From assembly GCA_016165875.1 (NCBI GenBank), contig JABBOT010000005.1, forward strand, positions 30,275,943-30,339,942: 64,000 bases of DNA, read 5' to 3'. Positions 1-64,000 of this stretch are shown here, piece after piece. Position numbers and translations under genes: made by a program. Below the pieces are notes generated by a model, which saw only the letters and a list, made by a program, of their open reading frames with translations, did not search any database and had not been told where the DNA came from. Position 1 is the stretch's first letter. The number at the start of each line of letters is the position of its first letter. The stretch comes from Acanthopleura granulata. Lineage: Eukaryota > Mollusca > Polyplacophora > Chitonida > Chitonidae.

Positions 1-261
1 CACTATACGAAGGCTAAAATGTTAAATTTAAACAGTACGAATATGAGTAAAGACATAGCACCCAAGTATGAAATCCAGGTCTAACCATGTCATAATCTGA
101 TGTCATCCAGCGATTGAGGAGTTTAATTTGAAGTTTAGGCTTGGCACATTTTGACAACAATTTTCACTGGGATGTATTACATGCATTGAAATAAGATTAC
201 GTGTAATGAAATTTTATCTATCAATTAAATAATAATCCTTCGCGTATGTACCTAGTTTTGT

Positions 262-440
262 TCAAATGAGGAGCTCGTAAAACCCCTTCCCGGCTTCAAC
301 AAAATGGCCCAAAGCTGTATACTCCTTTGTTCTTTCCTGGAGTACGTGTGTGTGCATAAAAACACATAGGCATTACACAAATACTGCTGAATCACAACAG
401 GAAACAATGCGTTCTTACTGTGATTTGAACCCTTTCATGT
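262..440 (+). repeat. Third copy of a segment from EF-hand gene intron 4
   Basis: The order of short matches is the same in three places: an 'aactcgtaaaac'-like start, then 'ccttc/tcc..cctttaac', 'tttgttcttt', 'gaattacgt' and a 'gcacttaggt'-like piece, ending near 'actgc'. The copies are about 262-440, 8385-8560 and 17505-17680. The last two lie between exons 4 and 5 of the duplicated EF-hand genes. The first may be the trace of a further duplicate whose exons lie left of the window, or a dispersed repeat. Confidence 0.5.
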
Positions 441-947
441 AGATCGGCAGACTCCCATTTTGTATATTCTCCTATACAAGGCTCCTGTGCCATCCCGTCG
501 TGTGTTCTATTGGTACTCAAAACGCTTTTTTCTAGACGACTGTATAGGTCTATTATAGATAGTGAAAGCCAAATCCGAAGCTATTTTTATCTCTTTATTG
601 TTTTATTTATTTATTTTAAAAGCACATACACGCTAATAGCTGAAGCTTACATTTTTATGAACGGTTGAGCATAGCGGGAAGTAGATTTGTCTGTACAGCA
701 CATTCAAACTGACCCATAGCCATGAACACCTTTTTTGTGAACGCTGAAATTAATTGTCAAAGTCATGATGTAATCAAGCCATTGATTGTGATATCTAAAC
801 ATGTCAATGAATAAGCCAAACACCTTCTCAAACTCTGCCTGTTTCTGCACTCTTACCCGGTTGAGGACACCATTGTTCCTTTCAACTCCACATTAACAGT
901 CATTAACTTGTCATTATCATTACTTTGTATCCAACACCGTCGCTATG

Positions 948-1108
948 AGTTCAAGTATAACTCATGATGACGTCCTCTCCGGCTGTATGTGGGATAATCC
1001 GCCAGTAACCTGCGGATGGTTGATTTTTCGCGGAGTGTACTCGGTTTCCGCACAACATGAAATATTCTTGAGTAAACTGCCGATGAAATAAACAAATAAA
1101 TAAATAAA
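948..1108 (+). mobile_element. SINE copy, 5' truncated
   Basis: The conserved body ('cctctccggc', 'gcggatggt', 'aatattcttgagta') is followed by the CAAATAAATAAATAAA tail. The tRNA-like head is missing. Confidence 0.8.
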
Positions 1109-2701
1109 TCATTACCTTATACATTATCGTTGGTTTATTGCCTGTTACCTTATTCAGATCACCTGTACTCCATTTCAACTCCATTAAGTTTATCGTCATT
1201 TGAGTATGATGTTTAGCTACAAGAGATTCATTACACTAACATCTTACTCAGAATCTCATAACCCCATTCAACCACCAATGAATTTACCATTTTCTGTTTC
1301 TTTGACTTGCCGCCAATATTAAGCTCTCTTTAAAATCAATCATAATCAGTACGGAAATTGCCTTTAGTTAATGACACCACAACCTCCACACAATGATATG
1401 TTGGACAACCACATTATTACACTTATTGTCATTCATAATGTTAAACTTTATAAGCTTGTTTTCAAGGCAAAGGTTTTAATTCCTCGGGTGACATGATTAT
1501 TCGAAACCGGTGGCATGCTGGATATTGAGCGGTGTCAGGCATGTTTTGATGGACAGCGGTATAAGCGACCTAAACCGTGATCGACCCTACTCTAAGCCCT
1601 GTTTCTGACACTTCCATGTTCGAAATTGTTTTCAACTTTTATTATAATATAACCTTAAGAAATGCGATATATTTTATTTTTAGTAGCTATATAACCTCAC
1701 GACAATATGGTTTTAGATTTAAATGCTAGGAAATTCTGTTATAAGAAACAATGCACCCTATTCCTAGACATTTGAATGTAGGTCGTGTAGAGTTCGGAGT
1801 TTGTTCTAACAGCATGTTCTGCTGCTAACGTAAAACAAATTACTCTCCACACCCATTGCCTAGCATGCCACTGCCTTTATTAATATTTGGGACGTCACCG
1901 AGACAATGAGTTCTTGGTGCCAAAAACTAACAATAATATGGATGTCCAGCATATCATTGTGTAGAGCTTGAGGCGTTTCATGTCACTGGCAAAAGGTAAT
2001 TTTCATGGTGAATAAGCCTGGTTTAACGAGAGCGGAATATAGGCGACAAGTTAAAAGAAACAAACTATAGTTTCAGAGGTTCACTCTTTGCATGGATTGT
2101 GAGGGAGTGCGACAGATGAGCGACCACTCTTTCCACGGATCGGGAGGCCGTACGATAGTCCCGGCACCGCTCTCTCCACGGGTCGTGAGGTCGTACGACA
2201 GGTAAACAGCGACGCTCGTCATCAAAAGGTGGTATTGTTTCTTTAAAAGAAAAGACAACTCTGTATATATTTATGGATAAAGAATTCTAGTCATATTTTT
2301 GAAAAACTCACTTCTTATTTTTGTGATGTATGATATTCGAGATAGCGCAGTTCAAAGTAAGCAAAAACGAACACGAGGTGAAAATCGAACGAGCTGTCGG
2401 GGTCTCAATTGTAACTAATCTAAGGGCAAAATATTTCTACCACCCGAGAGGACATGTGTTTCCCAGTGACGTCACCAGTACCTACTTCACCACTTTGCCA
2501 TTTAGGTGTAGTGTTAAGTCAGTTGCTTTCCTTCTTATCACAGGACAATTTTGATATATTTTAAGGCCATTTTCAACAAGACAGCGGTAGTGGAATGCGT
2601 CTAGGGTTATTCCCCAAGGTCTCAACCCCGAGGCCAAAACGTGGAAACAAAGGAGTGTCTCGCCTCTAATACTGAGGAGCGTAGAGTACAGATAACACGA
2701 C

Positions 2702-2950
2702 GTGGCTCAGACGGTTAGCGCGCTATCGCAGCACAATGACCCAAAGCCCCCCACAAATGCGGTCGTTGTGAGTTCAAGACTAGCTGGCTTCCTCTCCGGC
2801 CATATGTGGGAAGGTCTGCCAGCAACCTTCGGATGGTCGTGGATTTCCCCCGGGCTCTGCTCGGATTCCTCCCACCATAATGCTGGCCGCCGTCGTATGA
2901 GTGAAGTATTCTCGAGTACGGCGAAAAACACCAGTCAAATAAATAAACAA
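2702..2950 (+). mobile_element. Near full-length tRNA-derived SINE
   Basis: This is the best reference copy for the family. The head is tRNA-like, with an A-box-like 'tggctcagacggttagcg' and a B-box-like 'gtgagttcaagac'. A conserved body follows ('cctctccggc', 'gaaggtctgccagcaacctt', 'cctcccaccataatgctggc', 'cgccgtcgta', 'tattctcgagtacggcg'), then a CAAATAAATAAAC tail. About 30 related copies lie in the window in both orientations. Confidence 0.9.
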
Positions 2951-3664
2951 ACTGTTCTACTTAAGTCATAAAACTTAGGAAGCTTTGTGAAAGCTGGCCG
3001 TTGTCTCTGTTATCCAAATAACTAGATGGTATAAAATAAGCAATACTGTAGATTAAAGGAAAAGTAGAGTACAGCTTTGGCATGTTCAGGAGAGCTTTCT
3101 CGAGAAGACCGAGTTCGAGGTTAGTGAATAGAAAAGAACAATTACCACTGTCATCAAGGGTAATACGATATTTTGTAGTAAATGATGCTACCGTGTGGAG
3201 CTACAACACAGACATGCTACATGTACCAAGGATAACGAAATTCTGTAAAATTTGCCCCAAGAGCTGTATTTCTGAAGGCTAAGTGGGAAGGAATGGAACA
3301 AATATCAGATCTAAGCTTAAACGTGTTTTCAGTGTATAGTCCGGATGACTGTTTGCAACATGTTTCTGGAGCTGAATTGAAATTAAATGCCAATGTGTTG
3401 GTGATCAGATGACGATATATTCCCAGTGTTATTTGTCACAAAAATGTGAATTATATTTAATTAGGGCTAAAGTTATCAACTCCTTTCCCACCATGTTCAG
3501 TGAAATGTCATCGTGCCCTACAGTTGTAAGTCTCACGGAGCTGAAGTTCAACACTGTCACTGTGAGTAGCAATTATGTTATAACAGTTTTCACCTCTGCT
3601 AGTTCATTGCTTGACCCGCAATGGCTTTTACTATAGTTAATAGCCTGGGCTATTTAGACAAGCC

Positions 3665-3672
3665 TATATAAA
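3665..3672 (+). promoter_or_regulatory. TATA box of the EF-hand gene
   Basis: TATATAAA lies about 60 bases before a splice donor (ctgg|gtgagt at 3735/3736) that ends a probable 5'UTR exon. The same block (TATATAAC, then the 'gatgaactgct' and 'aggcacagatct' motifs) recurs at 13267-13340 in front of the duplicated gene. That supports this block as promoter plus first non-coding exon. Confidence 0.6.
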
Positions 3673-3694
3673 CTGACCTGTGTGAACTTTCTTT

Positions 3695-3735
3695 CGGATG
3701 AACTGCTTCTGTTTCGCAGAGAGGCACAGATCTGG
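3695..3735 (+). other. Probable 5'UTR exon of the EF-hand gene
   Basis: The block sits about 30 bases after the TATA box and ends in a good donor (GG|GTGAGT). The matching acceptor is ttccag at 5342, 22 bases before the start codon at 5365. The 5' end is inferred from TATA spacing only. Confidence 0.5.
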
Positions 3736-3804
3736 GTGAGTGTTTAAATCTTTTTCATGATTTGTAAATCTTTTTTATTGCTTTGATGAGAAGTCTAAGC
3801 CACA

Positions 3805-3925
3805 GTCAAGAATGTTTCTCTTATACTACGGCGGCCAGCATCCTTGTTGGAGGAAATCGAGCAGAGCCCATAGGCATTCCACGACCATCCGTAGGTTCCT
3901 GACAGACCTTTCCCCGTATACGGCT
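3805..3925 (-). mobile_element. SINE fragment
   Basis: The conserved body is in reverse orientation ('acggcggccagcat', 'ccacgaccatccgtaggtt'). It lies in the 5'UTR intron of the EF-hand gene. Confidence 0.7.
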
Positions 3926-4207
3926 CTTTAGTGAAGAGCTACATACTACAGTGTGAAAACTTTCAAGTCCTGTTTAACGCACACGTTTGATCTAGACCTT
4001 TTATAGCCTGAGACAGTTTCATTTATTTATTTATTTATTTATGTAATAACACATTTATACATATTGTCACAATTAAATTTTAAAAAATCCAATGTTTTAG
4101 GAATTGAACAATATATGAGATCATGAGGAACAAGTATACGTCATGAGAAACTATTAAATTACCCTGAGATTGAGTGCCAATTCTCAGATTGCATTGAACA
4201 TTGACTG

Positions 4208-4388
4208 CGTACCCTCTCAATAATGCGGTCGCTGTGGGTTCAAGTCAGCAAACTTCTTCGGTCGTAAAGGGGAAATCTTCCAGCAAGTTGCGGATGGTCG
4301 TGAGTTACCCCCTGTTTTTGCCTGCTATCTTCCCTCCATTATAAACGATGCATTGTTGACATAAAACACCAATGAAATAAACAAATCG
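4208..4388 (+). mobile_element. SINE copy, degenerate
   Basis: The B-box-like 'gtgggttcaagtc', the body 'ttgcggatggtcgtgagtt' and the tail 'accaatgaaataaacaaa' follow the family order. Confidence 0.75.
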
Positions 4389-4654
4389 TTTTCCAGATTT
4401 AAATTTCCGACAGGAGACAGATGATCTGGTGTTACAAGAATGAATGTCACATGATTTTGTGAATTCTCCAATCAAAAATGGTGGAACAATACCACTGAGG
4501 TATTTATGTACAAGCTTTGATGAGTGTATATCACGCCGAGAAGATAGGTTTTGTCACTTTATTTGGTGGTCTAAGTGTATACAAATGAAAGTGGAAATTA
4601 ACAGTGTTTTAGAAATACAAAATGGCATTTGCAAAAAGTGTTCATCGGAGATGA

Positions 4655-4700
4655 ATATATATATATACAGAGAGAGAGATAGATAGATAGATATATAATA
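4655..4700 (+). repeat. Compound microsatellite (AT/AG/GATA)
   Basis: Simple runs of AT, AGAG and AGAT units. Confidence 0.8.
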
Positions 4701-5162
4701 TCGTGCTTTAGAAGAAAAGTCGGAAGAGGAAAAAGGTTAATTCACAATATAAGGTGTACAGCTTCACCGCTCTTCAAAGCTGTCGCTTTGAAAAAAAGGT
4801 ATATTAGTAGTAAATATCAACTCATTGCTAAATAAAATAAAATATTTTTTTGTTTTCTGTTCCTTTTAAGAGAGCTATTCTCTTACGTTTAGTGAGTATA
4901 CAGCCTCGTTTCTTATCCATCAGAGCCGTTTAGTTCATGTAACCCCCTCTAGGTTTTCTGTTTCTCAGTCAATAAAGCGCATTCAAGCAATTGAATTGAA
5001 TTGAACTGAATTTATTGGCTACTCCTTACTCCAGTGACTTCGCAAAAACCAATGTTTATGTCAGAACAGTCTTTCTTTCAACGGCCAAAAAAATAAACTT
5101 GAAAAGACTTATGTCCTTTTCGCGGTCCTGTATCCTTCTTGTGTACCTGTGCAGGAACTCGC

Positions 5163-5312
5163 TCTTCCCATAATTATTTATTTGATTGGTGTCTTACGCA
5201 GTACTCAAAAATATTTCATTGATAGCACGACTGCCAACATTATGATGGGAGGAAAGCTGGCAAAGCCCGGGGGGAACCCACATGTCAGCAGGTGGCTGCG
5301 GACCCTTCCAGT
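5163..5312 (-). mobile_element. SINE fragment
   Basis: Reverse-orientation tail and body (tttatttgattggtgt, 'tatgatgggaggaaa'). It lies just before the acceptor of the first coding exon of the EF-hand gene. Confidence 0.75.
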
Positions 5313-5364
5313 AGTTAAATTTTGTTGCTATTTTGCTTCCAGGCAATCACACACCCTGAGCAAG

Positions 5365-8300
5365 ATGACTTTAGTAGTGACCTGGGCCGTGGTTGTAACG
5401 ACTCTACTCACGTCGCCAGCCGTGCTGGGGTTTGGAATGATAGACCTAATCAGAGGGGCTCGACAACCGGACAAGGTATCAAACTGCCCGCTATTACATA
5501 TATATTATATGATATGAGTGCATTTACTGGGAAATTGCTACTAGTGGTCGCAATGTTGGAAGCGGTGACTAAGAAATCAGAACATTAATGCCAGTGACTT
5601 GGTATGTACAGGTCCATGTCAACGAAATGTCTCTTCCGTTTCTAATCACTACATTTCAACAAAGTACGCTTCCCCCAAATGGTCATTTTTTGCTGACTCC
5701 AAATATGGTGAATATTTGTTGGCATGTTTTACGGTGATTAAAATGGAAGTAAAGATTAATGTGCTACTGTGAACTTGTTAGACCATATTGAACAAGCTGG
5801 AGCACATTGACGTCACAGATTCTTCTACGGCTCCTAACGTGCTGTAATTGTTATGTTTCGATATTAAATACATTTACAGGTCTTGTCCTGCATATACATT
5901 CACGTAGAACGTGGACATATAGTAGTCAGAGGAAATTTAGCAGTTAAAAGAATCTCTGACGTCGCTTCGCTTCAGCCTGTTCAATATGGTCAAAAAGTCC
6001 ACCGTAAAATCCCATCTTTATTTCCATTTTAATCACTCAAAAAAGAATGCTCTACAATAATCAAGACCATATTTAGAATCTGCACAAATTTCCATTCAAA
6101 TGATACATACCTGGCTTAAATGTGGTTTGTTCTATTAACGAAAGCAACGTCTTCAAAAATCAGCAATTCAGCCATTCTGTATTCCAGTCACCTGTGGATG
6201 GTATCGTGAATGTGTTCCTAGAGGAAATGGACGTCAACAACGATAATAAGATCACATTGTCGGAACTAGGAAGTTACGTTGACCAGATTTTAGGAATGCA
6301 AGAGAGCAATCAGCGAAGAAATGAGGTGAAAGGTTACGTACTGACAGTGGGAAGTCTGATCGACGTCGACAATGATGAACAGGTTGACAAAAGTGGTAAG
6401 ATTTACTGAAGGAACCTTATGGTGCATTATGTGAAGTACTCAGTAAAAACAATTTCATTTTCCGGTCTGGGAAAATTCATAATTTAAAGAAAATTATAAT
6501 AAGAAATAATACCAGTCGTTTCATATCTCCTTTAAAAATATATTGCTGTGTTGATCATACCATGATATTCTGAAAACCATAATGTGCGACATCATACAGA
6601 GACATCGTATTTAAGTTTTTATATAACAGCTCCAACAATGTTTTCGTAATTACATATTAAGATTTTACTCCAAAAATTTTCATCCGTATCTTTGGTCTTT
6701 ATAATGAGTGCCTGTCGTTTCTTTTTTATCCCCGTCATGCAAACTTAAGAATGTTTCCGTTGTACGACAGCACCCCTTTTGAGAGAATGATGATAAACCA
6801 CTGAATTCAGTTATTAACAGTAAGTTACTTTCCGACTTTTCCACGTGGGAGGTATGTCACATTCGCAGGAGGCGAGCGGTTTATAGAAGGCATCATCTAA
6901 GACCATAAATGAAAAGTCCGAGAACTAAACACGCAGAAAAATCTTGAAAAATTCCCATAAGGATAAGGTCTTAACCAGGTCTCTAGTGTTAACAGCTTTA
7001 GTAATCTTCCCAGTGACTGTTTTGTCCACAGAGTTACATCGAGCGGCCTCGTATCTAGTTAATCTGGCAGGAAGGAAACAAGTGGGAAGAGTCGTGGAAG
7101 CGCTGATCAACATAAAGAGAAATAGTGTGGACAGGCTTGTGTTGGTAAATGTTGTGATCAAATCTGACATTAGCATACCTGCATAAGATATATTGCTAGG
7201 CTTAACAATTAGCCCTATTCAAGGTTTCTGTGGAAACCCATGGCATTTTGTTTGATCAAACAGAGTTGTCTTCCCCAGTCTTCCTGAAATGTGAATTTTC
7301 AAAATGGCTTGTATCTATGTGAGAGCACGCCAGCCAGCTTAGTAGTGATTCTCAGTTGAGAATGGCAGGGAGATATGTAGGTCATTTCATACACGACAGT
7401 TTGTACCTCTAATTATTATTTATTTAGGCCCTTAGATACGTACGCACCACAGCATATTAAATGACCGGGTACTTTTAGACACACAAGAAAGGAAGGAGGT
7501 GGTATTTTTCTTTCGATACCAATTCATAGGTGGTAAAGTACAATGTAAGGAAAGAGTCCTTGCCTCTATCTGTTAACAATATCTTGTAAAATCCCGAGAT
7601 TATTCCCCCTTGAAAAGTTAACACCATTACAGATATGAGTGCTACTGACAATGTTCTAATGAGGAAATATGATTCTCCTTAGTTTTTTTCTTTAACTTTG
7701 TTTTCACCTGTTGTTGTAGGCAGAGCGTATTGCAGCTGATTTTCATAATATCCTGGACAGCAACAGTGATGGGCTGGTAAGCTCTGATGAGATCGATGAT
7801 TTCGGGAGCCTGAATATGTTCCGATGGTATAAAGAGCGGATCAAGCAATTCCTCACAGACGCGGATGAGGACAGCGACGGTAATCTCAGCACAGAAGGTA
7901 TAACTTACAGCACATCCGAAAATTTCAGTCTGACTCGTACAAACAAACAAATTATGCAGGAATGCTGTTAAAGTTTCTAATTATTGTGGTCAAGATTTCT
8001 TAAAGGTAAAGGGCCTGAAAAAAATGAAATTATGGTGGATGAAAAGATCATTAAAAACTGTATCTGAAAATACCATCATTGAATTTGTTAGAATTTTTTT
8101 TCAACAAAGAAAACGCAGTCAAGTGTTTGGATTGTACGGTGGGTTTTACGGACCACATTGATGATGTGGTCACCAGTGACGTTACGCCGGCGTTTCTATT
8201 CTGTAGCAAAAAATTGTGTGACGCCAATTGAGAATCACACTATCGATAATCCATAAACCCCACCACACATTCACAACGAGTTTAACTTAGTGGAAAAATC

Positions 8301-10059
8301 TAAACAATTCAGTGAAGGTACATAGTTTTTGTATGGTCTTTCACTCAACATAACTTCATATTTGTGTATGGTTCTATATGTGAAACATGGGAAACTCATG
8401 GTAAAACTGTTTCCCACCTTTAACAAAGGGGTCCAAAGTAGTGTGCACCTTTGTTCTTTCTTGAATTACGTCACATCTAGGTATTTTTGTGCTCGGAAAG
8501 CACTTAGGTTGTTCACAAACACTGCGGCGTCACAGCAGATAACGGCGTGTTTCTGTTCGATTTGGGCCCATTTGTGTAGCACTTCAGAGTCTCCAATTAT
8601 TCCCTATTATGGGTTATCTTCCCACTGGGGAGAAAAGCACAAAACTGTAAACGACACTTTATTTTCTCAGGTACCTGATTAATAATGTGATGGACGATCC
8701 CAGTGTGCTAAACAGAAGCTGTATTAGAACTCACTACCTAATCCTTTTTCTCATCATTTTCTGTTTTCGGAACACGTAATGTAATTTTTGCTTGCATGTT
8801 GTCATATAAAGAGTACACGAGATACAAGCATCCTTTGAGTAGACACTCTGCTATACGTGTGTGTGTGATGATCAGAAGGGTCTTTACCTGAAGAACTGAA
8901 AAGTTTAACATTCAGTACCATGCCTTAAGCTATATTATGAAAACTTGAGATTCACTCAAACTTCTTCATGGGTCATATAAAGACGATAAGGTATATGCTG
9001 TTAGAAATATGAGTATAGGCAATATCACTTGAACTTCTTCAGTTTTCCACGGAAGTTGTATGAAATTTAGGTAGGAATATCCCTGGGACTTGTGTCACTG
9101 AAAGACGACTAGATGGGGCTGGACTGATAGAAATCTGCATGTGAGTCGGATTTTTTCAGGTGGCGCCGGAAGAAGAATGGGACTAGACTGATAGAAATCT
9201 GAGTAGAAATATCACTCAAAGCTCTGAAGGTGTTACCTGAACACGAATAGGGTTAGATTTACGGATATCTTGGGACGTATATCACAGAGATTTCTTCAGG
9301 TGTCACCGGGAAATGAACTGAGCTAATCTGCATGGCTAATATCTGAACAGGAAAATCATTCTTCTTCAGGATTCTCCGGAAAAAAAGATTAGACTAACAA
9401 AACAATATCCCTGACAGAAATAGATGGGCGGATAGAAATCTGAGTGGAAATAATACATGTGGTGCAGTTATCATTATTAATGTGGTCAAAGGCGTACGGT
9501 CAGGAGGAGGAGGGGGAGTTGCGTCAGGTATTTGGCGGTGGACGGAGGTTTATTTCGTTGTCTTCCCGCCATGTGCCATGAACGCCGTTATACGAGTGAA
9601 GCATTCTTGAGTAGGGTGTCAAACAGGAGTGAAATAAATAAATAAGCCAGTAAGTAAACAAATCACCGTAGTAAGAAACGTAAAACGAAGGGTGTAAGAC
9701 ATATTACTTAACATATTTGCTTTACGCTGTGTTCAAGAATATTTTACTTAGGCGACGTCGGCCTACTTTATGATGGGAAGAAGCCGGACAGAACCATCGA
9801 AACCTACGGAAAGTCTAACATTTGGTTTCAGCATATCAGTGCGAATAAAACGCGATGTATGTAAATGTTTCATCTAATGAACAGTTCTCTGACCTTAATT
9901 ATTATAATTGGGTTTTCATGTCTTCCAGAGATAGACAGTTTTCTCATCCCGCTGACTACGGATCACCGTTGGTTATTCGACCGGGTGTATGTGTACACTC
10001 GGGTGTACCAGTTGACCGGAATAGACACGGCAAAGGAATGGGACGAGACGTTCCACTGA
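5365..10059 (+). CDS. Secreted four-EF-hand calcium-binding protein, 246 aa, five coding exons
   Basis: Coding exons are 5365-5475, 6188-6395, 7032-7144, 7720-7897 and 9929-10059. All have GT/AG borders. Phases 0, 1, 0, 1 fit, and the total of 741 nt gives 246 residues plus TGA. The N-terminus is a clear signal peptide (MTLVVTWAVVVTTLL...AVLGFG). Four canonical loops are visible: EF1 DVNNDNKITLSE (about 52-63), EF2 DVDNDEQVDKSE (about 96-107), EF3 DSNSDGLVSSDE (about 157-168) and EF4 DEDSDGNLSTEE (about 193-204). The final acidic residue of EF2 and of EF4 is completed only after splicing, which supports the model. The protein should be secreted or ER-luminal and bind calcium. Its partner or process is unknown; a role in extracellular calcium handling or shell matrix is only a guess. 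A tandem pseudogene follows at 14814-18492. The start is the only ATG placed directly before the signal peptide. Confidence 0.88.
5690..6090. mobile_element. Fold-back (long inverted repeat) element in EF-hand gene intron 1
   Basis: The arms at about 5690-5820 and 5955-6090 are imperfect reverse complements. The left reads 'gattaaaatggaagtaaaga' and later 'gaccatattgaacaagctg'. The right holds 'cagcctgttcaatatggtc' and 'tctttatttccattttaatc'. No coding capacity is seen. It resembles a MITE or fold-back element and ends about 100 bases before exon 2. Confidence 0.7.
8940..9450 (+). repeat. Degenerate minisatellite, unit roughly 75-80 bp
   Basis: The phrases 'cttcttcaggtgtcaccggg', 'gactgatagaaatctgagt' and 'gaaatatcactc' recur in order several times through EF-hand gene intron 4. 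A shorter version lies at about 17740-17990 in the duplicate. Confidence 0.6.
9525..9650 (+). mobile_element. SINE fragment (shared by duplication)
   Basis: The body end 'gtgaagcattcttgagtagg' and tail 'gaaataaataaataag' are recognisable. The same fragment, at the same place relative to exon 5, is at 18000-18110. Confidence 0.65.
9718..9835 (-). mobile_element. SINE fragment (shared by duplication)
   Basis: Reverse-orientation body ('caagaatattttacttaggc', 'gacgtcggcctac'). The paired copy is at 18183-18270. Confidence 0.65.
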
Positions 10060-10324
10060 TTGCACGGATGTTAATGGCAGACAGATGAACCGAGGTAGTC
10101 CCTTGATGGCCCGGATGTTAAGGAGCAATTGTACATGAACAAGTATATAGTTTATCAAGATACATGGAAATGTGATGCTCTTGCGGTTTGTTAAATGATA
10201 ACATAAAAAATGATGTATTTAGAAGTTACGCTATCTAGATAAGTTTTAAGAACATGTCCTCTCAGCACTTAGTTGGTCATGGATTTTAATTTCATCAATG
10301 GAAAGTTGAAATTTCAAAACATCC

Positions 10325-10330
10325 AATAAA
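10325..10330 (+). terminator. Poly(A) signal of the EF-hand gene
   Basis: AATAAA lies 266 bases after the stop codon. It is the first canonical signal downstream. Confidence 0.5.
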
Positions 10331-11591
10331 CATTGAATGCTATATTATTTGCCAAGCTTTAGTGTGCTATGTTTGATTAGCGTAACGCATGTAAATTGGT
10401 GTACATGTGGAAAATTAACTTGACTGGGAAAAGAAATCCTCTTTGTACGACATAAACCAGAAAAAGCATTCCTGCTTTTTGTCACTTTCTGAAACTTGTT
10501 TTAAGTTACTACGCTCAAGTAGAGAACCCGGGGCCTCGGGGAATCTTCATCATTACAACCCCAAGTTATGCAGGTGAGCAGTACAAAAGAGTACAGGATG
10601 CAATAGTGGAGGACACCAGCAACGGGTTAGACCAGAGTTGAAAATGAAGTGTTAAGGGGCTTGATTTGGGGCTGAAAACCCACACAATAAATACTTTAGA
10701 ACATCAGGACGTCATACTAACTCTGGTTGATTCATCTCATGGAACACGGGCTTACACAACTGCCACGATTTATGTCAGTATCTTATTCATTTTAGTACAA
10801 ATGCAAGCAAAGATACGACGATGACCTTTGTCATCTTCCATAAAGATGCGCTTTTTCTCCATTGGTCCTTGGTTAGAACTAGTTTGATGGTCCATAAAGG
10901 AATCAGTTTGGAACCGAGTGATTTTTAAGAAAGTGCAGGTGGGTGAGTTATGGAGGTGCAGATCATCCAGGATTTACCACTGTAGATTTAAGAAATTCTA
11001 CAAGCGGAGTATCCAGTATAGTTGTGTGCAATGGTCATTAGAACAGGTTATTCCTCATTCCTCAAGCGCACCAAAAACTTCATCTATACATAGCATCTTC
11101 GCACGTCAGGCGAAGGGTGCGAAACTTGCCGTGAAGAGAAAAGCACAAAAGAGACTATAACTGAATCTAGTGCGGGTGTAAAATTCTTAACCCTTTCCTG
11201 TTTTCCAAACCAAACGGGTCAACCCATTCTCCGTGGTGGTACAAGTAGGCTGAATACACAATATTACACTGTATACGGACTGAGAGGGATAATAAGTCGA
11301 GATGGCAGTTCGGGAGTCTCGCGAGTTCACGCAGGTTGCGGTGGGACAAGAGGGTGGTCCCCGCAAACAAACGCGGCTAAAGGCGAGATTTTACGATAAC
11401 AGATTATTCAGACACCTTTGGAACTCCTCGGACGTCTTTTAGTTTGACAGCACGAAAACCTGTGCAACTACCATAAAGTCCCACCTTCACTCAGGACGGT
11501 TTGCGAGATTACCCCCATTGTCTCGCCTCAATCTGCCCTGTCTCATGAGACTCCTGAAATGCCAACAGAGTAACTAACATGTAGTATTATT

Positions 11592-11812
11592 TAGCTATTT
11601 TTTTTGGATCGGTGTTTTAGGCCGCACTCAAGAATATTTCACTCTTACAGCAATATGGTGAGAGCAAACCGGGAAGGGTTTGGTTCAAACCCTCGACTTA
11701 ATTGTGTGGCTTAATTGTGCACCTTCCCTCGTGCCATCAGACTTGAATTCACAATGATCGCACTGGTAAGAGGAACCTGGGTCATGGTGCTGAACTAGTG
11801 CGCTACCCCCCC
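11592..11812 (-). mobile_element. SINE copy, degenerate middle
   Basis: The tail-side 'ggtgttttaggccgcactca' and the head-side 'aggaacctgggtcatggtgc' are recognisable. The middle is diverged. Confidence 0.7.
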
Positions 11813-12090
11813 GGGTATGCAAGGAGGCCGATAAATTGCAATAAAGGAGGTAACTAAACCCTTATAACTGAATTGTTATAGATAGCTTTAACAGTGTTAA
11901 ATTCCAAATTTTAACAGTGATTGAGGATATAAATCGGTTCTATTGTCAGACTAACACATGAATGGAAGGCTAATGAAATCTTGAACCCGGGAAGCATGAG
12001 TTGCCTAATGAATAACGTGGTAAGTTTATCCGAATGAGCTAATGGTTCTTTGATGTTATTTATTCATTTAGTTGACAGGAGTTTTGCCCC

Positions 12091-12114
12091 ACACCAGAAT
12101 CCTCCTTCTGGTGT
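12091..12114. repeat. Perfect 9-bp hairpin
   Basis: ACACCAGAA, six bases, then TTCTGGTGT. It does not match the histone 3' stem-loop. The function is unknown. Confidence 0.5.
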
Positions 12115-13266
12115 GTACATATAATGTGTCTTCTAGTGGCAGGGAGAGCCCATGCCGGGAAAGAGCTGCCGCCACTGGAATATCTTTACGAAGACATCAG
12201 ACATGACACTCCACCCAATCACATTAAACTGATACAGGACCGACCAGTCCTGTTTCCTTGCTCTAACCTATCAGCGCTGAGCGCCAAGCGAGGCAGTAAC
12301 AACTACTAGTTTTATACTCTTAGTGTGACACCACCCGGAGAGAATCTTAACCTGGTACCGGTAAATGTGTTAGTTGGTTGAGTGGTATTATGGGTTTCTG
12401 AATAAGCGCAGAGTCCCATGATAAAGGGATAAAGTAATAATAATCTTGTTGCTGCCAAGCACTCGGATGATGCTCTTCGAATATTTCTAAAAGCAACATG
12501 ACGATCAGGATTGCAATAGTTGGTCGGGTTCCCAATAATTCGTTAGCATGGAAAAAGCTGAATTTCAGTCTCATTAGACTCAGATCCTTGGTTCTGGCTG
12601 TGACACTACGATCTAACACTGGGTCATTGTTTATTCGTGTTCTAAGGAATTCTGGGAGCCTCTCTGGAATACGTAATGTCTAGCTAATGTGCATGTTCAT
12701 ATTATAACCGCTCGGTCAGCGTGTGGCTTTTTGTCGTTCTTTCCAACTCTCAACTCCAGCAAAAGCGCTCTTGTAATTTCGCGCAAACGGTGGCATTCAG
12801 CACGATTAACACCAGCTGATCCCGTCGTCATCGGAAATCTCTTGTCTGTGAAAGCGATCATTGGCCACGTCAGGGTTTTTTGCCTCAAATCGAGAAGCAG
12901 CTCACTGATTTGAATAAACCCACAGAAAATATTTAACACTGGCAAGAAGTCATATCGTGTTATCATATAGCGCCCACACGATCTGATTTGAATGAGACTG
13001 GCTGAACTTTAAGGTACCAGTGCGAGGGTGAACAACAAAGATATTTCGAATATATATGAAAGTGCACTTGATTGGTATAATTTCCGTTGCATAAAAACGG
13101 CCTTTCCCATCACCCAGGCCTGCTGAATGTCACCATGTCTGACACTTATCTCTCAACGCGTTTATTTTAACAATGTCAGTGTAAGTAGAAATTTGGACAG
13201 TTTATATCTCCATTAGTTTACTGCTTGCTATGTACTGGTATAAATGGTCTTTTAACATTAACTGTC

Positions 13267-13340
13267 TATATAACCTGGCCCCTAAGAACGACGCCTGCTG
13301 ATGAACTGCTCTTTCTTCACTAGACAGGCACAGATCTAGA
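13267..13340 (+). pseudogene. Duplicated promoter and 5'UTR exon with a lost splice donor
   Basis: This matches 3665-3735 (TATATAAC, 'gatgaactgct', 'ggcacagatct'). Where the parent has GG|GTGAGT, this copy reads AG|ATGAGT at 13338-13345, so the GT donor is gone. Confidence 0.6.
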
Positions 13341-14932
13341 TGAGTGTGTAAAAATCTACTTTGCCCAGTTCTATTTTAAAGAGAATATGCTTTTACATAG
13401 AGTATACTATAGAACCTGAAAATATGAAGGCACATGCATGTAGAATCTAGAATTTTCACGGCCAGAGGTAAAGTTAGGTTTAATTCTTCACATAATTATT
13501 TACTTTTTTACTCATATATTTATTCAGGGAATGTCTGTTCTGTGAAATGACACTGGTCTCCCACAGGCCTATACACAATCAACATAGAATACTATTTAAA
13601 TGCATAAGATACTAAATATTTAGGCAATAAACAAAATTAATGTTCTCTTCCTTAAGTGATTTTTTCATATAATTAAGAATTTATAAATATTATAGGAAAT
13701 AATGATGAACAAACATAAGGGTTAAGAATTAAATAGTTTACGTTAAGATTACATGGCAATCCACTCCGATTTTATAAACTTTCCGATTAGATATGGAGGA
13801 AAATTACCATATTAGGCACTTCGAAAAAGAAGACCGGGAGAGCGTAATCCTCCTAATCCACAAACCTGAGTCAGAATTAAATGAAGAAAACGGAATTTGT
13901 ATTTGGAATTTCGCTTAATAGAAATAAAATTTAGACTGGACAAAATTTCAACTGTTTTTTCATAGCCATGAGAAAACGAATATGTCGCTTATATTGAAAA
14001 GTAATAACTAGAAACTATACCGCAGTTCTTAAGTTCAAAACCTCCATCAAAGCCATATATACACAAGTGCATGATGGGTTCCAAGACGGTCCAACACTAT
14101 GCTATAAACACATTACCGAGATAAAAAAAAATCACGCATTTTTGTGCAACCTGGGAATCGTAAAGAATCCTTTTTGCCGCCAAAATACAATGGATTAGTC
14201 TAAGCCTGTGCACATAATTTCTTACATTACGCGGGGAATTTCTTTTCGTAAAGATTCTGACAGAGTTATATAGACCGACAACCAGATGAACAAATGCATG
14301 CTGGCAAAATCATAAATAATTGTTTTGAGAGATTGAAAAATTAATATTTAAGCTTTTATTTAAACCTTGTACATTTAAAAATATGTGTGAGATCTTTATC
14401 AGCATGATCCGTAGTTCTGTAAATTCCCCCCACCCGAAGGAACTTCGAAACAAACTTTGTACGTATATACATATCCCTGCTTCCAAAAATGCATGAACTA
14501 TTCTTTTCTTAAAGAATGAAGACACACGTTGAAATGAAGTAATCATCAAAAGAACATTTACTTTTACATACTGTTTTAGTTTTTCCATTCAATGAAATGG
14601 ATATGATTGGATTGGGTTGGTTTTATTGACTATATCAATTATGTAGTAGGCTGGTAACGTTGATTTTGCAAATATTTATTTCTGTCAGGCCGGAATAAAA
14701 TACTCTGCCCCTGTAAAGTTTGCTCTTGCATAAAATGGTGAATTTACCGTTGTCCTCCCATATTTGAATTTTATGAATATTTTTCTTGCAGACAATCACA
14801 TACCCTGAGCAAGATGACGCTAGCCGCGGTAGTAACGGCTTTACTCACGTCTCCAGCCGTGCTGGGGTTTGCAATGATAGACCTGTACAGAGCTGCTCGA
14901 CAATCGAACAAGGTATCAAATCATCCGTTATT

Positions 14933-14934
<2 letters not shown>

Positions 14935-15004
<70 letters not shown>
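14935..15004 (+). repeat. (AT)n microsatellite, about 70 bp
   Basis: An uninterrupted AT run in intron 1 of the EF-hand pseudogene. The parent intron has only a short AT stretch at the same place. Confidence 0.95.
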
Positions 15005-15007
<3 letters not shown>

Positions 15008-15249
15008 TACATGTATTATTATTACTATTATTATTATCGCTCACGTATACACTGGAACTTCTCGGAATGACCGATGACCTTATGACAAAAAGCTAACATT
15101 TGGTGTTCAATGCACAGGCCTATATAATGGTTTAATATATAGTTTTATTGTACGATGACCTTTTTGGTCGCCCATGGTACAGGCCATTATGTTCTTGATC
15201 CACAGTAATGGTCGTAATATTGCCAACGGTGAATAAAAAAATCACGGGC

Positions 15250-15432
15250 AGTGGAGCTCATGCAGGCTGCCTCTTCGATCGCACATGGCAAGGTCTACCA
15301 GCAACCTACGGATGGCCGTGCGTATTCCCTGGCTCTGTCCGGTTTCCTCCCTCCATAATATTGGCCAACGTCTAAGAAGTTGAAATACTCTTGAGTTCGC
15401 CGTAAAACACCTATGAATCAAACAAATAAACA
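15250..15432 (+). mobile_element. SINE copy
   Basis: Body 'aaggtctaccagcaacctac' with 'cctccctccataatattggc', and the tail 'aatcaaacaaataaac'. Confidence 0.8.
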
Positions 15433-16305
15433 GATTAATATAACACAAATGACTTTCGATCGTATAAAGCCCTTTGGATGATTTTGGATGATCCTACGTT
15501 GACGAAATGGTGGGAAGACTTGGGCTGGATCAGGGTAGAGGTACTGAGGCGAAAGGTTACGTACTGACAGTGGGAAGTCTGATCGACGTTGGTGGACAAA
15601 AGCGGTAAGATTTACTGAAGACATTTTTCTGTGAACAAATATTATGTGAAGCACCCAATAAAAGGGATTTCAGTTTCTTGTCTGAGCAAATTCATAGGTT
15701 AATGGAAAGCTCTGAAACGAAGATTACTGTTTTGAAGAGATATAAAGAAATATAAAATTATTTTAAGATATTTTTCACCTGTGTTTTCAGGATATTTTTC
15801 GACAGTGTTCGGTGATTGATGAAATGACGCCATCGATGGCGAGTCAAGCTTGTTTGGCAGCTATCACCGTTGACGTCCCCACAGCAGCTACTAAGTTTTC
15901 GGACTGGCCGCCAGAGCCTAAGAAAACCTGCAGTTTAAGACCATTATTACACATAAAAAAGTCCATAAGTTTGTTGTACTTTTATATTTTAGGACACATC
16001 CTAAATGTGTAATTATAAATAAAACCAGTCGTTTCATATATCCTTTAAAATCAAACTGCAGTGTTGATCATACCCTGGTATTGTAAAGTTCATCAGGTGC
16101 GACATCGTACTGCGACATCGTGTTCAAATTGTCATCTCTCATTTCCAAACAATGTTTTCGGATTTCCATTTCAAGACTTCATTCCAAAAGTTTTCATCTA
16201 TTTTGTTGACCGTTTATTGTCACCAAAAGCCCAAAAACAATTTAATCAGGGAAATCTTAAAAAAATTCTCGTAATTATACGATTTTAACCAGATGTCTTG
16301 TGCTA

Positions 16306-16544
16306 GAGAGGCTGAAGTTAGCACCGCTTTGCTTTTTCGTTATTCGTTATTCGAGATCGATTGATTGATTGACTGATTGATTGATTGACAGTTGTAATAG
16401 AACTGGTGCCTATTTTCTTATTCGGACCTCAACTCTTCTACTTTTTGCTCTTCCGTGTTTTTCGTTATTCTAATGTGGACGTCAGCACGTTTTTCGATTT
16501 CGAATAACGAAAAACCAAAGTGGTGCTAAATTCAGCCTGCTCTG
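16306..16544. mobile_element. MITE-like insertion with TIRs and a candidate 6-bp target duplication
   Basis: The left end 'ggctgaagttagcaccgctt' plus 'tttttcgttattcg' is the reverse complement, with few mismatches, of the right end ('cgaataacgaaaaa' plus 'ggtgctaaattcagcc'). GTGCTA flanks both sides (16300-16305 and 16545-16550). The parent intron at about 6980-7015 lacks the element, which gives an empty site. Confidence 0.7.
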
Positions 16545-17999
16545 GTGCTAACTGACTGTTTTGTTCACAGAATGACATCGTGCGGCGTCGTATTTAGAAA
16601 ATCTGGCAGGAGGAAGACAAGTGGAAAGAGTCGTGGACGTGCTACTCAGAGTAATGGGATATAACGTCGACAGGCTTTTCTTGGTAAGTGTTGTGATCAT
16701 ATCTGAAAATCTCACGGTTTCTGCGGGAATCTCGCGTGACTCATGGCATTTAGCAAGATAAGAGTGACAGCTTGTAAGGAGGTGTGTAGGTCACTTCACA
16801 CTTTACTGCATACATGACAGTTCGTATCTCTGATTATTGTTTATTTAGATGCCTAGGTATCCCAACAATTTAAATGATCGAGTAATTTAAGACGCACGCG
16901 GAAGGAAGGAGGTGGGATTTTTCTTTCTATATAAATTCATAGGTGGTAACTTATAGTATAAGGAGAACTTCCTTCCTCAAAAGACCCCGTGGCTCGCGCG
17001 AGATTTTCGTGGAAGGCAGATAGGATTTTTTTAAAGTTATTATTCATAATTCAAATATAAAACCATTACAGATGTGTGAAACAGACTACATGTATGTTTC
17101 TATGAGGAAACGTGATTCCTCCAAGTCTTTTTCTGTAGCTTGGATTTCCTACCCAGTCTGTGTATCTGGGCGTCCCTAAATTAGCCTTTGTTTTCTCCTG
17201 TTCTTGTAGGCCGAACGTATTGCAGCTGATTTTCAGCATATTCTGGACAGCAACAGTGATGGACTCATAAGCTCTGATGAGATGGAAGATTTCTTGATTC
17301 TGAACATGTTCCTGTGAAATGACGAATATGACAAAGAAACTCTCACAGACGCGGATGAGGACAACGACAGTAACTTCAGCACAGAAGGTATATTTCACGG
17401 ATATCCGATAAACTGACTCGTAAAAAACAAACCATTTATTTTTTTTTTCTTCAATGGCGTTTTATACCACGTTATGCAGGGATGATGCATTCTTTATTAT
17501 TCTTGAAAGGGAAAAACTCGTAAAACTGCTTCCTGCCTTTAACGAAGGGGTCCAATGCCTTGTGCTTCTTTGGTCTTTGTTGAATTACGTCACATTTCTA
17601 GGTGCATTTGTACTCAGAAAGCACTTAGGTAGTACACAACTACTGCAGGATTACTGCAGAAAACTTCTTATAGAGAGGAGAAGGGACACGCTGTTAGAAA
17701 AGAGAAAATAGTTACGATCCCTGGTACTTCCCAGGGATCCCTGAAGACGACTGGGAGAAATCAGCGTGTGAAGGAATACCCTTCGGATTTCATTTGGTGT
17801 CACGGGAAGAAGAATGGGGCTAGACTGGTAGACATTTGAGAAGAAATATCGCTCTAACCTCTGAAGGTGTTACCTGAACACGAATAGGGCTAGGCTTCTA
17901 GATATCTCGGGAGATGTATGTCACAGACTTCTCCAGGCGTCACCGGGAGATGAACGGGACTATTCTGCACGGCAGATATCTGAATAGGAATTTGTGGTT

Positions 18000-18110
18000 T
18001 GATTCGTTGTCCATCCGCCAGGTACCATGAAGTTGACCGCAATTATATATACGTGAAACATTTTTGAGTATGGTGTCAAAGAAGACTGACGTAAATCAAT
18101 AAGCCAGCTA
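18000..18110 (+). mobile_element. SINE fragment (duplicate of 9525-9650)
   Basis: Degenerate body end and tail in the same relative position as in the parent EF-hand gene. Confidence 0.55.
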
Positions 18111-18182
18111 GTAAACACGTAAGAAACGTAAAACGGAGAGTCTAACTTTTATATAATTTATGTATATATATACATTGCCTTA

Positions 18183-18270
18183 GAAAATTTTACTTATACG
18201 ACGTCGGCCTACTCTATGGTGGGAGGAAGCCGGGTAGAGCCGAGGAAACCCACGGAAGGTCTAACACTTG
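18183..18270 (-). mobile_element. SINE fragment (duplicate of 9718-9835)
   Basis: 'cgacgtcggcctactctatg' and 'gtgggaggaagccgggtaga' match the reverse body. Confidence 0.65.
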
Positions 18271-19919
18271 GTTTCAGTAAATAATTGTGAATAAAACGCG
18301 ATGTATGTAAATATTTTATCTAATGGACAGTTTTTTGACTTTAAATTTTTCTGTTGTCTTCCAGAGATCGACAATTGTCACATCTCGCTGGCTACGGATC
18401 ACAGTTGGTTGTTCGACCGGGTGTATGTGTACACTCGGGTGTACCAGCTGGCCGGAATAGACACGGCAAACGAATGGGCCGAGATAGAGTAATGCTTGGC
18501 CCGATGTACAGTCCCTTGATTGCCCCGATGTGAAAGAGCAATCATACATGAACAAGTAGTTTATCACGGAAGATGGAATGTTACATGAATAGCCAAAATT
18601 TCGTGTGTGTTCTTTGTTTTTAGAAACACATGTAAATACGTGTACATGTTAAAATTAAACTTAACTGTTAAAGGAAATCCGTTTCATTTTTACTCTGCGG
18701 CAAAATCATTTCTTTCTACAATCACTAATAAGTTTCTAGGCCATAGTACAAAATACAGGCCAAAGTTTACTTTATTAGACTTGTTATTAGTTAACAGTGT
18801 ATAGCCCCTGAGAAAGCAAAGCTGTGTGAAAATGCGAAATTACCACATTTATTTATTTGACACGGACAAAAACATTGTTTTGTGAAAATACTATTGTAAG
18901 TAACTACTCTCCAGTTCACGCCACATACGTTAGTATTGCATTGTGAGGTAAGGAATACTCACGAAAGGATTACATGTGAAGAATTTCAAATGAAAAATCT
19001 GTGATGATCAGCATGAGCCGATTAACTTGATACAATGTATGTGGGCCATACTGCACACATGTCATGTTCTTGCCCTCCCGATTGAGTATATACCTGAGTA
19101 TCAGTTACTTTTATTGTTTTAATTCCCCTTCCTTCCGCCGATAATGAGTTAGTGGATTGAACGGAGTGATGGGTGTCTGCCAAGGATGTTAGTGTCCTGA
19201 TTAGAACAGAGGCTGAACAAACATGCTCAAAATAAAGTAATGCGAATGTTAACCCAGTAGAGTGGAGTGAATGGAGTAATGGTGATCTGAATAAGATAGC
19301 AGACAATAAACCGGCCATTATATATAGTGTAATGATAACGATAAGCTGTTAATGTGAAGTTGAATAGGACAATGGTGGTCTTAGCCGGGTGAGGCTTGAG
19401 AACGTTCCTATGCAGAATGCAGAAAGATACACAGTTTCAGAATGCTTTGGTCTTCTTCAGTGACATTAATAACCATTAGAGTAAATGATAAACGTCATAT
19501 CAAGTTGTTGTCTTCGCTGTATGGGTAATGTAGTGGGACACACCGTGTGGGTGAGAGATGAGGAAATGCTCAAGTTTTTAATATCCGCTTGAAAACTTAT
19601 ACTTTGACATCTTTGGTACATGTAACTTTCAACATCGTTACAAGTTTCTATGAGTTAAACTCTTGGGATACTTCCAACTGCATAATTCTGGAAAAATTGC
19701 AGTGTTGTGGCTATTTCTGAGGAAATGTTTTCGGCGCAAAGGTGTGTGCTTGACTGACGTGTTTATCGACTGTAGTCATGGCGCTGTTTAAGTTTTACAA
19801 ATCATAAAACCTATTTCTATGGATATATAACTACTGAATAAAGCATTTAAGACAAGAAAAGAATACCTCTTATTTGACATTTGCATAGGCCACATGATAC
19901 ATTCCATAGATAGAAGTAG

Positions 19920-20115
19920 GCCTATAGCCTGGGGGTGTCTGTGGCTGAAGGTCCAGGTTCCTCTCACCAATGTTGTTGTTGTAAGTTCAAGTGCACCTCA
20001 TGCTGGCTTTCTCTTCGGCGGGACATCCTGTCTCTGCAACTCTGCCCGGTTTCCTCCCATCGTACTGCTGACAGCCGTAGTATAAGTGAAATATTCTTGA
20101 TAGGCGTCGGAATCA
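19920..20115 (+). mobile_element. SINE copy
   Basis: Diverged head with 'gtaagttcaagtgc', then 'cggtttcctcccatcgtact' and 'gtgaaatattcttgataggc'. Confidence 0.7.
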
Positions 20116-20771
20116 TCCTGAAACAGTGTTTCAGCTCGTGAACGAAAAGGCAGAGTAAGGCCAACATCATGGCATCATAATTATGAGGCTCAGCGTATCT
20201 ATATTTTTTTCTTTAACTGAAAATCTATAAAATATTTAAATACTACGTTCTAGTTGCATTGTCTACGCTCATCTCACTTAAGTTCCTTAAAATTGTTTAC
20301 ACGGCTTCATGGTGGCTTGATATTTCGAACACAGATTAACTTCCCTAATGCTAGGTTTACAGGTCACAAGCCATCGTGAACAAAACAGGATGGACGTGAA
20401 ACAACGCGGAGGGAAGGGATGGGCAAACGCGACAGGCCGCGTCTGCCGTGGATGCCGGGTCAGATTTTTAAACTGTCAAAAAATTTACTGCGGCAGTCAC
20501 GGCGCGGATGAAAACCTAGTAGACGGTAGTAAAACGGGATGACCAAAAAACCACAAAAAACAACAACTACAACAAAAACGCAACAATACATAACAGGCTG
20601 TAACAAAACTTATAGGTGGTGCGTCGTTGGACGGGAAGCATGTGTATTCCAGGCATCTCACGGTCCTTTCAAACTTTGTCATGTTCTGACGCGTTTTTTC
20701 AGGGTTCTCATGACAATTTAGGGTATGGACCCGGTTGAGGTCACTCCCGTTTTCAGAGTTGAGACCTTTTA

Positions 20772-20856
20772 AAACGAAAGGTCGAAAATGCGTTTTCGCG
20801 TGTTCTCAGTTTCGACCTTCGCTCTTTCGCGTTCTCACGTTTTCGACCTTTCGTTT
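20772..20856. repeat. Perfect 17-bp inverted repeat with 51-bp loop
   Basis: AAACGAAAGGTCGAAAA (20772-20788) is the exact reverse complement of TTTTCGACCTTTCGTTT (20840-20856). The loop and flanks carry further GCGTTTTCGCG and GCGAAAACGCG pieces, so nested foldings are possible. Confidence 0.85.
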
Positions 20857-21817
20857 AGAAGATCGAAACTGCGAAAACGCGAGTGGCCACATCAGGCTTC
20901 CATACTAGGGTGTATGGTCCCGGCACGTCCCGGCGTATGACGGTTTCCAGGCACGGCGCGATACGGCGCGTTGCGTCCTATTATGGTCTAACACGGTACA
21001 GAAAAAAAGGGCTCGACAAGGCAGCTTCATCTCAGTCTGAGCAATCGACGACACATTCGCAAGACCTAACAAAACTTGAATACGGAGAAAAAATCCAATG
21101 CACACCACGTTTCGGGCAAAGGGGCCTGCAGTGGCCACCAGGAACATGATGTAACCCTAGCAGAATAGACATACTATTTGCAACATACCGCAACAAATTA
21201 CCCCGATAGGTGTAACAGCTTACCCCGTGTATACCGGGAAAATCATTACAACATTTTTATAGCATGTCATAACGAGAATTCTTGGTTTAGCAATTGATCA
21301 GTCTTATTAGAGAGGTTAAGAAACTGGTCAGCCAGGTACGAGTACGATCTGTGTCGGTGTCACGGAAAAACTGTTAAGCTGGCCGAGTAGCACGAGTAAG
21401 ACCCATGAAGTAAATGAGACTAATTTTATATTTTCATGAAATCATCAGAGATATAAATCAAGAATGACACAAAGCAATATGCTGTCTGTAACATCTCAGC
21501 ACCGGAGTAAAGTTGCATAGTCATATAAAAACGGCAGCCCCGTACAGTAAGCCTCTAATCGTACCCATGAAACACCTGCAACTGACTTATAACGTATTTT
21601 GGCTTAATTTCTACTTTTTGCAAACAAATATCTGTACTTACGATAGAATAATTCTTCCAGAGTAGGTAGCACCATATTTATTCCACATTTAAACGGATAA
21701 AACAACCAAATAATGACTCGGAAATTCGTAACGAGTAAATACCGCTCAACTCGTAGAAAACGAGGAGAGGGCACGACCTAAATTTGCCGGGCATAACATC
21801 ACACACCCCAATAACGA

Positions 21818-22028
21818 TGACGTCGTTTACGAGTTGCATAACCTGTATATTTTGTCCATTCAGTCGAGCAAAAGCATCAGGTTCCATCGACATCTCTTCA
21901 TGATAAGTTCTAGTGTGACGTCATTAGACACGTTCATTAATACCTTAAATTTGTGAATTGTGACGTCGCATCTTCTCTCGTATCACGTTCGACGTCGACT
22001 TTTGTTGTCCCTCTTGTGACGTCACAAG
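21818..22028 (+). promoter_or_regulatory. Cluster of CRE/ATF-type sites before the first pseudokinase gene
   Basis: Two perfect TGACGTCA palindromes (21916-21923, 22017-22024) and two TGACGTCG sites (21818-21825, 21961-21968) lie within 270 bases of the start codon at 22086. The last perfect site is the core of a 16-base palindrome, CTTGTGACGTCACAAG. TGACGTCA is the known CREB/ATF-family site. Regulation by that family is inferred. Confidence 0.55.
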
Positions 22029-22085
22029 GCCTTGGATACGCACAGGTCTGCTTGTGTTACTGGTTGGAAAACATGGGGCAGCAAG

Positions 22086-25000
22086 ATGTTTGAGGTTCTG
22101 CGATTTGGCGTGGCTTGGATGGCTATTTTGTTGCTGGCGGGAATGACCTCTGTCCCACCGGGGACAGACCAACCTTCTTGGTAAGCAGATGATACAAGTT
22201 TAATCTGATAGAGATTTCCAGACCTCTAATCAGTTCATAACTTGTTGGGCCCTCAGAGCAGATAGGGCAGTTAACATTTTAAATTCTTAGTGGTGATACA
22301 TCGAGAGCTTAGTGACGTTATTACTTTTCAGAGCATGATACATTATTTATTAACTGAACAAGCTTTGATATGTATATTCTCATGTTGCTTTGTGGGAAAT
22401 GTGACAACGCAGGGAATATCTAGCTGCTTGGTATTCTCACTTTTATATCTACTTTTTAATTTTTTTCTTTTTTTGGTTAAACATGTTTAAGCATACTTAA
22501 GCAATTTGCCCCATTTAAAATGTTTCAAGAAACCGGGTCTCATATCTCTATTAAGTCTTAAATCGTAAATGTTAACTGTAAGCCCCAAGTCCTAAGTTTT
22601 ACCAGTCGGTACACAGTAAAGCATTGGTATTATTGTTCAGTGAAACGATCGTATGTCGTAAGCTTTAACTGAAGACCTGAGTTACGAATTTCGACCTGTA
22701 GTGAAATAGGACCTCGGGCCCAGAACAATATTACAAACATAGTGAATTAAAATAAATAAAAACGAAATCCTACTTAAGAATTAACAATGATCTGGCCCAT
22801 TACGGGTGGAACGATGTTGACAAGTATGAATGCTTTCCACAATGTACTAAAACAAAGCTATATTGTCCGGATGCACGTTTAGGATATGTGAACCAAGAAA
22901 TCCTTAAAACTGGTTTCATTAAGCGAGATTCAATGGATATATAGGAAAATATATATTGGCAAAATGTTATTGAAAGAACTGCTGTACGTTGACTTGGTTA
23001 CAGTTGCCAGGCAGCAGTGGAGCGTGACAACATGTCATTTCGTCACTGGATCTCTCATCATTTCAAAGATTATGCACCCAGTTTTTCTCCACTTGTGGAC
23101 GACACAGACCAAGCTTACAACAAACAGCCTGGACTATGCTCCAAAACAGAATCGGGGTTGTGGGCTCGAATCGTTGGTGACAGAGAGTGAGTATTTATTT
23201 ATTTACTTGATTGGTGTTTTAAGAAGTACTCAAACATATTTCATTTATACGACCGCGGCCAGGCCATGGTGGGAGGAAACCGGGCATAGCCAGGGGAAAA
23301 CCGTCCGTAGGTTTCTGACAGACCTTCCCACCTGCGGTGTGTTTGGACATTTCAGAAATTAGAATAATTTCTTGTCGCCGTAGGAATTTATGTACGCTGT
23401 TCCTACAGGATGATAAAAAGATGGATATTTTCACATTACACATTTCACAACTTAGGTCTACATGTGGGTGACTTTATTTTTATTATTGTGTTTTGGATTG
23501 GTGTTTTACGCCGCACTGAAGGATATTTTACTTATACGACGGGGGCCAGCCTTATTGGTGGAAGGAAACCGGGCAGAGCCTTCCCACGTATGGCCGAGAG
23601 AAAGCGAGCATGAAGTGGGCTTGAACTTCTAATGATGGCATTGGTGAGAGGCTCCTGGGTCATTACATTGCACTAACGTCCTAGAGTGCTTTATCGTCGA
23701 TGTTCTGCTTTTACTCTCTATGTACTAATCGTTTGTATTAGTCTAGTAGGAGTACAGGCTTGTACGGATTTAGAGGGTACGATAAGACTGGCCTGTTATT
23801 AGATGAACTTGGCATATCGCAGGCATAGTATTATTTATTTATTTATTTGGTTGGTGTTTTACGTCGTACTCAAGAATATTTCACTTCTAAGAAGGCGGCC
23901 AGCATAATGGTTTGAGGAAACCGAACATAACCCGGGAGAAACCCACCGTCATCCATAAGTTGCTGGCAGGCCTTCCCACGTACGGCCAAAGAGGCAGGTA
24001 TAGTACCAGGCAGGCAGGGTATTCTTGGCGGATATGTTTATGAACATATTGTTAGGGAGGTCTAATATCACACTTGTAACTGGATGATATCAGACGTCAT
24101 CAGGATATGGTGAATCCCACATGACAGCATACCAATCGTAACCAAACCTGACCATTTTGGAAGAAAACTAAATTTAACAACATATTCTTCTGTTCCAGAC
24201 CTCGTCCCAACGGGTTGCTTCTCAGCATATTTTGTGAGACCCGCCACCATACCATGTGGATCATAAAATACATCTCTGGGGGTCAATCATGGAAAGAGGC
24301 TAGGAGAGCTGTGGAAATCATGACAGAGGAGGTTGTCACTGGTTGTTTGTGGACGCTTTCAGAACTAGCCAAGATATCCATAACGGTTTTAGGAGCAAGC
24401 ATGGAGGTTACAAAGAAGCACCTTCCGACGCCTTGGGTTAAAAAGTTGTCACGTTTTTCGGCTAATCTGGAAAAAATGGGCGCCGCTGACGTGGGTCTGT
24501 ACTCCGTAGACTTGATTGCCACCTATCTGCTGGAACTAACAATTACAGATGTCATCTCGTTTGTGAGAAGTTTGAAAGAACCTGCCACTGAAATCACGCT
24601 TGGCTGTGGTAATATGTTGTTTGATGCTGTAAGAAACGTGGTGGACACGTGGGAGCGTTTTATCCACTTCGTAGAGGACCACTCAGGACAACCATTCTTT
24701 CATTCTGGGTACGGAATATTTACTCTTATTTCAAGTCTGTTGAGCGTTTCCTTTGAATGCTCGAGGGCAGCTGCGGCACAGCTTTTGGAAGTCATAAGTA
24801 ATGTGGAATTTGGTGAAAATTACGCACGACTGTGTGAAATAGCGTCCAACAGTTTGGAATCGGGGGTACTAAATGTGATTGCCAAATTAATGTCGTACAT
24901 TCTCAGAGAAAGCTGTCGGCTTTATTCAGCAGTGATGTGTGTTTTGTGCCTCAGTTGTTCTTCTCTACCGAATTACATCACAGAAATGTTCAGTAACATC

Positions 25001-27572
25001 TGGACATCTTACGTAACGTCGGATTCAGTGCACTTCATAACAGAATGGCTTCGACGATGGTGCGAAACTTTCTACGAAGTCGTAATGACCTCAGTCCCTG
25101 TTGTCGTGGATGCTTTTGCAAAAACAAACAATTTTATTATATTTCCTGCATTTGAATTGTTGTCACAGGCTTTGTTTTCATTCGGCCTGCCTCTGGAAGT
25201 TCCTTCACTTGACGAGATCACACAATATCTTCAATACTTGTCAATAATCGTCCTGCAGGGAATGATAGCTGTTAGTAAAGGCTCGCTTCTAATGACCCAG
25301 AAGATCGGAGGAATCAGGGAAGTCAGCCATATTGATACAGTGGACAGTGGAGGATTGCTGTTACACTGGCCTGCCATTTATCGTCTCATAGGTGAGGAAA
25401 TCTTCTGGAAAATGCCAAATCAAATATGATTTGATTTAACAACCTAAATGGTTGTTATGGTCAGTTTAAGTACACAATTACCTGAGGGCAAAATGACGTG
25501 ATCATTCCCATAATACACAAATCGACACATTTTACGTTCATCCTTGAGCAAATTTTAAATAAAGTTAATGCATGTATTAAGAATACAGATTGAAAGATTT
25601 GATGTCGGAAAATATTAATGTAAGTGATAAATGCTTTAAACAAACAACTCCTGATAACAAACCCCCACAAAAGGCTGAATATATAAACGAAGGTTTAAGC
25701 AAGGAATCAAGTCTCATATGAGATGAGCTCATAGGCATCAATGTTTACGATGCCACTGATGTAAGAGGGAATTAATCCACAGTTCAGTAAGAACATTCTA
25801 TTTTCATTAGTGTAACTCAAGGATTCAGACTCCTTCCGACGAAGTCCGGAAAACAATTCAAGTTTATATAATTACACACAGATGTTCGAAGAAAAGGTAC
25901 ATTATGTCTGATGTACATTGTTGTTACTTAACAATTCCTATGGTTATTTTTGCTTCCTGAAGGTCTTGTTGCCGTCGGTGGACTGGTAATGCTGGTGGGC
26001 ATGTTTCACAAATTTCTTAGAGGTATGAAATATTATGTACTGTGCAAGAAACAGACGTCAAGACAAAGATATATGCTGGCTTCCATAGACAATACATATT
26101 CGGAAGGTTTTCGGATACTTCAGTAAGCGAAATTAGTTGTATTCTGAATACCTGTTCACCTAAATTGTAAGGTTTAATCATTTTAGTATCGTTGCACACT
26201 TATATTTATTCAAATCTTTGTCTAGTTGTGTTTCATGCTATACTGGAGACTGTTTGACCGACATAGTGGATTCCAGGCTATTGGGTAGAGGATTTGTGTC
26301 AAAGCGCCGTAACCAACTGTCTGTCAGAGGAGCCATGAAGACATCATCATGATTTATCAAAGGCTATCTCGTTGGTCGACGTCATGTGTTTTATTACAAA
26401 GAAACTATTCATCTGCGTTCAAGCGTTGAGATTTGTCGTATCAACTCGAGAATGGTCGTGGGTTTTATCCAGATTTTGCATGGTGTGATATGTGGGAGGG
26501 CCTCTGACACCGCCGTAGATCATATCGTCCGTTTCATATGCCATATCAAGCTTAACTTACATTTTTTTCCAACTGCATCGCAGTATTTTCATATTACAAA
26601 TTCATATCCAATTTGTCAAACCATTGTTTGTTTTCTTACGCAGTTTCTGAAAGGTACAGGCAATGGCATGTTTCTCCAGGACAGCTTGTTTGTGTAGGTG
26701 GAATGCCAGGTCAAGAGGTTGAACCAGCCACTGAAGCCAGTCGAGATACTGTGGAACGAAGAGAAAATGTCAACCAAGCAATCAAAATTATCGCCGAGGA
26801 ATATAATGCCATTGAGCGAATAAAATCCGACCCCCACTATCACCACTTCCTTATGGAAGAAAAACAGTCGAAGACATCGGCATATTTAAAATGCCTGCGA
26901 ATGAAGGCGTCCAGAAAAGCAAGAATCGGGTTAGTCAAAGAATGTAGGACGACAAGGAAACTACAACACGCGCACATCGTGGGGTTTGTAAAGTGGATCC
27001 GGGTTGGGAACATCCGAGCTTTGGGATTAGAATACACCCCTCACGGTCATCTCAGGTCCGCTATGGCATCACCGGGAACACCATTCAGACTCGCCGAGAA
27101 GATATCTGTATTTCGGCAGATCCTCACAGCCGTGATTTTTTTGCACAATGAAATGGCAGCACACCTTAACATTCGACCGGGAAGTGTCCTGGTTTTTAAC
27201 AAGTGGAAAAGAGTTAAACTCTCGGGATTTAGTCATGTGATTAAAGTTCGTCCGGACGAGATGTGTCAGGAGTACAACCTTCATCACGTGGCCGGTCCCA
27301 TGGAAGCACTGGTGCGTATGCGGCCTTACAACCCGTACAAAGCGGACACTTGGGCGCTCGGCTCGCTGCTATTTTATATAATCACGGGAGATTTTCTCCA
27401 CGAGAAAACCAATACGCCGGTTCCAGCCATTCTGCTTCCCGCGCTTAACGAATGTGACATGCGCTACCAGAAAGCCATTCTATCTACATTGACAAGTTTG
27501 CTATTTTACGAGCCTAAACATCGCCCTGAACTCATCGATGTATTGCAGACAATAGATAATCTGGAAAAGTAA
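22086..27572 (+). CDS. Single-pass membrane pseudokinase, paralog 1, 819 aa
   Basis: Exons are 22086-22180, 23004-23186, 24199-25391, 25963-26022 and 26644-27572 (phases 2, 2, 1, 1; 2460 nt). Order: signal peptide (MFEVLRFGVAWMAILLLAG); a short Cys-containing module starting CCQ; a 398-residue helical, Leu-rich exon with no family I recognise; a membrane segment (LVAVGGLVMLVGMF, about 493-507); and a kinase-like domain (about 570-815). Kinase landmarks: the VAIK-type Lys (YLKCL, about 593) and the alpha-C Glu (VKECR, about 610) are present. The HRD loop reads HLNIRPGSVLV, so the catalytic Asp is Asn. DFG is replaced by SGF. The DxWxxG motif is present (DTWALG). It is therefore predicted to be catalytically dead and to act as a scaffold or ligand-gated allosteric partner. 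Another ATG at 22074 opens only a six-codon frame. Exon borders and phases match paralog 2. Confidence 0.85.
23190..23350 (-). mobile_element. SINE fragment in pseudokinase 1 intron 2
   Basis: Tail 'tatttatttacttgattggt', then 'aggccatggtgggaggaaac'. It begins within a few bases of the exon 2 donor. Confidence 0.8.
23480..23695 (-). mobile_element. SINE copy in pseudokinase 1 intron 2
   Basis: 'ggtgttttacgccgcactga', 'ggaaaccgggcagagccttc', 'aggctcctgggtcatt'. An internal deletion removes part of the body. Confidence 0.8.
23830..24000 (-). mobile_element. SINE fragment in pseudokinase 1 intron 2
   Basis: 'ttatttatttatttggttgg', 'tcaagaatatttcacttcta', 'ccttcccacgtacggcc'. Confidence 0.8.
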
Positions 27573-27696
27573 TGTGCGATCTATATATACACCCCTCAAA
27601 ACCACTGATTCAAAACAAAGTTTTTTTTTTCAAATTTTTTACATTGTAACAACATTATTTGCTCTGAGACACATGCAGCATTGTTTGCGTACTTGA

Positions 27697-27702
27697 AATA
27701 AA
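27697..27702 (+). terminator. Poly(A) signal of pseudokinase 1
   Basis: AATAAA 125 bases downstream of the stop codon at 27570-27572. Confidence 0.6.
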
Positions 27703-28214
27703 ATTCCGGGTAGGCTCTCTATTGCGTCAAGCCATGGCCATAATAGTTTAATTAAGCTAATAACACTGCCCTTATAAAAGTCGACTATATTCTATACAAA
27801 ACATAGACTAATGAAGTAGTTTGCAAATACCAACTATATTGGTGTAAACTCATATTTGTCGTAATAAAAATGTCCTTTTTTTGTTTTACCTGTATATACA
27901 CGGTCGAACTTCAGGGGTATGTTTTGTTTCTGTCTGAAATTTAAAATTGTCAGCTCCTAGAAATGGAAATTACAGCCATTATATTTTCCGTCCTTCCATG
28001 CCATTTGGAAACTGATTTTGGCGTTTTGATGCCTGGTCAGAAGGTAGTGACTCTGACCTTATGGAACGCATGCAACAATTGGTTCAAGGAGCTATTTTCA
28101 AGTTGTACCCGTTATACAAATAGCACCGCTGAAATCCCATGACTCGCTATGACACACAGGGTGAGGGTTCCAACCAGATTTTGACTATCAGTATTGGCAG
28201 GGGCCTACGTGGCC

Positions 28215-28455
28215 GATGTATTAGCGTGCTAGTACAGAGTAACACCTGAGTTACTCTCACCACTGCGATCGCTGTGAGTTCAAGTCCCGCTGACGCTGGT
28301 TTCCTCCTTTGTCGTACTTGGGAAGGCTCGCCAGCAACCTGCCGATGGTCGTAAGTTTTCCCCGGACTCTGCCCAGTTTCCTCCCACCATAATGCTGGCC
28401 ACCGTCATATAGGTGAGAACGGTGTAAAACACCGGTCAAATAAATAAATAAATAG
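28215..28455 (+). mobile_element. SINE copy
   Basis: B-box-like 'gtgagttcaagtcc', 'cctcccaccataatgctggc' and the tail 'caaataaataaataaatag'. Confidence 0.85.
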
Positions 28456-28614
28456 GCCTCATCATTGGCAATAAGCAGTCAACCACGCTCCTATAGCCAA
28501 CAGCGATTGGGTGAAAGACTGAAGACCAAATGAGTTGAGTTGAATTGAGTTGATGAATGGCGAGTTTAACGTTCACAGAAGACCACACGTCTAAGACAAC
28601 CGTCTTGGCGTACA

Positions 28615-28780
28615 TATGTGTTTCTCACATGTTGTAACGTTCCTCAGTGGTGTGACCTGTCAATGGTCGGTGGTTTACCCACGAGAACCCCGGTTTCTGC
28701 CACCAATAAAGCTGCCCGGCGTCGTAAATGTGAAAAAAAATCCGTAATATGGAGTTAACCAAAAATAAAATCAACCTAAA
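28615..28780 (+). mobile_element. Very degenerate SINE relative
   Basis: 'caatggtcggtggttta', 'ccggtttctgccaccaataa' and 'gtcgtaaatgtgaa' follow the order of the SINE body, with heavy divergence. Confidence 0.4.
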
Positions 28781-28896
28781 CATTTAGTTGTGCCTTGGGG
28801 ATGCGGCATGGAGACCGACGATGTCGGAGATCCGATTAAATATTAACGATCGTTTGACAAACTTTTAAAAGGATTTCACACTTGTGAAATGTAATG

Positions 28897-29426
28897 TGAC
28901 GTCAGTGAAATATGTAAGAGTCGTTTGACGGGTTTCCATTCATTCACTTGGCCGTCATCTACGTCACAAAATGGGATGCATTTTTGAAACCTGAATGGCA
29001 CGGGTCATTATAACGTCAGAACTTTCTAAAATTACAGAGAGGTCTCTCTAAAGTTTCCTGTTGTGCCGCCAAAACGCGACGTGCATTTCAGGGAAAGGCT
29101 GCATATTGTTTTAATCCCGTGAGGTGGCGCTGGCGTGAAGCCGGACCTTGAGCCATTATTACATCAAAAATTTATTATAGCGCAATCGGTTTCTACTGTA
29201 ATGTTACGCTCTCTTTGATGTGACGAAATTATGATGAGTCGGGAAATGAACATTTGACGTCAGTAAAATGACACCTTCTGCCGTACGTTTAACGGGTCCC
29301 CACTGAAAACAAACAAAAGTAGACAATGTACAAAAATGAACGTCATAATAGGTCAACGTAAAACACGATACGCTTGCGCACAAGAAAGAATGATCACAAT
29401 AAGTGTGGGAGGTTATTATGACGTCA
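28897..29426 (+). promoter_or_regulatory. Three perfect TGACGTCA sites before the second pseudokinase gene
   Basis: The sites are at 28897-28904, 29255-29262 and 29419-29426. The nearest is about 125 bases before the start codon at 29551. An AACGTCAG half-type site lies near 29012. The paralog upstream region also has two perfect copies, so a shared CREB/ATF-type input is inferred. Confidence 0.55.
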
Positions 29427-29550
29427 AAACAGATTCAGCATATATATTTTACCAATCAAAAAACTCCTTTCTCGTCACGTGATGGACTCTTAGTTACTAC
29501 GTTGCCAAGCATAGAAACAAACGAGATTCCATTCGAAATGGCGTAGCAAG

Positions 29551-32500
29551 ATGAGCTTTTTGCCTCGCGCACAACTGATTTGGTTTATTTTCCTCAGTAT
29601 TTGTGCAGCATTCATAGGATTGGTTGCTTTTATTCCCGTACATCCCAGAAAAGGCGGGGATTTTCTGTGGTAAGTATTATAAAACTTTAAATGCCTTGAT
29701 ATAGCTTGTTTCATAATGTAGTTCTCAAATGCAAACGCCCGATTTACACTGAAAGTCCTTACCACAGCCCGCGCTCGCAGCTACAACTTTGTAAAATTGC
29801 GCCATCTTTAACCTTTACCACTATTAAGCTTAGCTGCGTGTCTTCCACTCGACACTGACAAATCGCCCCCACTACAGACAGCAGGTCAGCAAAATATCGC
29901 ATAACGATCTATATTTTTTGTGACATTGAAGTAATAGTAGTTTAATTTTGACTGTGTTGATATGTGTATCCTAGAATGGCTGCTATTATTATTATTATTA
30001 TTATTATTGATTCTCATGATGTCTTGCTCTCCCTTGTACATGGGAAGGTTTGCTTACAACCTGCAGAGGGTAGTGAGTTTTCTCCCGAACCTCCCGGTTT
30101 CCTACCACCGCAATGCTGTCAGCCATGGTATAAGTAAAATATTCTTGAGAAGGACCTAAAGCACTAAACTACTAAATATATAAATTTATTTATGTTATTG
30201 CGTTATTGGTTCATATATTTGTCTTACTCATGCATGACGTTTGATTTTCGTTCAAGAGGCTCTATACTGTACACTGCTGTGGTTTTCCTTCCAGTGACCT
30301 TCAGAAAGAATCCACAACACTCTTTAGTAAAGTGGTTAATTTAAATTCGGCTCTGCTGTTTCGCCATCGGCTGTATATTGGAAAGTTTGTGTCAAGAATT
30401 CCAACATATGCTTGTTCATTGGAGTATTTCAATTACGTCTACCTACAAAGCTATTTTTAACCAAAACAAAAATCTGAAATATGATTTTAGATTTCATTAT
30501 CGGGATCTGTAACAAATCCTATAACCCTGGAGATGAATGTATCAATATTTCATCTTGCAGTACGGAATAGTGTACGCATTGTGACGAGTTTTATAATTTT
30601 GACTCGAGTCAAACAAGGCTTTGAGCCACAGGTCCGGGGAACACGGGTCAACCGCTTACTATAAATGCCTCTTCTTTGACCTCTACAGTTGCCAGGACAA
30701 CAACACTTACCTTGCGTATCGCTGGCTGTCTAATGGCGTAGGTCGAACCTACCACGTATTGGAGGAGGCTCAGCGGTTCGTTAGCGGCAGACAGATAGAG
30801 TTGTGTAGCAAACCACGCACGGGATTCTGGGAATCGCTGTTCGGACGAAATGGGTAAGATAACACGTATGAGAAATACGACACTTCCTAATATATTTTTT
30901 GTGATTTGGGTACAGCCTGCGATGCGCATGGTACTTTTAAGGTTATATGATACAATGTTTAAATCAATATTTAAAGTTTCTTACTAGTATTTTCCATCTA
31001 TGACTCTCAGAGCGTTGGATATGTCTTTTGTTTACACGTGTTTGTGTAGCTCGCGTACACAACTTGGCACATACATACATACACATATACACACATACAT
31101 ACAGACATGCATATATACATACATATACAAAGATCTTTAGGAAAGAAACATATTGAGATGCTGTTAATGCGTACCTGTGGCACACATCATGTGTATGCTT
31201 CTATTAAAAAAAAAACAATTTGATGGAGATACCACCACATTTCTTGTATGATTTTTTGCAAAATGTAATAGCTGATAGCTGGTAGTTCATCGTCATTTTG
31301 ATAATGAAAGCTAAAATATACGCAGATATTTTGAAGACAGATAATGTATCGTTTTAATGTATCGATTAGTGTAAATTTGCCAAATTTATCCATTTCTTTA
31401 CATATTGCTGACTTCATCCGTTCGTTGTATTTGATTCAGGCCTGAGGAGAATGGATTTCTAATGTCTGGAATATGTGACATCAACACGTTCCTAGCCCAG
31501 CAAAGGAGTCCAACACCTAAAAAGTGGTTCCAGGAAGCCTATGAAAAGGGCATGTGGTCAACGACTAAAAAGGTCTTACGGAAATCTTACCGGGGCTTCA
31601 AGAAGGCCTGGGCTTATTTTGTTGACGTTCCTGGTGCTGTTTTTACCTCCCCGAGTCCCAGTCCCTCGCCCACAGACGCCATCCTCAACAGTTTCTATGA
31701 ATGTGGTTTGTCCAGTAAGTTGATAACGTCGTGTATTTACCATCGTGTTCATTATGGATGCGGTAACACATAAATGGTTATACTGCCTTCAATTTGCGAC
31801 TAAAGGAAGCCACGGTACCGAACGTATATTATACATAATAGCTTTGTAAATGTGCCGCAGTTTTAATTGGTAGTGAGTTTAATTTTAAGTGGTGAGTTTG
31901 TAAAAAGTATGATATACCGAATGAACTGTAGAAATTGCATTTTTGGAATTTCAAGAAATTAACCATACCATAAATTTCTTAAAATAACCTGTAATTCGGT
32001 GTTCAGATATCTTTGGTGATGTATGCCAGTAGTTAATTACCGCCATTGTGTTTTTACTTTGTTCACATTATTTAGATTACCTTAACATTTTGGCTATTGG
32101 AAGTGGTTTATGGATGGTCTCAGTGGTAGCATACAAGCGCCTTCAGGGTAAGATTTGTATGCTATATATACATACCCAGAATATAAATTCAAATTTTTGA
32201 CGTTTATTCATCCATGCAATCGCAAATAGAGAAACTAGTACGTTAAGATCAAAGCTAATAACTTTAACTTTAACTGCCATTAATAAAGCAATCTGACATG
32301 TTAAATGCTTTCCAATTCCTTAATGTTAAGTGCTTTAATTTTTTCTATATGGTACACGTATCACCTTTACCAATCATGTTGGACAAATACAATACACAGA
32401 ATTGGCACGTCTATTTAACATTAATCTTTCGTTATTCCACCTTCACTGGACCAAGACATTATTTATTTAAGGTATCGATTCACTCTAATTTTAACTTCAA

Positions 32501-33381
32501 CTTTACCTTAATCTCGTTCAATTAATATTACAGTGACATTCCGACGAAGACGACAAACCTGGAAAGGACAATCAGAGGTGCCTTTACCCGTGCTGAAAAC
32601 GATAGTTTCCAGGTATATCGCCCACAAACTAATAAAAACTGGGCCGAATTTCCATATGTTTCACTTGATATCCAGAGAAACACACAAGGCCGTGTTCATG
32701 AAATACCTGAGAAGGAATGGCAAAAAAGAAGCGCGACAATGTCTCGTGAAAGCCTACAGGGCAACACGAAGTCTGCAGCATCCCAACATTGTGCGATTTA
32801 TCGACTGGATTGAAGGCGTCAGCTCCTGTTGCCTCGGTCTGGAGTTTGCTTACTTTGGCAATCTGAAAGAAGCCATATCAGGAGTAACTGACAATATCAC
32901 GGTCTGGAACAAAGTGTCCATCTTTCAGCAGATTCTCTCAGCGGCCACCTTCTTGCAGAAGTCCGGAATTGCACATTTGAATATCCGTCCAGGAAGCGTC
33001 CTGGTTTTCGACAAATGGTACTGCGTGAAGCTGTCCGGATTCACCCACGTCATAAAAGTGCCTCCGACGAAATTCTGCCACCGGTTTGATCTTCACCCAA
33101 TCGCCATCCCAAACGAAGCTCTGAACGGAGAGCCTTACGATGCCTTCAAAGCGGACATCTGGGGACTGGGCTCCCTTTTCTTCTACCTTCTGGTAGGAGA
33201 TTTCTTTCAAAACGAAACCAACTTGCCGCTGCGTCGTATCATTTTCCCAGTTTTGGCCGACTGTGAAAACGCCCATAAGAAGACCATCATCGTCCTGCTG
33301 GCGAGCTTATTAGCCTGTGAACCGACAAGTCGTCCGGATCTGGATGAAATCCAGAATATAATAGAGAAATTACCACTGTAA
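29551..33381 (+). CDS. Single-pass membrane pseudokinase, paralog 2, 492 aa
   Basis: Exons are 29551-29669, 30689-30853, 31440-31714, 32076-32147 and 32534-33381 (phases 2, 2, 1, 1; 1479 nt). It is homologous to the gene at 22086-27572 exon by exon: signal anchor or peptide (LIWFIFLSICAAFIGLVAF), the CCQ-starting Cys module ending in a 'LCSKPRTGFWESL' block (paralog: 'LCSKTESGLWARI'), a short 92-residue exon 3, a membrane segment (ILAIGSGLWMVSVVAY) followed by KRLQ and RRRRQ basic residues, then the kinase-like domain. The VAIK-type Lys (about 267) is kept. The alpha-C Glu is Ala (about 284). HRD is HLN (about 358-360) and DFG is SGF (about 378-380); DIWGLG is kept. This makes it a pseudokinase by four substitutions. 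Exon 3 is about 300 residues shorter than in paralog 1. No ligand or pathway can be read from the sequence. Confidence 0.87.
29970..30010 (+). repeat. (ATT)n microsatellite
   Basis: About nine ATT units in intron 1 of pseudokinase 2. Confidence 0.85.
30015..30165 (+). mobile_element. SINE fragment in pseudokinase 2 intron 1
   Basis: 'catgggaaggtttgcttaca', 'cggtttcctaccaccgcaat', 'gtaaaatattcttgagaagg'. Confidence 0.7.
31065..31135 (+). repeat. CATA-rich simple repeat
   Basis: Imperfect ACAT/ACATAT runs in intron 2 of pseudokinase 2. Confidence 0.75.
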
Positions 33382-34917
33382 TCGGAAGGTTTTTCTTCAG
33401 AATGTTCCTCAGAATATTTCTCTACGTAATGAATAATACTTGACGTTCTCTGGCTGTTAGAAAGAAACAATCCATCTCAACCAAGAACAGAACACAGCCT
33501 AATGTAATATTTAATTTTTAATGCTTGTGGATTCTGTAGAGAATACAACAAAGCAGCATTTTGTATATTTATAAGTATGTATAATAATATTTACATGTTC
33601 AGAATTTAAAGTAACTGTACTTGCTATGGTAATATAATTTGTAGCATAACTTAAATTTAAAACATCATTTTGACTGAAGTTCTCTTCGGAAGACTGTTAC
33701 AATTGAAAACACATTATATGTGATTATAAAGAAATGTACCGAAATCAATCTCATACTTGTTGCATATTATTTTTTACTTTTGACTGTCAGCTTTTTACCT
33801 GTCGCCAGGTAACAGCCAGATAAATTCCGTGTCGTATGTTTGGAACCTATATCTCGTCACGAATTTGAACATTCTGCATAATTATCGTATCAGATATACC
33901 TTCACAAGTTAGGCTAGCTCCCTTTCAGGCCGTACGTGGGTTTTCCCCGGGCACGCCCCAGTTTCCTCCCACCATAATGCTGGCTGTCGTCGTATAAGTA
34001 AAGTTTTCTTGAGTACGGCGTAAAACACGGATCAAATAAAGGAAAAAAAAATTTTTTTTACACGCTGTACCAAGGGGATCGCGGAGTTTTCTCGTGTCTG
34101 TAAACAAAGACATTGCTTCCCGACCTGAAGGCACTATGACGGAAAATTTTCCAGAGTATGCACTGAACTGGGGTAGCAATAACGCCTATTCAGCTTTTCA
34201 CAGATTTATTACAAACAGGGTTTCATCAAACTATGTGCGCAAGGATGCCTCAGTTATACCGTTAGGTTTATCTTTGAACGGAACTGGGCAAAAAGCCCAG
34301 TGAAACCCAGTACCCTTGGTACGTGGTTAACCTGACTAAAAGCCGTAGTCGAATTAGTGACAGCTGGATTACACCATGTTACTATATTGATTTATCCTTC
34401 ATGAGGCTGCATTACTCAGTTCACATTACCCCTCTCACCGCAACCCCGCCAAAACCCAGGACATTATCTACATACGCCACACATGTACTGTATCACAGCT
34501 GCAGAGAACTGAGTTCTGTACAACTTTATTTTTGTCACATTAATTGAAACTATACATTTTGGGCCCAGGCGAATTATCTTAGCATTTATTTGTTTATATA
34601 CTATCACATTGCTCTTGGTGCTTTCAAAGAAAGATAATCATGAACTGTAAGCCATACAACGTACATATCATTTTAGTGAATAAATGCATAAATCAAACCA
34701 GGGTTATTGTTGCGACGCAAGATGGATGAAAAGAGGTCAACGAACATAAAAAAAAACCCAGATACGAGCGAAAGTGGAAATGTTTAATTACATTTTCTTA
34801 AATACATATCGTGAAATATCTCGGAAAAAAGTGCAATGGACATAAATAAAATGTGATGTATACATGAACAATGATGTTGGTAACGAATGATGGTTTTGTT
34901 AATGACATGTGAAAAAG
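33382..34917. other. 3' flank of pseudokinase 2
   Basis: AT-rich sequence, with a SINE at 33910-34050. No canonical AATAAA was found before the SINE tail at about 34035. No other exon is supported. Confidence 0.45.
33910..34050 (+). mobile_element. SINE fragment
   Basis: 'ggccgtacgtgggttttccc', 'cctcccaccataatgctggc', 'ttgagtacggcgtaaaacac' and a 'caaataaagg' tail. Confidence 0.85.
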
Positions 34918-35137
34918 TCATTTATTTATTTATTTATTTGATCGGTGTTTTACGCCGTACTCCAGAATATTTCACTTATACGACGGCGGCTAGGATTATG
35001 GTGGGAGGAAGCAGAGCAGAGTCCGGTGGAAAGCCTGGGCCATCCACAGGTTCCTGGCAAACCTTTCCACGTACGGCCGGAGAGGAAGCCAGCATTAGCT
35101 GGACTTGAACTCACACCGACCGTCTGAGCCACTGGAA
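34918..35137 (-). mobile_element. SINE in the 3'UTR of the SLC22 gene, sense orientation
   Basis: A near-complete copy whose head end lies about 27 bases past the SLC22 stop codon. Its tail (TTTATTTATTTATTT on the + strand, 34921-34940) reads AATAAATAAATAAA on the transcript strand, so it could supply the poly(A) signal. Confidence 0.9.
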
Positions 35138-35163
35138 AAAGGTATAATATGGGAATGTGGTTG

Positions 35164-38100
35164 TTAGCACGAGGATGACGTAGGCGTTATACAGCAGCAC
35201 GTCACGTTGTCATCCCAGTATTCGATGTCTTCCATTTTCTGAGGGAGTTCCTTGTCTCGAGTTTCCGGTATGAAGGTCATCAGTCCACACACGATAAGGC
35301 TGCTCACACCGAAGATAGAGCCAGGTAACCAGCGAAGCTCGTACGACTGCAACAGAGGCGTGGGGGTTAAACCAAACAGTGGTTGGCGACAGTTTTAAAA
35401 GGGAATTCAATGGTAAAATGATTGACAGATCTGTCGATTGATTCAGTTGAATTAAAGATTGTCTGCTTGTATTGCAAGCTTTTAACCTATTGATTGATTA
35501 AGTGGTTTCCGTTGAAATTAGCAGCGTCTGTACGTACTAAATGTGGTGTGCAACTTTGTCTACATTCAGTTTACTTCTTCAATACATGCATGCATTTGTG
35601 CATGAACTTAATATAGAGGTTACTTGACTACACTGCACAGGGTAAAAGGACTCAGGCCCTCCCCTAATCCAGAATTTCGCTTCTACAGTTAGTACAGTTT
35701 CGGAACACTTCATCAAGTAAAATTACTTCACAGTCAAACAACAGATAACGACTAAACTGACAGGAAAGTTTCCATCAAAAACAACATTTAATTAAAGAAT
35801 ACACATCACTTTTCCCACACTTTTCCCCATTAGAATATTTATGAAAGAGGGGTCAGAGACAGAACATGACCTTTAAACTCATACAAGTTTATTTGGCTGT
35901 TCGATTATATATGATATTATTCTGTTTGAATTGGAGAACAACAAAGACCTTTTACTGTTTGGGACAAGCCTGTTTTGTTGAAAATCAGTATAATATACAT
36001 TTTAATACGCATTACATTACAGCTGAATTGCGTGTAACTATCCTTGTTTCATTTATTTATTTATTTATTTATTTGATTGGTGTTTTACGTCGTACTCAAG
36101 AATATTTCACTTACATGACGGCGGGCAGCATTATGGTGGGAAGAAACTGGGCAGAGTCCGGGGGAAACCCACGACCATCCGCAGATTGCTGGCAGACCTT
36201 CCCACTTACGGACCGAGAGGAAGCCAGCATGCGCTGGAGTTGAACTCACAGCGACTCCATTGGTGGGAGGCTTCGGGTCATTGTGCTGCGTTAGCGCGCT
36301 AACCATACATGTTTTACAGAGTAGTAACTAATGCTGCTGATGTTAACTTTGTCAACGTTTGTTGGTAAACCTTACCACGAGATTAGTGAATGGCGCCACC
36401 ATTCCGCCGATTCTAGAGGCGGACGAGGCCAGCCCCAGGCCGATACTCCTGAAAGAAACGAAAAGGCAGCTGTCTTCTCAGATAACATGTATAAGGGCCG
36501 GTACCGTATTCCGTTTGCTTGATTGCAAAATGTACGAAAGCAAACATCAAGACAGATCGCGTGCTAAGAACGAATACACTGTAAACGAAAGTAGATCAAT
36601 GAAATATCTCACTTACAATTTTTCGGTTAAATTAATTGATGGATAACACTGGCCAGAGCCTGAATAAAAACACACTATGTGACTGAACACTTTAAAAATT
36701 TCCTCAAAGGTCATAAAGTCTCAGAAACGAAACGAAATCATGAGTTTTCTGGTTTTATTCGAAAAATCAATAGATCTAAACTCTATTGGAAAAATCAATG
36801 GGCCTAAACTCCATATATTATGGATAAAAACCAGATAAAGAAGGTTTTGAGATACATGTAAAACCTATGCTTTCTACTGTATAACAACATGGCAGGCGCC
36901 TTGTTGACGAACAGTTTACTGATTTCCAAGCAAGTGCTGATGAAGTGTTTCTACTATAATGTATATGTATACAGACACTGAACCGTTTTCACTGAGTAAA
37001 TATTTGAGAGTCACTGTAAGCTCCATACACCCTACCCCTTGGTTAGATATGCGTTCAAGTCAAACCCTGCCACCATGTTTGTTCTTACCTTGCGTTGGTG
37101 GGATACAATTCTGTTGTATAGTTAAACAGACAACCCCACGAGCTGGAGATTGCAAACTTGCCAATGATTGAAAAAGCCTTCACATATGGTGATAAAGATT
37201 CGTCTGAAACCAAGAATAACCAAAATGATTACACTTAAATAGCGCGACACCAATGTCTTTACAAATATACACTGCACGCCATTCGATTGCCATATGAACT
37301 AACAGATTGATCTAAAAGCTTCAGACATATATACGGCAGACGCATATCCCAGCGTACTGACGACAACTTTTTAAATTATTTATAAAATCTGATGACTGTT
37401 TATCGCCATATTCTAGAATTTTTTACTTAAACGACGGCGGTCAGATGGATGGCGGCAGGAAATCGGAGTGCCTGGGAAAAACCTTCGTCCTTTGGTAAGC
37501 TGCTGATTGGAATTATTTATTAACTTCATTGGTGTTGTATGCATTATGGTGGGAGGAAACCATCCGTAGGCTGTTGGCAGATCTTCCCACGTACGGCCTA
37601 GGAGGAAGCCAGCATTAGCTGGACTTGAACTCACAGCGACCGCATTGGTGGGAGGCTTTTGGATCATTGCGCTGCGCTAACGCGCTAACCGACTGAGCCA
37701 CGGTCCCCCCCCCTCTTCTCCCCCCTGTTGATATGACGGACAGGCATGTACACCATATTGTCGCAAGATAAATTGTTTTCAAACTTCATGAACGGCAAAA
37801 CGGACGTCATTGACCACTCAAGCTCACTATAGCCAGACGAGGAGGGGTTCGATTTGGTAGGAAACTGGTAGACTATCTCATTGTTTTATTAAGCAAGTAG
37901 ATCACCGAACATGGGTTGAGCAAAATTTTTTTTCACTGGGGCAATGATAAACGTGTAAATGCTTGTCCGTGGTACGTTTGGAGTGATGTTACATGTAAAC
38001 GATATTAGTTTTCACATTAAGTTTCACAACATCTTTCTTCGACACTTTCTTCCTGCACCCAGCTTAGGCTGACTTCCTCTCCGGTCGTGCAGTGGGAAGG

Positions 38101-41100
38101 TCTACCGGCAATGCGCGGATAGTCCTGGGTTTCCCCACGGGCTCTGCCCACTTTCCTCCCAACATAATGCTGGCCGCCGTTGTATAAGTGAAATAATCTA
38201 GGGTGTGGCGGTAAGCACTAATCAGATACATCAATAAATTCTTCGACACTGTGGAAAACACGACTTGCTTAGTCCAGAAAGTGTGTTTACAACCGTTAAC
38301 TACCTATTAAATCTAAATAAAACCGAACGCCCGCCATATTTAGCGAAAGTTATGCATTGTTTTTGTGCTTCATAAGTGTTTGAGCATTAGAATGAGGCTC
38401 TTATTTTCTTTTGTCGTGAACGACAGGATATGGGAGCTATTTATTTATTTTATTTATTTAATTGGTGTTTTACGCTGTATGCAAGAATATTTCACTTATA
38501 CGACGGCGGTCAGCATAATGGTGGGAGGAAATCGGGCAGAGCCCGGGGGAACCCACGACCATCCGCAGAGTTGCTGGCGCACAAACGGTCGGAGAGGAAG
38601 CAAACATGAGCTGGACTTGAACTCACCTCGACCTGATTGGTGAAAGGCACCTCGGTCAATACGCCGCGCTGGTGTGCTAACCTCTTCCGCCACGGAGGCC
38701 TCCGAAGACCATTTCGACAACAAATCATCACCTTATGTTGTGGAAACTTTTCCTTCCAGCAATGGCCTTGGTGAATCTTGCATTCGTCATCGATGTAACG
38801 ACTATCGCGACAAATGCATTTATCACGTTACACGACGGGTGCATTATCCAATGTTATTGACCTATACCTACCTTTTTTGGCGTTCAGGGCGGCTGTTATA
38901 ATCATAGCCAAACCGGCCATTGCGTGGAATATTATAGAAGTCATCCGTCTTCCAGGTCTACCCATATGGAAAGCGTCAACAAAATGAATAACAAGTGTCC
39001 CACATTATGTGATTAAAATGTCATTAAAAATACATAAGTAATTCAGGGCTCGTTTGTGGTGAGAAATATTCTTAACAGCTTAACTTGTTTCTCTTTCACC
39101 CCAGACTATAGCTAGTCTGACTAGACAAAAAGAAAGAATGTCAAGCTAACAAAATAATCGTCGAACAAAATAAAGCCAGTTTATTGTGTTATTAACTTAT
39201 TAACAGGGTTACCTGATTTTGCTGATCAAAATGCAGGCGCAAACAACTCGATCAGAGCTAGAATATTTACCGTTTCATCGTGAAATACGTAATGATGGCG
39301 GCTGGGAATTCGACCAACACCATCAAGAAGAAATTCAGAAATCTGTCACCTCCCAACTGTGCTGAAGTCAGAGTGAGGCCGAAATACACCAGGGCGTTCA
39401 CAATCCTGTGGAATGAACAATGCGTATGCCGAATCAGATAGTTTAAGGTATTTTGTATCTTACGAAATGGCATGTGCAGACTGTCCTGAATATTGTAAAT
39501 ATATAAGTGTTCGGAACGAAACTCACTGCTTTTCTAGAGGATGTTTGTAGAGCATATATATCTGTACATGCTTGCAAAAAAGTAGCTATGTAGTATCTGG
39601 TTTTAGGCTAATATCAACTGTCATCTCCAGCACTACATTAAACATGTAGAAGTCACGTATATAAGAAATATACACATAACCGCAGCAATTATTAGAAAAT
39701 ATATACACTAACACAAAGCCAACCCACAAAAATAAAAGTCAGCCAAGAAGCGTTACGAAGTGTGCACGCTGTAATCTTTGATTCTTTATACTTACCACGC
39801 AAAGGCGAGAACAAGTGTCGTACAGCGAAGTTGGCTTTGTCTGAACACATCAAGGATACTGTACTTTAATTGAGCCACGTCAGTCTGTGAGGTCCCCTCA
39901 GAGATGTGGAAGTTAGAGCTGGATCTTCCGGTGTAGGCACTGATGCTGTGAATGGACGAATGCCGACTGATTCGTGTGATATCAGACCCAGACAGCGAGG
40001 CCACATCGTCGATCGCCTTCTCCGGTGGAGTGATATTATTGAGTCTGGAAGCTTGTTTCACAATGTTTTTCACTTCTGAGACCTTGTCGTTGGCCAACAG
40101 CCATCTTAGAGATTCGTCTATAAATCTGAAAGAGAGCGAATCAAAATAACAGTCTTACATTACACAGATAGGGCAACTTTACCATTAACTTGGAAGTGCG
40201 GTATTATATCACCAGCGGTGGCGTATAACAAAGTTCGCCCATTTGTGTTCAATGACATCATTTCCGATATTAGATGAAAAATACTCTTAAAATATAGGTG
40301 TTAACGGACTATGCCTCAAAAGAAGTGTTTTCATTTGTTTAAGCTAAGCCTTTTTCACTAGAAGCATAAACTTAGTTTAGAGTTCATGTAATATGAAATA
40401 GGAACAGGAATAGAGTCTGTGCAAGTAAGGGTTTTTGTTGGTGGTGCCCTTGAACAAGGAGATCGTAGCTACGATCGATTGTGACCCTATAACTGGCTTT
40501 AAAATCGACTGCAAAAATAAATCACGCCACTTGCACAAAGCAATTGTATATTGGCTGTAACTGTAAGTTACGATCGCGATCGTAGGCCAAATTTTACTCC
40601 TACATAAAAGGTGGCGTGCGACAATGTAGCAGTCAATAGTCTTTACTTGCCTTAACTCGCCTCGTGGTAGAGCAGCTACCAACAAAAACATGTGAAACAC
40701 GTTTCTAAAGACCTTTTTGAGACAATTAAATTGCTCAACTTAGCAAACTTTGAATCGACAAATAATAACTAGCTGTCTGTCTAAGGCAAGTATCTGTAGT
40801 CAAAATTAATTGGGTAACTGTAGAAAATTACAACTGTGTCATGCCGATTGTAGCGTGCAATCCCTTCGTGCAAGAGGGTTTCGATCGTAAGCGAGGGCTA
40901 CGACCGCGATCATTGTGTTTTACAATCAACTTAGACTTACGATCCATTTGTTGCAAGCGCTTCAAGTGCTACGTTGGACATCGCGATGATAGGCTAAATT
41001 GCGTGTGTTACATATGGGTATCACATGTATATGAAATGAATTGCCATGGGAGTTACAATCAGATTTGCTCTAGATTGCTTTAAAGAAGAGGACACTGCAA

Positions 41101-44100
41101 TGAGCAGATCAGGTGTGCCTTACTAGTAAGGGAATTTAGGATTGTGCGAAATTAAACGGAGGTGCCTTCGGGAACTCAACTGCTTCTTCCACGCTCAATC
41201 TAGCCAGGTTCCCTCACATGATTTAAATTCTACCCATACTTACACATAATGCAACACCACTACGAACAATGACGCTGAACACAGGGCTAGTTGAAGGTCC
41301 CGCCAGCTTTCCTCTTTAAAAGCATAACTGAAGCCCACTAGGATACACTGGCTGACTGCCCAGTTCAGGCCGAATATCAGGTGGATCAAGGTGCGCTGGT
41401 CCATGGGAATGATTTCCATGGGCAACACCGTGAACGTCATTACCAAACTCTACAACAAAAACAAACAAACAACTGCTTAACTCTTACAAAAAACACAATA
41501 CAAAACATAACTAAAGGCATTTCAGAAAATAGGTCCAAACTGACCTAAACGGACGTAGACGTTTTTACGACGTGCTTGGTCACTCTATAAATCACCTTTT
41601 AGTCTGGAATTCTCACGAGGTCATGGGATTCGCCATTTTCGGGAAATCGGAAATACGATGTCGCGTCATCCGTAACCCTACACTCCTCGGTATCAGAGGT
41701 GAAGCACTCCTTTGTCGTACAAAGAACGGTCTCCCTTATTATTACGATTGAAGGCCACGTATTGTGGCTTCCTGGTTGAGACCATGTGAAAAATACACTA
41801 GACGTATTACACTACCACTTTCTAGTTAAAAAAGGCCTGAAACTATGTCAGAATTGCCTCGTAATCAGGAGGCAAACATTTGAGTAATACTACTTCTACA
41901 TGGCAAAATTTTGAACTAGGAACGGGCCACGTCACAGCGGAAACAGATGTCTCCTCTGGTGGTAGAAATATCTCGCTCTTGACTGGCTAAAATTTAGAGC
42001 ATGGCAACCCTTTGCCAGTAATTTGAACTGTGATACATGGGTTATCCTACATCATAAAAAGTGACGTTTTGTGAACTTAAAATAGGATTCTTTATCAACA
42101 CATAAATACATTTGGTATAGTGCTCTCTTTTCTTTTAACATTACGCTACGCCGGTCATGTCGTGGCGGCTTCTCGTTCCAACAGGTCATTCGGAATGCTG
42201 ACACCTCCGGTCGTACGTGGGCAGTTCTGTCAGAAACCTGTGGGCGGTCGTGGGTTTCCCCAGGGCACTATCCGGTGTCCCCCACCATAAATAATCAATG
42301 AAAATAAATATATATTTCAGGTTTACTGTCACTTAACATTGGCTGCACCGCTCACTTCATGACGGCACCTCCTCTAAAAATAGTCCCTCTAAATACTGAC
42401 ACGCCTAGCGTTTTCTCCGTGCGGAAAAATACTTATCACATTGCGTCATTACAGGCTACACATGTCTGAGGTTTCAATTTTTGAGCCATCGTAGCATGGA
42501 TGGGTCAAAATTTGGCATTCAGCGTTTTATCATTGACTATTCACTAAGCGAACGGTGTGCCTGGGGGAAAGCCGACGATTAGTTGCGACATGTTATATTG
42601 TTAATTCCTGTTTGTTTTCACACTCTTTCACTATGTTTTTTTATTTTATTCTGTATTAATCTTAGGACTAAGCACAGTTATTTATGTGCAGTGTTTACCT
42701 GCTGGAAAGCCCCCAGGGGAAATCTCAGTGCAGTGAAGACCTGTATACTAGGAGCAAAAGCTGTCCCGATACCAACGGCCATCAGTCCCAGCTGACATAG
42801 TGCGCACACTCGGACCCTTCCGTACCGGTCAGCCAACGACGTGAATAGCGAGGCTCCGACTGCCTGGCCCACGATTAAGATGGTCTGGGAGAGCTGAGTT
42901 TGGTAACTTCTGTCACATACCAAGTCCCACTAAATCAGGCAAGGAAGAAAAACAGTATCAGGCATTGTACCCTCTTTAAACTACTGTATACGGATGGTAC
43001 ACATTATTATGGTAAATACGGACATTCACCTAATTTTTGTGCACCAGCTGTACACAGTTTGTGTAATGTATTCACAATGACGTGTGTATCAGTGATACAT
43101 AATTTGTGCACCACTGATACACAATTGTGGATGCGCAAATTTATACACAGTCGTTTTACAGGGTATGTTACATAACATTGGTCGATGGACAAAAGGCTGC
43201 CCTTGCCAGCGCTTCGTTTGAAGCATTCAATTACTCCTTTTGCGACAAACCAGCCCGAGCTCGATTTGAACCTATGCCCTCATTTGTCAGGGGCATTCAG
43301 TTTACCTTTTCATTTGTGGTTGACGCTGTATTCAACGATCTTTCGTTTTTAAATAAATTACAACATGCCTACCGGAATACAACCGGTGCGGTACGCTTTA
43401 AAAGCTAAGTGTAGACATTAAATTAGAAAAACAGCATATCCCGCACTGATAAGGTTGGATGTTTGCGCAGGCAAAGGATGAGTTTAGACAGACTGGAGCA
43501 AGTTTGGGGTCATGGGTGAGTTTTTACTTAAGACGGGTTTTGGATTGTTTCGAACGGCGTTTCGCTCCTTTCCATCCTTCTCATATATGTGGATGACGAT
43601 TTAAAGGGAGATCACTCCATGCGCCTGTGCTGTTCTTTAAAGACTGGGCGGAGATAATAATGCTGGGCCAAAAATTTGTCGCGTTTGACAAATCTGTATG
43701 TGCATGCACCGCTTGTAGTGCCTTAGTGACAACATTCGATCAATGACAGGGGGCCGTAAAGGTGCAAAATAAACTAGCTGTTTTGACGGCGCATGACCGG
43801 ACTTCCTTCGCTGGTAGATAAACAGGCCCTGGCGGCTGTGTTAAAGGCCTTGTAACCGTAGGCAGTCACACACAATTCAGCCCATTTCGCGCATTTTATA
43901 TCTATGTGTGACATTTGAGACTATGCGTGGACCCGAGGGCGGTGTCAAGTGGAATTCTGTGAAAAACACAGAAAAAATCTAGAACTGAGCTTTACACTGG
44001 CCCGGTGCCGATGTCTGTAATATTAAGAGATAGACCTGTGCTTTTGTTTGTCTACCGTATGAAGCGTTCTGTTCATGCACAATTATACGCAATTCGAAAC

Positions 44101-46132
44101 CGCTATCTGGCTTATTGAAGGTTCACTGAAGACCACATTTCCTGCACAAATGTAATGTGCATATCTGTTCGTCAGTACATTATCAAAGTCCGGTACATGT
44201 AGTTCTTCTAGGTATTCCGGTTTCCTTCGGCAGAAAGCTGGAGAATTCTTGAGTATGGCTTTGATCCACAATGAAAAATTTATTTATTTGACTGACTTAT
44301 TTGGGAGGAAACCATGCAGGTAGAGCTCAGGGGAAACCCACGACTATCCGTAAGTTGCTGGCAGACTTTTCCACTACGGCCAGAGAGGAAGCCAGCATAG
44401 GGCAGACTTAAGCTCACAGTGACCGCATTGGTGAGAGGCTCCTGGGTCATTGCTCTGCGCTAACACGCTAACCTCGGGGCCATGGAAGATCCCAGCAATC
44501 AAATAAATAAATAAAAATATAAATAAATGAATAAATAAATAAAATATATCTATAGCTAACAAAACCAGCAAAGCTGGAAGAGGTAGATATCTATAGTGTT
44601 TATTTTGTGTGCAAGCGAGTTTGCCTTAATAAATCCATACTACTGTCAAAGTCACGACATCTTGCTCTCTGCTGATCCGTACCTCTGTAACAATAGTCTC
44701 CAATCTGGGGTGTTTGTCATACTGCACATCATGAGGACAGGCAGGGACAGAGGTCGTATTGTCGACGTAACACTTAGTTCCGTACGGTAGTTTGGAGGGT
44801 GCTCCAGTCGTCAGGGATTTGGTTGTCTTGGTTTCCTCACAACGGAAATCTGGTTGGTAACCTATTTGCAGAATACGAATCAGACAGAATATACTCACAT
44901 ATAAAATCGCCTCGCTTCAAAAGGTGACCTAATTGCTGCCTTTTATATCACCAAAATGCTCAAGCACACACGGGGTGCCTGAGAATTCACCCCATGCAAA
45001 CACTTTCACCTGTTTAACTTTTTAAACGTCATATTCTTTATATTTAATTATTCGTGTATTCATTTGATTTGAGGTTTAACGCCATACTCAATATTTCTCA
45101 TATTAAGCTTTGTTGGTAGAATATATTTGATTGCGGAGTAAAAGACCAATAAGTCTAAATCAATTAATAAGTGTGAATAATATGGAGAGAACCTACAGTG
45201 TTCAAATTCCACATGGTATGTAGACATATTTAACACTTGATCATCTTTATATAGGTCATGATGTACAAAGTCATGTACAGTGTAATAGGCTCACAAAACA
45301 CTGATGTTGACAACAAAAATATTAAATCAACTTAGGGCATAATTCACATGCTCATTTTTTCCTAACATGGACAATGGAGAATATCAGTTTGACAAAAAGT
45401 TCGGAGTTATCAGATTACTGAAGCGTGACGTGTCGTCCAGCTTTCAGTTAAGCCTCGTATACATGTATGTATGACATTTCATACAACCCATATATATAGT
45501 GGCGCCCTGATTGCATGGCCCTGTTAATGTTGGCCCTCTAGACTGTCAGGATAACCAGAATGTTTGGATGAGGCTGTCATAAAAATATTTATTTAAAAAA
45601 TTTCACATGCTCATTTTTTCCTAACATGGACAATGGAGAATATCAGTTTGACAAAAAGTTCGGAGTTATCAGATTACTGAAGCGTGACGTGTCGTCCAGC
45701 TTTCAGTTAAGCCTCGTATACATGTATGTATGACATTTCATACAACCCATATGTATAGTGGCGCCCTGATTGCATGGCCGTGTTAATGTTGGCGCTCTAG
45801 ACTGTCAGGATAACCAGAATGTTTGGATGAGGCTGTCATAAAAATATTTATTTAAAAAATTGCGCACGTGTTATTTGACCTGACAAACCCCGAATGGCAA
45901 GTACAAGGACAATGAAACCAATGTTGATTTGTATAATAACAGGAACTACGCGTCTGTGTTACAGAACTGCACTGAACAACTTACCAATGAAGACGATGGA
46001 CAGTAACTGAAACGCGGCAGGGATCTGCAGGCCCAGTAACAGGGCCACTTGTCCGATCTGCCATTTGCCCCACACTCCTAGATCCCTGTATATCTGATCA
46101 ATATGCTTACTTACACTGAGACCGTAAGCCAT
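35164..46132 (-). CDS. SLC22-type organic ion transporter (MFS), 561 aa, ten exons
   Basis: Exons in transcript order: 46132-45985, 44861-44683, 42929-42699, 41449-41244, 40125-39796, 39405-39271, 38957-38872, 37203-37089, 36448-36376 and 35346-35164. All phases fit (1686 nt). The start (MAYGLSVSKHIDQIY) leads into TM1. The Cys-containing extracellular loop ends in the family motif IVTEWDLVCDRS. The MFS motif after TM2 is SLADRYGRVRV. The large cytoplasmic loop begins with DESLRWLL and is Ser/Thr-rich. RPGRR and GKF...ELYPTNAR precede the last TMs, and the C-terminus has PETRDKELPQ. The family moves organic cations, anions or zwitterions such as carnitine across the plasma membrane. The exact substrate class cannot be assigned. 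A paralog lies at 58388-63799 with six identical internal exon lengths. The opposite-strand selenoprotein gene separates the two. Confidence 0.93.
36048..36308 (-). mobile_element. Full-length SINE in SLC22 intron 9
   Basis: (TTTA)n tail, 'ggtgttttacgtcgtactca', the complete body, then 'gcgctaacc' at the head end. Confidence 0.9.
37385..37500 (-). mobile_element. SINE fragment in SLC22 intron 7
   Basis: 'tacttaaacgacggcggtca' and following body, interrupted where the next copy begins. Confidence 0.65.
37515..37706 (-). mobile_element. SINE copy in SLC22 intron 7
   Basis: A complete head ('gcgctaaccgactgagccac') and body, with an internal deletion near the tail. Confidence 0.85.
38058..38236 (+). 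mobile_element. SINE fragment in SLC22 intron 7
   Basis: 'cctctccggtcgtgc', 'cctcccaacataatgctggc', 'taagtgaaataatctaggg'. It is in antisense to the host gene. Confidence 0.8.
38438..38700 (-). mobile_element. Full-length SINE in SLC22 intron 7
   Basis: Tail 'tttatttattttatttattt', body with 'acgacggcggtcagcataat', and a diverged head at the right. Confidence 0.88.
40415..41010. repeat. Pair of CGATCG-rich palindromic segments in SLC22 intron 4
   Basis: A 16-bp perfect palindrome, GATCGTAGCTACGATC (40461-40476), and a 14-bp one, ACGATCGCGATCGT (40570-40583), lie in the first segment. A second segment (about 40840-41010) carries related CGATCGTAAG and ACCGCGATC pieces. They look like decayed inverted-repeat elements. 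Confidence 0.4.
42195..42318 (+). mobile_element. SINE fragment in SLC22 intron 3
   Basis: 'ggtcgtacgtgggcagttct', 'ggtcgtgggtttccccaggg', 'cccaccataaataatcaatg'. Confidence 0.65.
43008..43150. repeat. Short inverted repeats in SLC22 intron 2
   Basis: GTATCAGTGATAC is palindromic, and 'tttgtgcaccactgatacac' repeats it in reverse. Related TTTGTGCACCA pieces lie around it. Confidence 0.4.
44278..44490 (-). mobile_element. SINE copy in SLC22 intron 2
   Basis: 'ggggaaacccacgactatcc', 'aggctcctgggtcattgctc', then head 'cgctaacctcggggcc'. The part nearest the tail is missing. Confidence 0.8.
45343..45860 (+). repeat. 259-bp direct tandem duplication
   Basis: 45343-45601 and 45602-45860 are almost identical. 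I count three substitutions, within a short AT run, 'ggcc/gtgtt' and 'ggc/gctc'. It lies in intron 1 of the SLC22 gene and indicates a very recent duplication, or an assembly artefact. Confidence 0.93.
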
Positions 46133-46847
46133 AGTTGCGGCTGTCAGGGGATCGCACCTGCCCCAACCGCTCCTCACTGGGATATTTAAAGTGAAGATAA
46201 AGTGGGTCACGTTCTTCCGCCTTCTTGTTAAACCAAGTGGATCACACATACAGGGTTATCTCCCTTAGAGCTACACGTTTATACATGCTCGCTTTCTTCA
46301 GCAAGCCGTTCTGTGTACTAAATGTATATAGATCGACACAGCGACGTATATCCGACCACGTCCCACAGCGGTCACCTTACACTCAGATCAAGTATAGCTG
46401 ATATGACGTTGAGACTATGATCGGGCCAGTGCAACGACTGTCAAGCTGCTCACCCATGCAAACATGTGTAAAGGCACGCTCGCTGACCTAGGGGCCTTGC
46501 ACAATCCACAGGGCTGCCATCTTGACTTTTTTCCGGCTAGGCGTACAATCACACGTACGTATATGTTTGTAATGTACAGAAATTATTTTAAGCAGTTTAG
46601 TAACTAAGCGGTAACGGCAGGGTATGTTTAAATTCATATTTGTGAATTTCAGTGTACATGCAGGCCAGTATGTACTTGGTTGATGATAGATTAATTACAT
46701 ATTGCCGAGCGTTACAGGTCACAGGTACATGTATTGCGGTATATACAGCAATACTTCAGTATATATACAAGCTATATAATGATCATGTATGTGAAGGATA
46801 CCTTCAAAGGACTTCTATTGATCTGAAGGAATAAACGCATTTAATTA

Positions 46848-47000
46848 TATATTTATTTATTTAATTGATGTTTTACGCCGCACCTACCGTAAGGAAAAGA
46901 AAAAAAAAGAAAAAAAATTTCACTTATACGACGGCGGCCGGCATAATGGTGGGATGAAACAGGCAGAGCCCAGTGGTAACCCATGATCATCCACAGGTTG
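46848..47000 (-). mobile_element. SINE fragment
   Basis: 'tttatttatttaattgatgt', then an A-rich interruption, then 'cttatacgacggcggccggc'. Confidence 0.8.
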
Positions 47001-47107
47001 GGAATAAGCTTTACCGCAAATTCCTATACCATGCAGTAGGTGTAGATGCTCGGTATATATCATGTAGATCTACATATGGGATACAACATGTTCAACGTTA
47101 GTATAGT

Positions 47108-47245
47108 TATTTATTTATTTGATTACATGGTGTTTTACGCTCTACTCAAGGATATTTCAGTTATACAACGGCGGCCAGCATTATGGTGGGAGGAAACCGC
47201 GGGCAGTGCTCGGGGAAACCCACGACCACCCGCGGATAGTGGACG
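47108..47245 (-). mobile_element. SINE fragment
   Basis: 'tttatttatttgattacatg', 'acaacggcggccagcattat', 'cccacgaccacccgcgga'. Confidence 0.85.
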
Positions 47246-47324
47246 TACATATATTTTCATAGTGTCATAATCTGGAAGCATTACTGAATTGGGCATAATA
47301 TATGCTAATTAACCCAAACGAAAG

Positions 47325-47462
47325 ACGGCCTGCCAGAAACCGGCATGCGGATGATCTTGGGTTCCTGTGGGCTGTGCACGGTTTCCTCCCACCATAAGGC
47401 TAGCCGCCGTCGGATAAGTGACATAGTCTTAAGTACGGCGTAAAACAGCAATCAAATAAACA
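47325..47462 (+). mobile_element. SINE fragment
   Basis: 'cggtttcctcccaccataag', 'tcttaagtacggcgtaaaac', tail 'aatcaaataaacaaa'. It faces the two preceding copies. Confidence 0.82.
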
Positions 47463-48968
47463 AAGGAAAGGCGTTTAATGGTCTCAATAGGTTGCGTGCA
47501 ACACACGACATAGCCTCCCTCAAAGCAAGGCGCCGCCATGGTGGCTGACACCTGAGACGCTTGGCAATGCACACGCTGTTATGAAGTTCAGTTTTCTAAT
47601 TTGAATAAACTGCTCATGTGCCATTTAAAGATACTCATGTCTGTCCATTAGGGAGAGGAATTTCAACTCTCAGAATACTTTAGTAATACTTGTGCAGAAT
47701 GACTTTCTTGAACGCCTCTCCTGACATTGTTTTTACTTGGCTGCAAACGGTCAAATAGCATTATCGTACTCAGATGCCTGAGTCTACATATCATGCCTTT
47801 AGATGCAGTCACACACAGTACCATTATATAAATATTATGTGATATGGAATCACACACGTACATGCAATAACCAAAACACACATTTACACATGTTGTGTTT
47901 CTTTTGTCTACATACTTGAAAGATAAGACTGAGATATAAACCGAGGTCATATTAAACAGTGCACAAAGGGGCGGACATAGGCCTACATAATACATGTACC
48001 ATAAAGGAATAGGCATGCCTATGGATATTTATAGACCTACGTATTGACGGGGTCCGTCACAAGAAATTTAAATTAAAATACGCGCTTAATATTGTTTCCC
48101 GCGGCGATGTCATTTCATTAATATACAATTTATCCAAATCACGGTAGGCCTAGGTCTGTATATGAAATATTGTTTCAGAAATACACATCGGTCTATTTAT
48201 AATTACTTTATGAATACTGAATTACGCTATAACCGTATCAGTTTGTGGAAGCTAAGTTTCGGGACTCCTTTAATTGCCAGATGTCAATAATCTGAGACAC
48301 AACCGGACAATTAAACCACTGCGGTTTCATAGTCTGAACGTTCAGGTCATGGACTAAGCGCTATCCAGTCACTAATTAAAACTTTTATATAAATAACAGA
48401 GTTTGGTTTCCTGTATCTGTTCTTCCTTCTGCTGAGTTGGCAAATCCTCAAATACGGAGAAAACTCCACCCCATATGGTTCTATGTTTGAGCCCAGTGTT
48501 TACGCGAGCCTCTCGGAGCCTAACTATCAGCGATAGCTTGTCGTCCAACATGTCGGACGGACGGCGGACTCACAAGACCTTTATTGCACGCAACCTATAT
48601 TTCGACATTATTTAAGAGATCATCGGGGAAAAAAAGTTAGAGTTTCCTTCCTATAAATTTTGGAAATTCCAAAGATTCAATAATGCGAACTCAACCCCTA
48701 AACATACCAAGTTAAACAATTAAACAATTAAACATACCAAGTTAAACACCCCCCACCCTCCGCCTCCTCGCCCCCTTTCTTTCGCCAATTATATAAGAGT
48801 TCGAAATCTGGTTTAATTCGAAGATATGTTTTCTTATAGTGTTAGTGATAGCATTTCTTCCAGCTCTGTTTCATTATTTCTTTTCCAGACAAATATAGGC
48901 CTAATTATCTGCGACACGATGGAGGAGTGCTAGTAATTTGCTTTTTGGAGCTTTCTCTATAGCTCATT

Positions 48969-51900
48969 ATGTCTCGCATGCTGTCTTCGTCAAGCGGTAA
49001 AAGGGGTAATCGCTTTTATGGCTTATGGCATAGCCGAAGATGGACTACTTCAGCGTTGACATCAGATTCCCCTGAACATTCCCAAGTCCAAGGAACAACA
49101 TCTACAGTCTGGAAGCCTTCTGTGGAAGATGGGCACTCGTCTACTCACGACAGTAGCATCACAGCGTCAGACAAGATCGAAGAGGTTAACAGAGGTATAG
49201 AACATGAGGAGCGAAGAATGTTTTTCGAAAGCAGCGGAAAGCGCCGGCTTAACTTTCTAGGTGACAAAAAATCAGGTGCTCGCCGTGTTCCGAGAACTTC
49301 ACGGTACAGTTCCGATTCAGACGACAGCGAAAGCGACAATAAAACAGGCAGACAGGGTCGCCGATCGAGGAGTAGATCCCGTATGTCCTCTGAACGCAGC
49401 GGGAAACAAGGGTACAGATATGTGAGATCAGGGAAGTCCGATACCAGCGACGATGGGAGAAGATCTCCTCCCAGAATATCCCCAGAACACCGTGGAAGAC
49501 GTGTATTCCGGCATGAGAAGGCGAGTTCTGAGAGCAATCACGGAAGAAAATCCAGGTGGAGGGTGGCAAGTGAACGAGAAATAAAGCAAGGTCAGCAGTT
49601 CAGTCAAGCAATATCGTCGGATTCTGACTCCGATAATTGGGAAAGAAGATCCAAGACTAGGATGTCTTCTGGACACAGAGGGGAACGCAGCAATATTACA
49701 AAAAGAATGCGTTCAAGAAGAAGTGGGAAGCGTGGTTTCGGATATTACGGAGAAGCTGATTCCACCAAGGCCAAAGAAGACAACGGAGGTAGTTTTACAT
49801 CTAACAGAGAATTGGTTATGAAAATGTTGAAGAGAGAAAACGACCTGCGATTCTCGCGAGAAACCCAGTCCTTGTATGACGAGACGAGTGGTTCACTGGG
49901 CCAAGCATCAGTGCCTCCGGGCACTATAGAAGATAATATACAAATGCAGGTGCTGCAAGAACACAACATAGAGCCCACACCCAGAAATATCCACAAGTAC
50001 AGATGCCTTAACTATTTGTATAGGGACGATGAAGAGGTATGTCGTAAATTAGTGGTACTTTTTCCCGAATCTGTCAGATTTATATTTAGTCTCATGCACC
50101 AATAATGAGACTTGCACGCATTGGCAGTATAACCAACGAATTTCTGCCATACACCTTAGGATAAAGAATAAATTAATTAAATTTAACCTTTGTATTCAAG
50201 ACTGTATTAAAGTAAGAGGTGTACAACCTGAGGACAGCTTAACAAGAGATGAGCTGTATGAAACAGGCACTTTTACTCAAAAAAGAAATCCTATTTACTT
50301 GTTGTAAGCTTGCATGTATCAATCAGTGTTCAGTGGAAACCGTGCTCAATGGCATGGAGCTATAGTTCAATGGCAATAGGTAGTGGTAGGCTAAAGTAGA
50401 AAAACTACATGTGAAAACAAAAAGTGGTAGCTATTACGTTTTGTTTAATTATCACCCTGCATGCATGATTTTTAGTTGTGATTTAAACGTTGCAGCAAGT
50501 CTACCTTTGTGTGTTTATATTACGGGCGTATATATTGAGTTCTATGATTCGCGTCCATTGAGGTGTGTATCTAATTACAGGTTCGAGAGCTGGTGGTTTA
50601 CATGAGTAAAGATCGCAGCCGGGTAGGTGACCTCCGCGTGGGCGACCTTTGTCCTGATGTAGCTTTGCTAAGTACAGACCAGGTTAAACTGAAACTGACC
50701 GATTTGTTACCGTGGGATGGAACACCTCTCCTGCTCTTTGCTGCATCAAGAAGCTGACCTCCATTCCAGGTTTGCGTTCCTATTGATTTCCTAGCTCGAA
50801 TAAATCTGTGACAGAGGGTGGACACTGTAGGCCAATATAGTCATCTTAAATGTATTACAATTGGGTATAAAGCTGTATATATTAGCATAAATACGACCGT
50901 AAAACGCCAGTTAATTAATGATCAACATACAGAACAAAATGGTACCTTCACCGCATATTTCTGAATGAGAGTGTGGATTACGCTTACTGGTCAATTTATG
51001 AGAAAGTTTGTGTTGCAGGTCTCTGTGCTGAACGGAGGCCTGCGTGAGGTTTTCTTGCAGTACCGGGGGCAAGCTTCTTTCCTCATGGTGTACGTCTTGG
51101 AGGCCCATGCTAAGGACGAGTGGCCCCTGGGGTTGGAGCGGAGCTCATTGCCGCAGCACCGGACCATCCAGGACAGGATCGCTGCTCTCAGGTACACATG
51201 GGCAGTCGCAAGCCATTCGAGGCGCACGGATTAATAAGGAAATAATGATTCTTTATCTAGTTTTTGTTGTTCATTTTAGCGCGATAAATGCGGAAGAGTT
51301 GAAATTTTAGAACGAGACGCCGAAGGCGATATGTTCCGAAGCATGTGTCTGTGAATGTATACCCGTTGACGCTCAACGTTGTATGTAGTAGGAAGATCGA
51401 CAGCATAATAGAATATGCCATATGGAGCACAGGGCTGTTAGGCTGAAGGTCGAAAGAGGGAATCGCATGTTGGAATCCAGTTGGCTAACTTTGTTTTGTT
51501 TCCCGCTTTTGTAAATACATGTAGGTGTTTCTTGTTTCGCCTGCACTTCGTGTATATCTGCTAAAGAGTGTATTATGGGAACTATAGCTGTGAATAGCGA
51601 ATGCTATTGTGAAGTAGGTGTCAAATTACATTGGTTTATCTGCAAATTGGATGTATGTGTGGAATACCAAAGCGGAAGATATTCAGAAGTAAAAATTCTT
51701 AATGTAGCTCAGTTTTGGACAGATGTCACGGAGACCTTATCTGCACTCCCTATTACAGCGTGCAAAGCAATTTAGCACGCAATGTCTTTTTTATCTTCGA
51801 ATCAAAGCAACAAAATATCAAATCAACAAGTTCTACTGAAAATTGAAAGAAAAAATTCAATCAGTTGTATGGTATCTTGCTTTGCATTTTCTTTGGCTTT

Positions 51901-52183
51901 CAGTGATCTCGAAGACTAGAATTGATTTGTGGCGGACGTATTGCTAATATGTTGTTTCAGGAAACTGTTGTCGGAAGACAAACATGGAACTTTCTCTGAA
52001 GACCTTAACTGTGACAGCCAAATTCCCGCTATTGTGGACACTATGGACAACAGATTTAACGAGCTGTTCGCCGCTTGGCCCGAACGTCTGTACGTCGTCA
52101 AGAACGGGAAGCTGGACCTGATCACATACCCTGAACATGGCTACCTCCATGAGGCCGCGAGGAAATACCTTCAGCAGCTATAG
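48969..52183 (+). CDS. Deiodinase-family selenoprotein with Arg/Ser-rich N-terminal extension, 550 aa
   Basis: Exons are 48969-50036, 50581-50769, 51019-51191 and 51961-52183 (phases 0, 0, 2; 1653 nt, counting TGA at 50755-50757 as Sec). Exon 1 (356 residues) is disordered and rich in Arg/Ser/Gly, with recurrent SGKRG-like motifs and SRSRS runs. Exons 2-4 match iodothyronine deiodinases: VGDLCPDVALLS, then LLLFAASRS-U-PPF (Sec about residue 415; family GSxTUPPF), FLMVYVLEAHAKDEW (family FLxVYIxEAHxxDGW), IVDTMDN, PERLYVV and a C-terminal GYLHEAARKYL. Deiodinases reductively remove iodine from iodothyronines with Sec as nucleophile; the substrate here is unknown. No membrane anchor is seen, unlike typical family members. 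The fusion rests on a strong donor (GAAGAG|GTATGT) and phase. Alternatives are a separate 378-residue protein ending at 50105 and a deiodinase starting at ATG 50602. Confidence 0.8.
50755..50757 (+). other. Predicted selenocysteine codon (TGA)
   Basis: The TGA lies in frame between SRS and PPF, exactly where all canonical deiodinases have Sec. The frame stays open for 63 codons of conserved sequence in exon 2 and continues through two more phase-matched exons with family motifs. A plain stop would waste all of that conservation. Confidence 0.88.
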
Positions 52184-52332
52184 CAATGTTGTCACAGTGT
52201 ACATCCACCGAAAATATAATACAGTAGACTGCATTCTGTATACCGCAGAAATTATGTCAGGTATTGAGATATGAATTTTTACAAAACTTAATGCACACTA
52301 AATATAATCACAGTCCATTTGCCATATTCTTC

Positions 52333-52338
52333 AATAAA
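52333..52338 (+). terminator. Proximal poly(A) signal of the selenoprotein gene
   Basis: AATAAA 150 bases after the stop. Use of this site would remove the candidate SECIS. Confidence 0.4.
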
Positions 52339-52735
52339 GGACAAAAATAATGGAGGTGGCGGAAGGGTTTTATTAAGTGTTCACGGTAAAATTATGTGTC
52401 ATCATTTAAAGTTTTAATTCCAAAGTTCAGACCACATGATGCAGTGTACCATGTTCCAATACGAAGTCATTTTCAAGTGCAGGCTACACGTAAGATGTGA
52501 TGTCTTGATTAAGAACTTAGAAGGCGCAAAACTTGCTGCAGATTCCATGACAGCGAGAGATGGAAGGCTAGGCACATTTGTCTATTGACGACTTTTCTGC
52601 AGCGTATTTCTTCACATTAAAGTTATGACAAACCACGTGTTTATACATTTATATGTATGGCTTAGTCGACAGTATCTTTTCTGTAAAATATTATTGTACC
52701 TGTATATGCGCCAGAAACCCCTTTGTATAGATTTA

Positions 52736-52778
52736 ATGACAGAAACACATGAAACACGATGAACGTCTGTTTCTAGAT
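52736..52778 (+). promoter_or_regulatory. Candidate SECIS element
   Basis: ATGA (52736-52739) opens the motif and TGAC supplies the 5' quartet. An 11-position helix follows: 52741-52747 pairs with 52768-52774, a C-C mismatch comes next, then 52749-52751 pairs with 52764-52766. The apical loop is 12 nt, starts with AAA (52752-52754), and the 3' quartet is AGAT (52775-52778). This layout (ATGA, about 11 bp, AAR, GA) fits eukaryotic SECIS form. The basal stem is weaker: CAGAA/TTCTG and ACCCC/GGGGT pairs at 52712-52721 with 52794-52807. Confidence 0.55.
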
Positions 52779-52898
52779 GTTTCTCTGTATTGCGGGGTCC
52801 ATTTCTGTGTGTAAATCTTGTACAAATAATAAGGATATAACCAAAAGCATTAACTGTAAAAAATATATACATGTTTTTCTGTGTACACATGGCATACA

Positions 52899-52904
52899 AA
52901 TAAA
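52899..52904 (+). terminator. Distal poly(A) signal of the selenoprotein gene
   Basis: AATAAA downstream of the candidate SECIS, 716 bases after the stop. Transcripts ending here would keep the hairpin. Confidence 0.45.
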
Positions 52905-53479
52905 TATCTCCAGCTTCATTCTCAGTCTTCTATACATGTATTATCGTTTCGTGGCTGGTGTTTATATACCTTAGGCTGTATATATATATATATATTCCCC
53001 TGCTGCACTGATCGCGGGGCCGTGGTGAAAATAAGTGGTCCGCAATGCTAAATTGGAGTCTGATCAATTTTCAGTGAAATCTTCTTGTCGTGCATGTATA
53101 CCTGGACATCGGATGTGGAACAGTCCCTCAGTTTAGTGATTCAGATTGATCGTGGCAAAGGACACAGGGAATTTGTAAAGATAACTGTATCAATATATTT
53201 TAACACAAAGAAAAACGCGTTCAGAAAAGTTACTTATAGCTTGACACATAAGGGAAGGCAAATGACGCATAAACAGATCTATAGATCTCAGAGATGGCAG
53301 ATCTGCCCGGCGCTCTGATTTACACTACTCTTATACAAAAGGTAATAAAAGAGGAAGACAAAGCGAAGTATACAATATGCTTTTTATAGCACACATGAAT
53401 TCACGTAATTCACGTATGTGAGTGAATCTTACCACCTTCAAGATAGCAGTATATACAGAACAAATGTAAGTTGTTGAGT

Positions 53480-53711
53480 TTATAAAACCCAACTTTGCGA
53501 GCGAATCTACACCGTCCTTGTTCGGCGGCGACCTATTTCGGGAGATTTGTCTCTATCGGGAAAAGAGCGGAGGATTTCCTGTGGATTATTTGGTTTCCTT
53601 TACCAAAACGCTGACTTTCTTCACATCTACCTGAGCCGACCTTCATAGCGTGGATGGGTAGCTGTGGTAGCTTTCTTCGGATTCTTGGTTATAGTTATTT
53701 GGCAAGTGATG
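53480..53711 (+). other. Possible orphan promoter and first exon
   Basis: A TATAAAA box near 53480 is followed by a GC-richer stretch and ATG at 53654. The frame reads MGSCGSFLRILGYSYLASD up to a good donor (GATG|GTGAGT at 53711/53712). No matching downstream exon was found. It may be chance. Confidence 0.2.
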
Positions 53712-54306
53712 GTGAGTTCCTCCGAATTAAACAATAAGTGAAACATGACTGCATTATAAAACCAGTAGATATCGATAGGCCAACACAAATAAATAAATGG
53801 GTTGTTTTCACATCTTCAGTTTCTCGTGCTTTAATTTTTGGCTTGATAATATAGCATAACAGCCCTGCAAGGAAGGGTATTGTGTATGTGTGAAGCGGTT
53901 TTTGTCAGTACAGAAGCATCTCTGAAAAAAGGACACCAGGAAATTCATGATTTTGAAGTGATGCATGCCAAAGTCAAGTTAAATGAAGCGATAAAGGATT
54001 TGAATAACATTTTATGACAGAAAATGAAAACAGAAGCATTGAGGAAATAAACTCTTTTTGTAAAATTAACCAGACTATGTATCACCTTCAAATATAATGC
54101 ATACAGTTTGTGTACCCTGCATGTAGTACCCCAAACGATAAATCTGCAAAACTCAGCAATTCGCTCGTTTATAGTACCATGCATACGCAATTTGTCACCT
54201 GATCCTCACGGAAAAGCCCTTTGATCGAAAGCATTTTTACTTGTGGTTTGTTTGACACTTGCAGACTGCTCCCCAGAGTTTTCTGTTGGTGGAATGACAG
54301 GTGATG

Positions 54307-54857
54307 GTGTCCCGAATTACGAATGACGAATGAAACTGAATGACGAATGACAACACTGTATTTATATAATGAGTGCTCCCTTGCCACAGGAAAACGAATG
54401 ACAGTGATATCACATGGAATGACACAGATATCTGCTGTCATTCCACCCTACACAACACTAAAGGGACCAGCTGACTCTGTGTATGAAAGGACACTGATAT
54501 CAAATGGAATGACACAGATATCATCTGTCATTACACCCTACACAGCTCTCTGGGGACCAGTTGTACTATGGGGATATAGAATGACACTGATATCATATGG
54601 AATGACACTGATGTCACTTGCCACTCCATCCTACAAAAACTTTAGCATCAAGTTCTGTTCTATGGACACAGAATAACGCTGATATCATATGGAATGACCC
54701 TGATATCACCGGTCATTCCACCTTACACAACACGTTCTATGTCATTCCATGTGATATCACTGTCATTCGTTTTCCTATAGTACGGGGTCATTAATTATTT
54801 AAATATAGAGTTGTCATTCGTCATTCAGTTTCATTCGTCATTCGGATAAGGGACATC
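54307..54857. mobile_element. Long-TIR element with internal tandem repeats
   Basis: The ends are reverse complements over about 115 bases. 'tgtcccgaattacgaatgac' at the left faces 'gtcattcggataagggaca' at the right, continuing through GAATGACGAATGAAACTG and 'gaaaacgaatgacagtgata'. The interior has repeats of about 30-100 bases built on GGAATGACACTGATATCA. No transposase is present, so it would be non-autonomous. Confidence 0.85.
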
Positions 54858-54879
54858 CGGGTTTTATCAGAAATGTAGT

Positions 54880-55000
54880 GCGGATGGGCCACTAGGGTTG
54901 CAAGTTCCAATCCTGCTATCATAAGTTAAACGACGGCTTTGTCCGATAAGAAAATGTTGAATGCGTAAAACAAACATCAATCAAATAAATACATCAATAA
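54880..55000 (+). mobile_element. SINE-like fragment
   Basis: 'gggttgcaagttccaatcct' resembles a B box, and the tail reads 'catcaatcaaataaatacat'. It is diverged from the main family. Confidence 0.4.
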
Positions 55001-55359
55001 AAGTAGAAAACAAACAAGCGAGAGCTGTACAGTATTTGAGCTCGCAACGTGCATGCAGTTTGCCAAGTCGGTTTTCAATGATAAACACAATGCAAAGTTG
55101 CTAACATTTCTGTCAGGTAGGCGAAAGTTGCATGAACGCTTTAATCCAGTCGTGCAGTTTATATGGTGACTTGAAACTGTCTTTACCCAATCAACCTGAC
55201 CCGATCGTCATATTTACAAGTAAAAAGCTCTTTGGAAACAGCGTTATACACCAATCAAATAAATAAATTTAGGTTCTGTTTAAAGGTTGTCATTCACCCA
55301 CAGATGAGTGATACAAACCCCCGTAATTCACTTATCTCTTGTTCTAACATGATCTCACG

Positions 55360-55858
55360 TAGGTAATGAACGAGCAGATAGTCTGACTAAATGAGCCCTA
55401 AGTCGGCGTGATGTCACTTGTAATCTGTCCATATCCGAGGCCCTAAAGGAAGTAAAGTCGTTATCATTTAAACTAAGGCACGTGGAGTGGGCTCTTCAGA
55501 CGCTTCATTTAGCCCTGTCAAATTTCATAACAGCCTCAATTCTGTCTTTGCAAGCAGAAAAGCAGAAATCTTGTGTTTGCGACTTCGGTCAGGACATCTC
55601 CCAGATAATAATTTCTTAGAAGGAGTCAAGATAAGCGATTCGGACTTGTGTGTTGTTTGCAACACAGAGGAACCCATCCGTCATCTTATACTGGTGTGTC
55701 CCGGTCGACTTTGCAAAGACAAATATTACTTTCTGATTTTGCAGACGCCGGGATCGTTCAACCCAACTCTGAGACCCGTGTTTTGTCCGGTGAAAAATGG
55801 AAGTTTAGTTTTTAATGTTGTGGGGAGTGATTTATACAGGATCCAGAGATTTTAGGCC
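55360..55858 (+). pseudogene. Remnant 3' end of a LINE (RNase H end and C-terminal Cys/His region)
   Basis: In one frame, GNERADSLTK at about 55360-55395 is the usual end of an RNase H domain and is followed at once by a stop. A second frame from about 55487 reads LCLRLRSGHLP, then a CVVCNTEEPIRHLILVCP block. That is the Cys/His pattern found at the C-terminus of several non-LTR retrotransposon ORF2 proteins. The frame change and stop show that it is dead. Confidence 0.7.
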
Positions 55859-58387
55859 AGATCATTTAGGTAATTATAGTTCACTATGGACTGACCATTG
55901 TTGACTAGAACAGCCTGGATCTCTGAAACACATCTTACGGCCTTTGTGGAAATCATGCCAAGGCATGGAGTAGCAATGTAAACTAGTTTAAGTATGTATG
56001 TGTGATCTCACATAGCTCAGTTAAAAGTACAAAATCACTTTGATTTAACTCTAAAAATTTCTGATGGTAACAATATGAAGGACTAATTACCCTGGTCTGG
56101 TGTTACTCGATGCTGTAGTCGTTTAGTATCACTGGTTGTCCGCGTACACAGGCTCGTCGCACAGAAACTGGGTCAAATAGGCCAACAGTTCGTGTACATA
56201 TTTCGACAACAACATACAATGAGAGTTTCTAGTAAGCATACTCATGAACTTGCTTCAAATTATTCTCCACATTTGAGTTAATCATTACTTTTGTGTTGTT
56301 TTTGCCCTGGAAATTTTTCAGTACCAGAGTTATATGGTCTTCTGTTTTACATAGCGGAAGACCTGAAATAGCAGGCGTGTGAAACGCAGATATTACTTGA
56401 ATACGGAATTTGAAGTAAATGTCTACAACACGCATGTATCTACATCTATCTTCTGATGCCCTTATGCATGATGAATTTTATGTACGAGAATTGTTCACAC
56501 TGACTACATCAAAAATTGTCTCGCAAATAATGCGAAGTTTTGAACGCAAGTCATTAATTTCCAGAAACTTGCGGCCTAGCTTATTCATGTTGTCACGAGT
56601 CTGCTTTCTACAATGAGCACCTGCGATGGCATTCTCTCGCTCTCTACTCTCGCTCTCTACTCTCGCTTTACGTCACTGCCATCACTACATGTACCAGGTT
56701 TTGGACAGAAGTGTTGAACGTCACCGATTTCACTAGAGTCACGATGATGTGGCAGGAAGTGAAGAAACAAGAGCTCTGCCGCAATCCTATTTCTAGAAAC
56801 AACTTCGTACATATGCATTTTCTTTATCTGAAGTATGCAGGACTCCATCGGGCCCCTAAAGCAATTTTGGAAATGCTCATTTCAGCTGTAAGACTAAGGA
56901 CATCAATGGTTAGGACATCACCGCGTAGGACGAACTGGTTCCAAAAGGTCACAGTTGTTTTTCGGTTGAACAGTGACGTAAAGCCAGCGCTGAGCATGGA
57001 GTATGGGCTTGTGCATGCTAAAGACAAGAAGTGATGACATCATTTCGGAATCCACCCGAAAAGAACGCCTTCCTTTCTGCGCAGTTAACACTCAGAGAGT
57101 ACAGAGTATCAACAACTGTATTAACAACGGATCAAAGGTATGGTAATGGTGGTAAATTGACTGTATTTTCAGCAATGATGAAGAAAGAACACACGAACTC
57201 AAATAATGGATTTGTCTCTTACTTAGAAGCTCTCAGTTTAAATAAATAATATCTGTTCAACATAAATTTTAATATATGCATGTAAAATAGTACGAAAAAG
57301 GCAAATATCTCAGACATCTCTAAAATGAAAAGAAAAGAAAAAAATATTAAACTAATACATAAAAACACAAAAGAAATACTAAAATTACTTATAATCGTGT
57401 GGACTTCCAAAAGACAAATTTCAAAGCAACTTAAGTTTCATGGTCGTTAGTGCGAGTGGCCTTTCCATTACATGGTAATGTCCTGCCCTCATCTCTCAAT
57501 GATCACAGTGAAAAAAGTGCACTTTATCGACAATTGTGAGTCTATGATTTTATTTGAAATGACAGAGCTATCTGATGCTAAACACGGGTATCTTATGTGA
57601 AGATACCGCTTCTGTAATATCTTAACGTTTTCGTTTAGAATTACCGCCCCTGAATGCTTCAGTTGCCTTTTCATGCACATGAACATCTGCTGCACATACA
57701 TATGTGTTGCAGTACTAGATGGAGGTAAGGAATTTAAGCATCTGATTTTAAATATTTGATCACTTCTCCCATTAAACCAACACAGGGAAATATGGTATGG
57801 AACTGGTAATTCACGTATTGCCTGCTCTAACATGGTGTCACATTGCTCAGTTAAAGTTACAGGATAATTGCTCCATTTGGATTCAGTTCTCTCAAACTTT
57901 AAACCGATCAGTCGAGCGTTGGAGAGAGGATTTTCTGACGGTAAATATGCGCACTGAGGGACGAGAGACTGGGAGACACATTGCTCATGCATTTGGAATG
58001 TACATGAGGAAATATTTTCAAAAATATGCTTAATATACTTATACATATGGTGTATAAATATATGTAATGATAATTTGGTTAACCTACTTCAGTTTAGGTT
58101 GTCACTGTTACCGGCTGGAAAAGAAAAAGACAACGAGAGCATTCTGCCAATAGGATCACGATCTTCGAAACCCATCCATTTCTATCTGATAAAGACAGCA
58201 CAGATTCGTAGGAGTACAATGGTATATATATATATATATATATTCTCTTCAAAGTCTGAACGCCTATAAAGCGCTCTGAAAGGGAGTGTACCCTCTTGAA
58301 GTTTGTGGTAGAGACACCATCTACGAGATCAAGTATCTTTGGAGCACCAGGATATTTTAAGGTTTTAAATTAACATATTTGATATTT
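55859..58387. other. Intergenic stretch, no supported gene
   Basis: An open frame of 185 codons on the minus strand (57489-58046) and one of 107 codons on the plus strand (56711-57034) show no motif I recognise. Part of the first is a dispersed repeat (57597-57655, see also 61037-61098). A short CT-rich microsatellite lies at 56635-56670. Confidence 0.4.
57597..57655 (+). repeat. Dispersed repeat, copy 1
   Basis: 'ataccgcttctgtaatatct', then 'cgcccctgaa', matches 'ataccacttctgtaatagct', then 'cgcccctgaa', at 61037-61098. Confidence 0.6.
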
Positions 58388-61300
58388 CTATTCAAAGTCC
58401 GATAACAGCTTAACTGTGGATTCTTCTGATCCTGCTCGTGTCTTCTCCTCCTTGTCTGCTAGCGATTTGGTGGTGAACCACTTTTCTATATCTTCTAACG
58501 ACTGTGGAAGTTCCTTGTCTCTGGTCTCCGGCAGGAACACAACAAACACACAGGCGACGCCACAGCCTGTACCCAACACCCCCGGTAACAGTAACGGATA
58601 GGTGGTGATCTAAAAACAGAGAAAAACGACTTCTTTTCTGTGATAGGAAATCTTTACTCAAACGCCAGAGGGATGTAGACTGACTCAGCTCATGTTCGGT
58701 AGTTTTGATTGTATGAGACCTCGTACTGGAACCCAGTACCGGTTGGCCAGGTAGATGTTGGTTGGTGAGGCACTGACATCCAGTACCAGTTGGCCAGGTT
58801 GCTAAGACTTCGTACTTGCCTCCAGTACCGGTTGGCCAGAAAGCATAGACTTCATACTGGCATCAAGTACCGACTGGCCAACGGCTAACATGTCAAGAGC
58901 TTTGATAACGGCTTGGATTAAGACAGCTATTGGTTCTGGGCTTGGTGTAGTTTCCTCGGCAGATAGATTTGATGTGAAATATTCTTCAATGGAGCAAAAA
59001 TTTTTATATGATACGTCAATAAGCACATGGTTTCTTTGTGCAATATTTAAGGCAAAAACAGCCACTATATCTGCAAGCCTAAAAATAGATTTCAATTAAA
59101 TCACAAATCATCCATCAGTTAGCAATAAAACACTTGTATTTTCAAACACTTTAAAACCTTTATACCTTTGTTTTCTCCACGTACAAAACGTGTTGAACGT
59201 AAAATGCAATGAAGTGGATGACAACTGGGTTAATACAGTATGCATGGCATACATCTGTAGCTGTCGACAGCTACAGACGTGAGCAGCCATATGCTTTATA
59301 GAGGTGATTCCACAGTATACTCTCATTTAGCACTGACTCACCCATAGGGTAAAGAATGGAGCTACCATGCCACCAATTCTCGATGTCGACGAGCCAAGGC
59401 CACAGCCCAAACCTCTGAAAGTAGAAAACTCCCATGCAGCTGTTTGCCACGTTACACACAGTCATTTCAGGACATCAAAATTTAATGCCTTTCTTGTGCT
59501 TCAATACAACACGGCCTTCACTCTGGTGCGTGGTAACCAATCACGTACAACATTACAATATAAGAGAGGGAAAGACATCAACGTTGATAGCTGTCAGCAC
59601 AGTTCTTTGGGAAGAGAGGGCTCGTCGAGGACGTCATTTCCAAACAGTTCTGACCTGAGACAGAATATATGCATAAATTTACTCCCAATAAAAGTTTTAT
59701 TCTTAATTTTATGTCCATTATTTTCCCTTAAACCCATAAATTTTGTTTCAGGGCTCCATTTGTAGCTATGTATCCCTTGAATTCGAAATCCCTGGATAGG
59801 AGTTCTCGTATTAAGTCACGGGACAGAAGAGATAATTTTATTCAATAAGCATTATCTCTGTATTCAGTTCAGTTTGTGCTTATTTCCAGGTGTAATAGGT
59901 AACGGGTTTTGGTCATGGTAAGTAGGCCTACCGGGGTTTGGGAGATGGTAGACTGGCTGGCCAAAAGGGCCGCTATGTCCATGATGTGCCATAATTCTCC
60001 ATGAGCTTCCCATGTCTAATAAAGTGCTGGTTGTGGCGGTAACTGAAATGTCATATTGCGACCTACATTAACTGCGCTGTCTCTTGTTGTTTGAACATTA
60101 CCGGCGGAGGATTTCGCTTTTATCCCAAGGTTGGTGCGTATGTACCCACCTGATTGTAGTTGGGAAAAGTTCTGATGTGTAGATGAACAAGACTCCAAAG
60201 ACTGCCGAGACCCCAAACTTTCCCGTGATGGCTATCGCTGTATTCGCTTTTGATGCCATAGCTCCTGCAATGTGAATGGCCAAAATAAACACATTTACTT
60301 AAAACGTACCTTGTGCTTTAAAGAAATGACGAAGTCAAATCAAATATGTGACACGAATATTGACTGCCATAAACATTATGGTGTTTGACACAAAATGGCA
60401 CTCGGCCTTTATGCCCTTACGACTTTACAATTTGCGTACAACATTCAGAAAATCCTTTAGACGTTTATTGCCTGGTTCATTCATTAGTTCTTAGTCTCTT
60501 GGGGTGTATTATCTGAATAACTGCTGCATGCACTCAAGGAGTTTGTAAGACTCATTATTGTTAGTAGTTACCTGTGGCAAACTCGGTCAAGCACACTGTT
60601 ACCGCCATACAGACTGCGGTCAGGCCGAAGAATATAAAACAGGTAGGGCGTCTTCCAAACCTGAATTGAATGCGATTAATTCAATTTCGAGAATTCTTGA
60701 TCTTCCCTTGATATACTGGAAAGGATGGTTATGTGCACGTATCGTACAACAGAACAAGTTATTATTCACACGACTGAGCCGACCAACACCAGACACAACT
60801 CCTCTTTATGTACATTTATTTATTTATCTACTTGATTGGTGTTTTACGAATATACAGCAACTGCCAGCGTTATGGTGGGGGGAAACCAAGCTGTTCCCGG
60901 GGGAAACCCACGAGCATGCAAAGGTTGCTTTATGTATAAATGTCCACACAAACTGCTTTACGCTTTGATTAACGCACCACTCATTTTTATTTGCTTGAAT
61001 TGACACAGCAATCTGATGTTATACATGCGTATCCAATGTGAATATACCACTTCTGTAATAGCTCAGCGTGCTCACTTAGAGTTATCGCCCCTGAAAACTG
61101 AAACTAACCAATTCTTCCCAATACAACTATGCTGCGGTCCCACACCGGTTGAAGGGACCAACACCACAATAATGAATACTGAATGAATTAAAATACCTTC
61201 ATTAATTCCACAAAAAAAATTCTCAGAAAAATTAAATGCAGTTCAATATTTTGATTTCATGGTGGGTTTTATGGAGACTTTTGGTAATGTGTGTTACCTA

Positions 61301-63799
61301 TGACGTCACACCGACTTTTCTCTGGCCCTAAAATAGAACTTAAAGGTCATATCAGCTCTTTCATACACAGGCACACATTACATGTGTATGGTTCAACGAT
61401 ACTTGTAATTTCCTTTACCATTTCATAGTCAAGAAGGCAAAGATGGCCGCTGGAGTATCCGCCACTGCTAGCAGGAAGAAATTGGTAAATCTGTCCCCGG
61501 CTAGCCGAGAGGAGGCTAGACTCAGTCCGAAGTAACCAAAGCTGGCGACAATCCTACAAGCACAGGAATAGAAAACATATTCATCACAGCTATCATTATA
61601 AACTAATTTAACACAGTGACACTGGATGATCCATAGTGAGCTGGACTTATTAGGCATTTTTGTTGCCGGCAAACGATTCCTCCGTCAAAGAAGAAAGGCA
61701 TTTTTGTTCAGTTGATATCGTGAATGTAATGAGTGTAGCATGATCACACACTGCCCATGTGACCAAACTCTGACATAAGTATAATATGTTGCTGCCGGTA
61801 ACTCCATAAATAAAGTAGAATATGAAGCAGTGGCAAGCATATGGTAAGCTCAAAACAGGTGTGTGTGTGTGTGTATAACCTGCCTAAATTAGTCATACAG
61901 ATCAATTTCCCGTTCAAGCGGTTTTTTTGCATTATTGTCTCACCAAATATAAACCATGGCGAACATAAATTTTCTGAGGTGCCCATTCGTCAGGATATCG
62001 CAGCAGCCGTATTTGGAGGTTGGCTTCTTGAATGACACATTTTCCATTTCGTCGGCCATACGTTGCGTGTTGTCATCGGTATTTGTAGAGGTCGCGTTTG
62101 TCCCGCTGTCGAAATCCATGGTCAGATCATCCTCAGCGCCGAAGTGAACTTTGTTCATTTTAGCGACCTTCTTTAAAATCCGTTGTGCTTCCCGCCCCCT
62201 TCCGTTAGCAACTAGCCATCTTGGGGATTCGTCAAGAAAGCTAGGAGAAGTAAATGCATCACGAAAAAACAAATAGGACAGTACATAAGCAGAGAATAAA
62301 AAGAAATATAGCATAAATTATATGCACATAAATGTTCAAAGAAGACATTTAAGTCAAATGTATTAATTGCTCCAGAGAATAAAATTTCTACCTCACAGAT
62401 GTAAAGCAAACGCAATTAAATGTCCACAAAAACATTTCAGTAGTTTACAGCACACAGAATCAACTGATTCTCGACAGTTGGATTTCAAGGCTAGGTTTTC
62501 TTGACCGCAGTTTTATGTTACAATAAAAATATTTCATTTTTTCTCAGTAGAAAAGGAGTGCTCCGATCTACAGCGGTCTGTGGAATTTTATGATGAAATG
62601 AAACAGATACAGCGGAATACAGAAAATGAGCTATATTTTTTTTAAAAATGCCATTATTTCAGGTAAATTTAAACATGACCTACACCTGCTCCTATGCTTA
62701 TCGCCATATGGACTTTCCTAAGGGCACTCTCAGCATTTGCTTAGTTTGTTGACTAATTTCAGTAAAATAAGCCTAAGAAATCGACAAATCAGAACATGTG
62801 AATGGGACCTGAAATGTCGTGTAGTTCTTACAGTGTATTAGGCAGCAGCAGGATAAGTGACATTCCACTGAAGACTGCCTGCAGATAGCGCCAGCTGAGA
62901 TCCCGCAAGGCGTAGCCCAGTAAGGCTAAGGAACCGTTAAACAGCCCCCAGATGACGCCAGTGAGCAGTACAATGTGGGCACGGTGCCCTATGCTGGTGA
63001 TCTCAAGGGGAAGAACAGCACCCAGCATGACGAGGCCCTACAACAACACACATACATGTGATACATCCCAAATATAAAGTGGGAGGTTGTGCTGTGGTGG
63101 CGGTGGCGGTGGCGGTGTGTGTGGGGGTGGGGTGGGGGGTGGGTGGTAGGCTCCATCCAACTGTGAATTCTGCAAACAACCATCAATTTAATTTTATACA
63201 CATGAAATGATATCATCTAAACAAGAATAAACGTTTTCACAGAGCACTTTCAAACCATTTCAGGTGTATGTCACAGCAAAGTTCTAGTGTATTCCTCGCT
63301 TATTTTACATCTCACAATCGACCAAGTCAATGGAGAACCTGTTCCGTCTGAAACAACTAGCGCACAACTCGTGTGATCTGTTTTCAGTGCTGCCTTTGCA
63401 CTGGCGATTTACCGCCAAGTACTCAAATGTTACAAGAGAAATATAATTAATCTGACCGGAAGCCGGGTCGCCACCGCACAAAAAAAAACTGTCCCACTGT
63501 GCAAGTTAATTTAATCTAAATCACTAATGCCGCTTTCGATGATGCTGAACAAATCTACTTGCGTTTACCTGTTGCAATGCTCCAGTCAAGAACCGTAAAA
63601 TGGTGAAAACGATTATGTCAGGCGCAAAGATGGTAATCGTGGAAACAATCAGCATGGTCCACTGTACCAAGAGAAATATCCTCTTGCGGCCGAGCTTGTC
63701 TGACAGGTACGAGAAGAAAGTCGCCCCAAAAGCCTGGCCCCCAATGAGCACCGTCTGGGTGAGGCTGGATAGGTACTCCTCACTACATACAAGCTCCCA
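58388..63799 (-). CDS. SLC22-type organic ion transporter, second paralog, 3' eight exons (455 codons)
   Basis: Exons in transcript order: 63799-63569, 63037-62832, 62240-61944, 61553-61419, 60660-60572, 60264-60150, 59414-59342 and 58609-58388. All phases fit. The gene is cut by the window edge; by analogy with the paralog, two more exons (TM1 and the extracellular loop) should lie beyond 64000. Motifs: WELVCSEEYL, the MFS loop SYLSDKLGRKRI, FLDESPRWLV opening the cytoplasmic loop, MKWFGRR, GKFGVSAVF...TSELFPTTIR, SRIGGMVAPF and PETRDKELPQ. Exons of 231, 206, 135, 115 and 73 nt have exactly the lengths seen in the gene at 35164-46132; the loop exon (297 against 330 nt) and the last exon differ. 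The substrate is not assignable. The stop is TAG at 58388-58390. Confidence 0.93.
58717..58880 (+). repeat. Degenerate minisatellite, about four units of 40-55 bp
   Basis: CCAGTACCGGTTGGCCAG or close variants recur four times, each preceded by a 'gtactgg'-like piece. It lies in the last intron of the second SLC22 gene. Confidence 0.7.
60810..60925 (-). mobile_element. SINE fragment in the second SLC22 gene
   Basis: 'tttatttatttatctacttg', 'attggtgttttacgaatata', 'ggggaaacccacgagcatgc'. It lies between the 61419-61553 and 60572-60660 exons, in sense orientation. Confidence 0.8.
61037..61098 (+). repeat. Dispersed repeat, copy 2
   Basis: Partner of 57597-57655. Confidence 0.6.
63094..63150 (+). 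repeat. GGTGGC repeat and G-run tract
   Basis: Four GGTGGC-type units are followed by G5-T-G4-T-G6-T-G3 (about 63123-63143), a pattern able to form a G-quadruplex on the + strand. It lies in an intron of the second SLC22 gene. Confidence 0.8.
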
Positions 63800-64000
63800 C
63801 TATCAACAGGCAGGCAAGGTTGGAAACATCATCCTATGCAACGACATTCTCCTACAGCTTTTGAACATTATTACTCTTTTGCCTTCTTTTACTATTCCTT
63901 TTTTCCTGAGGTGGTGCTGATGGGTGAGAGAGGTGACATAGGAAGTAGAATACATTTTTTCACTAAGAACATTAATTTTTTTATGAAAATTAACATTGTT

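Follow-up and report, generated by a model that had tools for sequence, protein, structure and literature searches.

In the chiton Acanthopleura granulata, a gene was identified that with near certainty consists of four exons and joins an Arg/Ser-rich N-terminus to a deiodinase domain. The fusion is real and conserved rather than a chance arrangement, which was confirmed at the sequence level by its recurrence in a paralog and in Liolophura sinensis. Deiodinases are described as enzymes that are anchored in membranes and control the level of thyroid hormone locally. The explanation that we regard as fairly probable is that this single four-exon gene encodes an unanchored selenoenzyme of the deiodinase clade with 550 residues, which is perhaps nuclear. 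The features of the gene are compiled in Table 1; the coordinates refer to the window, i.e., the whole stretch of 64 kb of DNA that was analyzed.

Table 1. Features of the Arg/Ser-deiodinase gene and its 3′-UTR (positions in the window).
Feature	Position	Strand	Evidence
Exon 1: Arg/Ser/Gly-rich N-terminus and conserved segment	48969..50036	+	1068 nt, 356 codons; open frame, donor, homologous first exon in paralog, P0001 and P0002
Low-complexity Arg/Ser stretch containing the SGK motifs (residues 1-275)	48969..49793	+	SGK enrichment; dN/dS 0.50 versus paralog; disordered side of the charge-hydropathy plot
KRMR, presumably nuclear-localization-like	49701..49712	+	Sole K[KR]x[KR] match in exon 1; one match each in 4/4 sequences at the aligned place
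Conserved segment ahead of the core	49794..50036	+	dN/dS 0.06; identical residues 75/81 (paralog), 59/81 (Liolophura)
Exon 2: start of deiodinase domain and Sec codon	50581..50769	+	63 codons; PF00837 from residue 374; common to P0001 as far as the TGA
TGA in frame at codon 415 (SRS-U-PPF), probably selenocysteine	50755..50757	+	TGA also in paralog; Liolophura model stops there
Exon 3, with EAHAKDEW and PQHRTIQDR	51019..51191	+	57/58 residues identical to paralog; dN/dS 0.04
Exon 4 to TAG stop	51961..52183	+	Frame; paralog; Liolophura P0003
SECIS-like hairpin, 3′-UTR	52726..52789	+	RF00031 (SECIS_1) 23.9 bits, cut-off 35
AATAAA polyadenylation-type signal	52899..52904	+	Downstream of the hairpin; kept in paralog

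Structure and conservation of the four-exon gene

An initial annotation had proposed that the Arg/Ser-rich exon is joined in phase to a deiodinase exon and that four exons sum to exactly 551 codons. Both proposals were borne out. Exon 1 ends at the donor GAAGAG/gtatgt, exon 2 opens in phase 0 after ttacag, and the four exons (1068, 189, 173, and 223 nt) add up to 1653 nt including the stop codon. All three introns are of the GT-AG type, and the only stops in the joined frame are the TGA at codon 415 and the TAG at codon 551. An in-frame TAG is located at 48960-48962, two codons from the ATG of exon 1, and the frame of exon 1 is the second-longest stop-free frame of the 64 kb window (380 codons).

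A paralog is present on contig C4 (locus L006). It also has four exons with conserved phases, it contains the TGA at codon 279, and it comprises 415 codons in total. Its exon 1 (L006:5526-6185) shares its start with the gene in the window and has the donor GTACGT, and its exons 2-4 (189, 173, and 223 nt) are equal in length to those of the window gene. Ordered blocks with 74-83% identity to the paralog locus, the outer ones of which partly overlap repeats, span positions 46313-53967 of the window, from which it follows that the duplication comprised the entire gene as one unit. Ahead of the selenocysteine the gene and the paralog are 82% identical, whereas each of them is about 62-63% identical to Liolophura. 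Thus, judging from these identities, the duplication probably took place after the split of Acanthopleura and Liolophura. A pseudogene could be discarded, because frames and phases are intact in both copies and the pairwise dN/dS values are 0.04 to 0.55 in all segments tested, whereby values below 1 are compatible with a weaker constraint on one of the two copies. All dN/dS values given here were calculated after Nei-Gojobori for the gene and the C4 paralog, and thus represent two sequences and small samples.

A search of the 606 Mb genome with exon 1, in which five candidates were scored, yielded at least two loci at E <= 1e-3, both of them ahead of deiodinase exons. PF00837 was found at five places in the genome, i.e., the tailed gene, the C4 paralog, and three canonical deiodinase loci (L001, L002, and L003), and the count of relatives rests on this search together with that for exon 1.

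The initial annotation had proposed to look for orthologs sharing the Arg/Ser exon, and a counterpart is present in Liolophura sinensis. The closest annotated protein, P0001 (NCBI "uncharacterized protein LOC135470424", 390 aa), stems from this species; in it the Arg/Ser exon is joined to exon 2, and its C-terminus FAASRS lies exactly at the position of the selenocysteine. A second Liolophura protein, P0003 (NCBI "type I iodothyronine deiodinase-like"), is located on a contig of equal length (60,359,117) and covers exon 3 onward. The exon 3 part is preceded by 15 residues, the last five of which, KFVLQ, resemble the end of the second intron of the gene. It seems that the NCBI annotation has cut one Liolophura gene in two at the UGA, so that one part is listed as an "uncharacterized protein" and the remainder is a "deiodinase-like" stub; in consequence the fusion is hidden in the NCBI record. 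A further protein, P0002, contains exon 1 as in the window gene and continues with V-C, which matches a read-through of the GTATGT donor in the window. The searches for protein homologs reached four proteins, and three pattern scans, two of prokaryote genomes and one of viral contigs, confirmed no relative. A structure prediction for P0001 (2 sequences, mean pLDDT 38) was too poor to be used.

The Arg/Ser tail, the constrained segment and the missing membrane anchor

Exon 1 had been described as Arg/Ser/Gly-rich with an RS-like, disordered N-terminus, and this description had to be refined. Of its 356 residues, 61 are Ser (17%) and 51 are Arg (14%), and Gly accounts for 8%, but the enrichment applies to the first about 275 residues, while the last 81 are conserved and non-RS. 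The RS character of the N-terminus is moderate: the densest 50 residues consist of 52% Arg plus Ser, with at most nine RS/SR dipeptides. An SR protein would be expected to have a domain of at least 50 residues in which RS dipeptides are densely spaced. The tail resembles SR/RS-domain proteins in its basic Arg/Ser-rich stretch, but it differs from them in that its RS dipeptides are rather sparse, that acidic SDSD blocks and SGK motifs are interspersed in residues 1-275, and that an RRM is missing; a Pfam search with exon 1 alone yielded no family at all. GKR motifs had been considered as an indication of a neuropeptide precursor, which was dropped because the N-terminus contains no hydrophobic signal.

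The SGK motif occurs five times in exon 1 (residues 9, 89, 144, 154, and 252), compared to an expectation of 0.28, and none of 5000 shuffles reached this number. P0001 and P0002 also have five copies each, a count that was again reached in 0 of 5000 shuffles for either protein. Four of the five motifs match in the alignment with these two proteins; the SGK at residue 154 is unmatched, and their fourth copy corresponds to SGH in the A. granulata protein.

In contrast to the tail, residues 276-356 behave like a part of the enzyme. In the comparison of the two copies the dN/dS of this segment was 0.06. The corresponding values were 0.22 for the whole core and 0.22, 0.04, and 0.44 for exons 2, 3, and 4, respectively, exon 4 being rather relaxed. 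By this measure, the final part of exon 1 is constrained at least as strongly as the core. No convincing alignment was obtained between the segment and the linker of canonical deiodinases.

The absence of a visible anchor, which had been noticed initially, was confirmed by hydropathy analysis. The best mean of 19 residues on the Kyte-Doolittle scale ahead of the core was -0.08, and the corresponding maximum was 0.35 in the paralog, versus 1.97-2.55 in the canonical copies. The latter (L001-L003) each comprise one open frame, 248-261 residues long when counted from a chosen Met, with one TGA, the motif GSCT-U-PPF, and a hydrophobic N-terminus. In an unrooted tree calculated from 151 columns and 9 rows, in which four of the six inner branches were unresolved, a split (100/99) separated the window protein, the paralog, P0003, and P0004 from the canonical copies and mouse Dio2 and Dio3.

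The tail would be of little consequence for the location if the protein were a soluble cytosolic deiodinase or a general selenol reductase, and the tail a fast-evolving disordered extension without a targeting role. This is possible, but we consider it rather unlikely. It would be in accordance with the dN/dS of 0.50 for residues 1-275 between the two A. granulata copies, with the identity to Liolophura of 138 of 246 aligned residues in the whole tail and of merely 11 of 43 in the linker 19-81, and with exon 1 of the paralog, which is 136 codons shorter. Nearly all of these codons are missing from the Arg/Ser region, and two SGK motifs are present versus five, indicating that the tail can be dispensed with at least in part. 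However, motifs within the tail have been kept: residues 1-18 are identical to P0001 at 17 of 18 positions, and 34 of 41 residues are identical to Liolophura in the region 110-151. In addition, the KRMR cluster, which we take to be nuclear-localization-like, is present in all four sequences, whereby a KRxR cluster inside an Arg-rich stretch is weak evidence for location.

The deiodinase domain, the selenocysteine codon and the SECIS-like hairpin

The deiodinase motifs that had been reported to follow the Arg/Ser exon were corroborated by a match to PF00837 (T4_deiodinase) at residues 374-529, which is well above the cut-off (73.7 bits, curated cut-off 27, E 1.8e-20), and by matches to solved structures, the closest of which were type III deiodinase 4tr3 (E 4.9e-13) and type II deiodinase 9h48 (E 7.2e-9). 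The domain thus belongs to the thioredoxin-fold domains of the deiodinase type. Residues of Dio3 with described active-site roles (PMC7506546) were mapped by hand on the alignments. Ser167, Sec170, Tyr197, Glu200, His202, Trp207, His219, and Arg225 were found to be kept, and the active-site network of Glu, His, Trp, and His is present as E447, H449, W454, and H466. Selenol catalysis by the tailed protein is likely, as far as can be judged from its sequence.

Other positions are changed: Thr169 is replaced by Ser, Cys168 is replaced by Arg, and Arg275 is lost. The (G)SCT/SAT-Sec motif is absent, and ASRS-U is found instead of GSCT-U. For Dio3 it has been described that Thr169Ser decreases the activity by 60% and that an Arg275Ala mutant has low activity (PMC7506546). 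An Arg/Lys clamp near Arg275, the residue proposed to clamp the substrate, is missing in the alignment of the chiton protein. This is a weak criterion, as two of the canonical chiton copies, of which there are three, also lack an obvious clamp. The loss of Arg275 and the replacement of GSCT by ASRS make it doubtful that an iodothyronine or thyroid hormone would be the substrate. Two further differences were not retained as special features, i.e., F258P compared to Dio3, because Pro is also found in the three canonical chiton copies, and Asp-Glu-Trp instead of Asp-Gly-Trp, because L001 has NEW and L002 has DEW.

The proposal that the gene encodes a selenoprotein gained support from the in-frame TGA ahead of PPF, which is kept in the paralog and at which the Liolophura model ends. 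Apart from the hairpin in the 3′-UTR, no SECIS match with E <= 10 was listed for the 64 kb window. The hairpin begins 543 nt downstream of the stop codon, and its aligned copy in the paralog begins 573 nt downstream; the latter scored 29.4 bits (E 0.0026), likewise under the cut-off of 35. Between the two copies 60 of 64 bases of the hairpin are identical, versus 450 of 528 in the preceding UTR, which is a modest excess. AUGA is in place, with the apical AAA at a distance of 12 bases, and so are a stem of seven pairs and GA. A hand-made SECIS-type pattern matched four times in the window (both strands), and only the match at 52736 had a lower stem of seven; the expectation from 60 shuffles was 1.4 per strand, and 0.5 with a lower stem of >=5. 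The pattern is therefore unspecific, and the argument is carried by the position of the hairpin and by the paralog copy. The SECIS-like fold has an energy of -11.0 kcal/mol, compared to -15.4 for the minimum-energy fold, and from folding energy alone the element is not significant (z -1.45). When the three canonical loci were searched together with 1.5 kb of flank, SECIS_1 had no match at E <= 1, and the test is thus without a positive control in this genome. A scan with the SECIS-type pattern at looser settings after L001-L003 also revealed nothing convincing.

Should the TGA mostly act as a stop, the main product would be an Arg/Ser protein with half a fold, and the full selenoprotein would be minor or selenium-dependent. 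This would agree with the automated annotation of P0001, which ends at the TGA, and mRNAs devoid of the hairpin could arise through an AATAAA that precedes it at 52333. However, this AATAAA is absent from the paralog, and exon 3, which lies just past the TGA, is strongly constrained (dN/dS 0.04 between the copies); we regard a predominant stop as improbable.

Relation to known systems, and possible location and function

The chiton protein shares with the iodothyronine deiodinases DIO1-3 (PF00837) the domain, the TGA before PPF, the Glu-Ala-His and Gln-His-Arg motifs, and a SECIS-like element in the 3′-UTR. It differs from them by its length of 550 residues, three introns, the Arg/Ser tail, the missing anchor, the ASRS-U motif in place of GSCT-U, and the lack of an Arg275 counterpart. 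Compared to the canonical chiton copies, it carries an insertion of 11-13 residues. The molluscan Dx/Dy proteins of a mussel, McDx and McDy, have 258 and 242 residues, respectively, with Sec and SECIS (PMC8481496). The bacterial "deiodinase family protein" NF038285 is a weak match (residues 375-526, 51.4 bits, curated cut-off 250 bits).

Additional deiodinase-family selenoproteins are common in marine invertebrates, e.g., four DI genes have been counted in Lottia, 12 in Capitella, nine in Branchiostoma, and 11 in Trichoplax (PMC3473315); in contrast to the chiton gene, an N-terminal extension of this kind is not mentioned in the excerpts of that study. Fusions of a selenoprotein domain to another region have been described for algae, i.e., SELENOM-pVHL and GST-MSRA, which belong to other families, and the excerpts of the report contain no deiodinase fusion (PMC7539508). 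A literature search of open-licence papers retrieved no report of an Arg/Ser-deiodinase fusion in the titles and abstracts among the matches listed.

We infer the location and the substrate of the tailed selenoenzyme from its sequence. The hairpin in the 3′-UTR would recode the UGA as selenocysteine during translation. The segment 276-356 would take the place that anchor and linker occupy in ordinary deiodinases, and it might aid dimerization. The selenocysteine could then attack a soluble substrate at a carbon-halogen or peroxide bond, the selenol performing a reductive deiodination or a related reduction of halide or peroxide, and it would be recycled by thiols. The basic tail with its conserved KRMR cluster, which is phosphorylatable and probably phosphorylated, may target the protein not to a membrane but to acidic partners such as RNA or chromatin, or to the nucleus, and a nuclear or ribonucleoprotein location, as suggested initially, is plausible. 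It is tempting to go further and to propose a separate membrane-free class of chiton selenoenzymes, in which the Arg/Ser-SGK tail would carry selenol chemistry to the nucleus or to RNA/chromatin, for example to dehalogenate or reduce a hormone-like ligand beside its nuclear receptor; this proposal is tentative and rather unlikely. A conserved class of tailed enzymes without an anchor, occurring in one animal together with three deiodinases that have an anchor, would mean that the fold has been redeployed elsewhere in the cell, and it would offer a direct test of the function of deiodinase-like selenoproteins outside the vertebrates.

A mitochondrial instead of a nuclear destination is very doubtful. 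The N-terminus could be read as a presequence-like signal, as it is basic and Ser-rich, has no acidic residue among the first 32, and is nearly invariant over 18 residues (16 of 18 are also identical in P0002). Yet the SGK motif, which is Gly-rich and not helix-like, repeats internally, and its first copy has decayed in the paralog.

The least probable alternative, which we consider highly improbable, is that there are two genes, one of which encodes the Arg/Ser protein and ends at 50105, while the other encodes the deiodinase from a separate start near 50602. The frame of exon 1 indeed continues to 50105, and an in-frame ATG is present at 50602, but among the five candidates scored in the genome exon 1 was found solely ahead of deiodinase exons, the GT donor and the AG acceptor are kept in the paralog, and the seven residues before the Met at 50602 are identical in each of the three proteins covering this part. 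The possibilities of independent genes and of a promoter within intron 1 were rejected because the Liolophura model P0001 joins both parts and because of the identity across the junction; P0001 and the window protein are identical at 14 of 14 residues (VRELVVYMSKDRSR) across the proposed start.

A paralog and the age of the clade

The window region 46313-53967 was found to align in blocks of 74-83% identity with a locus on a different contig of the same genome (L006, G000:C4:8676001-8686000), indicating that the entire gene is duplicated there. Exon 1 of the copy is 136 codons shorter than that of the window gene. The AATAAA upstream of the SECIS-like hairpin of the window gene is absent from this paralog; if it were used, the resulting mRNA would lack the hairpin.

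A relative at greater distance (P0004, on a 1226-base contig) exhibited 43-44% identity. Because it has the same EAHAKDEWPLG and FAAWPERLYVV signatures, the clade is probably older than the two chiton genera Acanthopleura and Liolophura.

Canonical deiodinase genes

The same genome contains three further deiodinase selenoprotein genes (L001, L002 and L003), each consisting of one open frame with a hydrophobic N-terminus. Two of them lie on contig C24, about 4 kb apart and in opposite orientations.

Other features of the window

The two kinase-like frames are related to each other. Active kinases carry the motifs HRD and DFG, and at these positions HLN and SGF were read by eye in both frames, which might be pseudokinases. 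The longest stop-free frame yielded no Pfam match at E <= 0.01. The two DESxRWL frames resemble each other, and the zf-RVT frame is probably a retroelement remnant.

Additional sequence features of the window
Feature	Position	Strand	Pfam or remark
Protein-kinase-like open frame	26556-27572	+	PF00069
Protein-kinase-like open frame	32512-33381	+	PF00069
AATAAA	52333	+	upstream of SECIS-like hairpin
Longest stop-free frame	24152-25429	+	425 codons
Exon-like frame, DESxRWL	61940-62317	-	PF00083 sugar transporter, score just at cut-off
Exon-like frame, DESxRWL	39792-40154	-	no Pfam match
zf-RVT (reverse-transcriptase zinc-binding)	55472-55855	+	weak, below its cut-off
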